Shown piece by piece: positions 1 to 64,000 of a DNA stretch of 64,000 nucleotides (the first letter of the stretch is position 1; every line of letters starts with the position of its first letter). The translations under genes and the position numbers were made by a program. The notes beneath the pieces were generated by a model that did no database searches, was not told where the DNA came from, and was given only the letters and a program-made list of their open reading frames with translations. Source of the DNA: Sphaerolaimus hirsutus (taxonomy: Eukaryota; Nematoda; Chromadorea; Monhysterida; Sphaerolaimidae); the NCBI GenBank assembly GCA_964036195.1, contig CAXIWS010000776.1, positions 16,251 to 80,250 of the forward strand, read 5' to 3'.

Positions 1-540
1 GTGAATTGGCAGATGGCCAAAAAATGACGAAATAGTGATTTCCAGGCCAAAATCGAAGCGATATACGTCATATTGCAATATCGGCGACCTGAAGGGATGG
101 TTTCGTATATTTTACAAACCGCCGATCTCTCGGTGCAAGTGCGTCAATGCGGCTGAACTTTAAAAAATCTATCGGGTGTACGCCCTACCCTACAAATCTG
201 TAGGTAGAATTAAATCTGGCTCCTGGGGTCACATTTGTTGCGTCGCATCCACGACGATGATGAATAAGTGGAAACGTGGAAATTTAATAGTCAGACACAT
301 CCTACTGATAACACTGCACTCAACGTGGAAATTAAATAGTCAGACACATCCCACTGATAACACTGCACTCAACGTGTATTGTAAGTAGGATGTATATTTA
401 TAGGATAATGACATGCATGAGTTGTGTTGGTAACAACATATTGATATTTAACTGTGTTTATAGCAAGAGTGATTCAAATTAGATTTTACACATTGTGCAT
501 GCAAAACCCATTGTGTGTCAGGTCATGTAAAATTGCCTGA
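1..540. other. Left flank, no gene seen
   Basis: AT-rich sequence without a convincing reading frame. The only structure is an imperfect tandem duplication of about 51 bases at roughly 275-376, where the motif ACGTGGAAATT, then a TAGTCAGACACATCC-type stretch, then CACTGATAACACTGCACTCA occurs twice. Confidence 0.5.
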
Positions 541-1189
541 AAATGTCAAGTATCTGTCAACTCCCAGTGGAAATAACACAGATCAATTCGCCGCTGGTCT
601 TCTTCCAGCGTGAACCACGCGTGCAAGGTGTAAAGTCACATGTTGAGGCGTGCGTTCTGTACATGGGTGCATTTTGCACAAGGGAATTCACGATGAAAAT
701 ATGGATTCATGAACGAAATTACATTTTGAGGAGTGCGTTCTGTACATGGGTGTGTGCTGTGCATGGGTGCATTCTGTACATTCATTCATGGGGCATTGAT
801 GCATCCAAAAAAGTTGAACGGAATTCACAACATATGAATTCACGTTTTTCTCCAGTTCTGACTCGAAAGCTGTCCAGCCAACCATCATTCAGTCAAGCTG
901 TCCAGCCAACGGCACTCTTTATATGCGGTGCCGACTTCAAATTGCATCACATCTGTTGCAATTTGGAGTATAATCCCAGGAAAATTTTTCAGGGAGATTG
1001 TGATTGCTTTGATGTGATGCAATCTGTGCACAGGCTCGACTGCGAGCCTGTTGCACAACAAAGAGAAATCGCGGCTGCAGCCGATCAAATTTAGCGGCTG
1101 GGCATGCCAAGTTGATCGGCTAAGTGGCGATATTTGGACCTAATTGGCACAGCACATGTGCCATGGGCCATGACGACCAGGCTGTCCGG
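541..1189. other. Repeat-derived flank with long but unconvincing frame
   Basis: A 183-codon plus-strand frame is open at 543-1094. It runs through a tandem repeat (TGCATTCTGTACATGGG type, about 655-780) and low-complexity stretches, with no domain, signal peptide or codon-bias support. Bases 602-636 match 50556-50590 in the same orientation. Confidence 0.4.
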
Positions 1190-1470
1190 GAAGGGCACAT
1201 ACTTATGTGCCCCTGCATGTGCCCGGTGTGTATGTTCCCCATATTTGGGAACATGCATGCGATAAAAACAATGTATGTTACCAGCTTTGGGCACATGCAA
1301 CTTTTGAAAAAAATGTATGTGCCCACACTTGGAAACATACATGCGTGTATGTTCCCCATGATTATGGGCACATACATTTCAGAAAAACGTGTATGTGCCC
1401 AGTTTTGGAAACATACATACTTTTTAAAAATTGTATGTGCCTGTGTTTGGGAACATGCACTGTTTTTGCT
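1190..1470. repeat. Tandem array of hairpin-forming units
   Basis: About six units of 50-60 bases. Each is an inverted repeat of the form TGGGCACATACA, a short A/T-rich loop, then TGTATGTGCCCA. Some units carry GTTCCC/GGGAAC instead of GTGCCC/GGGCAC. The first (1194-1213) is a 9-bp perfect stem with a 2-base loop. Frames on both strands are open by virtue of the repeat and are not taken as genes. Confidence 0.7.
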
Positions 1471-2060
1471 GCCAAAAATCAATTACTGTTTTTCAGTACA
1501 GTGACACCCATCTTTAAAAAGTTTGGGTGCCGACAGTTGGCATTTGTGCATGGCGTCATTGACGACACTTTGTTAGCACCAAAAGCATCCATGATCTAGT
1601 TAATTGAGCCAATCGGAAATTGGCCACACGTGTCCATGCACAAACGCATTGCCAAATGACCAAAAATACTATGATCTTACCACCCCGTATGTACTATACC
1701 TCCTCTTTGTACATATGTGTACATGTATTCTACCTGTATTGTGGCTTCCCAGTCAACCTATTGGGTGAAAAAATGACACACTATGGCTTACATAATGACA
1801 CACTTTTTAATGTTCAATGTGGCTTTAACATAGCCATACTTTGACTTACCCAGCGAGGTACTTTGGCTTTACAGTTGACGGGGTATATATTGTGATAACG
1901 TAAAGCATTTATTTTTTACTCACCCCCTGAGTACAGAAAACATTAAGTAAATTTTTTACTTTTACTCATGAGTAAACATGAGTAAAATAGATTTCCCTCC
2001 AGAAAACGTAAAAGTCAGTATATTTTTAGGAATTCTGCCCCAATTTTCACTCAAACATTT
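1471..2060. other. AT-rich flank, no gene seen
   Basis: No supported gene. Bases 1900-2010 contain TTTACTCATGAGTAAA-like sequence that resembles the internal part of the TACTT-rich repeats at 3120-3290 and 24240-24725, so this is probably an old transposon fragment. Confidence 0.4.
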
Positions 2061-2170
2061 TTAGTGTAAATGATTCTGTACATGGGTGCATTCTGTACAT
2101 GGGTGCGTTCTGTACATGGGTGCATTCTGTACATGGGTGCGTTCTGTACATGGGGGCATTTTGCACAAGA
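2061..2170. repeat. 20-bp tandem repeat (GTTCTGTACATGGGTGCATT type)
   Basis: Five consecutive copies of a unit of about 20 bases, followed by GCATTTTGCACAAGRGAATTCAC. The same arrangement occurs at about 655-700, so the array and its right edge were duplicated within the flank. Confidence 0.75.
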
Positions 2171-2739
2171 GAATTCACAATGGATTCAAATTGTAAATTA
2201 TGTGGCAGAAATTTGGCATGCCCACCAAATTTCACCAAAAAGCACTTACACTAGGGATTTTGCAATTTTTTGTGCACAACCACACAATTTCACATACACA
2301 TTACTATTTGTGCTTGTCCACCAAATTTTTTGTGTGTTTGTGTTCCTCCCGGCTGGGAGGGATGCTAATCCACCATTTTTTGGTATTCATATGAAAAATT
2401 ATTGAAACATAAATATTGTGGTTTCAAGAAACATAAAAATTGTTACACGCTCACGTGTTCTGCACACCCGCGCGCTGTGAAATTTCCCCGTGCAAAGCAT
2501 GCAGTATTTTGCGGGTTCAAAAGAATTTTGTCACAATTTCTTCAATTTTCCCTAATATATCACATGCAAATATAAATTGCAAATAATTAATTAATAATGT
2601 GGGCTGGAACCGCATTGACCCAGCAGAAATGGACAGGCCTGGTCAGGCGGCATAGACAGGCACAAATATGCATGCTCAAATCAATCGATTAAACCTATGC
2701 AGTGTAACAGATGCCTCTGTTACGCTACTAAATGCTGGT
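2171..2739. other. AT-rich flank, no gene seen
   Basis: No exon-like frame, RNA gene or transposon termini recognised. Confidence 0.4.
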
Positions 2740-2903
2740 CATTTATCGCGGAGCTATAATGTCCCAGATATATGCATTTTACTAGTGTTTATACCGTGGA
2801 CATTATAGCTCCGTATGTCAAATATATTGGAGGTATGATGACCGCGGAGATATGATGTCCCTGCAGACCTCATACCTCCGGAAGGTAAGATGTCCATGGA
2901 GGG
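2740..2903. repeat. Cluster of GGAGNTATRATGTCC motifs at left arm end
   Basis: The 15-mer GGAGCTATAATGTCC (2750-2764) is followed by its exact reverse complement (2798-2812). Variants follow at 2829-2843, 2846-2860, 2870-2879 (reverse) and 2880-2895. Matching motifs occur at 50225-50275, at the outer end of the right arm. Homology between the arms stops inside this cluster. Confidence 0.7.
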
Positions 2904-4126
2904 AAGAAAACCTGGAATCCGAGTATATTCAGCACAAAATGTCGGGTATTCATTTCAGCCAACTTTCATAAAGCGATCATAAACTGTAATTGTGAAGCAC
3001 CCCATGGATAATGATGGTAATGGTGCACTGCTTGATTGTTCTGGCCGCAGAACTTCCCGAAAAATGACATCACCCTCTGAAACCTCAGAATTCACTGGAT
3101 TTTCACTTAACACCTATTTTACTATTCAAATTTCATCTCGCGTTTTCCAAAGTTGCTAAAACATATTTGTTTTCTCAAAAAATATGTATACTCAAGTTTA
3201 CGGAGTTTACTGAGTAAATATGTTCACATTTGCCTGAAAAAGTACCTGTACTCACTTTCACATATACTTCAAGAGACTACTCAAGTACAGAAGATGTATT
3301 TCAGACTGACTTTTACGTAAGCTTTTCAAGACATATAAGGGAAAAAATAGCCAATTATGGTATATAAATAAGCACATGTAAAGCCAAAGATAGGGGGAAA
3401 AAGCATGGATTGTCAAAGATTTGAAGGTGAAAATGGGCAAAAAGTATGAAAATTGGGGCAAAATTTCTCAAAAAGATGACTTCAGGGAGATTTTTTTATT
3501 TATTTTCTCACACAGAAATAAAATATATAATTAAATCTCTCTGAAAATTTTTGATAAAAGATAAATAAAATTAAATGGCTATATAATTATATTTACTGAG
3601 ATTTTTAAAATATAAACCTCCCAGAGATTTTTAGAATGCTAGATGTGATGCCCAGTATTGATTTGCATGCTGTGTTTTTATTTTATATTTTTGTTATACA
3701 CCCACCACGTGGAACGATGACAGTGGTATGATAAATAAATGAAATGAATCACAAACAAATTCACATGAACACAAAGCAAGTATCAGATCAGATGTCCTCA
3801 AATGTTGGATTGTCTGGCTGAAATTGGGTGGTGGGGGGATTCATGCAGATTTTTGGACACAACACAATGAAGGTAATTGTTGCCACTTTGTTCATGACAA
3901 ATGTCACGGGTCAAGTTCAAGTTTACTTTTTAGCCTTCATATCTCCCTGTGGCGGTGCTCATCTAGTCCCGGTTCTCATCTAGTCCCGGTGCTCATCTAG
4001 CGCTACCCGGTGCTAACCTGCACCTCCACAGCCGTCACACACAAAATGTGCATTGAACAATTGGCAATGTGGCAGTGCACAGCAAGGAATGCGTGCCGAC
4101 GGTTGGGTTGAAAAAGGTCGCATTAG
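2904..4126. other. Outer part of left arm, no gene seen
   Basis: AT-rich. Contains TACTT/AAGTA-rich sequence at about 3170-3290 that resembles hAT-type non-autonomous elements, and short CTCATCTAGTCCCGG repeats at 3957-3999. The mirror region in the right arm holds an extra hAT-type insertion at 48217-49152. Confidence 0.5.
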
Positions 4127-4130
4127 AATT

Positions 4131-4785
4131 GAGGCATCCAATTCTAAAAGTCGACAAGTCCAAAATATGAAAATTTCGAGTTAGGCCCGGAAACGTCATC
4201 TGGGGCTACTTCCGCACATTTTTCATCATTTTCCATAAATTTTTTGACCTCACATGCCCATATGGCATAGTGCCAAATTTGACATTTTTTGGGAACAATG
4301 CAAAAAATGTAGGCAAGAAGTCGACAAGTCAACTTAGTTTTGGGGCTAAAAGTCGACAAGTCCATCCTCCGCATCCTGTTTTTTTATGGGGAAAAACGCA
4401 AGAAATGTGATAAGTCCACTATGGGCACCGATTTCTAAAAGTCGACAGGTACATAAATTTCCCATGTTGCCCAGGCAGGGCCAACCTGGGCGGGAACAAA
4501 AATGTTCTCGCGTGCAAGAAGGCGACAAGTCCATTTCCCTCCCAAAAACAGTTTTGCTCTGAACGAATGGAATTTTATGGACACTCCATTTTTCACATAT
4601 AGGTAGGTTTGAGATTAGGGGCTGAAAATTTGACACTTTATTGTCAACATATGGAACTTAATGGAAAGCATGAGAGAGCCATATTGGATACGCACCTAGG
4701 GCCTGGAATTGGGTTTGAAACGTAAAATCTGATTTACTAAAAATCGCATTTTGTGGACTTGTCGACTTTTAGAATTAGACGCCAC
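4131..4785. mobile_element. TIR element, AATT target (family A, left copy)
   Basis: The ends are GAGGCATCCAATTC and, inverted, GTGGCGTCTAATTC, each followed by TAAAAGTCGACAAGTCC. AATT flanks both sides (4127-4130 and 4786-4789). No transposase frame. The mirror copy is 47381-48034. Confidence 0.8.
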
Positions 4786-5054
4786 AATTATGGTATTTAT
4801 GATTATGGCTGACCAATGGTTATTTTTGTTTGCACAGTAGATTAGTGCTACATTTGCATTGTAATTGATCCAGGCGAAGAAACTCTATTTAGATCATGAA
4901 TTTAGCGGGGTGGGCCAAACAAGAATAATTACAATCTGGTTGGCTCACCGCATTGAACGAATATGAGCTATCGGCCACACGCACCTTTATGTGCGCCCAT
5001 AGCATAAATCGAGAGCGGCATTTTAGGTTTGGGGGGGGGGGGGCCCACCTGGGG

Positions 5055-5684
5055 CCAGTTCCGCAAGTAGACAAGTTAAGAGTTAAAAGTTAAGGGTTGA
5101 GTTAAAGGTTAAAAGTTTAGTCAAAAGTTAAGTTAAAAGTTAAGAGTTGAGTTAAAGGTTAAAAGTTTGGTCAAAAGTTGAGTTAAATGTTAAGAGTTGA
5201 GTTAAAGGTTAAAAGTTGAGTTAAAAGTTGAGTTAAAAGACAAATGGGTCATTTGTTGCAGAAGCGCGATACGCTGATCTTCAATCATATTTTGTCCCCG
5301 CACGGCCATTCTGAAACAACGTTCCGCGATTTTTTTTTAGCGATAATTTTTTTGGATACGTTATTTTCAAATGTCGTGCATACAACATTGGCAGCATGCC
5401 AGCGAACAGCCGTATCAAAACCAATTTCACATTTTTATTTTTTTACCATCATTTTCCACTTGTCTCTTAACTCTCAACTCTTAACTCAACTCTTAACTCA
5501 ACTTTTAACCTTTAACTCAACTCTTAACTCAACTTTTAACCTTTAACTCAACTCTTAAATTTTAACTTTTCTTTTAAACTTTAACTTTTCTCTTAAACTT
5601 TAACTTTACTCTTAACTCGCCATTTGTCATTTTACTCAACTCTTAACTTTTTACTCTTAACTTGTCCACTTGCGGAACCGGCAC
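5055..5684. mobile_element. Foldback element with GTTAAAGGTTAAAAGTTGA arrays
   Basis: The ends are CCAGTTCCGCAAGTAGACAAG and its inverse. Long subterminal arrays of AGTTAAAGGTTAAAAGTTGAG units face each other (5075-5240 and 5460-5670) around a unique core. The termini resemble those of the CAGTCCC elements nearby. The mirror copy (about 44860-45446) is shorter on one side. Confidence 0.7.
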
Positions 5685-5871
5685 CTGGTGGCAGTTCCGC
5701 AAAATGAGAAGTGAGAAGTGAAATGGCAAAGGCGAAGTCAAGGCGCAAAGGCGAAGTGAAATGGCAAATGAATTGGCAAAAGCGAAGTAAAAAAAAAAAA
5801 GAAAAAAAAGTAATTTATCTTCGCCTTTGCCATTTCACTTCTCACTTCTTATTTTGCGGAACTGGCACCTG

Positions 5872-6062
5872 GTGCCAGTCCCAAGCCCTGTAAAATGTAA
5901 AGTAAAGTGTCAAATGTAAAGTCAAATGTAAAGTAAACTATCAATTGTCATGCAACGTTCAGTAATAAAATCTTTTCTTTTTAGTTTTGATTGACACTTT
6001 ACTTTGCATTTGACTTTACATTTGACACTTTACTTTACACTTTACAGGGCTTGGGACTGCCC
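5872..6062. mobile_element. GTGCCAGTCCC-ended foldback element
   Basis: The termini are GTGCCAGTCCCAAGCCCTG and the inverse of GGGCAGTCCCAAGCCCTG, followed by arrays of TGTAAAGTAAAGTGTCAAA. It is flanked by CTG on one side and CAG on the other. The mirror copy is 44539-44730. It has the same type of ends as the elements that form introns of the large gene. Confidence 0.7.
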
Positions 6063-6560
6063 CCAGATATGTATTTTGCTCCTGCTGCTACAAAAAAATG
6101 CATGTGAATATGACGTTTTTGGTTACGTTTCCGCATTTTTACTGATTTTCACCAAAAAACAGAACAACAACAAAATAATTCAAAAATTCGAAAACAGGTT
6201 TTGAATTTTCGAATTTTTTTGCCATCGTTAATGGGCACTGGGTTTGATGAGCTGGTAGCCCCCGTGAAGCTGAAGCCACCCCTTGCCCCATGAGAACTGA
6301 CCACGGCCATCCACTTGTCCACGTGGCAGTAGAGCAGCAGGGTGAGCACCTGGTCCCAGACGACACTGGGCTGCTCCTGGTGCCAATCCCAGGCCCTGTA
6401 AAATGTCAAATGTCATGCAAAGTGTCAAAAGTCACGGAAAATGCCCTGTAAAGTGTCAAATGCCATGCAAAGTGTCAAAAGTCGCGGAAAATGCCCTGCA
6501 AAATGACAAACGTACATGTGCCATTATGCAGGGCATTTTCCGTGACTTTTGACACATTGC

Positions 6561-7745
6561 CAATGATGGAAAAAATAGAAATTGAACACAGAAACTCATT
6601 GAGTTTCTGTGTTTTTGTTTTACACAGAAACATGGAAACTCATAAATTTTGAAAAACTCAAAACTCAAATGAGCTTTTTTTGGAGAACACAGAAACACAG
6701 AAACACGGAAACACAGAAAAGTTTTTTTTTGAGTTTTTGTGTTTTTTTCAGCGCAGCGGTTGAATGCACATTAATCCAGTTAAACTAAACAAGTTAAGAT
6801 AAGCATGTATAGTATGTAAATAAGTACATAATGTAATCATATTTTATAATGGTACAAAAAAGAAATTCAAGATGGCATGCACATCTTATGATGGATTCGA
6901 CAATTTAAGTTTCGACATTTAAGTATACCTTATTACATCGTATTAACCCCCCTCAAAATGGACTGGTGAAATAATAAGCCCCCCCCCCTCGAAATAGCCC
7001 CCCTCAAAATGGACTGGTGAAATAATAAGCCCCCCCCTCGAAATAGCCCCCTCCGGGATGATGTACATCATGTATCCAATGTACATGATGTATTTTTTAC
7101 TGCTAATTTGCATCGCAGCTACACATAGACTGTACTAGGTTGTGTAGCTACCTACATTTTATTTTAAATATATCCTGTTTGTACGCATTTATAACCTGTT
7201 TTGGGTATGTAAATGCCTACTATTTTCTTAATGCCTTACAAAACTTTCTGATGAAAGAATAAATCCCCATGGGGGTATTTCGAGATAAATGGTAGTTGTA
7301 GTTCAAATCAATTCCGTAGTCTTCCATACAGTGCACATCCATTGAAGAATTTTGGAGTACTGTGTAAATTGTCGTTTCTGGGCATTTTGTTGCTGGTGTT
7401 GTGATGTTAATGTCCTCATTGTGGACATTTTGATGGACTTTTTTAAAACTTAATGAATACACAAATGTTATGTGGGGTGAAAAGATGTGTAAAACCAATA
7501 TTTTATAAGAAAACCACTGTTTCCAGATCGAAATGATGTAAATCAAAATCTTTGGGGGGAAACTCTATTTTTTTGGAAAGAACTCGAGTTTTTTCAACAA
7601 AAAAACCCTAAAAAACTCAAGTTTTTACAAAAACACAGAAATAAAAACAGAGTTTTCGAGAAAAAAAACTCAAAACACAGGTATTCATTTTTGAAAAACT
7701 CAAAACACAGATTATGTTCTTTTTTGGAGAGCTTACCCATCGTTG
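6561..7745. mobile_element. hAT-type non-autonomous element (CAACGATGG family)
   Basis: The ends are CAATGATGG and the inverse of CAACGATGG, with an 8-bp duplication CACATTGC (6553-6560 and 7746-7753). Internal sequence is rich in AACACAGAAACTC and AAAAACTCAAAACACAG. A TA-target MITE is nested at about 6930-7290. The mirror copy is 42854-44041. It sits inside the element that forms intron u/v. Confidence 0.8.
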
Positions 7746-8227
7746 CACATTGCATGACATTTGACATTTTACAGGACATTTTGCAGGGTCTGGGACTGCC
7801 ACCTGGTGCGCGTAGTGCTCCAGTAGCTCCATGGGCATCACGCGCGGCAGCTGCATGAGGAGGGGGGTGTGTGCTTTAATGTTTCAGAATTTGGTTTTAA
7901 TGTTTCAGATTTCAAGGAAAAAGTCCTGTATTTGTGAGAGAAGGTAGTGAAGTATACATACTACTTGATTGTACACACATGCCAAGTTTCTGATAACTTG
8001 TGCTTGTTCCTCGTAAGGTATAGACATTTAAAAAATTCCTGTTGTCGCAGCTCAGTGGTCGCAATGACAATGTATAGGTCACTGCCTTTTCTCACAAATA
8101 CAGAACTTTGATCCTTGAAATAAGAAACTTAAATAAATTTGTTGTTAAACTGTTTGTTGTTTTTGTGTAAACACCACCCCATTTTTTAAAACATTTATAC
8201 AATTGCTCACCCCATTTTTAAAAACTA

Positions 8228-8641
8228 CCGTATTTATTCGAAATACCCCCCTTGAATTAACCCCCCTCGATATACCCCCAGGTCTTAAGGGCTGGAAAAA
8301 TACCCCCCCCCCCACCCCGCGAAATACCTCTCTCCCCATCTTGGATAAGGTGCATCATGTATGCAATCAACATTATGTATTTATTTATTGCTGTGCATTC
8401 ACATCGCAGCTATAGCTAGACTTGTTTATGGGACGATCTACGAAAATATGAGCAAAATATGTCCTATTTGGTCACATTTATTACGTTTTGGGTACATAAA
8501 TACCTATGTTTTACTACAACTCTCCATAAAAATTTCTGATGAAATAATAACCACCCCCTCGAATAAGCCCCCTCAAAATATCTCCCTCAAAATTCCCACT
8601 CTGAAATATAAACCCCCTGGGGGTATTTCAAAGAAATATGG
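8228..8641. mobile_element. TA-target MITE, CCGTATTT ends
   Basis: The ends are CCGTATTTATTCGAAATACCCC and the inverse of CCATATTTCTTTGAAATACCCC, with TA on both sides. The right-hand end lies 13 bases from the donor of exon t. The mirror copy is 41958-42371. Confidence 0.75.
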
Positions 8642-9400
8642 TACACAAGCGCACATGGAAATTGGCAGTGAGCTGGCTCATGTCCCGCAGGACATCATCC
8701 TCCTCCCCCTGCTCATCAAACATGCCCATAAAGATTTCCACGCAAGCTGTTGGCAGAATCTTCATGAAGCGGGACGTTTTCAGCTGTTTCTGGCTCATGC
8801 ACGACTGCTCGAAGTGGAAAATGTGCTTCTTTTCACTGACTATGTCCACTGTGATTGTCTGTGAGGTATGAATTGTTTGACATTTTTGAAATGGACTTTT
8901 TTGAACCTATGTGTAGTTTTATTTATTCACACTATGTTTTCATTGGAGGAACAATATAAGATTGATTTTTTTTTCATTTTGCAGAAAGCTAAGAATCCGT
9001 GGAGCTTTTCCGAACCCATGACCAAGTGCCTCTAGTCTAGTCCTCTAGTCACTTTGCGGTGCCATGGGAAAATAGCACCAAGTGCCAGAGCAAAATGTTG
9101 CTTTTTCTGGACCGCACTGTTAATAGTGCCAAGGAAAAATGGTGTCAGCACCAAAAGCACCATGCTCTGGCACTGGCACCAAACATTGGCAGTTTTACAT
9201 CTCTAGAGTCTAGACACAAAACTCACCTGTCCACAAACAAGCCCCGGTGTGCAAGCAGCTTCAACCACTGCTCGCTTGGTGACGTTCCACTGGGCATCCC
9301 GGGCCACTGGCCTGCTGTCCCAGTAGTTCACTGCCAGCTGGGCAGCTGTGAATGGCTGCTCTGCTGGCTGCTGCCAGTCCCAGCTGGAGCGAACCTGGAA

Positions 9401-10140
9401 GCATAGCATAAATCAAGGGTGGCATTTTAGGGGGGGGGGGGGGTCCACCAAACTTTCATGTCGTCCCAGACTGTTGTACGTTGGCTAATTTTGATGCCGT
9501 TCAAGTATGTTGGGGTTTGAGGTAGGGGCTACGACCAAATTTTTTTTTCCTCAAAAAATCCCCCAGTCCCGAGATAAGGGGGTCTATAAAAACGTGGTTA
9601 TTTTACATGTCCGATCTGGCATCTTGAATTGAAAGCTCAATAACTCAGCCATTTCTGGGCCGATTTGGATCGTTTAACATTTAAAATGATCGGGACAACC
9701 TGCGGATTTCATTTTTGTAGTTGTATTAGTGATGTGTGAATTCCGTATGCCGATTTGACCCGGTTTTTCAACACGAAACATAAATTGTTCTGAACATGCT
9801 ATCTTATACTTTATACAATGAGAATTAATGTAAAACAAAAATGAGTTCAATATATCTTTCCGATCAAAAGTTGTGGCGCTTCAAACTTTTCCATCCCATC
9901 CACATAAATAACAACTATCTTAACCCATCCACATAAATAACCACCACCACCACCAATTACCCATAATCTCGAGACTGGGGGATTATTTGAGGAAAAAAAA
10001 TTTGGTCGTATCCCCAACCTCAAACCCCAACATACTTGAACGGCAACAAAATCGGCCAACTTACAACAGAATGGGACGACATGAAAGTTTGGTGGACCCC
10101 CCCCCCCCCCTCAAATGCCACCCTCGATTTATGCTATGCA
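9401..10140. mobile_element. MITE with GCATAGCATAAATC ends
   Basis: The termini GCATAGCATAAATCRAGGGTG and their inverse enclose poly-G/C runs and TCCACCAAACTTTCATGTCG repeats. One end lies six bases from the acceptor of exon s. The mirror copy is 40201-40934, and a fragment of the same family is at 4995-5050. Confidence 0.75.
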
Positions 10141-10420
10141 TGGAAGGTGCCATTTTGGTGGTGATGGAAGGGTGCCACTGTGCTGCTTATTATTGTTTCG
10201 AAAGGGTGCCTATTTGCCATTCTTTCAATTGCTCATGTAGTGCTTGCCACCTGTTTTTGATCTGGTTCTGTATTACAAATGACACTTTTAAGATCGCTGC
10301 CATTGTGATTTGTGCATTGTGATAAGGCACAATTTAACAATGCTTTTCATTGTTTACAGTTACAACACAGCTTCATATTTCACAAACAGTACATTAATTT
10401 CATCATTGTGGCCACATAAG

Positions 10421-10606
10421 CTAGTTTTCAACTGAAATTTTGAAAACTCGTCAATCAGCATTGAACACATTTGAGTTTTCTAGCATGAGTCATTTTACTT
10501 TCAGTCAACTGTAGAGGACGGGCACCTCATTCTAGAAAACTCAATGCTTCGAATGCTGATTTACGAGTTTCCAAAATTTCGGTTGAAAACTAGCTAGCTA
10601 GTGTAG
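10421..10606. mobile_element. Short inverted-repeat element (CTAGTTTTCAAC ends)
   Basis: Left and right halves are near-perfect inverted copies containing GAAATTTTGAAAACTCG and AATGCTGATT. The mirror copy is about 39741-39926. No TSD was resolved. Confidence 0.6.
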
Positions 10607-11129
10607 ACATATTAAAAAACATTCCATCAACTGACACTGGCATTCAATGGGTTGAAAATGATCGCAGGGCTGGTGAATTTGGGACACGTCTGCAATCCAG
10701 TTGACGGCAGGTCATTCAAGACATCTGCCTTGACAACTCGCTTTTTCCAAGACAGACACAGATGTTCTGTGCAGCACCAGACGGCTGCAGCGTGTTTTTT
10801 GCCATCAGCCGTGGTTGTTTGAAGCAAGACTGTCTGCGAGTGTTTTTTTGCAAGTGGGAAACTGAAGGGATGCTATCAATTATTTCTGCGCCAACAAATG
10901 ATTTTGTGAAATTTTTTGTGTAAGGTTGTGATGGTAGGTATGATTAAAACAAGATGGAAAACCAACAGGCATCTTTCCCATTTTCTTAGGGCAGCCAAAG
11001 TGTGGCACAGTACCTCCCAGTGTCGTTTGCAAGTCTGCAATGCAGCCATAGCGAACCATGTCGCCACCATACTTCCACTGAAAACACGAAGAAAGTGTTT
11101 TCAATATTGTTGCAATCTAATGATAACTA

Positions 11130-11246
11130 CTGTATTTAGTCAAATCTACCAGTGCCGTTATATTTTTTTTGTCAACCTTTTTACCTGCCGTACTAGTGGA
11201 GGTGCCGTTCTATTGGAAGTAAGCCATTCTATTAGAAGAAATATGG
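11130..11246. mobile_element. Small TA-target element of the TTCTATTGGAGG family
   Basis: Flanked by TA (11128-11129, 11247-11248), with ends CTGTATTTAGTC and the inverse of CCATATTTCTTC. Internal CCGTTCTATTGGAAG motifs link it to 21218-21627. Both arms carry it. Confidence 0.55.
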
Positions 11247-12822
11247 TAATGGTGACAAAAAGAATGAAAAATACATTTTAAAGAAGTGATTAGAACGAGA
11301 CAGTGATATGATAGTTACTGTCACGGTCAGCAAAACAATGTAAATATCTTCAAATCTGTCTCTATCATCACTCAAGCCTGCCCTAAATTCCAAAAAAAAA
11401 AATTGTATTTACCCATCACAAATCCAAGTCCCATCACCAACCAAGTAGCACTGGCCCATGCACATGGTGACCTTAGGCTCCTGCCTCTTATCCTCCCTAT
11501 ACACAGCCGGGTCAGCAGCACACACAATTTTGCCACCAAAAGTTGGCTCATTGCCAAGTGCAGCCAAACTGTTGCAGCCGTCAGCCTCACTGGGGCAGTC
11601 CCAGACCCTGTAAAATGCCCTGTAAAATGTCAAAATTCATGCAACTTGTCAAAGTCATGTAAAATCCCCTGTGAAATGTCAAATGTTATGCAAAGTGTCA
11701 GGGGCAGTCCCAAGCCCTGTAAAATGTAAAGTAAAGTGTCAAATGTAAAGTCAAATGCAAAGTAAACTATCAATTGTCATGCAAAGTTCAGTAATAAAAT
11801 CTTTTCTTTTCTGTTTTGATTGATATTTGACTTTACATTTGACACTTTACTTTACACTTTACAAGGCTTGGGACTGCCACCAGAAGTCATGTAAAATGCC
11901 CTGCAGTGTCAAATGTCATGCAAAGTGTCAAAAATCATATAAAATGCCCTGCAAAATGGCAACTCGATAACTCGTGTGGCATTATCCATGACTTTTCACA
12001 TTTTGCATGACATTTGACACTTTACAGGACATTTGACAGAGTCCGGGACTGCTACCAGGTGGCATTGATGAGTGGCTGCACGCTGGCCATGTTCTCCAGC
12101 AGTGGAGCGACTGCTGCGCGCCGGTCCAATTTGCTGGCGCAGCTGCCCTCCCAGCGGAGAACTGCCACCATGCCACCGCTGAAGCCGAACCCCAGGCTTC
12201 CTGGCTCCTCGTAGGACATGGACTGCAGGGTTTGGGTGGGTTGAGAGGATATGCAGAATATCTAGTCCTGAAAAGTTCATACCAATGCCATCAATGTGGC
12301 TTGTACAATGCAGTGTGTACAAAGAAATGCAGCATTCCATTGAACATAAAAATAAAGTAGGTGTCATTGATTTAAATTCAGAAATGCAATGCACAGGCAT
12401 TTTTAAGGTGAGAATGAAACATCTTATCACATGTTTACTGCTTCTATGGGGCCTGAAGGTTTGTAAGATATCTTCAATTTCTATCTTTGCCAGAACGTCA
12501 AATCTATTTACCTAGTATAAGATGCGCATTCTGCTCTCACAACACCAAAACCAGTGTCTCATATTGTGAAAATGATTCCCCACTGGGGTGCAGCTACAAT
12601 CACAGTAACTGACCATGATGCACTTGTCATCTGGCACTGAGCAGAACTGCTTGTAATGTGGTGGGTTGCGCATGGTGTCCATCCAGTGCACCACATCTTC
12701 TTTTGCATCCACTGCCCACCTGCAACCAATCAAGGCTGTTACAATTCACCAGGGTGCACAAAGTATAGTGTCACAATTAGTGTGGTAAAATGTGCCAGGT
12801 AGTGATGGAATGCCGCTACGAC

Positions 12823-13597
12823 CAACGATGGAAAAACACAGAAATAAAAACACAGAAACTCGTTGAGTTTCTGTGTTTTTGTTTTACACAGAAACACGGA
12901 AACTCGCAAATTTTGAAAAACAAGGAAACTCAAATGAGTTTTTTATCAGAGAACACGGAAACACAGAAACACGGAAACACAGAAAAGTTTTTTGAGTTTT
13001 TTCATCGGATTTTCAAAATAAGTAAATTTGAAGGCACTTTGTTATGTAATGAGTTGATGAAAAAAAACGTTTTTTTATTATGAACACATTGTCCCTTAAA
13101 TGCGATTGTTTGTTGAAATTTAATATGAGGTATTTTGGGACAGGTAAGTAGTTCAGTTATCCTGAAGGCTTCAATGGATAGGTACATGTTCAAATTTAGT
13201 TGCAGTACAAATCAAATCCGTAGTCTCCCATGCAGTGCACATCCATTCAAGAATTTTGGAGTACTGCATAAATTGTTGTTTTTTTAACAGGTTGTGGTGT
13301 AGATGTGCTCATTGTAGACATTTTTATGGACTTTTTCAATACTTGAATGAATACGCAGCTGTTAAGTGTGGTTGAAACCTGTGTAAAACCAGTATTGGTT
13401 GAGAAAACTGCTGTTTTCACGTTTAAATGCTGTAAACATAACTTTTTGGAAAAAACTTAAGTTTTTTCAAAAAACATAGAAATAAAAACAGAGTTACTCA
13501 AGTTTTTTTAGTGAAAAAAACTCAAAACACAGGTATTCATTTTTGAAAAACTCAAAACACAGAAAGTGTTTTTATTTGGAGAACTTACCCATCGTTG
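12823..13597. mobile_element. hAT-type element with 8-bp TSD GCTACGAC
   Basis: The TIR CAACGATGG lies at both ends and the 8-bp duplication GCTACGAC at 12815-12822 and 13598-13605. It is inserted into an older repeat containing GGCGCCATTGGCGCTTGGCG. The mirror copy is 35652-36429. Confidence 0.85.
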
Positions 13598-14136
13598 GCT
13601 ACGACACCATTGGCGCTTGGCGTCCTCATTCTGTGGCTCCCTTGGTGCCTGGCGCGCAGTGCGGAAACAGCACACAATGGCGCCAACACTGTTTCAAGTT
13701 ACTGTTTTTTGTAATGTGATAAATTTCGTAATTCATTGCTCCAAAGTAAAAACGAAATATTATGCTGAAAAACGGTATAATTTTTGCTTCATCATTCCGA
13801 TGGGTTATGGTAGCTTTCCATACTAAGTGTGATGTCCGCTGAGTATATCACAGTAAATTTCACGTTGTCACTAGCTCCATGCACCAGCATCATGGCATTT
13901 CACCATCCACAGTCCCAATCTCCACGCCACCCACCTAAACTGCCACTGCCAGCACCACATGTGCGCAGCTGCGGTAAGCTGGGCCACGGTCTGCCTGCCA
14001 GCGGCCACCATGCCAACTTGCACCACGGCCGTGTGGTGCTGCACTTCGGTCACTCGGTACACTGGTACACCGCTTGGCTGGGGGGGGGGGGGATGGGCGA
14101 GGTCTGTTTGTTGTTGATTGAGTTAGGAAGACTAGG

Positions 14137-14300
14137 AGCCAGTTCCGCAAAATGAGAAGTGATCAGTGAAATGGCAAAAGCGATGAGAAATTACATTCTA
14201 TTTTAAATTTTTTACTTTGCTTTTGCCAATTCATTTGTCATTTCAATTTACTTCGCATTTGCCATTTTACCCCTCACTTCTCAATTTGCGGCACTGGCAC
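14137..14300. mobile_element. MITE with GTGCCAGTTCCGC ends
   Basis: The termini CCAGTTCCGCAAAATGAGAAG and the inverse of GTGCCAGTGCCGCAAATTGAG face each other, with GCCAATTCATTTG-type core repeats. The mirror copy is 34947-35110. The ends match the CAGTCCC introner-like family at the first bases. Confidence 0.65.
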
Positions 14301-14570
14301 CAGACACTTTATTTCTCAAAAATGATGACTTTTTACATAGAATTGTCAGAGACATCTAGATTCGCTTTGAAATTCTGCATCTTTGTTGCAAATTGCAAGT
14401 TGTAGTTGAGAAAGTACTTGCAAACTAAACACCTTCCCATTCAAGATCAGCAGGCAATTTTTGAATTCACTTTGGGTGCCCTATCTCCAGTTGTGGGGTA
14501 AAATGGCAGCACACCCTGTGATTTTAACAATTCAAAAGTGAATTTTCTTTCAATTTTTGATCCTGCAATT

Positions 14571-15632
14571 GAAGCGTCTACTTCTACAAGTCGACAAGTC
14601 CAAAATATGAAAATTTCGAGTTAGGCCCAGAAACGCCATCTGGGGCTACTTCCGCACATATTTTTATCATTTTCCATAAAATTTTTGACCTCACATGCCC
14701 ATATGGCAAAGTGCCAAATTTGACATTTTTTGGGAAAAATGCAAATACTTCGGGCAAGTAGTCGACAAGTCCATCCCTCCGCTTCCTTTTTTACGGGAAA
14801 AAATAGCAAGAAATGTGATATGTCCACTATGGACAGCTACTTCTAAAAGTCGACAAGTGCATAAATTGCCCATCAGGCAGCCTCGGCCTCCCCGGGAACA
14901 AAAATGTTCTCTAGTGCAAGAAGTCGACAAGTCCATTTCCCTCCCCAAAACAGTTTTGCTCTGACCGAATAGAAATATATGGACACCGAATTTTTCACAT
15001 AAAGGATGAGAGCAGGGGCTGAAAATTTGACACTTTATTGTCAACATATGGAACTTAATGGAAAACATGAGAGAGCCAAATTGGACACGCACCACGGGCC
15101 TGGAATTGGGTCCGAAACTTAAAATGCGATTACCGTATTACCTCGAAATACCCCCATGGGGGTTTATTATTTCGCCAGCAAAATTTGAGGGGAGGTTAAT
15201 TCGAGGGGGGGGGGGTTTATTCGAGGGGGGGTCTTATTATTTCGTCAGAAATTTTCGTAAGTATTGTAGTAAATAGTAGGCATTTGCATGCCCAAAACAG
15301 GTAATAAGTGTGTCCAAACAAGATATATTTAGTAGATTAGCTACACAAACATGTCCATGTGTAGCTGCAATACAAATAAACAGTAATATACATCATGTAC
15401 ATTGCATACATGACGTATTTATTATGTACATGACGTACATCATTCCGAAGGGGGGGGTATTTCGAGGGGGGGTTTATTATTTCCCCAGCCCTTTTTGAGG
15501 GGGGGGGGGTTAATTCGAGGGGGGGGTTAATTCGAGGGGGGGGTTAATTCAAGGGGGGGGGATAATTCGAGGTAATACGGTAACTCCAAATAACATTTTG
15601 TGGACTTGTCGACTTTTAGAGGTAGACGCCTC
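14571..15632. mobile_element. Family A element, AATT target, with nested MITE
   Basis: The ends are GAAGCGTCTACTTCTACAAG and the inverse of GAGGCGTCTACCTC, flanked by AATT (14567-14570, 15633-15636). A TA-target MITE with CCGTATTACCTCG ends is nested at 15133-15580. Mirror copies are 33611-34676 and 33663-34114. Confidence 0.8.
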
Positions 15633-18451
15633 AATTATTTCATTATTTTTTTCGACTGAAAACATAGTCATCATACTGTTAACGGCTTTCACAAACCAAA
15701 CCCAGTCCACAATCAAACAAACATTGAACTGTTTCTCATCATGGTTCTCCAGTCCCGTGTACTCGATGCCAGCGACAAAGTCCCGTTGCACAGCGGTGGG
15801 CAGGTGCAGCTGTGGCTTTGTTGCTTTACCGTCTGCGGCAGCTGGCCCATTGCTGTCGAAAACGATGCCTTCCTTGTCCTGCAGTGTGGAGGGTGTTGGA
15901 ATGATAATAAAACCTGGCAGATTTGGGTTGCTGATGGACTATGGGGTATTTTGAACTGGCTTCTCATTTGTGATGGCAAATATAAAGTCGAATATGGCAG
16001 AGCAGAGTAAAAGTAAACACTTTTGGCTACTTATGTTTACTGCTATTGATACACCGGATAAATCGTTCATGTTTAATTACTGTTTGACATTGCAAAACAA
16101 TGGGTAACTTTCATGAATGCTATTTGTGTTTTTTTCACAATTTTTAAAATCACTATTTGATCCTGAATAAAATAGCAAAAGTTGGTTGCTATTCGATATT
16201 CAATAAAATTGATATTTTTGATATCACATAAATAATTGCAGTGCAAAAATACCATAATCCCTGGCTGTTCCGTTGGCATCTCAGACAATCTTTCTTGGTT
16301 GATAACATTGTTCCAGGTGCTTCCAATTTTGGGGGCAGGGCAACTCGCATCTGTGTTTGTACAGGGCAAGATACATATTCAAAATGTAATGAATGTGGGG
16401 CAGAGAAACACATCACTGCAGATAGTTGTACCGTAAATTATTTGGGCGATATGTCAAGTGCTTCTTTTCCACTCGTTGTATTTTTGTTTTAAGCTAAATT
16501 ATGAATTCTGAGCCGATTGACATTGTACTATTGACGGTATGATTCACTATGTTTTGCAGTTCACAATAAGGGTTAATTTTAGAATAATTTTTCTCAAGTC
16601 ATATTCTGTGACACAATGTGATCCATTCATTGAAACTTTGCGGGATTCAACTTCTTTTCACCTAAAATGTTTCACAAAGTGATACTATTTTTAATATACC
16701 TACACCTATTTCAATATAACCCATCATATATAATTACAATTCAGTGATTACCCATCACTACCCCAAACACACTGAGACACAATCCACAATGCCAAACCTG
16801 TTGGTGGCACAGCAGCTTTCTGTGGCTGTGGCACCAGCACTGGTGCCACCCTCTGTGGCCACTCCACAATGCCTTCATAATGTGCTGCTCCGTACTCTAT
16901 TTGGAGGGTTTCATCCAAAATATTGTTCATGTACAGCCCACAGTAGAGCACAAATCGATGGGTGCCTGTGATGAGTTTGAAGTTTTGGTGATTGGATCAA
17001 GTTTCTGCTGTGCATGGTGCTATTCAGCAAAGTGGTTTGAAGTTGTGTTTGAGTGAGTAGTTGAGTAGGCTTTGAGGGTATCTTCTGAACCAGTAAGTGC
17101 ACATTTTCACAAACCTTTATAAGTGGTTACTTGTGCATGTCAAATCAGTGCACCTGGTAAGTACTAGTAAAGCACTATAACAAAAATAAATCCACCTAAC
17201 TTCCACCAAACTATAAACTCACCGGTGGCTTCATTTCTGAATTAGGTAACTTTCAAAAGTGTTCAGCTACATTAAAAGCTTTACATTGGCCTAAGCAGGC
17301 AATGTCTTAGCGGCAACCCATCAATGTCCAAAACAACACCAGCTAAACCCACCATTCAAATGAGCCACAATAACCCCAGCAGGCTTGTGCAAAGTAAGTC
17401 CATCATAACAGGCCTCTGCAGCAGCCACCAATGCCTTTGTAGGTTTGTCCCTGTGCCTCAATCCAAACTCGCTGGGGCAGAATGTCTGCACGTGCTGCAG
17501 CACTGCGTGGTTGCCTATGATGTGTTGCTCTGCTATGTTGAAGCGGGACTCCGACAGGAGAACGGAGTCGTGCGTTTTGTATTCCTGATAGGTGGGGAGG
17601 GAGGTTTTTTTTTGGGGTGAGGGGGGTGAGTAGTGATGGAAAAGTGCCAGGCAATGTTGTGATGTGTGGCTATGGTACAGTGACCTTTGATGGTTGCTGT
17701 TGAAATGTGTTGTATTTCTGGGGCATTTTTGCTTGTGTTTTGTGGTAAATGTGAAACACATTAAGGTATGTGAATTGCAAATTACAACACTGTAACATGT
17801 GTTGCATTTCTGGGGCATTTCTGGGTGTGTTCTTTGAAAAATGTGAAACACATTGAGAAATGTGAATTGCAAATTACAACATTGTAACATGTGCTGCATT
17901 TATGGAACATTTTTGGATGTGTTTTATGGAAAATGTGAAATGCGTTGACGTATGTGAATTGCAAAATACAACATTGTAACATGTGTTACATAAGTGCGAA
18001 TGTGATTACGTGTTTCACACTCAATGTTTCACCAGCAGCCTGCATGCACACCTTTGGCTTCAGAAAGTGTCTTTTTTATCACATTGGAATAAAAATTTGA
18101 ACATTCTAAACAATTAAAAAATCAGAAACATTGCCAATTTTAACATCTTTGTTCACAATTGTTACATTCCCATAGTCTGTGACAGCACCCATCAGTGACA
18201 GCACCCATCAAAAGCGGACATTCCCACCCCAACAAACCAGCACACTCAGACACGCATAATGTGTGCACATTGGCCCACCCTTTGAGCACTTGTGTCCGGG
18301 CGTGGGCGCCGACATGACCACCAGCGCCAGGTCCAGTCTCAGTTGTTCACGCATGCGCTCTGGCTGTTCCCCCATGCAGCCACTGTTGTAGGTGTATGAG
18401 TCACCAAAGTAGTCCTTGGTGCGGATCTGTGAATACATATGATGTGTTGAA

Positions 18452-18912
18452 TTCTAAAAGTCGACAAGTCCAAAAAATGAAAATTTTGAATTAGGCCTGG
18501 AAACGTCATCTGGGGCTACTCCCGCACATTTTTCAAAAGTTTCCATCAATTTTTTGACCTCGTATGCCTAGTGCCAATGTTGACATTTTTTCAGAAAATA
18601 CAAAAAATTCGGGCAAGAAGTCGACAAGTCCACCTTCCACAGTGCAAGAAGTCGACAAGTCCATTTCTTTCCCCAAAACAGTTTTGCACTGTCCAAATGT
18701 AATTTTACGGACACGCAATTTTTCACATATAATTTACGTTGAGAGCAGGCGCTGAAAATGTGTCACTTTATTGTCAACATTTGGAACTTAATTGTAGGCA
18801 TGAGAGAGCCAAATTGAAGACGCAACATGGAGCTGAAATTGGATCGGGAACTTAAAATGCGATTTACTCAAAATTTTGTGGACTTGTCAACCTTTCAAAT
18901 TAGACGCCTCAT
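18452..18912. mobile_element. Family A fragment
   Basis: It has the GAATTCTAAAAGTCGACAAG inner terminus on one side and AAATTAGACGCCTC on the other. The outermost bases of one end are missing. The mirror copy is about 29752-30219; the two copies differ by a short T/G-rich insertion near 29995. Confidence 0.65.
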
Positions 18913-20003
18913 ATATGTAGGTATTGGCATGGTTTATAGGAGTAGCATACTTGTCCAGGTCACCATGTATGAAATATGTTTTCAACATATTAACTGTCTG
19001 CATCAAGCCCAGCACATATTCCATTTTTGTCGATCAGAAGAAGATTTTTCGATCACCCTATTTTTCCTATGTTACAGTACTGTAAAATGCCATACTATGC
19101 CAACAAATTTACTATTCAGCACTGTAGAACAGGAATGTTAGACGTTTTTTTATGATGGAAAAAGACCCACCCCACAAATTTTTAGACAAAGAATGCAATA
19201 ACAATTCATGAGACGTAAACTACAAGCTAACTTTGTATACTAATAAATTGAACAACCCCCCCCCCCCAGACATTTCTTTGGCTATTGGTAGCCTACGGGG
19301 CCTGCATGGCATGTGCAGCCATACAGTGGGCTGCGCAACGCCCCGACAGAGCACTGCAAGACAAGATCGCCCCCCCCCCGCTACACTGGCAGACTGAGTT
19401 TTCCATGTTTCTAGCGGTTGTAGTGCTCTGCACAATATTTCCATTCATTAATTTAATTTCCCAATGTACCATCTTTTAATTAAGACCAACTATTTAATTG
19501 TCAAATTGCAAGTAAGCAACATTCCATGTGTCACAAGGTGAGAGGGGAATTTCACGTGTTTGATAAGAGTGCCGTGGCGTGGCATGCGGACACTTTTGAA
19601 GTTGTTGGCACGGTGTTGTGACTTTCTGGGCGGCCGAATGCACATTTCCACTTATCTGTGGGCTTAGGCGGAGACTGCAGCTGAAAATTAGGTGGTGACC
19701 AGGAAGAATGGAACAATGATTTTTTGGAAACCGACAATTGTACATAGTACATTATGTTCCAAGTTTCTACCCATGTTGACCAGATTGTTGACAGTGTCAT
19801 CTGGTATTGGTGGGTAGTAGAGACAGCCCCTGATCACGCCCCATAGTGACAAGTCGCAGTCTGAAAAAACATATTCGGCCGCCCTAGCAAAAATATCCCA
19901 CCACGCTCGGAAGGGCAAAGTCAGCGGGCTGAAACCTTTCTCACGGGTGCAGTCTGGCTGGACAGTCACAATAGTGTGCCGTGGCATTGAAGGTGAAAAG
20001 CAC

Positions 20004-21012
20004 CTGTGTTTGCGAGCATTTAGCTAGTTACCGCAATCCTTGAATAAAAAACCTCAATCGAAAAAGATTAAAGTGACACATAGGAGTCCTGTGAATAATT
20101 ATTTTGTGTCGACAACAGAAGTTTTTTCATGAGCTCAAGTATCTGTGATTTGTGTATTATTAATTAGGTAGAATTATATCATTAATTAGTGTCATTTGTA
20201 AGCTCACATTTCGATTGGATAATTATTGTTCATATAAAATTCACTGTGTATGTTTTTTGATGTTCTATGTTGATTATTCAGTTAATTCATTCTATTCGCT
20301 CCCTTTTGGTTATATTTAAGCATTGCGCTGCTATATTATATTAGTTAGATTACACATAATTAGTTTAGGTATTATAAGTAAGTATGGGAGGTTTGGTGCA
20401 TTTCTGTATATTTAAGTTACGCTTGAATAAGCCCCATTGGCATGAAGCTAATATTTTAGTGCCTTTTGATTGATTAATCATTTCTAAATGTAATCATTAG
20501 CTATTTCATTTTCATTAGATGCATTTATATCAAGTTTATGTTTTGTGACTTTTTGTGGTGCCTTTTTGTAGTAACTATGTGTCCCTGATTTTATGATTTT
20601 AAGTGTCAAAGCTGTTTGTGATTATTTTGTGTCTTTTCGCTGAAATTGTATTTCGGTTTCTTTGTATTTGCCTTGATTATGGTAGTTACCTACGCCTTAT
20701 AAGTAGCCATTTGTTGTTTTTTCGGTTACTTCGACTTTGAGAAATTTTGCATCGACTTTTACTGCTTCGCATATTTTCATCGCCCAAATAAAGCGCTTCT
20801 CAAATTCAACTTGGACCACATTGAGTATAATTACTAACTTTATTCGTTTTCTGTTTGGCTAATTAACATCACTTTTAATAACTGCGCTGCTTGTGCTAGG
20901 TGTAGGCGCTGTGCATGCCGCTGGAAACAGAGCAGCGTGACCTTGGGGAGGTCACTGCACGCTCTGCAAAAAACGTGTCTTCGGACAGTTCCCATAATTT
21001 GAAAGACAACAC
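20004..21012. other. AT-rich intron f/g, no gene seen
   Basis: Intronic sequence of the large gene (mirror 27686-28667), with no second gene. An 86-codon plus-strand frame at 20915-21175 overlaps exon f and is read as its shadow. Confidence 0.5.
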
Positions 21013-21217
21013 CTGGACCCACGGGCCCCATGCAGTGCACACCACGGCCAAGCAAACACCGGCGCAGTGTTATAGGGAAAGGCAGTGCATGGCAAACTTT
21101 TTGAACCCGTATAGCCAAAACAGAGGCACACACGGATTCATGACAGGAACTCCAAAGAATGTGAACATCACCTAATAACTCTCTCTGAAGACATTTGACT
21201 GGGGTGAATAGTGATTA

Positions 21218-21627
21218 CCCTATTTCTTCTAATAGAAGAGCGCCATTCTATTTTTTTCAGCAACTTTTTTACCTGCCATTCTATTGGAGGTTGCCGTTCT
21301 TAATTTCACCAATTTTTCATACATTTTTCATTTGAACATAGTTCTATTTTTATGAAACTTGAGCAACATATTTATATCAGAGCATCAATTTGTAACTTAG
21401 GTAATATCAATATTTGAATGCTTTGGACGTTCTCGCCATCCATTTCTATGTTTGTACGTGTTCTGGCACCCTTCCAAGGTAACATCTACCTGCCGTTCTA
21501 TTGGAGGTGCTGTTCTATTGGAGGCTGCTGTTCTATTGTTTTCATGAGTGCAAAAGAGCCGAAGCCTGCGGTTCTATTGGAGGTGCCATCCTATTGGAGG
21601 TATGCCATTCTATTAGAATAAATATGG
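21218..21627. mobile_element. TA-target element with TTCTATTGGAGG repeats
   Basis: Flanked by TA, with ends CCCTATTTCTTCTAATAGAA and the inverse of CCATATTTATTCTAATAGAA. Multiple GTTCTATTGGAGGTG units lie inside. The mirror copy 27071-27480 has the same 410-base length. Confidence 0.7.
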
Positions 21628-22023
21628 TAGGTATGTCATAATGATGTCATCACAGGGACAGAATTTTTGATACTTCTACATTCACAACCATCAAAACGCT
21701 TTTTGGGGCATTTTCGAGGTAAAGTTTCTTATCTGTACAACGATTTTCATTTTAAGGTAATGACCTTTAGGTAACTTTAGACCTCAAACAGAAAATCATT
21801 CGAGTCGTTTTTTGGTATATTACCATCACTGACCGTGTAGCAGGCTGCGGCTGTCTTGCCCTCTTCAGGGAAGCACTGTGTGTACCGTGGGGCAAATCCA
21901 TAGTATGATGATCTTGATGGGCACACTCCATTGCAGAGAACACCAAAGCAACAATAGTGTTCTGTTTAGGGGGGGGGGGAGTCTTAGAAATATTTTCACT
22001 ACTGGAGTGTGCTGGGCACATTT

Positions 22024-22340
22024 GTAAAATATCATGCAAAGTGTCAATTGTCATGACAAGTGCAAAGAAAAGTGTCAATTGTCATGCAAAATGTCAAGTG
22101 TCATGTAAAATTTCAAGCAAAGTGTAAATTGTGAAAAAAAATCTTGTGTTTTTGTATACATAGTATGTTTTGTATCCAAATCTTATGTTTTTGTACCCAA
22201 AGTTCACATAAGATTTGGATTCAACAACAATGTAATTTGGATAAAAAACATAAGATTCAGAAAAAAAAACATAAGGTGTGGATACAATTTGCTTGACATT
22301 TTACATAACATTTTACATGTTACAAAGCCTGTAACTGTCC
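22024..22340. repeat. Inverted repeat of GTCAATTGTCATGCAAARTG type
   Basis: Arms of GTGTCAATTGTCATG and GACATTTTACATAACA surround AAAACATAAGATTTGGATAC inverted units. The mirror copy is about 25978-26300. It is related by sequence style to the CAGTCCC foldback elements. Confidence 0.5.
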
Positions 22341-23374
22341 CCCAGATCCATGAATAAACAGGTAGACACTCAAGCAATGAGAAATGATTTTACAAAAAAA
22401 GATGAATTTTTTTACAAGTTTACAAAAATACCAATTTTTATACAATTTTTATTTTTATTCTTAAATTTTCCATTTTATCTTATTTTATTTTATTCTTAAA
22501 TTTTCAATTTTATTTTTATGTTTTTCTGAGATTTTGCCAACCCTGCCTTTGATCAAAATTTGACTCAGATATCAGATTTTTCTTGCACTAAGATGCAAGG
22601 CTTTGGTATAGGGCAGTGAAAAAAACTACAAATGATGAGTAATGACCCAACAAAATAAAATGACATTTGTCAACATTAAATTGTGCCAGCAGCATGGCGC
22701 CAGCCCACAAATACTATTTCATAATTTCATAGATATAGTAAATACAAATGCACAGACCACCATCAGCCTCAGCAGTTCCTCCGATGGGAAATAGCTTTGT
22801 GCAGGTGCGATTGTTCTTGTCAGCCACTCGCTGGAACTCATCTCGGAAGTGCACAAATGTGTGCTCCTTCGATCCATCTGTGTTGATCTGTGTTTATAAA
22901 TGAAAAAACTTCAATAAATTGATCAAGTTGATAAAAACATTGGTGGGTACCATGGGGTACCTACATATGCCCAGGATGATGGCCTCTTGAGTTTGAATAT
23001 GAGTCGGACCTTAACGAGTCAATAGCCACTCCAGTAATAAAACTTAGATACCTGTCTAAATAAGTGCGTACAGCACCGTCAGTGTGCTAAAAACTCTAGC
23101 GCGCACATTCATGTATTTATTCAACAAAAATGGGACTAATGAGGTAAAAATTTAGCATAAAATCATACCCCAATACATTCAATTCGAACGGAAATACAAT
23201 TTGAATCCATTGATTAATCTTTTTGCAAGTTCGACGGTTCATCGTTCTCTGCTTCTTATCTGTAAGACGCATCTGATGAACCGTTGGTCGAAAAAAAAAT
23301 TTCATCCACTCATACCGCTTCGTCAATTTTTACGGCGAATTTCGATGATCCAGAGACGGTCACCTTAGAACTAT

Positions 23375-23692
23375 GCTGGCGCCATTGTGGCGCCCTTTTA
23401 GGGCAGGGCGCCAGGCGCCAAGGGCGCCACAGAAAAAACTATGGTGTCGCCATTGTGGCGCCCGTTTAGGGCAGGGCGCCACAGAAAAAAACTATGCTGG
23501 CGCCATTGTGGCGCCCTTTTAGGGCAGGGCGCCACAGAAAAAACTATGCTGGCGCCATTGTGGCGCCCTTTTAGGGCAGGGCGCCAAGCGCCCAGGGCGC
23601 CATGGCGCCTTTCAGAAAGTGGGCGCCAGGCGCCAGGGGCGCCACAGAAAAAGGGCGCCAAGCGCCAATGGCGCCATTCCATCACTAGGTGT
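23375..23692. repeat. GGCGCC-rich tandem array ending in hAT-like terminus
   Basis: Four units of roughly 55 bases contain GGCGCCATTGTGGCGCC and TTTTAGGGCAGGGCGCC. The right end reads GGCGCCATTCCATCACTA, an inverted TAGTGATGGAATGGCGCC terminus of the hAT type. Long frames on either strand follow from the array. Confidence 0.7.
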
Positions 23693-23973
23693 GAGTCTCA
23701 AAACATCTAAGGTGTTCTTGAGGGGTTGTTTTCACATTTCGGTTCACTTGAATTAGTGCTCTGATACTAAAATGTTTCTCATGTTTCATTGAAAATACTA
23801 TGTTCAGATGAAACATCTGTCAAACATATTGGTGAAAAAGTAGAACAGCAGTCTCACTAGAATGGAACCTCCAATAGAATGGCAGGTAAAAAAGTTGACG
23901 AAAAAAATAGAACAGTGCTCTTCTATTAGAAGACATGCAGTAATGTCACATATTGAACATATTTACCACTCAC

Positions 23974-24197
23974 CGTTAACATGCAAAGGGATGGTGTTCT
24001 TTTAGCGATACGAAATTCACCAACATCCCCTCCATCGACACATGGCTGTGATCGACCGTACATACGCTCTATACCCGGCAGCCAATATTGGAGGTATGCA
24101 CAATCCGGTGTGCTGCAAGTGCAGCGGAGCTTGTGCCCACCCAGGTAGTTGCAGTCAAACAGGTAGCCCGCATCACCTTCCAGCGTCACAGTCATGG
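23974..24197 (-). CDS. Exon c, Cys-rich, large gene
   Basis: The acceptor is CTATTGCAG before 24197 and the donor is GTGAGT after 23974. The only open frame begins with two bases completing a codon, then reads MTVTLEGDAGYLFDCNYLGG and continues for 74 residues, with cysteines in the arrangement C-x8-C-x-C-x4-C and two more further on. It ends in phase 0, as exon d requires. It has no second copy in the window. A secreted or extracellular role is a guess from the cysteines. Confidence 0.75.
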
Positions 24198-24239
24198 CTG
24201 CAATAGGATGTGGGTATTAAACATATATATGATGCTTCT

Positions 24240-24725
24240 ATCCAGAGTTGTTAAAAGTAATGAACTTTTTTCAAAGTATACATAAATGTAAAGTATTTAT
24301 TTTTACTCACCCCCAAATACAAAAAACGTAAAGTATTTTTTTCTTACTTTTACTCAAGAGAGTAATATACTAATCCGGTAGAAAACATAAAAGTGGGTAT
24401 TTTTTGGAATTTTGCTCCAATTTTCTAACTAAAAATAACTAATTTTCTCACCTTTTCGACCATTTTAACCCTTCAAATTAACTAGTGCACGTGTCATTTG
24501 CCTATTTTCAGCTAGGTATTTTTGCGTATTTTTTCTTATTTTTCGCTTTTACCTCCATTTTTCCCATATACCTATGCCATGAAAAACCTATCACAATCCC
24601 TATCTGAAATACAGTTTGTGTACTCCAGTACTTTCAAAAAGTATATGTAAAAGTATTTACTCAGTACTCAAGTATACGTACTTTTGTTGTAAACGTAAAT
24701 ACGTTTGAATATCTAAGTCTGGCAA
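24240..24725. mobile_element. TACTT-rich hAT-like non-autonomous element
   Basis: The outer bases are CAGAGTTGTTAAAAGTAA and the inverse of GGTTGCCAGACTTAG. The interior has AAGTATTTATTTTTACTC and ACTTTTGTTGTAAACG stretches typical of short hAT-derived repeats. TSD not resolved. It lies in intron b/c and may have removed the original donor of exon b. Confidence 0.5.
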
Positions 24726-24726
24726 C

Positions 24727-24804
24727 CACATTCTGATTCTGTGCTGGACACTCTCCAGCTATGGGAACTTGGATTGATTCAAAAGTTTTGAGGAATTCCT
24801 TTAC
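24727..24804 (-). CDS. Exon b, large gene
   Basis: The acceptor TTTTTCAG precedes 24804. The frame reads VKEFLKTFESIQVPIAGECP and a further AQNQNV, 26 codons, and joins exon a in phase 0 across a 49-base intron (24805-24853). The donor side is weak: GTTGCC, directly next to a transposon terminus. Its phase does not match exon c, so the 3' edge is uncertain. Confidence 0.55.
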
Positions 24805-24853
24805 CTGAAAAATCTCCACTACAGCAGTGGGGGAGGGCCTGTCTGTGACCCAC

Positions 24854-24940
24854 CTCAGTGTGGGCTTCCATAAAAATATTCAACTTTTTGAGATTTTTGC
24901 TGTCGATGCCCAGCGAGGCACCCAATGGAGTTTGAAAAAA
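24854..24940 (-). CDS. Exon a, most upstream exon seen
   Basis: 29 codons including LGASLGIDSKNLKKLNIF and MEAHTE, with a canonical GTGGGT donor and a CCTAG acceptor. The upstream exon or start codon was not found between 24941 and the arm boundary. Confidence 0.6.
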
Positions 24941-25365
24941 CTAGGCTAAGAACAGGGTATTATTATAACGAGTGTTTTCAGTATATTTTTTCATATCTGT
25001 ATGTGATGATATAGATATTTAGATGATATGATGATGTAATATACTATATGTGATTATACACTACAGCATCATGAAGTAAATTCTCATTCTACACTGGGTA
25101 ACATAAATAAAGCCCCCTATATGAGCGCTGGATAGGCTAGCCACTGGCCACTGTATAACACACCATTTCTTTCAGGGAGCCTCTTCAAGCAAGAAACAGC
25201 GGTATCTAAGTTTTATTACTGGAGTGGCTATTGACTCGTTAAGGTCCGACTCATATTCAAACTCAAGAGGCCATCATCCTGGGCGTATGTAGGTACCCCA
25301 TGGTACCCACCAATGTTTTTATCAACTTGATCAATTTATTGAAGTTTTTTCATTTATAAACACAG

Positions 25366-25492
25366 ATCAACCCAGATGGATCGAAGGAGCACACATTTGT
25401 GCACTTCCGAGATGAGTTCCAGCGAGTGGCTGACAAGAACAATCGCACCTGCACAAAGCTATTTCCCATCGGAGGAACTGCTGAGGCTGATG
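25366..25492 (+). CDS. Exon d, large gene
   Basis: Acceptor AACACAG, donor GTGGTC; phase 0 in, phase 1 out; 42 codons including HTFVHFRDEFQRVADKNNRT. The left mirror is 22761-22887, with a Pro (right) to Thr (left) difference at codon 3. Confidence 0.75.
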
Positions 25493-28400
25493 GTGGTCTG
25501 TGCATTTGTATTTACTATATCTATGAAATTATGAAATAGTATTTGTGGGCTGGCGCCATGCTGCTGGCACAATTTAATGTTGACAAATGTCATTTTATTT
25601 TGTTGGGTCATTACTCATCATTTGTAGTTTTTTCACTGCCCTATACCAAAGCCTTGCATCTTAGTGCAAGAAAAATCTGATATCTGAGTCAAATTTTGAT
25701 CAAAGGCAGGGTTGGCAAAATCTCAGAAAAACATAAAAATAAAATAAAAATAAAATTGAAAATTTAAGAATAAAATAAAATGGAAAATTTAAGAATAAAA
25801 TAAAATGGGAAATTTAAGAATAAAAATAAAAATTGTATAAAAATTCTACTTTTTGTAATTTTTTTTGTAAAATTGTATAAAATTTGGTATTTTTGTAAAC
25901 TTGTATAAAAATTCATCTTTTTTTTGTAAAATTATTTCTCATTGCTTGAGTGTCTACCTGTTTATTCATGGATCTGGGGGACAGTTACAGGCTTTGTAAC
26001 ATGTAAACTGTTATGTAAAATGTCAAGCAAATTGTATCCACACCTTATGTTTTTTTTCTGAATCTTATGTTTTTTATCCAAATTACATTGTTGTTGAATC
26101 CAAATCTTATGTGAACTTTGGGTACAAAAACATAAGATTTGGATACAAAACATACTATGGATACAAAAACACAAGATTTTTTTTCACAATTTACACTTTG
26201 CTTGAAATTTTACATGACACTTGACATTTTGCATGACAATTGACACTTTACTTTGCACTTGTCATGACAATTGACACTTTGCATGATATTTTACAAATGT
26301 GCCCAGCACACTCCAGTAGTGAAAATGCAAACCATTATTATCAATTATTGTAACTTTACACTTGCAGCTAGCTAACAATACCTACAGCATGCAACTTTTG
26401 AAAAGTAAGGGAAAAATTTGTCACAGGTTTTTCATGTAAAGGTCTAATTATAACATTTGTGTGGCCTTGCATGCATGATTCCGATTTTTTGTAAAATTTT
26501 TGTAAAATGGTGTCATTTTATGTTATTAATGACTTTTGGGAATAAAATGAATTAAAATAAAATGTAAGAAGAATAAAATTAAAATAAAATAAAATTTTTA
26601 TACAATTTCTATGCCTACAATATTTTTATAAAGCCAACCCTGATCAAAGGCTTAAAATGTAATTTTATGCATCAATATCAAAATATATATATTTTTCTAA
26701 AATATTTCTAAGACTCCCCCCCCCCTAAACAGAACACTATTGTTGCTTTGGTGTTCTCTGCAATGGAGTGTGCCCATCAAGATCATCATACTATGGATTT
26801 GCCCCACGGTACACACAGTGCTTCCCTGAAGAGGGCAAGACAGCCGCAGCCTGCTACACGGTCAGTGATGGTAATATAAATACCAAAAAACGGCTCGAAT
26901 GATTTTCTGTTTGAGGTCTAAAGTTACCTAAAGGTCATTACCTTAAATTGAAAATCGTTGTACAGATAAGAAACTTTACCTCGAAAATTCCCCCAAAAGC
27001 GTTTTGATGGTTGTGAATGTAGAAGTATCAAAAATTCTGTCCCTGTGATGACATCATTATGACATACCTACCATATTTATGCTAATAGAATGGCATACCT
27101 CCAATAGAATGGCACCTCCAATAGAACCGCAGGCTTCGGCTCTTTTGCACTCATGAAAACAGTAGAACAGCAGCCTCCAATGGAACAGCACCTCCAATAG
27201 AACGGCAGGTAGATGTTACCTTGGAAGGGTGCCAGAACACGTACAAACATAGAAATGGATGGCGAGAACGTCCAAAGCATTCAAATATTGATATTACCTA
27301 AGTTACAAATTGATGCTCTGATATAAATATGTTGCTCAAGTTTCATAAAAATAGAACTATGTTCAAATGAAAAATGTATGAAAAATTGGTGAAATTAAGA
27401 ACGGCAACCTCCAATAGAATGGCAGGTAAAAAAGTTGCTGAAAAAAATAGAATGGCGCTCTTCTATTAGAAGAAATAGGGTAATCACTATTCACCCCAGT
27501 CAAATGTCTTCAGAGAGAGTTATTAGGTGATGTTCACATTCTTTGGAGTTCCTGTCATGAATCCGTGTGTGCCTCTGTTTTGGCTATACAGGTTCAAAAA
27601 GTTTGCCATGCACTGCCTTTCCCTATAACACTGCGCCGGTGTTTGCTTGGCCGTGGTGTGCACTGCATGGGGCCCGTGGGTCCAGGTGTTGTCTTTCAAA
27701 TTATGGGAACTGTCCGAAGACACGTTTTTTGCAGAGCGTGCAGTGACCTCCCCAAGGTCACGCTGCTCTGTTTCCAGCGGCATGCACAGCGCCTACACCT
27801 AGCACAAGCAGCGCAGTTATTAAAAGTGATGTTAATTAGCCAAACAGAAAACGAATAAAGTTAGTAATTATACTCAATGTGGTCCAAGTTGAATTTGAGA
27901 AGCGCTTTATTTGGGCAATGAAAATATGCGAAGCAGTAAAAGTCGATGCAAAATTTCTCAAAGTCGAAGTAACCGAAAAAACAACAAATGGCTACTTATA
28001 ACGTAACTACCATAATCAAGGCGAATACAAAGAAACCGAAATACAATTTCACCGAAAAGACACAAAGTAATCACAAACAGCTTTGACACTTAAAATCATA
28101 AAATCAGGGACACATAGTTACTACAAAAAGGCACCACAAAAAGTCACAAAACATAAACTTGATATAAATGCATCAAATGAAAATGAAATAGCTAATGATT
28201 ACATTTAGAAATGATTAATCAATCAAAAGGCACTAAAATATTAGCTTCATGCCAATGGGGCTTATTCAAGGGTAACTTAAATATACAGAAATGCACCAAA
28301 CCTTCCATACTTACCTATAATACCTAAACTAATTATGTGTAATCTAACTAATATAATATAGCAGCGCAATGCTTAAATATAACCAAAAGGGAGCGAATAG

Positions 28401-31400
28401 AATGAATTAACTGAATAATCAACATAGAACATCAAAAAACATACACAGTGAATTTTATATGAACAATAATTATCCAATCAAAATGTGAGCTTACAAATGA
28501 CACTAATTAATGATATAATTCTACCTAATTAATAATACACAAATCACAGATACTTAAGCTCATGAAAAAACTTCTGTGGTCGACACAAAATAATTATTCA
28601 CACGACTCCTATGTGTCACTTTAATCTTTTTCGATTGAGGTAACTAGCTAAATGCTCGCAAGCACAGGTGCTTTTCACCTTCAATGCCATGGCACACTAT
28701 TGTGACTGTCCAGTTAGACTGCACCCGTGAGAAAGGTTTCAGCCCGCTGGCTTTGCCCTTCCGAGCGTGGTGGGATATTTTTGCTAGGGCGGTGGAATAT
28801 GTTCTTTCAGACTGCGACTTGTCACTATGGGGCGTGATCAGGGGCTGTCTCTACTACCCACCAATACCAGATGACACTGTCAACAATCTGGTCAACATGG
28901 GTAGAAACTTGGAACATAATGTACTATGTACAATTGTTGGTTTCCAAAAAATCATTGTTCCATTCTTCCTGGTCGCCACCTAATTTTCAGCTGCAGTCTC
29001 CGCCTAAGCCCACAGATAAGTGGAAATGTGCATTCGGCCGCCCAGAAAGTCACAACACCGCGCCAACAACTTCAAAAGTGTCCGCATGCCACGCCACGGC
29101 ACTCTTATCAAACACGTGAAATTCCCCTCTCACCTTGTGATACATGGAATGTTGCTTACTTGCAATTTGACAATTAAATAGTTGGTCTTAATTAAAAGAT
29201 GGTACATTGGGAAATAACATTAATGAATGGAAATATTGTGCAGAGCACTACAACCGCTAGAAACATGGAAAACTCAGTCTGCCAGTGTAGCGGGGGGGGG
29301 GGGGCCATCTTGTCTTGCAGTGCTCTGTCGGGGCGTTGCGCAGCCCACTGTATGGCTGCACATGCCATGCAGGCCCGTAGGCTACCAATAGCCAAAGAAA
29401 TGTCTGTGGGGTTGTTCAATTTATTAGTATACAAATTTAGCTTGTAGTTCACGTCTCATGAATTGTTATTGCATTCTTTGTCTAAAAATTTGTGGGGTGG
29501 GTCTTTTTCCATCATAAAAAACCGTCTAACATTCCTGTTCTACAGTGCTGAATGGTAAATTTGTTGGCATAGTATGGCATTTTACAGTACTGTAACAGGA
29601 AAAATAGGGTGCCTTGCCTTCTGATCGAAAAAAATTGAATATGTGCTGGGCTTGATGCAGACAGTTAATATGTTGAAAACATATTTCATACATGGTGACC
29701 TGGACAAGTATGCTACTCCTATAAACTATGCCAATACCTACATAAATATATGAGGCGTCTAATTTGAAAGGTTGACAAGTCCACAAAATTTTGAGTAAAT
29801 CGCATTTTAAGTTCCCGATCCAATTTCAGCTCCATGTTGCGTCTTCAATTTGGCTCTCTCATGCCTACAATTAAGTTCCAAATGTTGACAATAAAGTGAC
29901 AAATTTTCAGCGCCTGCTCTCAACGTATATGTGAAAAATTGCGTGTCCGTAAAATTACATTTGGACAGTGCAAAACTGTTTTGGGGAAAGAAAAACTGGT
30001 GGTTTTGGTTTTGGACTTGTCGACTTCTTGCACTGTGGAAGGTGGACTTGTCGACTTCTTGCCCGAATTTTTTGTATTTTCTGAAAAAATGTCAACATTG
30101 GCACTAGGCATACGAGGTCAAAAAATTGATGGAAACTTTTGAAAAATGTGCGGGAGTAGCCCCAGATTTCCAGGCCTAATTCAAAATTTTCATATTTTGG
30201 ACCTGTCGACTTTTAGAATTCAACACATCATATGTATTCACAGATCCGCACCAAGGACTACTTTGGTGACTCATACACCTACAACAGTGGCTGCATGGGG
30301 GAACAGCCAGAGCGCATGCGTGAACAACTGAGACTGGACCTGGCGCTGGTGGTCATGTCGGCGCCCACGCCCGGACACAAGTGCTCAAAGGGTGGGCCAA
30401 TGTGCACACATTATGCGTGTCTGAGTGTGCTGGTTTGTTGGGGTGGGAATGCCCGCTTTTGATGGGTGCTGTCACAGACTATGGGAATGTAACAATTGTG
30501 AACAAAGATGTTAAAATTGGCAATGTTTCTGATTTTTTAATTGTTTAGAAGGTTCAAATTTTTATTCCAATGTGATAAAAAAAGACACTTTCTGAAGCCA
30601 AAGGTCTGCATGCAGGCTGCTGGTGAAACATTGAGTGTGAAACACGTAATCACATTCGCAATACCTTTCCCATCTTATGTAACACATGTTACAATGTTGT
30701 AATTTGCAATTCACATACGTCAACACATTTCACATTTTCCATAAAACACATCCAAAAATGTGCCATAAATGCAGCACATTTCATTTCATTTCATTTTAGT
30801 TATTACCACAATTGGCGTCGCGCGTCAAGGGTACATACCAAAATAACTGTCTAACAGAATAAAAGAAAATCACGCGAGGTAAATACACATGCGGGAACAG
30901 ATTTCGTGAGGTAAAAACAAGGCTTAAAGACGAAAGTACCGGTTTAGAAATAGAGATACAAGGCAGACCGTAATGCAAGTGTGACAAGTGAAGTGTAACA
31001 AGCGAAATACCAAAAAGTGGAAAATTTAAGAAAACTTTTGGAACACATGTTGAAGCAATATACAATAATTAGAGCACAGAAGGAATCTTAAAGAAACATT
31101 ACTACTTACAGTCCCCAATCCAAATAAACGCACTTCGGAAGCCAGGGTGCACCCTGCTGAACCAAAGCTCATTATAGTGTTGCACACACTAATATGATTG
31201 GATTCTCAGTCGTACTGTACCAGTAATTTGCATACCATAGAACATTAAAGAACACTGTTATAGATAGACCGCTCCAATAACTCTCTTGCAGCCGTCTACC
31301 ATATACAGGTTCTAATTTACAGTTACAATGTTGTAATTTGCAATTCACATTTCTCAATGTGTTTCACATTTTTCAAAGAACACACCCAGAAATGCCCCAG

Positions 31401-34400
31401 AAATGCAACACATGGTACAGTGTTGTAATTTGCAATTCACATACCTTAATGTGTTTCACATTTACCACAAAACACAAGCAAAAATGCCCCAGAAATACAA
31501 CACATTTCAACAGCAACCATCAAAGGTCACTGTACCATAGCCACACATCACAACATTGCCTGGCACTTTTCCATCACTACTCACCCCCCCCCCAAAAAAA
31601 AAAAACCTCCCTCCCCACCTATCAGGAATACAAAACGCACGACTCCGTTCTCCTGTCGGAGTCGCGCTTCAACATAGCAGAGCAACACATCATAGGCAAC
31701 CACGCAGTGCTGCAGCACGTGCAGACATTCTGCCCCAGCGAGTTTGGATTGAGGCACAGGGACAAACCTACGAAGGCATTGGTGGCTGCTGCAGAGGCCT
31801 GTTATGATGGACTTACTTTGCACAAGCCTGCTGGGGTTATTGTGGCTCATTTGAATGGTGGGTTTGGCTGGTGTTGTTTTGGACATTGATGGGTTGCCGC
31901 TAAGACATTGCCTGCTTAGGCCAATGTAAAGCTTTTGATGTAGCTGAACACTTTTGAAAGTTACCTAATTCAGAAATGAAGCCACCGGTGAGTTTATAGT
32001 TTGGTGGAAGTTAGGTGGATTTATTTGTGTTATAGTGCTTTACTAGTACTTACCAGGTGCACTGATTTGACATGCACAAGTAACCACTTATAAAGGTTTG
32101 TGAAAATGTGCACTTACTGGTTCAGAAGATACCCCAAAAGCCTACTCAACTACTCACTCAAACACAATTTCAAACCACTTTGCTGAATAGCATCATGCAC
32201 AGCAGAAACTTGATCCAATCACCAAAACTTAAAACTCATCACAGGCACCCATCGATTTGTGCTCTACTGTGGGCTGTACATGAACAATATTTTGGATGAA
32301 ACCCTCCAAATAGAGTACGGAGCAGCACATTATGAAGGCATTGTTGAGTGGCCGCAGAGAGTGGCACCAGTGCAGGTGCCACAGCCACAGAAAGCTGCTG
32401 TGCCAGCAACAGGTTTGGCATTGTGGATTGTGTCTCAGTGTGTTTGGGGTAGTGATGGGTAATCACTGAAATGTAATTATATACCTAATTATGATGGGTT
32501 ATATTGAAATAGGTATATTAAAAAGTGTATTAAAAAGGTGTAGGTATATTAAAAATAGTATCACTTTGTGAAACATTTTAGGTGAAAAGAAGTTGAATCC
32601 CGCGAAGTTTCAATGAATAGATCACATTGTGTCACAGAATATGACTTGAGAAAAATTATTCTAAAATTAACCCTTATTGTGAACTGCAAAACATAGTGAA
32701 TCATTCCGTCAATAGTACAATGTCAATCGGCTCAGAATTCATAATTTAGCTTAAAACAAAAATACAACGAGTGGAAAAGAAGCACTTGACATATCGCCCA
32801 AATAATTTACGGTCCAACTATCTGCAGTGATGTGTTTCTCTGCCCCACATTCATTACATTTTGAATATGTATCTTGCCCTGTATAAACACAGATGCGAGT
32901 TGCCCTGCCCCCAAAATTGGAAGCACCTGGAACAATGTTATCAACCAAGAAAGATTGTCTGAGATGCCAACGGAACAGCCAGGGATTATGGTATTTTTGC
33001 ACTGCAACTATTTATGTGATATCAAAAATATCAATTTTATTGAATATCGAATAGCAACCAACTTTTGCTATTTTATTCAGGATCAAATAGTGATTTTTAA
33101 AATTGTGAAAAAAACACAAATAGCATTCATGAAAGTTACCCATTGTTTTGCAATGTCAAACAGTAATTAAACATGAACGATTGATCCGGTGTATCAATAG
33201 CTGTAAACATAAGTAGCCAAAAGTGTTTACTTTTACTCTGCTCTGCCATATTCGACTTTATATTTGCCATCACAAATGAGAAGCCAGTTCAAAATAGCCC
33301 ATAGTCCATCAGCAACCCAAATGTGCCAGGTTTTATTATCATTCCAACACCGTCCACACTGCAGGACAAGGAAGGAATCGTTTTCGACAGCAATGGGCCA
33401 GCTGCCGCAGACGGTAAAGCAACAAAGCCACAGCTGCACCTGCCCACCGCTGTGCAACGGAAATTTGTCGCTGGCATCGAGTACACGGGACTGGAGAACC
33501 ATGATGAGAAACAGTTCAATGTTTGTTTGATTGTGGACTGGGTTTGGTTTGTGAAAGCCGTTAACAGTATGATGACTATGTTTTCAGTCGAAAAAAATAA
33601 TGAAATAATTGAGGCGTCTACCTCTAAAAGTCGACAAGTCCACAAAATGTTATTTGGAGTTACCGTATTACCTCGAATTATCCCCCCCCCTTGAATTAAC
33701 CCCCCCCCCCCTCGAATTACCCCCCCCCCTCGAATTAACCCCCCCCCCCTCAAAAAGGGCTGGGGAAATAATAAACCCCCCCCTCGAAATACCCCCCCTT
33801 CGGAATGATGTACGTCATGTACATAATAAATACGTCATGTATGCAATGTACATGATGTATATTACTGTTTATTTGTATTGCAGCTACACATGGACATGTT
33901 TGTGTAGCTAATCTACTAAATATATCTTGTTTGGACACACTTATTACCTGTTTTGGGCATGCAAATGCCTACTATTTACTACAATACTTACGAAAATTTC
34001 TGACGAAATAATAAGACCCCCCCTCGAATAAACCCCCCCCCCTCGAATTAACCTCCCCTCAAATTTTGCTGGCGAAATAATAAACCCCCATGGGGGTATT
34101 TCGAGGTAATACGGTAATCGCATTTTAAGTTTCGGACCCAATTCCAGGCCCGTGGTGCGTGTCCAATTTGGCTCTCTCATGTTTTCCATTAAGTTCCATA
34201 TGTTGACAATAAAGTGTCAAATTTTCAGCCCCTGCTCTCATCCTTTATGTGAAAAATTCGGTGTCCATATATTTCTATTCGGTCAGAGCAAAACTGTTTT
34301 GGGGAGGGAAATGGACTTGTCGACTTCTTGCACTAGAGAACATTTTTGTTCCCGGGGAGGCCGAGGCTGCCTGATGGGCAACTTATGCACTTGTCGACTT

Positions 34401-37400
34401 TTAGAAGTAGCTGTCCATAGTGGACATATCACATTTCTTGCTATTTTTTCCCGTAAAAAAGGAAGCGGAGGGATGGACTTGTCGACTACTTGCCCGAAGT
34501 ATTTGCATTTTTCCCCAAAAATGTCAAATTTGGCACTTTGCCATATGGGCATGTGAGGTCAAAAATTTTATGGAAAATGATAAAAATATGTGCGGAAGTA
34601 GCCCCAGATGGCGTTTCTGGGCCTAACTCGAAATTTTCATATTTTGGACTTGTCGACTTTTAGAAGTAGACGCTTCAATTGCAGGATCAAAAATTGAAAG
34701 GAAATTCACTTTTGAATTGTTAAAATCACAGGGTGTGCTGCCATTTTACCCCACAACTGGAGATAGGGCACCCAAAGTGAATTCAAAAATTGCCTGCTGA
34801 TCTTGAATGGGAAGGTGTTTAGTTTGCAAGTACTTTCTCAACTACAACTTGCAATTTGCAACAAAGATGCAGAATTTCAAAGCGAATCTAGATGTCTCTG
34901 ACAATTCTATGTAAAAAGTCATCATTTTTGAGAAATAAAGTGTCTGGTGCCAGTGCCGCAAATTGAGAAGTGAGGGGTAAAATGGCAAATGCGAAGTAAA
35001 TTGAAATGACAAATGAATTGGCAAAAGCAAAGTAAAAAATTTAAAATAGAATGTAATTTCTCATCGCTTTTGCCATTTCACTGATAACTTCTCATTTTGC
35101 GGAACTGGCTCCTAGTCTTCCTAACTCAATCAACAACAAACAGACCTCGCCCATCCCCCCCCCAGCCAAGCGGTGTACCAGTGTACCGAGTGACCGAAGT
35201 GCAGCACCACACGGCCGTGGTGCAAGTTGGCATGGTGGCCGCTGGCAGGCAGACCGTGGCCCAGCTTACCGCAGCTGCGCACAGGTGGTGCTGGCAGTGG
35301 CAGTTTAGGTGGGTGGCGTGGAGATTGGGACTGTGGATGGTGAAATGCCATGATGCTGGTGCATGGAGCTAGTGACAACGTGAAATTTACTGTGATATAC
35401 TCAGCGGACATCACACTTAGTATGGAAACCTACCATAACCCATCGGAATGATGAAGCAAAAATTATACCGTTTTTCAGCAAAATATTTCGTTTTTACTTT
35501 GGAGCAATTAATTACGAAATTTATCACATTACAAAAAACAGTAACTTGAAACAGTGTTGGCGCCATTGTGTGCTGTTTCCGCACTGCGCGCCAGCGCCAG
35601 GCACCAAGGGCGCCACAGAATGAGGACGCCAAGCGCCAATGGTGTCGTAGCCAACGATGGGTAAGTTCTCCAAATAAAAACACTTTCTGTGTTTTGAGTT
35701 TTTCAAAAATGAATACCTGTGTTTTGAGTTTTTTTCACGAAAAAAACTTGAGTAACTCTGTTTTTATTTCTGTGTTTTTTGAAAAAACTTAAATTTTTTT
35801 TTCTCCAAAAAGTAATGTTTACAGCATTAAAACGTGAAAACAGCAGTTTTCTCAACCAATACTGGTTTTACACAGGTTTCAACCACACTTAACAGCTGCG
35901 TATTCATTCAAGTATTGAAAAAGTCCATAAAAATGTCTACAATGAGCACATCTACACCACAAACTGTTAAAAAACAACAATTTATGCAGTACTCCAAAAT
36001 TCTTGAATGGATGTGCACTGCATGGGAGACTACGGATTTGATTTGTACTGCAACTAAATTTGAACATGTACCTATCCATTGAAGCCTTCAGGATAACTGA
36101 ACTACTTACCTGTCCCAAAATACCTCATATTTAATTTAAACAAAAATCGCATTTAAGGGACAATGTGTTCATTAAAAAAACGTTGTTTTTTCCATCAACT
36201 CATCACATAACAAAGTGCCTAAAAATTTACTTATTTTGAAAATCCGATGAAAAAACTCAAAAAACTTTTCTGTGTTTCCGTGTTTCTGTGTTTCCGTGTT
36301 CTCCGATAAAAAACTCATTTGAGTTTCTGTGTTTTTCAAAATTTGCGAGTTTCCGTGTTTCTGTGTAAAACAAAAACACAGAAACTCAACGAGTTTCTGT
36401 GTTTTTATTACTGTGTTTTTCCATCGTTGGTCGTAGCGGCATTCCATCACTACCTGGCACATTTTACCACACTATTTGTGACACTATACTTTGTGCACCC
36501 TGGTGAATTGTAACAGCCTTGATTGGTTGCAGGTGGGCAGTGGATGCAAAAGAAGATGTGGTGCACTGGATGGACACCATGCGCAACCCACCACATTACA
36601 AGCAGTTCTGCTCAGTGCCAGATGACAAGTGCATCATGGTCAGTTACTGTGATTGTAGCTGCACCAGTGGGGAATCATTTTCACAATATGAGACACTGGT
36701 TTTGGTGTTGTGAGAGCAGAATGTGCATCTTATACTAAATAGATTTGACGTTCTGGCAAAGATAGAAATTGAAGATATCTTACAAACCTTCAGGCTCCAT
36801 AGAAGCAGTAAACATGTGATAAGATGTTTCATTCTCACCTTAAAAATGCTTGTGCATTGCATTTCTGAATTTAAATCAATGACACCTACTTTATTTTTAT
36901 GCTCAATGGAATGCTGCATTTCTTTGTGCACACTGCATTGTACAAGCCACATTGATGGCATTGGTATGAACTTTTCAGGACTAGATATTCTGCATATCCT
37001 CTCAACCCACCCAAACCCTGCAGTCCATGTCCTACGAGGAGCCAGGAAGCCTGGGGTTCGGCTTCAGCGGCAGCATGGTGGCAGTTCTTCGCTGGGAGGG
37101 CAGCTGCGCCAGCAAATTGGACCGGCGCGCAGCAGTCGCTCCACTGCTGGAGAACATGGCCAGCGTGCAGCCACTCATCAATGCCACCTGGTAGCAGTCC
37201 CGGACTCTGTCAAATGTCCTGTAAAGTGTCAAATGTCATGCAAAATGTGAAAAGTCATGGAAAATGCCACACGAGTTATCGAGTTGCCATTTTGCAGGGC
37301 ATTTTATATGATTTTTGACACTTTGCATGACATTTGACACTGCAGGGCATTTTACATGACTTCTGGTGGCAGTCCCAAGCCTTGTAAAGTGTAAAGTAAA

Positions 37401-40400
37401 GTGTCAAATGTAAAGTCAAATATCAATCAAAACAGAAAAGAAAAGATTTTATTACTGAACTTTGCATGACAATTGATAGTTTACTTTGCATTTGACTTTA
37501 CATTTGACACTTTACTTTACATTTTACAGGGCTTGGGACTGCCCCTGACACTTTGCATGACATTTGACATTTCACAGGGGATTTTAATGACTTTGACAAG
37601 TTGCATGAATTTTGACATTTTACAGGGCATTTTACAGGGTCTGGGACTGCCCCAGTGAGGCTGACGGCTGCAACAGTTTGGCTGCACTTGGCAATGAGCC
37701 AACTTTTGGTGGCAAAATTGTGTGTGCTGCTGACCCGGCTGTGTATAGGGAGGATAAGAGGCAGGAGCCTAAGGTCACCATGTGCATGGGCCAGTGCTAC
37801 TTGGTTGGTGATGGGACTTGGATTTGTGATGGGTAAATACAATTTTTTTTTTGGAATTTAGGGCAGGCTTGAGTGATGATAGAGACAGATTTGAAGATAT
37901 TTACATTGTTTTGCTGACCGTGACAGTAACTATCATATCACTGTCTCGTTCTAATCACTTCTTTAAAATGTATTTTTAATTCTTTTTGTCACCATTACCA
38001 TATTTCTTCTAATAGAATGGCTTACTTCCAATAGAACGGCACCTCCACTAGTACGGCAGGTAAAAAGGTTGACAAAAAAAATATAACGGCACTGGTAGAT
38101 TTGACTAAATACAGTAGTTATCATTAGATTGCAACAATATTGAAAACACTTTCTTCATGTTTTCAGTGGAAGTATGGTGGCGACATGGTTCGCTATGGCT
38201 GCATTGAAGACTTGCAAAAGACACTGGGAGGTACTGTGCCACACTTTGGCTGCCCTAAGAAAATGGGAAAGATGCCTGTTGGTTTTCCATCTTGTTTTAA
38301 TCATACCTACCATCACAACCTTAAAGTCGGCGGACATTTCACCCTACATAATCGGAGAGTTAGAATTCGCTCGTGAATAGAGCGAACAATGAAACTTGTG
38401 TCTCACGCGGACGCTAGAAATTGAAAAAGAAAATCATATTAAAAGAAAAATGGACGTTTCGCTGCGTCCGTGCGTGCCACGCCCTAGTTATCTACATTTT
38501 CAACGTTGCTCGTAAAGAATTTGACCGTTAAAACCACCGTTTTACCGCTCAAACTACCGTTTTTGCTTTTATTTTATTATTCATTCGTTGGCTCTGTTCC
38601 AACAGAAGAGAACTTGGCAGCCGGCCAAAATTTCGAAATCCGCTATTAATATGAATAAAATAGGCTCACAATAGCTATATAACCATGTATATAAACAAAA
38701 ATAGCGACTATGAAGGTGGAAATTGGCAAAGGGAAGCAAATTTTAACGATTTTTAGCTAACTTTCAGTTTTCACTCTCATTTGTATAATACGCAACTGGT
38801 AACTGGGATAAGGGCAAGGTTTTCATGTGACCCGATCTATTCCAATCGTTAAAATATTGCGTCACAATACCTAATGCCGTCATGCACTCTCCACTGGAGA
38901 GATTGACGCAAATGTTTGTAGGGCGATACGTCTGCCGACTTTACACAAAAAATTTCACAAAATCATTTGTTGGCGCAGAAATAATTGATAGCATCCCTTC
39001 AGTTTCCCACTTGCAAAAAAACACTCGCAGACAGTCTTGCTTCAAACAACCACGGCTGATGGCAAAAAACACGCTGCAGCCGTCTGGTGCTGCACAGAAC
39101 ATCTGTGTCTGTCTTGGAAAAAGCGAGTTGTCAAGGCAGATGTCTTGAATGACCTGCCGTCAACTGGATTGCAGACGTGTCCCAAATTCACCAGCCCTGC
39201 GATCATTTTCAACCCATTGAATGCCAGTGTCAGTTGATGGAATGTTTTTTAATACCGTATTTCCTCGAAATACCCCCCGGGGGGTGATTGTTTCATAGTG
39301 GTCCCGAGAGGGGGGGGGGTTAAACGAGGGGGGGGGGTATTTCGAGGGGGGGGGGTTATTGTTTCACAAGAAAATTTTTGAAAACCAAGTACGAAATTGT
39401 CGTCTGAAACGTACGCAGACGTCGAAAAATGCAACAAAAACTGCCATTTATAAGGTTCTGTAGACTAATATTAGTATGTAGATGGTATGTACACTGTTCT
39501 AACGTGACACCGACATTGTTTTAACGTGTGTTCTGCAGTACACAGAACACAAACTACAGTAATTGTCATGTACGTTCCCTTTACACTCAATTTGGGGGGG
39601 GGGGGTATTTCGAGGGGGGGGGTGATTGTTTCATAGTGGTCCCGAGAGGGGGGGGGGGTCAAACGAGGGGGGGGTATTTCGAGGGGGGGGTATTTCGAGG
39701 GGGGGGGGGGTATTTCGAGGAAATACGGTATGTCTACACTAGCTAGCTAGTTTTCAACCGAAATTTTGGAAACTCGTAAATCAGCATTGGAAGCATTGAG
39801 TTTTCTAGAATGAGGTGCCCGTCCTCTACAGTTGACTGAAAGTAAAATGACTCATGCTAGAAAACTCAAATGTGTTCAATGCTGATTGACGAGTTTTCAA
39901 AATTTCAGTTGAAAACTAGCTTATGTGGCCACAATGATGAAATTAATGTACTGTTTGTGAAATATGAAGCTGTGTTGTAACTGTAAACAATGAAAAGCAT
40001 TGTTAAATTGTGCCTTATCACAATGCACAAATCACAATGGCAGCGATCTTAAAAGTGTCATTTGTAATACAGAACCAGATCAAAAACGGGTGGCAAGCAC
40101 CACATGAGCAATTGAAAGAATGGCAAATAGGCACCCTTTCGAAACAATAATAAGCAGCACAGTGGCACCTTTCCATCACCACCAAAATGGCACCTTCCAT
40201 GCATAGCATAAATCGAGGGTGGCATTTGAGGGGGGGGGAGTCCACCAAACTTTCATGTCGTCCCATTCTGTTGTAAGTTGGCCGATTTTGTTGCCGTTCA
40301 AGTATGTTGGGGTTTGAGGTTGGGGATACGACCAAATTTTTTTCCCCTCAAATAATCCCCCAGTCTCGAGATTATGGGTAATTGGTGGTGGTGGTGGTTA

Positions 40401-43400
40401 TTTATGTGGATGGGTTAAGATAGTTGTTATTTATGTGGATGGGATGGAAAAGTTTGAAGCGCCACAACTTTTGATCGGAAAGATATATTGAACTCATTTT
40501 TGTTTTACATTAATTCTCATTGTCTAAAGTATAAGATAGCATGTTCAGAACAATTTATGTTTCGTGTTGAAAAACCGGGTCAAATCGGCATACGGAATTT
40601 ACACATCACTAATACAACTACAAAAATGTAATCCGCAGGTTGTCCCGATCATTTTAAATGTTAAACGATCCAAATCGGCCCAGAAATGGCTGAGTTATTG
40701 AGCTTTCAATTCAAGATGCCAGATCGGACATGTAAAATAACCACGTTTTTATAGACCCCCTTATCTCGGGACTGGGGGATTTTTTGAGGAAAAAAAAATT
40801 TGGTCGTAGCCCCTACCTCAAACCCCAACATACTTGAACGGCATCAAAATTAGCCAACGTACAACAGTCTGGGACGACATGAAAGTTTGGTGGACCCCCC
40901 CCCCCTAAAATGCCACCCTTGATTTATGCTATGCTTCCAGGTTCGCTCCAGCTGGGACTGGCAGCAGCCAGCAGAGCAGCCATTCACAGCTGCCCAGCTG
41001 GCAGTGAACTACTGGGACAGCAGGCCAGTGGCCCGGGATGCCCAGTGGAACGTCACCAAGCGAGCAGTGGTTGAAGCTGCTTGCACACCGGGGCTTGTTT
41101 GTGGACAGGTGAGTTTTGTGTCTAGACTCTAGAGATGTAAAACTGCCAATGTTTGGTGCCAGTGCCAGAGCATGGTGCTTTTGGTGCTGACATCATTTTT
41201 CCTTGGCACTATTAACAGTGCGGCCCAGAAAAAGCAACATTTTGCTCTGGCACTTGGTGCTATTTTCCCATGGCACCGCAAACAAAAGTGACTAGAGGAC
41301 TAGACTAGAGGCACTTGGTCTTGGGTTCGGAAAAGCTCCACGGATTCTTAGCTTTCTGCAAAATGAAAAAAAAATCAATCTTATATTGTTCCTCCAATGA
41401 AAACATAGTGTGAATAAATAAAACTACACATACCGTATTTCCTCGAAATACCCCCCGGGGGGTGATTGTTTCAGAGTGAGAATTTTGAGAGAAAAACGTG
41501 AAAAATGCAACTATAACCACCATTTATAAGTTTTTACAGCATTATATAAGGATGTAGATGGTATAAACGGTGTTCAAACGTAACACAGTAAGTGTTTTGA
41601 ACATCTGTTATGCATTTCCCGGACCACAAATTCATAGTGCCGATTTTGAGGGGGGGTATTTCGAGGGGGGGTATTTCGAGGAAATACGGTAGGTTCAAAA
41701 AAGTCCATTTCAAAAATATCAAACAATTCATACCTCACAGACAATCACAGTGGACATAGTCAGTGAAAAGAAGCACATATTCCACTTCGAGCAGTCGTGC
41801 ATGAGCCAGAAACAGCTGAAAACGTCCCGCTTCATGAAGATTCTGCCAACAGCTTGCGTGGAAATCTTTATGGGCATGTTTGATGAGCAGGGGGAGGAGG
41901 ATGATGTCCTGCGGGACATGAGCCAGCTCACTGCCAATTTCCATGTGCGCTTGTGTACCATATTTCTTTGAAATACCCCCAGGGGGTTTATATTTCAGAG
42001 TGGGAATTTTGAGGGAGATATTTTGAGGGGGCTTATTCGAGGGGGTGGTTATTATTTCATCAGAAATTTTTATGGAGAGTTGTAGTAAAACATAGGTATT
42101 TATGTACCCAAAACGTAATAAATGTGACCAAATAGGATATATTTTGCTCATATTTTCGTAGATCGTCCCATAAACAAGTCTAGCTATAGCTGCGATGTGA
42201 ATGCACAGCAATAAATAAATACATAATGTTGATTGCATACATGATGCACCTTATCCAAGATGGGGAGAGAGGTATTTCGCGGGGTGGGGGGGGGGGTATT
42301 TTTCCAGCCCTTAAGACCTGGGGGTATATCGAGGGGGGTTAATTCAAGGGGGGTATTTCGAATAAATACGGTAGTTTTTAAAAATAGGGTGAGCAATTAT
42401 ATAAATGTTTTAAAAAATGGGGTGGTGTTTACACAAAAACAACAAACAGTTTAACAACAAATTTATTTAAGTTTCTTATTTCAAGGATCAAAGTTCTGTG
42501 TTTGTGAGAAAAGGCAGTGACCTATACATTGTCATTGCGACCACTGAGCTGCGACAACAGGAATTTTTTAAATGTCTATACCTTACGAGGAACAAGCACA
42601 AGTTATCAGAAACTTGGCATGTGTGTACAATCAAGTAGTATGTATACTTCACTGCCTTCTCTCACAAATACAGGACTTTTTCCTTGAAATCTGAAACATT
42701 AAAACCAAATTCTGAAACATTAAAGCACACACACCCCTCCTCATGCAGCTGCCGCGCGTGATGCCCATGGAGCTACTGGAGCACTACGCGCACCAGGTGG
42801 CAGTCCCAGACCCTGCAAAATGTCCTGTAAAATGTCAAATGTCATGCAATGTGCAACGATGGGTAAGCTCTCCAAAAAAGAACATAATCTGTGTTTTGAG
42901 TTTTTCAAAAATGAATACCTGTGTTTTGAGTTTTTTTTCTCGAAAACTCTGTTTTTATTTCTGTGTTTTTGTAAAAACTTGAGTTTTTTTAGGGGTTTTT
43001 TTGTTGAAAAAACTCGAGTTCTTTCCAAAAAAATAGAGTTTCCCCCCAAAGATTTTGATTTACACCATTTCGATCTGGAAACAGTGGTTTTCTTATAAAA
43101 TATTGGTTTTACACATCTTTTCACCCCACATAACATTTGTGTATTCATTAAGTTTTAAAAAAGTCCATCAAAATGTCCACAATGAGGACATTAACATCAC
43201 AACACCAGCAACAAAATGCCCAGAAACGACAATTTACACAGTACTCCAAAATTCTTCAATGGATGTGCACTGTATGGAAGACTACGGAATTGATTTGAAC
43301 TACAACTACCATTTATCTCGAAATACCCCCATGGGGATTTATTCTTTCATCAGAAAGTTTTGTAAGGCATTAAGAAAATAGTAGGCATTTACATACCCAA

Positions 43401-44375
43401 AACAGGTTATAAATGCGTACAAACAGGATATATTTAAAATAAAATGTAGGTAGCTACACAACCTAGTACAGTCTATGTGTAGCTGCGATGCAAATTAGCA
43501 GTAAAAAATACATCATGTACATTGGATACATGATGTACATCATCCCGGAGGGGGCTATTTCGAGGGGGGGGGGCTTATTATTTCACCAGTCCATTTTGAG
43601 GGGGGCTATTTCGAGGGGGGGGGGCTTATTATTTCACCAGTCCATTTTGAGGGGGGTTAATACGATGTAATAAGGTATACTTAAATGTCGAAACTTAAAT
43701 TGTCGAATCCACCATAAGATGTGCATGCCATCTTGAATTTCTTTTTTGTACCATTATAAAATATGATTACATTATGTACTTATTTACATACTATACATGC
43801 TTATCTTAACTTGTTTAGTTTAACTGGATTAATGTGCATTCAACCGCTGCGCTGAAAAAAACACAAAAACTCAAAAAAAACTTTTCTGTGTTTCCGTGTT
43901 TCTGTGTTTCTGTGTTCTCCAAAAAAAGCTCATTTGAGTTTTGAGTTTTTCAAAATTTATGAGTTTCCATGTTTCTGTGTAAAACAAAAACACAGAAACT
44001 CAATGAGTTTCTGTGTTCAATTTCTATTTTTTCCATCATTGGCAATGTGTCAAAAGTCACGGAAAATGCCCTGCATAATGGCACATGTACGTTTGTCATT
44101 TTGCAGGGCATTTTCCGCGACTTTTGACACTTTGCATGGCATTTGACACTTTACAGGGCATTTTCCGTGACTTTTGACACTTTGCATGACATTTGACATT
44201 TTACAGGGCCTGGGATTGGCACCAGGAGCAGCCCAGTGTCGTCTGGGACCAGGTGCTCACCCTGCTGCTCTACTGCCACGTGGACAAGTGGATGGCCGTG
44301 GTCAGTTCTCATGGGGCAAGGGGTGGCTTCAGCTTTACGGGGGCTACCAGCTCATCAAACCCAGTGCCCATCAAC
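25366..44375 (+). CDS. Large Cys-rich multi-exon gene, right copy (partial)
   Basis: About nineteen exons (d to v) run left to right. GT-AG boundaries and phases agree for d-e-f-g and for i through v, which argues for one long protein of which about 950 residues are visible here. No family could be named. Cysteines are frequent, NxT sequons occur (for example NRT in exon d and NVT in exon s), and no transmembrane stretch is obvious, so a secreted or luminal protein is inferred. Exons a-c have no counterpart on this side: upstream of 25201 the sequence is the spacer in the opposite orientation. The 3' end runs into a transposon near 44370 with no convincing terminal exon. Confidence 0.65.
26327..26703. 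mobile_element. Right-arm-only insertion, 377 bp
   Basis: The left arm reads GTGAAAATATTTCTAAG without interruption; here the segment lies between two AAAAT copies (26322-26326, 26699-26703). No TIR was recognised. It contains AATAAAATTAAAATAAAAT-rich sequence. It could instead be a precise loss from the left arm. Confidence 0.6.
26733..26870 (+). CDS. Exon e, Cys-rich, large gene
   Basis: Acceptor CCTAAACAG, donor GTAATA; phase 1 in and out. The frame begins HYCCFGVLCNGVCPSRSSYY and has six cysteines in 45 residues, two of them adjacent. The left mirror 21824-21961 is identical in all 138 bases. Confidence 0.75.
27592..27685 (+). CDS. Exon f, large gene
   Basis: Acceptor GGCTATACAG, donor CAG|GTGTTG; phase 1 in, phase 2 out. 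The 30 codons include SLPCTAFPYNTAPVFAWPWC. In the left mirror (21013-21106) the acceptor dinucleotide is GG instead of AG. Confidence 0.6.
28668..28900 (+). CDS. Exon g, large gene
   Basis: Acceptor AAGCACAG, donor GTAGAA; phase 2 in, phase 1 out; 77 codons including WWDIFARAVEYVLSDCDLSL and RGCLYYPPIPDDTVNNLVNM. The left mirror 19771-20003 differs by five amino-acid replacements (Arg/Trp, Pro/Leu, Thr/Ala, Ala/Val, Phe/Leu), so constraint looks weak in at least one copy. Confidence 0.75.
29278..29405 (+). CDS. Tentative exon between g and h (Gly run)
   Basis: The acceptor AAACTCAG is followed by a frame starting CQCSGGGGAILSCSALSGRC. The phase fits exon g, and a GTGGGG donor would give the phase needed by exon h. 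The G run is three bases longer here than in the left arm, so the frame is kept there, but the left arm has one extra C downstream that would break it. Uncertain. Confidence 0.35.
30244..30391 (+). CDS. Exon h, large gene
   Basis: Acceptor TATTCACAG; the frame starts IRTKDYFGDSYTYNSGCMGE and continues with a charged helix-like segment to APTPGHKCSKG. The best donor, GTGGGC, gives phase 1, which does not match exon i; a later GT (such as near 30440) or a missed small exon is possible. The left mirror is 18279-18426. Confidence 0.7.
30781..31323 (-). mobile_element. Right-arm-only insertion with (ATGAA)n tail, retroelement-like
   Basis: The left arm is uninterrupted at this point (GCAGCACAT then GTTACAATG). 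On the minus strand the segment ends in ACTAAAATGAAATGAAATG, a short repeated 3' tail as in many non-LTR retrotransposons or SINEs. A minus-strand frame at 30796-31065 is weakly reminiscent of a reverse-transcriptase C-terminus; this is inference only. No clear TSD. Confidence 0.5.
31626..31857 (+). CDS. Exon i, large gene
   Basis: Acceptor CACCTATCAG, donor GTGGGT; phase 0 in, phase 1 out; 77 codons including SVLLSESRFNIAEQHIIGNH and PTKALVAAAEACYDGLTLHK. The left mirror is 17353-17584, with a silent difference in SESR. Confidence 0.8.
32245..32412 (+). CDS. Exon j, large gene
   Basis: Acceptor CTCATCACAG, donor CAACAG|GTTTGG; phase 1 in and out; 55 codons including YCGLYMNNILDETLQIEYGA and a Pro/Gln-rich end. 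An earlier GT at 32376 would break phase with exon k. The left mirror is 16798-16965. Confidence 0.75.
32893..32990 (+). CDS. Exon k, large gene
   Basis: Acceptor AAACACAG, donor ATTATG|GTATTT; phase 1 in, phase 0 out, reading ASCPAPKIGSTWNNVINQER. Another frame is also open, but only this one fits both neighbours. The left mirror is 16253-16350. Confidence 0.6.
33365..33520 (+). CDS. Exon l, large gene
   Basis: Acceptor CACACTGCAG, donor GTTTGT; 52 codons, phase 0 at both ends, including DKEGIVFDSNGPAAADGKAT and FVAGIEYTGLENHDEKQFN. The left mirror 15723-15878 has Asp where this copy has Lys before FVAG. Confidence 0.8.
33611..34676. mobile_element. Family A element, AATT target, right mirror copy
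   Basis: Flanked by AATT (33607-33610, 34677-34680), with ends GAGGCGTCTACCTC and the inverse of GAAGCGTCTACTTC. A TA-target CCGTATTACC MITE is nested at 33663-34114. Lies in intron l/m. Confidence 0.8.
35166..35284 (+). CDS. Exon m, large gene
   Basis: Acceptor at the end of a poly-C run (CCCCAG), donor ACAG|GTGGTG; phase 0 in, phase 2 out; 39 codons including VYRVTEVQHHTAVVQVGMVA. The left mirror is 13959-14077, with T instead of G as the last exon base. Confidence 0.7.
35652..36429. mobile_element. hAT-type element, right mirror copy
   Basis: TIR CAACGATGG at both ends, TSD GTCGTAGC at 35644-35651 and 36430-36437. Lies in intron m/n. Confidence 0.85.
36533..36638 (+). CDS. Exon n, large gene
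   Basis: Acceptor TTGGTTGCAG, donor ATG|GTCAGT; phase 2 in, phase 0 out, reading WAVDAKEDVVHWMDTMRNPP and then HYKQFCSVPDDKCIM. The left mirror is 12614-12719. Confidence 0.8.
37024..37190 (+). CDS. Exon o, large gene
   Basis: Acceptor CCCTGCAG; the donor is formed by the introner-like element, CTG|GTAGCA. Phase 0 in, phase 2 out; 55 codons including SMSYEEPGSLGFGFSGSMVA and APLLENMASVQPLINAT, then a Cys codon split by the intron. The left mirror is 12056-12222. Confidence 0.8.
37191..37655 (+). mobile_element. Introner-like TIR element forming intron o/p
   Basis: The intron begins GTAGCAGTCCCGGACTCTG and ends CAGGGTCTGGGACTGCCCCAG, inverted copies of one terminus. CTG precedes the insertion and CAG closes it, so the donor GT is element sequence and the acceptor AG belongs to the flanking trinucleotide. 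Phase is kept across it (Thr-Cys-Glu). A second element of the same family with CTG on both sides is nested inside (about 37367-37544). The left mirror is 11590-12055. Confidence 0.75.
37656..37832 (+). CDS. Exon p, Cys-rich, large gene
   Basis: Phase 2 in and out (donor GTAAAT); 58 codons including ADGCNSLAALGNEPTFGGKI and VTMCMGQCYLVGDGTWICDG. The closely spaced C-x3-C-x9-C ending in GTWICDG looks like an extracellular disulfide module; the family is not identified. A TAA follows in frame just past the donor. The left mirror is 11413-11589. Confidence 0.8.
38167..38277 (+). CDS. Exon q, large gene (frame ambiguous)
   Basis: The acceptor is TGTTTTCAG. Two frames are open. The one that fits exons p and r in phase reads GSMVATWFAMAALKTCKRHW and ends before GTTGGT. 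The other, starting WKYGGDMVRYGCIEDLQKTL, looks more protein-like but breaks phase with exon p. The left mirror is 10967-11077. Confidence 0.5.
38324..38941. mobile_element. Right-arm-only TA-target element, 618 bp
   Basis: The ends are AAGTCGGCGGAC and the inverse of AAGTCGGCAGAC, with TA at 38322-38323 and 38942-38943. The left arm has the empty site (AACCTTACACAAAA). No transposase frame. Same termini as the element at 51149-51717. Confidence 0.85.
39003..39228 (+). CDS. Exon r, large gene
   Basis: Acceptor CATCCCTTCAG, donor AGT|GTCAGT; phase 2 in, phase 0 out; 75 codons including TADGKKHAAAVWCCTEHLCL and SPAIIFNPLNAS. The left mirror is 10636-10861. Confidence 0.7.
39255..39728. mobile_element. 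Right-arm-only TA-target MITE, 474 bp
   Basis: The TIR CCGTATTTCCTCGAAATACC lies at both ends, with TA at 39253-39254 and 39729-39730. The left arm is intact (TTTTTTAATATGTCTACAC). The interior has poly-G runs and GTGATTGTTTCATAGTGGTC. Confidence 0.9.
40201..40934. mobile_element. GCATAGCATAAATC-ended MITE, right mirror copy
   Basis: Reverse complement of 9401-10140. Its right end (TTTATGCTATGC) lies directly before TTCCAG, the acceptor of exon s. Confidence 0.75.
40941..41108 (+). CDS. Exon s, large gene
   Basis: Acceptor GCTTCCAG, donor CAG|GTGAGT; phase 0 at both ends; 56 codons including SSWDWQQPAEQPFTAAQLAV and VVEAACTPGLVCGQ, with an NVT sequon. The left mirror is 9227-9394. Confidence 0.85.
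41433..41689. mobile_element. Right-arm-only TA-target MITE, 257 bp
   Basis: The TIR CCGTATTTCCTCGAAATACC lies at both ends, with TA at 41431-41432 and 41690-41691. The left arm has the empty site. Same family as 39255-39728. Confidence 0.9.
41741..41944 (+). CDS. Exon t, large gene
   Basis: Acceptor TACCTCACAG; 68 codons, phase 0 at both ends when donor GTGCGC is used, including SEKKHIFHFEQSCMSQKQLK and an acidic stretch FDEQGEEDDVLRDMSQLTA. A TA-target MITE begins 13 bases past the donor. The left mirror is 8655-8858. Confidence 0.8.
41958..42371. mobile_element. TA-target MITE, right mirror copy
   Basis: The ends are CCATATTTCTTTGAAATACC and the inverse of CCGTATTTATTCGAAATACC, flanked by TA. 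Lies in intron t/u. Confidence 0.75.
42749..42796 (+). CDS. Exon u, 16 codons, large gene
   Basis: Acceptor CTCATGCAG; reads LPRVMPMELLEHYAHQ; phase 0 at both ends. The donor is the first base of the introner-like element (CAG|GTGGCAGTCCC). The left mirror is 7803-7850. Confidence 0.75.
42797..44225 (+). mobile_element. Introner-like TIR element forming intron u/v
   Basis: The intron runs from GTGGCAGTCCCAGACCCTG to CAGGGCCTGGGATTGGCAC, then CAG. CAG stands on both sides (42794-42796, 44223-44225), so splicing removes the element plus one CAG and restores the earlier coding sequence. A hAT-type element (42854-44041, TSD GCAATGTG at 42846-42853 and 44042-44049) is nested inside. Without it the intron would be about 233 bases. 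The left mirror is 6377-7802. Confidence 0.8.
44226..44375 (+). CDS. Exon v, last exon seen of the large gene
   Basis: The frame continues in phase 0 from exon u: EQPSVVWDQVLTLLLYCHVD, then KWMAVVSSHGARGGFSFTG. A GTCAGT donor after WMAV is possible; otherwise the frame runs into a CAACGATGG transposon end near 44371 and stops in AT-rich sequence. The arms differ here by a silent TTC/TTT, which supports this frame. The left mirror is about 6228-6376. Confidence 0.6.
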
Positions 44376-44859
44376 GATGGCAAAAAAATTCGAAAATTCA
44401 AAACCTGTTTTCGAATTTTTGAATTATTTTGTTGTTGTTCTGTTTTTTGGTGAAAATCAGTAAAAATGCGGAAACGTAACCAAAAACGTCATATTCACAT
44501 GCATTTTTTTGTAGCAGCAGGAGCAAAATACATATCTGGGGGCAGTCCCAAGCCCTGTAAAGTGTAAAGTAAAGTGTCAAATGTAAAGTCAAATGCAAAG
44601 TAAAGTGTCAATCAAAACTAAAAAGAAAAGATTTTATTACTGAACGTTGCATGACAATTGATAGTTTACTTTACATTTGACTTTACATTTGACACTTTAC
44701 TTTACATTTTACAGGGCTTGGGACTGGCACCAGGTGCCAGTTCCGCAAAATAAGAAGTGAGAAGTGAAATGGCAAAGGCGAAGTCAAAGCGCAAAGGCGA
44801 AGTGAAATGGCAAATGAATTGGCAAAAGCGAAGTAAAAAAAAAAACAAATGAGTTAAGA

Positions 44860-45446
44860 GTTGAGTAAAATGACAAATGGCGAGTTAAGAGTAAAGTTAA
44901 AGTTTAAGAGAAAAGTTAAAGTTTAAAAGAAAAGTTAAAATTTAAGAGTTGAGTTAAAGGTTAAAAGTTGAGTTAAGAGTTGAGTTAAAGGTTAAAAGTT
45001 GAGTTAAGAGTTGAGTTAAGAGTTGAGAGTTAAGAGACAAGTGGAAAATGATGGTAAAAAAATAAAAATGTGAAATTGGTTTTGATATGGCTGTTCGCTG
45101 GCATGCTGCCAATGTTGTATGCACGACATTTGAAAATAACGTATCCAAAAAAATTATCGCTAAAAAAAAATCGCGGAACGTTGTTTCAGAATGGCCGTGC
45201 GGGGACAAAATATGATTGAAGATCAGCGTATCGCGCTTCTGCAACAAATGACCCATTTGTCTTTTAACTCAACTTTTAACTCAACTTTTAACCTTTAACT
45301 CAACTCTTAACATTTAACTCAACTTTTGACCAAACTTTTAACCTTTAACTCAACTCTTAACTTTTAACTTAACTTTTGACTAAACTTTTAACCTTTAACT
45401 CAACCCTTAACTTTTAACTCTTAACTTGTCTACTTGCGGAACTGGC
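44860..45446. mobile_element. Foldback element with GTTAAAGGTTAAAAGTTGA arrays, right mirror
   Basis: Reverse complement of 5055-5684, with about 100 bases fewer at the inner end. Confidence 0.7.
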
Positions 45447-45709
45447 CCCAGGTGGGCCCCCCCCAAACCTAAAATGCCGCTCTCGATTTATGCTATGGGC
45501 GCACATAAAGGTGCGTGTGGCCGATAGCTCATATTCGTTCAATGCGGTGAGCCAACCAGATTGTAATTATTCTTGTTTGGCCCACCCCGCTAAATTCATG
45601 ATCTAAATAGAGTTTCTTCGCCTGGATCAATTACAATGCAAATGTAGCACTAATCTACTGTGCAAACAAAAATAACCATTGGTCAGCCATAATCATAAAT
45701 ACCATAATT

Positions 45710-47376
45710 GAGGCATCTAGTTCCGAATGTCGTTAAGTCCATCATTTTGGATTTTTTCAAAATTGCATTTGAAATTTCAAAGTTGGCCCGAGCAGGCAAC
45801 TTTAAAGTGACAAGTCTTGCCCAAAACTTTTTGAAAAGCTTATGAATTTGTCTACATTTTCCATATTTTAAACCCTCTGGCCGGAATATATACTCATAGT
45901 TATGATGAGTTTTTTGACATCACCTCAGCAGATTCAGTGGAGATAACGAGTTTCGGGTGAAATTTCACTCGAATGTCGGTATCTCCACTTCCTATTTATT
46001 ACCTGTTCCACCTCATCATACCATATCTATAAGGTGTTAAAATTCATATATTGATGCTGGCATACTACACAAAGGACTTGCTATGTATAGCATTAATGGT
46101 GGGGAAATTATGCTTTTTTTATGTAGTGGCTCCAAAAGGCGCCATTTTTATGGAGTGGCGCCATGGACTCTGAAACGGCGCCATTTTTATGGAGTGGCGC
46201 CATGGACTCGGAAACGGCGCCATTTTTATGGAGTGGCGCCATTTCCTAGTCCATGGCGCCACTCCATAAAAAATGGCGCCATTCCCTAGTCCATGGCACC
46301 ACTCCATAAAAATGGCGCCGTTTCCATATCCATGGCGCCACTCAATAAAAATGGCGCCATTTCCTAGTCCATGGTGCCACTCAATAAAAATGGCGCCATT
46401 TCCTAGTCCATGGCGCACTCCGTTAAAATGGCGCCACTCCATAAAAATGGCGCCATTCCCTAGTCCATGGCGCCACTCAATAAAAAATGGCGCCGTTTCC
46501 ATATCCATGGCGCCACTCTATAAAAATGGCGCCATTTCCTAGTCCATTGCGCCACTCCATAAAAATGGCGCCGTTTCCATATCCATGGCGCCACTCAATA
46601 AAAATGGCGCCATTTCCTAGTCCATGGCGCCACTCAATAAAAATGGCGCCATTTCCTAGTCCATGGCGCCACTCCGTTAAAATGGCGCCATTTCCTAGTC
46701 CATGGCGCCACTCCATAAAAATGGCGACATTCCCTAGTCCATGGCGCCACTCCATAAAAATGGCGCCGTTTCCATATCCATGGCGCCACTCCATAAAAAT
46801 GGTGCCGTTTCCATGCCCATGGCGCCACTCCATAAGAAGCCACCCTATAAAAATGGTGTCATCTGAGAGTAAATCTATGAGTGGACATACCGACATTCGG
46901 ACAAAGATTTTTTGGAGATACCGACATTCGGAAAAAGTTTTTTTGGAGATAACGAGTTTCGAGTGATTTTTTCAAAAAACACGTTCAGATTTCTATACCG
47001 TAATTCGGATGATTTTTCCAATTTTGTATGGGGTTTTAGACCAATCTGTGCAATCTATACACCAATCTATACCGTAATTCGGAAATAGATTTCTGGCAGT
47101 GGAGATACCGAGTTTCGAGTGAAATAAATGTTGGCTTTTATTGGACATACCGAGATTCGAGTGAAATTTCATCAATTTCAGGGTGGACATAACGACATTC
47201 GGATGATTTTTTTTATTTTTTTCAAGAATCGGTGTCTCTGTATCTTGGGAATGGAGTGAGATATTGAGAAAAATTTTTTTCTATAATGAACAAATATATA
47301 TATGCATATATCAGATCTGCACCTAACTCATTTTTTGTCATTTTGGTCCTTACCGACATACGGAACTAGATGCCTC
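45710..47376. mobile_element. Right-arm-only AATT-target element with GGCGCC array
   Basis: The ends are GAGGCATCTAGTTCCGAATG and the inverse of GAGGCATCTAGTTCCGTATG, flanked by AATT (45706-45709, 47377-47380). Subterminal repeats read AACGAGTTTCGGGTG and ACCGACATTCGGA. The core (about 46135-46845) is a tandem array of GGCGCCATTTTTATGGAGT and its inverse GGCGCCACTCCATAAAAAT, switching direction near 46240. It inserted into the AATT that duplicates at the edge of the family A element at 47381. Long frames here are repeat artefacts. Confidence 0.85.
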
Positions 47377-47380
47377 AATT

Positions 47381-48034
47381 GTGGCGTCTAATTCTAAAAG
47401 TCGACAAGTCCACAAAATGCGATTTTTAGTAAATCAGATTTTACGTTTCAAACCCAATTCCAGGCCCTAGGTGCGTATCCAATATGGCTCTCTCATGCTT
47501 TCCATTAAGTTCCATATGTTGACAATAAAGTGTCAAATTTTCAGCCCCTAATCTCAAACCTACCTACATGTGAAAAATGGAGTGTCCATAAAATTCCATT
47601 CGTTCAGAGCAAAACTGTTTTTGGGAGGGAAATGGACTTGTCGCCTTCTTGCACGTGAGAACATTTTTGTTCCCGCCCAGGTTGGCCCTGCCTGGGCAAC
47701 ATGGGAAATTTATGTACCTGTCGACTTTTAGAAATCGGTGCCCATAGTGGACTTATCACATTTCTTGCGTTTTTCCCCATAAAAAACAGGATGCGGAGGA
47801 TGGACTTGTCGACTTTTAGCCCCAAAACTAAGTTGACTTGTCAACTTCTTGCCTACATTTTTTGCATTGTTCCCAAAAAATGTCAAATTTGGCACTATGC
47901 CATATGGGCATGTGAGGTCAAAAAATTTATGGAAAATGATGAAAAATGTGCGGAAGTAGCCCCAGATGACGTTTCCGGGCCTAACTCGAAATTTTCATAT
48001 TTTGGACTTGTCGACTTTTAGAATTGGATGCCTC
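47381..48034. mobile_element. Family A element, right mirror of 4131-4785
   Basis: The ends are GTGGCGTCTAATTC and the inverse of GAGGCATCCAATTC. AATT on both sides (47377-47380, 48035-48038). Confidence 0.8.
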
Positions 48035-48216
48035 AATTCTAATGCGACCTTTTTCAACCCAACCGTCGGCACACATTCCTTGCTGTGCACTGCCACATTG
48101 CCAATTGTTCAATGCACATTTTGTGTGTGACGGCTGTGGAGGTGCAGGTTAGCACCGGGTAGCGCTAGATGAGCACCGGGACTAGATGAGAACCGGGACT
48201 AGATGAGCACCGCCAC

Positions 48217-49152
48217 TAGTGATGTAAAGGCACCGGGGCACCGGTGCCCCGGTGCTGGGCACCGAAGGGCACCAGCACCGGTGCTGGTGCGGTGCCATTG
48301 CAATCTTCAGGGGTGCCATGCCGGTGCCGGTGCCATTTTTTTCAGAATAGCACCGGTGCCGGTGCGGTGCGGTGCCATTTTTTTGCCGGTGCCAAAGGTG
48401 CTAGCACCGGGCCAAACTAAAAGGCACCGGGAAAGGCACCGGCCAAGGCTTCATGTGCTGTGCAATTTTGTCCATAGTATGTGCGTATTCATATTTCAAA
48501 AAACAGCGATATATTTACCCAACCGTTTTTGCCTTTTTTGTAAACCTCCCATCAAATAAATATACCTACTGTGAAATCCATTACACCCGATACGTGATCT
48601 GATGAACGAATCTAAAATTTTGTTGAATTTTAAATCATTTTTATATTTTATATTTATCTTACTTGTTTGTTCAAAATTTGTTGTCAGTTTATGACAGAGA
48701 TAGTTCCATTCTCTGTACAGCAACGATTCCGATCAGTAGACAATAGTGGCTATGGACATTGCAGTGAATTAAATATTTTATCTTTCATTTGTAATCATTG
48801 TAATTGCTTCATAAAAGTGATTGCCACATCATTCTTATCATTTTAAGTGCTCAACCATCAAAATCGGTTGAAAATTCATGGAAATATGCGCTTCCAAAGG
48901 TGAGACCACTGAGAAACTGCCCGATATTCACTTCAGAAATTTCAGCCCGGTGCGGTGCCTTTCGGTGCTAGCACCGGCAACCCGCCGGTGCCCTTCGGTG
49001 CCGGTGCCATTTTTTCCAAAAGGCACCGGTGCCGGTGCGGTGCGGTGCCATTTTCTGGCCGGTGCCCCAGGGTGCCAGGTGCCCTTTTCATGTGTTGGCA
49101 AAGGTGCCGGTGCGGTGCGGTGCCATTTTTCCCGGTGCCTTTAACATCACTA
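48217..49152. mobile_element. Right-arm-only hAT-type element, 936 bp
   Basis: The termini are TAGTGATGTAAAGGCACC and the inverse of TAGTGATGTTAAAGGCACC, with the 8-bp duplication ACCGCCAC (48209-48216, 49153-49160). The left arm holds one ACCGCCAC. Both ends carry CACCGGTGCCGGTGC arrays around an AT-rich core. No transposase. Confidence 0.9.
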
Positions 49153-50249
49153 ACCGCCACAGGGAGATATGAAGGCTAAAAAGTAAACTTGAACTTGACC
49201 CGTGACATTTGTCATGAACAAAGTGGCAACAATTACCTTCATTGTGTTGTGTCCAAAAATCTGCATGAATCCCCCCACCACCCAATTTCAGCCAGACAAT
49301 CCAACATTTGAGGACATCTGATCTGATACTTGCTTTGTGTTCATGTGAATTTGTTTGTGATTCATTTCATTTATTTATCATACCACTGTCATCGTTCCAC
49401 GTGGTGGGTGTATAACAAAAATATAAAATAAAAACACAGCATGCAAATCAATACTGGGCATCACATCTAGCATTCTAAAAATCTCTGGGAGGTTTATATT
49501 TTAAAAATCTCAGTAAATATAATTATATAGCCATTTAATTTTATTTATCTTTTATCAAAAATTTTCAGAGAGATTTAATTATATATTTTATTTCTGTGTG
49601 AGAAAATAAATAAAAAATCTCTCTGAAGTCATCTTTTTGAGAAATTTTGCCCCAATTTTCATACTTTTTGCCCATTTTCACCTTCAAATCTTTGACAATC
49701 CATGCTTTTTCCCTCTATCTTTGGCTTTACATGTGCTTATTTATATACCATAATTGGCTATTTTTTCCCTTATATGTCTTGAAAAGCTTACATAAAAGTC
49801 AGTTTGAAATACATCTTCTGTACTTGAGTAGTTTCATGAAGTATATGTGAAAGTGAGTACAGGTACTTTTTCAGGCAAATGTGAACATAATTACTCAGTA
49901 AACTCCGTAAACTTGAGTATACATATTTTTAGAAAACAAATATGTTTTAGCAACTTTGGAAAACGCGAGATAAAATTTGAATAGTAAAATAGGTGTTAAG
50001 TGAAAATCCAGTGAATTCTGAGGTTTCAGAGGGTGATGTCATTTTTCGGGAAGTTCTGCGGCCAGAACAATCAAGCAGTGTACCATTACCATCATCATCC
50101 ATGGGGTGCTTCACAATTACAGTTTATGATCGCTTTATGAAAGTTGGCTGAAATGAATACCCGACATTTTGTGCTGAATATACTCGGTATACCTTGAAGG
50201 ATTCCAGGTATTCTTCCCTCCATGGACATCTTACCTTCCGGAGGTATGA

Positions 50250-50888
50250 TGCCCGCGGGAAGGTAAGATGTCCACGGAGGGAAGGTTTCCGGGAATGGTA
50301 AATAAGCCGTCATATGTGGCTGTAGTATATAATATTCAGGTAATGTGCTTCCATGTATACTCGGCGTACGTGATACTCTGCCCTCGCACTGATTTATGTC
50401 TCGTGTTGGAAGCGTGCCAATGATTATTCAATCATGCGATTTCCGTAAAAATATGAAAAAAATTCATCAATGTGAATATGTTAATGAAAAACATAACAAC
50501 AATCAATTTTGTTATCTTTTTATGAAACTCGGACGCATGAACCATCGTTGGCACACTTCCAGCGGGAACCACGCGTGCAGGGTGTAAAGTAACCGGAGTA
50601 TACCACCACAGTGTGTAACATCACTCCCAAAGTTACAACCTCCTTTTATAACCTTGTTTGATCACTACTCTGTGCAAAACTTCACTTGAAGTTGAGAACA
50701 TTCGACTACAAGACATTATACGAACATGTCGACAAAAAATTGACATTTTTGACACAAATTATAATGCTATCCCATCGCTCCACAGCCATTATATAGTCAT
50801 ATATAACATCACAGAGTATTGCCACTTGTCTGATATACCTAAATATATATGTTGACACAGCGTCACAACAGGAGTCTGTAAATCCAAA
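50250..50888. other. Right flank, no gene seen
   Basis: Starts in the GGAGGTATGATG motif cluster. Bases 50556-50590 repeat the left-flank sequence 602-636 in the same orientation with two mismatches. Otherwise AT-rich without an exon-like frame. Confidence 0.45.
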
Positions 50889-50890
50889 TA

Positions 50891-51912
50891 CTGTATTACC
50901 TCGAAATACCCTCATGGGGGTTTATTATTTCGCCAGCAAAATTTGAGGCGGGTTAATTCGAGGGGGGGTTTATTCGAGGGTTTTTTTTATCATTTCGTCA
51001 GAAATTTTTGTAAGGATCGTAGTAAATAGTAGGCATTTGCGTACCCAAAATAGGTAATAAATGTGTCCAAACAGGATATATTTGGACATAAAAACGTAGA
51101 TAGCTACACAAACTACTCTTTGTGTAGCTGCAATGCAAATTAACAGTAAACTCGGCAGACGTTATGCGAGTCAATGGTCTAACGAATTTTTGTACAAGTG
51201 CCATTCTAACCCAATTTCATTGTTATTGACACTCGTATTTCATGCGTAGGGATGACCATCAACAAATTTTTCAATTAGATAAGTGAACGTCACCGTCGAA
51301 ATTTGAATTTAAGATCTACACTTGATAAATATACGATAATTTCTTATTATTACGAACATAGTGAGCATTTTATGTTATTCAGAGCAATTTTTAGATTTTC
51401 AAAACGATCCAGATTTAGCTAGTGGTGTACAGTGTACAGGGTCGTTCTTCCCTTGTTCTATCGCACGCACACATACGTACTTTTTTGTTGGAATTTGTCC
51501 GGGCTGTTACAATAAAATACCTTGTTATCTGCTTTCATATGACAATATGCGTGTTCAGTTTATCCTGTTCTCGCATAAAACGTCGGATTGAATAAGATTT
51601 ACCATGAATCGATTGGAATGCATTCATTCAAATTCAAAATTAACTTAACAATTTTAACGAAATTTAAAATTGGTACGTAAGGGCCGAATCACTGATTCCT
51701 TTCATGTCTGCCGAGTTTAATATACATCATGTACATTGCGTACATGACGTATTTATCATGTACATGACGTATTTCGAGGGGGGGTTTTATTATTTCCCCA
51801 GCCCATTTCGAGGGGGGGGTTTATTATTTCCCCAGCCCATTTTGAGGGGAGGTTAATTCGAGGGGGGGAGGGGGGTTAATTCAAGGGGGGGGGATAATTC
51901 GAGGTCATACGG
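50891..51912. mobile_element. TA-target MITE carrying a nested TA element
   Basis: The ends are CTGTATTACCTCGAAATACC and the inverse of CCGTATGACCTCGAATTATC, with TA outside. A 569-base element (51149-51717) with ends AACTCGGCAGAC and its exact inverse is inserted at a TA, which is duplicated. The uninterrupted form of the host MITE is seen at 15133-15580. Confidence 0.8.
51149..51717. mobile_element. Nested TA-target element, AACTCGGCAGAC ends
   Basis: 12-bp perfect TIR, TA at 51147-51148 and 51718-51719. Same terminal consensus (AANTCGGCRGAC) as 38324-38941, but interiors show no clear match by eye. No transposase frame. Confidence 0.8.
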
Positions 51913-51914
51913 TA

Positions 51915-52547
51915 GTTAGTATCCAATCACACTTATCATTGTCACCATATTGATTTTTTTACAAATATTTTGCAAAAAGGCATCTGACAAAGTTAGACTT
52001 ACAATTAATTAGACAAACGTTTAATTACGACATGCGCTGCCGGCCTAATTTTTTTCATTTTAGACTTCCATCATCGTCCTGGGGCCAGTTTCGCAAATTG
52101 AGAAGTGAGAAGTGAAATGGCAAATGCTAGGTGAATTGAGAAGTAAAATGGCAAAGGCTAAGAGAAATTACTTTTTATTTTTTTACTTCGCTTTTGCCAA
52201 TTCAAAGTCGAGAAGCGCATAAAATTCCCATAAGGGAGGCGCAACGCGGGCGGGAACAAAAATGTCCTCGCGTGCAAGAAGGCGACAAGTCCATTTCCCT
52301 CCCAAAAACAGTTTTGCTCTGACCGAATGGAATTTTATGGACACCCCATTTTTCACATATACGTTGAGATTTGGGGCTGAAAATTTGACACTTTATTGTC
52401 AACATATGGAACTTAATGAAAAGCATGAGAGAGTCAAATTGGACACGCACCACGGGCCTGGAATTGGGTTTGAAACTTAAAATGCGATTTACTCAAAATC
52501 ACATTTTGTGGACTTGTCGACTTTTAGAATTAGACGCCTCATTTAGA
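51915..52547. other. Transposon fragments, no gene seen
   Basis: Contains a GCCAGTTTCGCAAATTGAGAAG terminus (about 52085) and a family A fragment from 52210 to 52543 that ends GAATTAGACGCCTC. Confidence 0.5.
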
Positions 52548-52711
52548 TTTTCATTCGCGACGATTCTTATACTTGGGGCACTTCTCGCAGCAGGGGCATA
52601 CGTCAGCGCATTTTTTCTGGCCCATTGTACTCTTTAGTTGTGAAAATGTCCAGCGTAGTTGCTTCAGTTCCCAGCGTTCCGAAATGCATGCACCGATTTT
52701 CATGTCACAGG
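52548..52711 (-). CDS. Possible terminal exon, Cys-rich, cut by a hAT element
   Basis: On the minus strand the frame reads ACISERWELKQLRWTFSQLK, then GQKKCADVCPCCEKCPKYKN, and stops at 52551-52553. The frame stays open through the TSD of the hAT element 52712-53813 and continues beyond it at 53822-53840. If real, the exon was split by that insertion. The opposite strand also has an open hydrophobic frame, so this is tentative. Confidence 0.3.
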
Positions 52712-53813
52712 CAACGATGGGTGAGTTCTCAAAATAAAAACACTTTCTGTATTTTGAGTTTTTCAAAAATGAATATCTGTGTTTTGAGTTTTTTTCACAA
52801 AAAAAACTTGAGTTTCTGTGTTTTTTAAAAAACTTCAGTTTTTTTCTGTAAATAAATTAATAAAAACTCAAGTTTTTTAGTTAAAACTCAAGTTTTTTAG
52901 TAAAACCTCAAGTTTTTCTGTCAAAATTCAAGTTTTTTATTAAAAACTCAGGGTTTTTTACTAAAAACTCAAGTTTTTTAGTAAAAACTCGAGTTGTTTT
53001 ACAAAAAGTTGCATTTTACAGCATTTTACTGTTGAAACAGTGGTTTTCTTATCAAATATTGGTTTTGCATACGTTCTGTTGTGTATTGGAAAATTTTCAT
53101 GGAGGTAGTTCCAAATGGGTGACCACAACTTTTGACAGCCTGGGAGGTTGGGAGCCCTCAGCTCAATTGTGTGATCTAGCAGACCCTGGTGCCAGTCCCA
53201 AGCGCTGTAAAGTGTAAGTTAAAGTGTCAAATGTAAAGTCAAATGCAAAGTAAAGTGTCAAATGTAAAGTCAAATGCAAAGTAAACTGTCAATTGTCATG
53301 CAATGTTCAGTCATAAAATCTTTTATTTTTTGTTTTGATTGACACTTTACTTTGCATTTGACTTTACATTTGATACTTTACTTTACACTTTACAGGGCTT
53401 GGGACTGCCCCCTGGTGGACACTCCTCAACACTTCGATCACAGTCCCTAATATTGTCGAAACCACCAGGAGATGCGGACACCATTATTTCTTTGGATACT
53501 TATTTCATCATTAAACCTGGATACTACCTAACCTATGTACATATTAACACACTATACATACATGCATACCTTATGTATTCATACCTTACATTATTCAGTT
53601 CAAATCTTGTGCCTCCAATTGCTTGGATAAAAAAAACTCAAAAAAAACATTTCCATATTTTATGTGTTTCCGTGTTTCCGTGTCCTCCAAAAAAGAACTC
53701 ATTTGAGTTTCCGTGTTTTTCAAAATTGTTGAGTTTCCGTGTTTCTGTGTTAAACAAAAACACGAAAACTCAATGAGTTTCCATATTTAATATGTGTGTT
53801 TTTGCCATCGTTG
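52712..53813. mobile_element. hAT-type element with possible captured gene fragment
   Basis: TIR CAACGATGG at both ends, 8-bp duplication GTCACAGG (52704-52711, 53814-53821). Inside lies non-repetitive sequence open in one frame (GGSSKWVTTTFDSLGGWEPS before 53188; SKPPGDADTIISLDTYFIIK after 53440), split by a GTGCCAGTCCC element. Confidence 0.8.
53189..53411. mobile_element. CAGTCCC introner-like element nested in hAT element
   Basis: The ends are GTGCCAGTCCCAAGCGCTG and the inverse of GGGGCAGTCCCAAGCCCTG; CTG on both sides (53186-53188, 53412-53414). Removing the element plus one CTG joins two frames that are open in the same phase. With CTG rather than CAG there is no AG at the edge, so plus-strand splicing at the edges is not possible. 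Confidence 0.7.
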
Positions 53814-53821
53814 GTCACAGG

Positions 53822-54167
53822 TTGAACCCCTTCTGCGTGTTTTTCGTGGATAGAAATGACCAATGATAAAGTTTTGCACAAAATCGCTAATTTTCATAAC
53901 TTTTACCCATTTTCACTGTCAAAGTCACTGGTGCCCAATTGCCTATTTTCAAATGTTATTGGCAAAATATGTGCTCTTTGGTGAAAATACAAATTGTTGG
54001 TCATTGTCACCTATTTTTTGTGATTTTTCTCTCTTTAATTCCATCTACACCTTGGGAAGGTCTAAATATTGGACCCCGCGGACCCCCCACCCCCCCCCCC
54101 CCCAGAAAAGTTATCAGCCGCCTATTGCTATGGAGTAGCGATTTAAATACATTCTATAACCTATTTA
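53822..54167. other. AT-rich, no gene seen
   Basis: No supported feature other than the possible upstream edge of the minus-strand exon near 53840 and a poly-C run at 54087-54103. Confidence 0.4.
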
Positions 54168-54601
54168 CCGTATTACCTCGAATTATCCCCCCCCCTTGAA
54201 TTAACCCCCCCTCGAAATACCCCCCCCCCCTAAAATTCGGCTGAGGAAATAATAAACCCCCCCTCGAAATACCCCCCCTAACATTGAGTGTGAAGAGAAC
54301 GTACATGACAAACACCGCAGTTTGTGATCTGTACAATGCAGAACACACGTTAAAACTGAAGATTGAGTGACGTTAGGGAAGGGTTTATGTGTATATACAG
54401 TTATATATACCTATGAAGACATATATTTACATCTATGTGATTGTTCGATTTTTCTACGTCCGAGTATGGGGAATTTCCGAAAATTTCTGGCGAAATAATA
54501 GACCCCCCCCCTCGAATAAACCCCCCCCCCTCGAATTATCCCCCCCTCAAATTTTGCTGACGAAAAAATAAACCCCCTGGGGGTATTTCGAGGTAATACG
54601 G
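54168..54601. mobile_element. TA-target MITE, CCGTATTACC ends
   Basis: The ends are CCGTATTACCTCGAATTATC and the inverse of CCGTATTACCTCGAAATACC, with TA at 54166-54167 and 54602-54603. Confidence 0.85.
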
Positions 54602-54605
54602 TATA

Positions 54606-54890
54606 TTAATCCCCGCCGGGGTACAAATCTACGAAACCCCTGCTACACACGAAGTTCGTTTTGCATTTATGAATGTTCCGGCTCTGACCTGTTTTATCTC
54701 TAACAAACCCGTTGTATGAGTGTTTGAAGTTTTTATCAATTTGCCGCATGCAGCAAGCCCACTCTAGCGGTGCGGTGTAGGTTTCGCAATCCTTGTATTG
54801 GCTGCACGGCACGAATACACCTGCGCATCGTACGGTTGCGGTCGGGATACCTAGATTTTGACCCCCCGGGGGGCATGGGTTTTGGGGCAT
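54606..54890 (-). CDS. Cys-rich 94-codon frame or exon, function unknown
   Basis: Starts at ATG (54890), stops at TAA beside the MITE at 54601. It has nine cysteines and a mixed, non-repetitive composition, for example VRCAGVFVPCSQYKDCETYT and AKHPEWACC-like spacing (actual residues LEWACCMRQ). A CTAG acceptor-like site before codon 15 and an AACAG|GTCAGA donor-like site inside suggest it could instead be an internal exon. No signal peptide at this start. Not overlapped by any repeat recognised here. Confidence 0.45.
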   Translation of the reverse strand: MPQNPCPPGGQNLGIPTATVRCAGVFVPCSQYKDCETYTAPLEWACCMRQIDKNFKHSYNGFVRDKTGQSRNIHKCKTNFVCSRGFVDLYPGGD

Positions 54891-55493
54891 TTTAGTGTAA
54901 AAGCTTCCATTTATTCATGTTACCCTGTAATTACAAGCCGTGATATGCTAGTGTAGTATATAGTATCCAGCCAAAGTGCATAAATACTTCTACTGTGCGT
55001 AACATCACTGTATTAGCCTTCTCTTACAGCCTTATTTAAGCACTATTCCATGCTGAACTTCACTTGGTCACAAACATTCGACAAAACACCACTTATGTAA
55101 TAAGTCAACATAAAATGGATATTTTTGAAAGAAATCACTGCTTATAATGCTATCCCATGACTCCACAGTCATAATATGACCACAATAGGCATAACAATAC
55201 ATTGTCTGACAGTCATACACATTTTTCTCTATACCCCGATTTTGGACGATTTAAAAAAAACTTATTTAAATTTAAAAAATCAAAAAAACATTTTAACTGA
55301 TTTTTTTATCAAGGCGTTTAAAGAATTGGTTGTTTCCAACCCTAGTAAGACCAATCTAATATCATGAGAAAAACATTTATTGTTCATTTGAGGGTTTTAT
55401 TGTTAACTTGAAGGACTTGGAGGATTTCATTGTTAGGTTAAGTGCGCGGCCCAGTTTAGGGTGTAAATTTTTTATGGAAAAAATGGGACAGAC
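54891..55493. other. AT-rich, no gene seen
   Basis: No exon-like frame. Short poly-A/T tracts near 55250-55310. Confidence 0.4.
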
Positions 55494-55660
55494 TCATTAC
55501 GCACAGAAACTCGTTACGCACATGCGCCCGTTACGCACAGGATCAAAACTCGCCACGCACAGACGCCCGTTACGCACACAACTGGTGCTGTGTGCGTAGC
55601 GGGCTCTGTGCGTAGCGGGTTTCTGTGCGTAACGGGGTTCTGTGCGTATCAGGCGTATGT
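55494..55660. repeat. Inverted repeat of TTACGCACAGAAACTCG units
   Basis: The left half repeats CGTTACGCACAGRMNCCCG and the right half carries the inverted form CTGTGCGTAGCGGG, so the whole can fold back. Likely a foldback transposon. Frames on both strands are repeat-derived. Confidence 0.6.
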
Positions 55661-56330
55661 GCGCAGCGAGCGGGGGATTAGTGAGCGTGACGGGGGTGTG
55701 CACATACGGCACACGGGGTGCGGCAAACACAAAGGGCGCAGAACAAAACACAATGGCTAGCTGTTTGTGTTTGGCCGCCAGTACCATTATTGATATCTTA
55801 ACACCCCCCCCCCCCGAAACAGATCACTCCGGCGCGTGTTGGCGTCAGCTGCGAGCAGCCGAAGGAAAAATGATGATTTTCAGCAAGCGCTTGACTGCGA
55901 GAGCCAAAGAAGTCATGTGGAATGTCAAATTTAAATGGATTATACCTTTTCGATAATCGTAAACAACTCTCAGACAATGGCAGAACAATGGATGACAATG
56001 GACAACCGGTCTGATACATGTTCTACTGCAGGAGTTGGTGTGTCGCGCAGATTTCAAACGTGTTATATCGATGTTAAATGGTGTGTTCCTTATAAAGCAC
56101 GACTCACTGATTATGGATCCGCTTAGAACTCGAAATAGACAAAATGGCAAAAATGTCCGCAAATGACTGTCTATCGCATAACACTATATTGTCTCATAAT
56201 ATAAAATTTTTTTAAATGTTGTGCGATCGCGCTTCAATTTGCCATGCGAATTTGAAAACACTTCCTGATATCGCATGCAAAAAATCACATTCCCAGGTCA
56301 TCTGTGTCAATAGTTATGACACCGGGCTAA
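55661..56330. other. Possible exon remnants, strand ambiguous
   Basis: Plus-strand sequence after CTACTGCAG (56030) is open as ELVCRADFKRVISMLNGVFL to a TGA near 56165, and 55820-55955 is open after CGAAACAG. The minus strand is equally open across both, so no gene is called. Confidence 0.25.
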
Positions 56331-56540
56331 TTCAACTTGTGCACAAGTAAATGGACTTTTGCTCGCGCACAATTACACTTGTAAGAATATCACTTGTGCA
56401 CAAGTAACTGCATTTGCGGAGACAGCTTTTTTGTTTCGTATACAAAGCAAAATATACTTGTGCACAAGTAAACATGACTTGTGGAGCTATTATTTTGTGG
56501 TATAAACAAAGCAAAATGCACTTGTGCACAAGTCCACGTG
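56331..56540. repeat. Four copies of palindrome ACTTGTGCACAAGT
   Basis: Perfect 14-base palindromes at 56335-56348, 56392-56405, 56456-56469 and 56520-56533, spaced 57, 64 and 64 bases. The last two lie in related units with TATACAAAGCAAAAT-type sequence. Degenerate forms recur to the end of the window. Confidence 0.8.
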
Positions 56541-57144
56541 ACTATCAGACCGGAGTACCGGAACTGTAATTAAATGAAATTTTCCGGTCCGCCATTGAAG
56601 TGTGTTGCGCATCGGCAAACTTAGGGGTGTAATTAAAGAGACATTATGTTGTGCACTAGTAGCTTATATCGCGCATCTCAAGTTCGATTTGGCTACTGAT
56701 AGAAATGCAAAAAAGAGGTCATAAATAGATGAAAACATAAGTACAAGTTCAGGAATCGTTGAATGTAACACACTTAGGTGCCGCAAATGAATAAATTTGC
56801 AAATGTAAACCACTAAGTAGCAAGTTACGTAAATTAAGCAGATTAATGCGTGTGAACTGGAAATAGAACACACGTTGTACTTAAAATGCACTTGCATATA
56901 TAAATAGAGCAATCGATAAGTGTTCCAGCGCACCCAACCCACTTTAATTACTCACTCGATGCATTTATCGATGAATATATGCAGTCAATTGTAGCAATGT
57001 GAAATAAGCAGATGTAGTGATTGGGGACATTTGGTGCAGAGAATTATTGACTGCATCAAATGCGGATTGTGCAAGTATAAATTTGTGTTGCAACTGGAAT
57101 GTGTGAAGTGTTTATTGGAAGTACAGGTGACACATTTCTAATTC
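56541..57144. other. AT-rich, no gene seen
   Basis: Unique-looking sequence with no supported gene. Confidence 0.4.
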
Positions 57145-57655
57145 AAATAGACATAAAATAAACAAACATTAGAGAATTAATTAGTAGGACATTGGTGAAC
57201 GTTTTACACCTTTTTGAAAACATTTTTCATATTTCAAGTCAAAGAGACTTGTGCACAACACATGTTACTAGTGCAGAAGTCAATTTTCCATAATCAACAT
57301 CAATCGCTTTGACTTGAAGCAGAGGTGATACGTTTTTGTTCGAATCAATCAAATTAAATCATTTTGTCAACAATTAGACTAGTGCACAAGTCACGTGTGT
57401 CGTGCACAAGTCGCCATGACTTGAAGCAGAGGTGATACGTTTTTGTTCAAATCAATCAAATTAAATCATTTTGTCAACAATTAGACTAGTGCACAAGTCA
57501 CGTGTGTCGTGCACAAGTCGCTTTGACTTGAAGCCGAGGAGATCAATAACAGAAACACGTCCATGCAATCTGTACATGATCTGACACGCTGGGAGCGTCC
57601 CCGTCGCTCATATCGGACACCTCGTTGGAGGTGACTAATGCCCAGCTAATTTTTC
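57145..57655 (+). repeat. Ribozyme-bearing direct repeat, copy 1
   Basis: Matches 58064-58361 from AAATAGACATAAAAT to CCCAGCTAATTTTTC. It has two extra tandem units of 107 bases (about 57319-57532), each containing GACTAGTGCACAAGTCACG. Confidence 0.85.
57578..57646 (+). ncRNA. HDV-like self-cleaving ribozyme motif, copy 1 (P1 mismatch)
   Basis: Same layout as the copy at 58283-58351. Strands: P1 57578-57584 with 57608-57614, P2 57588-57593 with 57641-57646, P3 57595-57597 with 57605-57607, P4 57618-57623 with 57628-57633. P1 has one C/U mismatch in its centre, so cleavage is probably weaker or lost. Confidence 0.6.
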
Positions 57656-58063
57656 TTCATTCCATCAATGACTATCATGTATTACTACATTATTTGTCTG
57701 CTTCAAGTCAAAACAACTTGTGCACGACACATGATACTTGTGCACTAGTTGTATTTCCTATAATATAAATCCGTGCAAATATGAGTGCACTGCAGCATGT
57801 TCTCATTGACATGTTCATGTTACTATTATGCTTATATTGAACTATTTAAATGGAATTTATTGTTTACCTCAGTTCAAAGCTGGCGTATGAATAAATAAAT
57901 AAATAAATAAATTATCATATTTATATACATAAATAAATTTATCAGTACTTGAATATATGGCGTGTTTAAATATACTAATTTTATACAATTTCAATCTTTG
58001 TTGTTAGAATCAGGGAGTAATTATTTAAACAATTTTTAATTTTATTTGTCAATATAAGTAATA
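57656..58063. other. Spacer between ribozyme repeats
   Basis: AT-rich. Contains one more degenerate TTGTGCAC repeat unit (57697-57810) of the family spread over 56.3-63.8 kb. Confidence 0.5.
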
Positions 58064-58361
58064 AAATAGACATAAAATTAACAAACATTAGAAAATTAAT
58101 TAGTAGGACATTGGTGAACGTCTTACACCTTTTTGAAAACATTTTTCATATTTCAAGTCAAAGAGACTTGTGCACAACACATGTTACTAGTGCAGAAGTC
58201 AATTTTCCATAATCAACATCAATCGCTTTGACTTGAAGCCGAGGAGATCAATAACAGAAACACGTCCATGCAATCTGTACATGATCTGACACGCTGGGAG
58301 CGTCCCCGTCGCTCAGATCGGACACCTCGTTGGAGGTGACTAATGCCCAGCTAATTTTTCT
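58064..58361 (+). repeat. Ribozyme-bearing direct repeat, copy 2
   Basis: About 298 bases, near-identical to copy 1 without its two 107-base tandem units. Lies just downstream of, and antisense to, the 3' end of the membrane-protein gene. Confidence 0.85.
58283..58351 (+). ncRNA. HDV-like self-cleaving ribozyme motif, copy 2 (intact)
   Basis: The nested double pseudoknot order is complete. P1 GATCTGA (58283-58289) pairs with TCAGATC (58313-58319). P2 GCTGGG (58293-58298) pairs with CCCAGC (58346-58351). P3 GCG (58300-58302) pairs with CGC (58310-58312) around loop TCCCCGT. P4 CACCTC (58323-58328) pairs with GAGGTG (58333-58338) around GTTG. GGA after P1 can give P1.1 with the loop Cs. J4/2 reads ACTAATG and holds the expected active-site C followed by UAA. 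P1 is 7 bp starting with G and P3 is 3 bp, as in the known family. Predicted cleavage is 5' of G58283. Not tested. Confidence 0.8.
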
Positions 58362-58464
58362 GATGTCAATTTCTGATTTCTGCTAATGTCAATATAAGTC
58401 ATTTTCACCAACTGCGCAAAATATACGGTCAAAATAATGGGCAAAATAACGAGGAACGAGGTAT
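58362..58464. other. 3' flank of membrane-protein gene
   Basis: Downstream of the stop codon on the minus strand. No clear AATAAA in the transcript sense was noted. Confidence 0.4.
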
Positions 58465-60359
58465 TTACACATGTTGAACAATATTTGGAACATGAGCCGC
58501 TTTCTTCTTGTTAATTAGAAAAATTAAAGCGGAAACAATTACAAAAACGATGATTGTCACTTGGACCACCAGCAGTACATCCGTGGCGGCAATGTGTCTG
58601 GACGACGGATTCTGGGAGAATGAACAGAGTGTGATTGAACTTTTTGGGAAATAGCATTGAATTAATCATTACACACACGCACACGCACACGCACACGCAC
58701 ACGCACACGCACACGCACACGCACACGCACACGCACACGCACACGCACACGCACACGCACACGCACACGCACACGCATACGCACACACACGCAGACACAC
58801 ACACGCACAGACACACACACGCACAGACACACACACGCACAGACACACACACGCACAGACACGCACACACGCACGCACGCACATGACTGGAAGTTATAAA
58901 AAAGCGAACTCACAACATCCTCAATAGTGACGGTGTCCATTTCGCCAATCGTGGTGAACAGCTTGGTGTACAGCTTGCACAGGTTAGTGCGACATGGCTT
59001 CGTGTCATTCTGTTCACCCATAGCGTCTTCCATCCCGTCGTTGTTGTTATGGGAACGCTGCACACGCAGTGCACCTGCAGTTCGAAATGAGACTGGACTG
59101 ATGCGTATGTGACAGTGTATTAACTTCTATTTGCATGCATTATATTATAGAAAATATTACTCTTGCACAAGTCGAATGTGTTGTGCACAAGTCATTTTGA
59201 CTCGAAACGGAAAAGACATTGCAAAATTGTATTTTAATTGATACGTAAGGATTGCATTCTAAACTCATCATTTTTGACAAAAGTTTGGATTTTACTTACG
59301 TTTAAATTCAAAAGCAAAACAAATTTACATATTTTTCAGCTTCAAGTAAAAATAACTTGTGCACAACACATAATACTTGTGCACTAGTCATATTTTGTAT
59401 AAAACATCGTAAATATTTACATGTTTAAAAATGTCTTAAAGGTGTTACACAATTATACGGAAAAATGAAGTGTTAATGAAGGAAATGTAATTAATTAATG
59501 AACAAATTACGCATTTTATGTAGTGTAACTGACCGTCATTGTCCAAAATTTGGTCTGTAACATTGACCAGCGCCCTGCGGGATCGACTGGCGTCATCGGT
59601 GACGTTGCGTGGTACAGATGGGGCGGGGGCGGGGGCGGGGGCGTCCGATTTGAGCAATGGAGCTGCGCAATGTAATTAGAATTACTCATTATGAATACAT
59701 TCATTCAAATATCTTGTGCAAAACATCTTGTTCACTAAAGAATAGGTCTAAATACAAAGTTGGTTGACAACAATAAATTTCATGTGCAAAAGTACTCGAT
59801 GAAGGCACAGCTTACCGTATTTCCTCGAAATACCCCCCCCCCCTCGTTTGACCCCCCCCTCTCGAGACCACTATGAAACAATCACCCCCCCCTCGAAATA
59901 CCCCCCCCCCCCAAATTGAGTGTAAAGGGAACGTACATGACAATAACTGTAGTTTGTGTTCAGTGTACTGCAGAACACACGTTAAAACACTGTCGGTGTC
60001 ACGTTAGAACAGTGTACATACCATCTACATACTAATATTAGTCTACAGAACCTTTTAAATTGCGGTTTTTGTTGCATTTTTCGACGTCTGCGTACGTTTC
60101 AGACGACAATTTCGTACTCGGTTTTCAAAAATTTTCTTGTGAAACAATAACCCCCCCTCGAAATACCCCCCCTCGTTTAACCCCCCCCCCCTCTCGGGAC
60201 CACTATGAAACAATCACCCCCCGGGGGGTATTTCGAGGAAATACGGTATGCTCAATTATAAAGATAAATATTCACCATAAAAAAATTGAACTGACCAATG
60301 CCGGCATACAGGGAAAAGAAGATGGTTGCCCACATAGCGCCGGAAAAAATGATGCCCAT
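58465..60359 (-). CDS. Small type I membrane protein, 166 residues, four exons
   Basis: Exons in order: 60296-60359, 59534-59662, 58914-59074, 58465-58611. Donors are GTCAGT, GTCAGT and GTGAGT; acceptors GCGCAG, CTGCAG and CTCCCAG. Phases 1, 1 and 0 match at all junctions. The start MGIIFSGAMWATIFFSLYAG is a signal-peptide-like segment. Then follow an Ala/Pro run (APAPAPAP), three sequons (NVT, NVT, NDT), two cysteines (KPCRTNLCKLY), a single hydrophobic helix (VLLVVQVTIIVFVIVSALIF, about residues 130-152), KKK as a stop-transfer signal, and a 13-residue tail ending in TAA. This predicts an extracellular N-terminus with a very short cytoplasmic tail. Family unknown. Introns hold a (CACACG)n microsatellite, TTGTGCAC repeats and a TA-target MITE. 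Confidence 0.85.
58670..58880. repeat. (CACACG)n microsatellite
   Basis: About 120 bases of near-perfect ACACGC hexamers, followed by CACACACACGCACAGA variants. It lies within the last intron of the membrane-protein gene. Open frames here are artefacts. Confidence 0.95.
59815..60246. mobile_element. TA-target MITE, CCGTATTTCC ends, in intron 1
   Basis: The TIR CCGTATTTCCTCGAAATACC lies at both ends with TA at 59813-59814 and 60247-60248. Same family as the right-arm-only insertions at 39255 and 41433. Confidence 0.9.
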
Positions 60360-60398
60360 CGTTTTTGTCGAAGCTGTCGTGCGTCGAAAAAATATATA

Positions 60399-60575
60399 CA
60401 ATTTGATCGCAAATGGTAGCTGAAAAAAATGAACGTTCCTTTTATGTCAGGAAAAACTCAAAGTGGTTGCCTAAGGCTACAAAAAAATAATGTCCATGAT
60501 CCATCAAATAAAATGAAATACTGGAATGTCATGCAGAGATAATCATCTTTTACTGCACCACAGGCAAAAGATTAC
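60399..60575 (+). repeat. 177-bp segment duplicated upstream of the membrane gene
   Basis: Near-identical to 61267-61443, from ACAATTTGATCGCAAATGG to TGCACCACAGGCAARAGATTA. This copy starts 40 bases upstream of the start codon of the 166-residue gene, so its promoter or 5' UTR may lie in duplicated sequence. Confidence 0.85.
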
Positions 60576-60763
60576 ATTTAGATTCAAAAGCAAACAAAAT
60601 ATACACAAATGTCTGTTTCAAGTCAAAATGACTTGTGCACAACACCTGTGACTTGTGCACTATTCGTATTTCCTATAGTATAAATAGATCCATGCAAGTA
60701 GAAGTGCGCTGCAACATGCGCAGTGCACTGGGACAGGTGTAAATTTGATACAAAGTGAAATTT
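60573..60763 (+). repeat. Inverted repeat, left half (about 190 bp)
   Basis: Reverse complement of 63602-63789 with about 95% identity by eye. Contains TTCAAGTCAAAATGACTTG, two TTGTGCAC motifs and GAAGTGCGCTGCAACATGCG. The pair encloses 2.8 kb. Confidence 0.85.
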
Positions 60764-61266
60764 AGTGCAAACGTAAGTGTAAACATGTGCATTGACCTAC
60801 ATAACTATTCCCTTCAAAGATAATTTGTCTATTGTTTAAGTAGAAAAAAATTGCGCATAAGTACATATTCTATAATGCATATAAATGCAATCGCGAGTAC
60901 ACTGAGACAAATGTAAGATTAATTTGCATGGGAATCTAGTGCAACCACCTTTGTCAGTGCATTGCGCATGTCGCAGTGCAGTCCTATTTGCACGGATGTA
61001 TATTGTGGGAAATTTGATTTGTGCACAAGTCGCATGTGTCGTGCACCAGTCACTTTGACTTGAAGCAGTAGACATCACGCAAAAAGCTGTCAAAAATATA
61101 TCCATGCAGATAGGAGTGCACTCAGGCTTGTGCAGTGCACTGAGACGGGTGTACATTTGATACGGGTGAATTTTAGTGCATGCACTGACGTATGTAAATG
61201 AAGCAGTTATGTATCAATGTAAATACAAAATTCACATTGCTTTTTTTACATTTCAAATCAATTCAT
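60764..61266. repeat. Degenerate TTGTGCAC / CAGTGCACTG repeats
   Basis: Two more divergent inverted units, at about 60950-61070 and 61090-61160, with GCAGTGCACTGAGACGGGTGT and GTGCACAAGTCGCATGTG. No gene seen. Confidence 0.55.
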
Positions 61267-61690
61267 ATACAATTTGATCGCAAATGGTAGCTGAAAAAAA
61301 TGAACGTTCCTTTTATGTCAGGAAAAACTCAAAGTGGTTGCCTAAGGCTACAAAAAAATAATGTCCATGATCCATCAAATAAAATGAAATACTGGAATGT
61401 CATGCAGAGATAATCATCTTTTACTGCACCACAGGCAAGAGATTAAGGCATTGTAGCAATCGCAATTATGACTGATTCCATAATGAGGAGAAATTCTGTA
61501 ATGTCATGCAGAGATAATCATCTTTTACTGCACCACAGGCAAAAGATTAAGGCATTTCAGCAATCGCAAATATGACTGATTCCATAATGAGGAGAAATTC
61601 TGGAATGTCATGCAGAGATAATCATCTTTTACTGCACCACAGGCAAGAGATTAAGCATTTGAGCAATCGCAATTATGACTGATTTTTATT
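61267..61690 (+). repeat. Duplicated segment followed by three tandem units of about 105 bp
   Basis: After the copy of 60399-60575, the unit beginning GAATGTCATGCAGAGATAAT and ending CATAATGAGGAGAAATTCT occurs about three times (61395-61680). Confidence 0.85.
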
Positions 61691-63601
61691 GTAGGTAACC
61701 CGCATGGCCAGCGTGCATTCGTCACTTTGAAAAAGATCAAGTGACAGTGGAATGATCAAACAAATGATCCGAATTTCTTACGAGTGCAACTTATATAAAA
61801 TATCAAAGACAATGCCGCCATTACAATCGCACTTGTGTAATAAAGGAAATTCCCACAATGCACAGCACAGCACAGTGTAATAAACCACAGCGGAAATTCT
61901 TTTGATCGATTTCACAAAAAGCGCCGCCAAAGGCAATGATTTATGACAACTTCATATTTAGCTGCAAGTACATATCGCGTCTGGTCATTGCTGCGCGGGT
62001 CCAAATTTGTTATTGACATGCTATACTTTTACGACCCTGAATTTGATTTACTGTAGGATCGTAAAGTTATCGGTTTATGACATGCAAAAGTTGCTTCATT
62101 TCTCCATCGAATGTAAAACAATGAAATATTTGTGTTCACGACAGCACGAAATTTACATCAGATTTATATGACTCGCGCACAAGTCACATGTGTTCTGCAC
62201 AAGTTATTTTCAATTCGAGCATGAGAAAAAGTGTGTTTAAATCGATATAGTTGTCCCAGTGCACTGCGCATGTTGCAGCGCACTTCTATTTGCATGGATG
62301 CATATTTTAGGAAATATGACACGTGCAAAAGTCGTTTGGACTTGAAGCACAAAAAACATCGGAAAAACATGTCAAAAATACATCCATGCGAATAGAAGTG
62401 CGCTCCGACTTGTGCATTGCACTGAGGTAGGTGTCCATTTTAAGCGCTTTTAAATAATTTGGTAGCACTGTAATAATAATTTTTGGCATGTGTCTAATTA
62501 ATAAAAATTTGACTAGTGCACAAGTTGCATGTCTCGTGCCCGAATCTTTATGTCAGTGTATTTACTTATATTTATCTTTTGAAAAAATTTCTCTTCTTAT
62601 TAAATTTTGTAACTGTCTCAATGTACTGCAATGTTTCTGTGCACTCATGCCAAAATGTTATGTCAAAGTATATGTAAGTGCATTATACTCGTGCACAAGT
62701 CGCAAGTTTTGTGCACAAGTCATATTGTTTGTACAGTGTATCCATACAAATGGGAGTGCGCTGCGACATGCGCAATAAATTTTATACCTGTCTCAGTGCA
62801 CTGCGCATGTAGCAGTGCACAGCCATTTGCATGGATGCATCTCTGATGCATTTTTGAACTCTGATTCCTTTATTTTGACTGGGGAATAATTCATTGTGTG
62901 CATAGTATAGTGTTGCGAATGAATATCTTTATGACATTCCATTTTCTGAATATTTGTACAGTGTATGCGCACCATGGGTCAATGTAAATATGTTAATGTT
63001 CAATAAGTAGTTACAATTGTGAGTTTTTCATATTTTGCGTACATTCGTTTCCTTTTCGTCTACATTAATTTACACAAATGTAGTCTGCACAAATTCACTC
63101 ATTTCACAGGAAAAAAATTGTTACTCAATTCACTACCCATTTCGTGGTAATCGACAAACGAGGGCAACAGGATCCTGTGCTTTCTGCAGCTGAATTTTCA
63201 GGTTTGCTATCATTTTAATGATACGTTTATTGGTTATTTGCGGTAATGTCGCAGTGCACTCCTATCTGCATGGATATATTTTTGTTAGTTTCAATTTAAA
63301 AAAACTTGTGCGCAAGTCATATGACTGGTGCACTAGTCACATTGTGTATGGTGCACATTCATGCACGCAGGACTGCGCTGCGACTTGTGCAGTGCACTGA
63401 CAAAGGAGTGTGCATCATTAGGACAAAAGTGCATTAGTACAACAGTAGTTTTTATACAACAAAGGTGCTCATTAGGACAAAAGATGGTTTTTTACAACGG
63501 ATGTCGCTTTTATACAACGCGTGTTGCTTTAGTACAACAAATGTCGCAACAAATTATTTTATAACATGATTATCATTACAAAATATAATTTTAAGTTTTC
63601 G
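61691..63601. repeat. Scattered TTGTGCAC-family repeats, no gene seen
   Basis: Units at about 62160-62410, 62510-62840 and 63240-63410 contain CAGTGCACTGCGCATGT and TGTGCACAAGTC in both orientations. Bases 63420-63550 repeat TAGTACAACA and TTTATACAAC. Short frames are repeat-derived. Confidence 0.55.
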
Positions 63602-63789
63602 TTCTACAAAGTATCAAATTTACACCTCTCCCAGTGCACTGCGCATTTTGCAGCGCACTTTTACTTGCACGGATCTATTTATACTATAGGAAATACGAAT
63701 AGTGCACAAGTCACAGGTGTTGTGCACAAGTTATTTTGACTTGAAACAGACATTTGTCTATATTTTGTTTGCTTTTGAATCTAAATGTA
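63602..63789 (-). repeat. Inverted repeat, right half (about 190 bp)
   Basis: Mirror of 60573-60763. Ends near AATCTAAATGTAA, matching TTACATTTAGATT at the other end. Confidence 0.85.
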
Positions 63790-64000
63790 AGTGTAATCCT
63801 CAATTTTTTTCAAATATGCATGAAAGCACAAAATTTAAACTCATTGAACGTGTGTCAAAAGTGTATTCAACAGAACATAACTAACATGAAAATTTCGATG
63901 GATTTTGAGAATTTGAAACATGACATCCTTAAAGCTATTCCGATAGCTAGAATGAGCTAGATATTTAAATACTTTAGATAACATGAGATTGTTTTAGATG
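63790..64000. other. Window end, no gene seen
   Basis: AT-rich; a 68-codon frame at 63754-63960 overlaps the repeat and has no support. Confidence 0.4.

What the first reader, a model, noticed from the sequence alone, without database searches (positions are those of the whole stretch)
58283..58351. Intact HDV-like self-cleaving ribozyme in a non-viral repeat
Seen: all strands of the HDV-like nested double pseudoknot occur in the right order and spacing, with a 7-bp P1 starting with G, a 3-bp P3 with a C-rich loop, possible P1.1, a 6-bp P4, and a C-UAA joining segment before P2. Known: this fold defines the HDV-like ribozyme family, found in retrotransposons and scattered genomic sites. Inference: the surrounding TTGTGCAC repeat family makes an RNA processed at G58283. 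The host repeat does not resemble any ribozyme-bearing element I can name.
Basis: partly seen in the sequence, partly recalled or inferred. Interest (0 to 1): 0.88.

Follow-up and report, generated by a model that had tools for sequence, protein, structure and literature searches.

The report
HDV-like ribozyme inside DNA transposon ends
A large jumping DNA element of an invertebrate animal carries, near its ends and pointing inward, a short sequence with every part of an HDV-type self-cutting RNA, a kind of RNA so far reported mainly from elements that jump by way of RNA; the cutting itself has not been tested.

Summary
58283-58351 (+) has P1 (7 bp), P2 (6), P3 (3) and P4 (6), all Watson-Crick, two G's for P1.1, an HDV/CPEB3-type L3 (UCCCCGU) and J4/2 A-C-UAA-UG. 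A strict descriptor finds this one site in the window and 7 in 950 Mb of random sequence; a tighter one 0 in 1.84 Gb. Rfam does not recognise it.

The host repeat is a DNA transposon with two terminus types facing each other. Exact 9-bp target-site duplications occur in 4 of 5 end pairs; pair sizes run from 0.7 to 62 kb. The 348-Mb invertebrate genome holds 51 ribozyme places; 44 lie 1.45-3.6 kb inside a terminus, pointing inward. In the window the terminus is at 56008, and a second copy at 57578 has a broken P1.

Best explanation: a cleavage-competent HDV-like ribozyme that would cut inward-running transposon transcripts before G58283. Cleavage and role are inferred. Copies are too alike to test covariation, and the ribozyme is no more conserved than its flank. 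HDV-like ribozymes are documented for retrotransposons; my searches found none in a terminal-inverted-repeat DNA transposon. New variant of a known kind.

The parts
58283..58351 (+). HDV-like ribozyme, intact copy; predicted cleavage just before G58283; catalytic C would be C58340
58283..58289 (+). P1 5' strand GATCTGA
58293..58298 (+). P2 5' strand GCTGGG
58300..58312 (+). P3 (GCG/CGC) with L3 TCCCCGT
   Evidence: L3-P3 compared with the mouse Cpeb3 primer in PMC10919898
58313..58319 (+). P1 3' strand TCAGATC
58320..58321 (+). GG, possible P1.1 with CC of L3
58323..58338 (+). P4 hairpin CACCTC-GTTG-GAGGTG
58339..58345 (+). J4/2 ACTAATG, with C58340
58346..58351 (+). P2 3' strand CCCAGC
57578..57646 (+). 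second ribozyme copy, P1 broken by G to T at position 34
58249..58282 (+). 34-nt leader that accompanies the ribozyme at all 51 genome places found (50 exact, 1 with one mismatch)
58352..58361 (+). TAATTTTTCT, last stretch shared before copies diverge into two downstream contexts
57485..57749 (.). inverted arms 57485-57537 and 57697-57749 (53 nt, 89% complementary) that flank ribozyme copy 1
   Evidence: I24
56008..64000 (+). part of the host DNA transposon held in the window, from its type-B terminus to the contig end
58465..59072 (-). two exons (59072-58914 and 58611-58465) of a membrane-protein gene of the element, antisense to the ribozyme; splice sites read by eye

Best explanation
58283-58351 is an HDV-like self-cleaving ribozyme carried in the subterminal region of a terminal-inverted-repeat DNA transposon. 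Both ends of the transposon read inward into such a copy, so RNA that enters the element from outside, or starts at its end, would fold the nested double pseudoknot and be cut between U58282 and G58283, leaving a 5'-OH RNA that begins with the ribozyme. Shown: the fold in sequence, the copies, the termini, the target-site duplications, the inward orientation. Inferred: transcription, cleavage, and the role (trimming or inactivating inward transcripts near the ends).
For: All strands in order and all 22 helix pairs Watson-Crick. Strict descriptor 7 in 950 Mb random, tight descriptor 0 in 1.84 Gb. L3-P3 reads UCCCCGU-CGC; a mouse Cpeb3 primer starting 18 nt from its cleavage site reads GTTCACGTCGC, i.e. 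the same U-C-CGU-CGC spacing (PMC10919898, passage). 51 genome places of the 3' half, 40 exact and 11 with one mismatch. 44 of 51 lie 1454-3588 nt inside a terminus and on its strand, and 29 of 39 termini have a copy behind them. Two terminus types; exact 9-bp target-site duplications in 4 of 5 convergent A/B pairs: 0.7, 2.8, 13 and 62 kb. The 62-kb element on contig C9 has one copy behind its left end and two behind its right end.
Against: Rfam finds nothing at gathering scores in the window and nothing at E up to 10 on the 91 nt. No compensatory change exists among the copies. The ribozyme shows 5 variable sites in 69 against 9 in 270 of the downstream flank, so no extra constraint is visible. 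9 of 51 places have P1 broken. 10 of 39 termini have no ribozyme behind them, and elements of 0.7, 2.8 and 13 kb with target-site duplications lack it, so it is not needed for transposition in trans. The C3 39-kb end pair has no target-site duplication. No sense gene was found just downstream; a gene of the element runs antisense.
Confidence: 0.75

Rival explanations
1. Passenger or relic: an active HDV-like ribozyme, perhaps first from a retrotransposon 5' end, was captured once by this transposon and has been copied with it, without serving it.
For: Evolves like its flank (5/69 against 9/270 variable sites). Short elements without it have moved. The leader and ribozyme occur nowhere else in the genome at up to 3 mismatches. 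HDV-like ribozymes of animals are described at 5' ends of retrotransposons (PMC8256844, passages).
Against: 44 of 51 copies hold the same inward position at both kinds of end, although duplication together with the ends would give that too; no retrotransposon source was found.
Confidence: 0.5
2. Retrozyme-like use: pairs of same-sense ribozymes exactly 705 nt apart would release a 705-nt RNA that could be ligated to a circle.
For: 11 pairs at exactly 705 nt, same strand. Animal retrozymes make small circular RNAs from paired hammerheads (PMC7761336, passages).
Against: In 8 of the 11 pairs the upstream copy has the P1-breaking change, including this window; the spacing is one duplication inherited by many elements; no RNA evidence.
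Confidence: 0.07
3. Chance fold: the copies are identical because the transposon is young, so there is effectively one sequence that happens to match.
For: No covariation is available; Rfam silent; a 348-Mb genome read on both strands would give about 5 chance hits to the strict descriptor by the rate.
Against: Expected about 0.001 in the two strands of this window at that rate; 0 of 1.84 Gb under the tight descriptor; L3 and P3 also match CPEB3, which the descriptors did not ask for.
Confidence: 0.08
4. The unit is a fragment of a protein-coding exon, on either strand.
For: GC-rich, with short open frames on both strands (35 aa on +, about 38 aa on -).
Against: The + peptide finds only the same 51 places in the genome (51 candidates, 51 scored); locally the first - peptide finds only the copies themselves plus weak hits at E of 1.9 and above. 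A third peptide matched the TTGTGCAC arms, not another gene. The - peptides were not searched genome-wide.
Confidence: 0.03

Closest known systems
CPEB3 ribozyme of mammals (Rfam RF00622)
   Same: 69 nt long (PMC9901934, passage), 3-bp P3, L3 of the form U-C-CGU followed by CGC (PMC10919898 primer), P4 hairpin, catalytic C near position 57-58.
   Different: P1, P2 and P4 sequences differ; CPEB3 is one intronic copy, here 51 transposon copies; the RF00622 model does not hit this site. Its best hits in this genome match the P4 hairpin only.
HDV-like ribozymes at the 5' end of R2, L1Tc and other non-LTR retrotransposons
   Same: Same fold, mobile-element host, position near an element end and pointing into the element (PMC8256844, passages).
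   Different: Host here has terminal inverted repeats and 9-bp target-site duplications, with ribozymes behind both ends; no reverse-transcriptase frame was seen in the open frames listed for 56-64 kb of the window and the 17 kb joined on C16.
Retrozymes (paired hammerheads, circular RNAs)
   Same: Non-coding unit with same-sense self-cleaving RNAs about 0.7 kb apart in 11 places.
   Different: HDV-like, not hammerhead; the upstream copy is mostly broken; DNA-transposon host (PMC7761336, passages).
Mutator-like DNA transposons
   Same: 9-bp target-site duplications, long inverted ends, very variable length, carried genes (superfamily traits recalled, not from a call).
   Different: Transposase not identified; Merlin-like and other families with similar duplications are not excluded.

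Membership tests
HDV-like ribozyme | Nested double pseudoknot: P1, P2, P3, P1', P4, P2' in order and spacing | tested here: met
HDV-like ribozyme | G at the first base of P1, C in J4/2 followed by purine-A | tested here: met
   G58283; C58340-U-A-A
HDV-like ribozyme | P1.1 pairing between L3 and the bases after P1 | tested here: met
   CC of L3 with GG 58320-58321, by sequence only
HDV-like ribozyme | Covariation of helices among homologues | tested here: inconclusive
   Only 5 variable sites in 16 haplotypes, none compensatory, one breaking P1
HDV-like ribozyme | Self-cleavage with 5'-OH product | not testable with these tools
   needs the bench
Rfam HDV_ribozyme RF00094 and CPEB3 RF00622 (sequence families) | Model score | tested here: not met
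   No match at E up to 10 on the site; RF00094 none in the genome; RF00622 four sub-threshold hits elsewhere, P4 only. Not filed here.
Ribozyme-bearing non-LTR retrotransposon | Reverse-transcriptase frame downstream, no terminal inverted repeats | tested here: not met
   Inverted termini and 9-bp duplications; no such frame among listed frames, not searched with a model
Terminal-inverted-repeat DNA transposon | Discrete ends against unrelated flanks, inverted to each other | tested here: met
Terminal-inverted-repeat DNA transposon | Target-site duplication of fixed length | tested here: met
   9 bp exact in 4 of 5 pairs; C3 pair none
Mutator-like transposon | MULE transposase | not tested
   Family search not answered
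Retrozyme | Circular RNA between two active ribozymes | not testable with these tools
   no RNA data; 8 of 11 upstream partners have broken P1

The most novel reading that the evidence does not exclude
A cut-and-paste DNA transposon uses self-cleaving RNA in its own life cycle: HDV-like ribozymes set behind both inverted ends cut every transcript that runs inward from the host or from end-located promoters, giving the element control over its RNA, as 5' ribozymes do for retrotransposons.
Probability: 0.3. Interest if true: 0.85.

Novelty: new variant of a known kind. Interest (0 to 1): 0.62.

Why it matters
HDV-like ribozymes in animal genomes are usually explained by retrotransposons, where the cut sets the 5' end of the RNA that is copied. 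A DNA transposon does not move through RNA, so an inward ribozyme behind both of its ends needs another explanation: transcript control, silencing of host read-through, or capture. The young, nearly identical copies, with both broken and intact versions in one genome, make that testable. It would also add a host class to the spread of HDV-like ribozymes.

Tried and rejected
Host first guessed to be a sponge: dropped. The mitochondrial COX1 (contig C762) reads TGA inside the frame 14 times; where my reading under table 4 gives Arg, the usual animal COX1 (recalled) has Ser, which fits the invertebrate code; the best named database matches in the listed 120 are insects at about 65-67% identity, and unnamed records reach 89%. 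I say only: an invertebrate without a close named match there.

CPEB3-model hits elsewhere in the genome (best E 0.0118): the alignments match the P4 hairpin with the core missing, so rejected. mir-7445 matches (E 0.66 and above) come from the palindromic arms. No tRNA in the window.

RNA search beyond the genome: exact pieces of the ribozyme give 0 in viral contigs and 0 in genome contigs, both prokaryote- or virus-centred.

Interior of the ribozyme-free 13-kb element: 6 kb read, no recognisable transposase among its frames by eye.

Not achieved: RF01788, PF10551, PF24664, PF03175 and the 57657-57767 DNA search did not complete.

Full report
What is there. The 22 helix pairs are all Watson-Crick. 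A copy at 57578-57646 differs only at position 34 (G to T), which leaves a C-U mismatch in P1.

Chance. A loose descriptor is useless. A strict one finds only this site in the window and 7 in 950 Mb of random sequence with the window's order-2 composition; a tighter one 0 in 1.84 Gb. I chose the ranges after seeing the site. Two features that I did not ask for also agree: P3/L3 matches CPEB3, whose cleaved-form primer in mouse reads GTTCACGTCGC from 18 nt after the cut (PMC10919898, passage seen), against G-TCCCCGT-CGC here; and L3 keeps the U and G that form the HDV L3 wobble (recalled).

Models. No Rfam family reaches its gathering score in the window and none reaches E 10 on the 91 nt around the site. 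The displayed CPEB3 alignment pairs only the P4 hairpin in its shown columns, so such a model is a poor detector of a diverged member. RF00094 finds nothing in the genome.

Copies. The window is part of contig C656 of a 348-Mb assembly. A 37-nt pattern from the 3' half, up to 3 mismatches, hits 51 places: 40 exact and 11 with one mismatch (9 the P1-breaking change, 1 in L4, 1 turning a P2 G-C into G-U) (recount). The 34 nt before the cut hit the same number, 50 exact and 1 with one mismatch. Among the loci held there are 16 distinct haplotypes: 5 variable sites in the 69 nt, 1 in the leader of 34, and 9 in 270 nt of the downstream flank over its 6 gap-free haplotypes, a seventh with an indel left out. 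So there is neither covariation nor visible extra constraint.

Host element. Long blocks around the site recur at up to 99.65% identity over 12.3 kb between chromosome-sized contigs C16 and C9. They end abruptly against unrelated flanks, with two alternative terminal words, A (GGGCGCACCATGT) and B (GGTCTRATACATGT). A pattern spanning both hits 39 places. Five neighbouring convergent pairs consist of one A and one B, 0.7, 2.8, 13, 39 and 62 kb apart; four of the five have an exact 9-bp duplication of the target, the 39-kb pair on C3 does not. The 62-kb duplication (CAGTTTTTC) lies in a repetitive flank, so taken alone it is weaker. This is a DNA transposon with inverted ends. Its superfamily is open because transposase searches did not complete.

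Position of the ribozyme. 44 of 51 places lie 1454-3588 nt behind a terminus on the same strand; 29 of 39 termini have at least one. The seven others: six are a second context (C4 twice, C11, C16, C426, C471; loci L004, L006, L013, L014, L018, L064), one (C215) is 2 kb from a contig end. In the window the terminus is at 56008 and the two cleavage sites are 1570 and 2275 nt inside it. Elements of 0.7, 2.8 and 13 kb with target duplications have no place in the list, so the ribozyme is not needed for movement, at least in trans.

Local architecture. Copy 1 sits between inverted arms (57485-57537 and 57697-57749). Copy 2 is followed directly by the end of a gene on the other strand, whose two last exons (59072-58914, 58611-58465, splice sites by eye) encode a membrane-spanning tail. 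In the second context a frame with a class III viral fusion glycoprotein domain (PF24664, E 5.5e-15) lies upstream on the ribozyme strand. These stretches were only described.

How it most likely works. Inferred from the anatomy: transcription that runs into the element, or from a promoter in its end, passes the ribozyme after 1.5-2.6 kb in most copies; the RNA folds, cuts before G58283, and the downstream RNA starts with a 5'-OH ribozyme while the upstream piece loses its tail. That would uncouple the interior from host transcripts. None of this has been measured. The simplest competitor is that the ribozyme is active but a passenger.

Tandem copies. Eleven same-strand pairs lie exactly 705 nt apart; in 8 of them, this window included, the upstream copy has the broken P1. 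A 705-nt RNA would therefore be released from few elements at best.

Known context. A review lists HDV-like ribozymes in mosquito, Drosophila, sea urchin, lamprey, lancelet, nematodes, an insect virus and a bacterium, and at 5' ends of R2 and L1Tc retrotransposons (PMC8256844, passages). Descriptor searches for such ribozymes in sea urchin and mosquito are described in PMC4870747 (passages). Listings for HDV-like or self-cleaving ribozymes with MITE, DNA transposon or terminal inverted repeat terms gave only R2 papers, a curation guide and an unrelated paper. The library lacks most subscription papers, so absence there is weak evidence.

Verdict. Observation confirmed; ribozyme likely; the DNA-transposon host is the new part; activity and purpose are open.

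Noticed in passing
L061:8486-10000 (-), contig C16; second ribozyme context: A 505-aa open stretch with a Monjiviricetes fusion glycoprotein domain (PF24664, E 5.5e-15; Glycoprotein_B 5e-4, below its cut-off) lies about 3.5 kb upstream of the ribozyme on the same strand. Described only.
   Followed up: partly
C9:24394576-24395282 (L083): A 0.7-kb, nearly palindromic element with A and B ends and a 9-bp duplication (TGTGAACTG): a miniature form without the ribozyme.
   Followed up: partly
window 59837-60190 and 54186-54570: C-rich units of the form CCCCCCCTCGAAATA recur in the window, and similar stretches on C16 and C14 match 39.2-39.7 kb of the window.
   Followed up: no
window 8361-8864 (+) and 41735-42238 (-): The same 167-aa open frame occurs twice in inverted orientation, with few differences; Pfam gives no family for the second copy.
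   Followed up: no
window 46119-46966: Tandem coding-like repeat of the form MAPFPSPWRHSIK, open on both strands.
   Followed up: no
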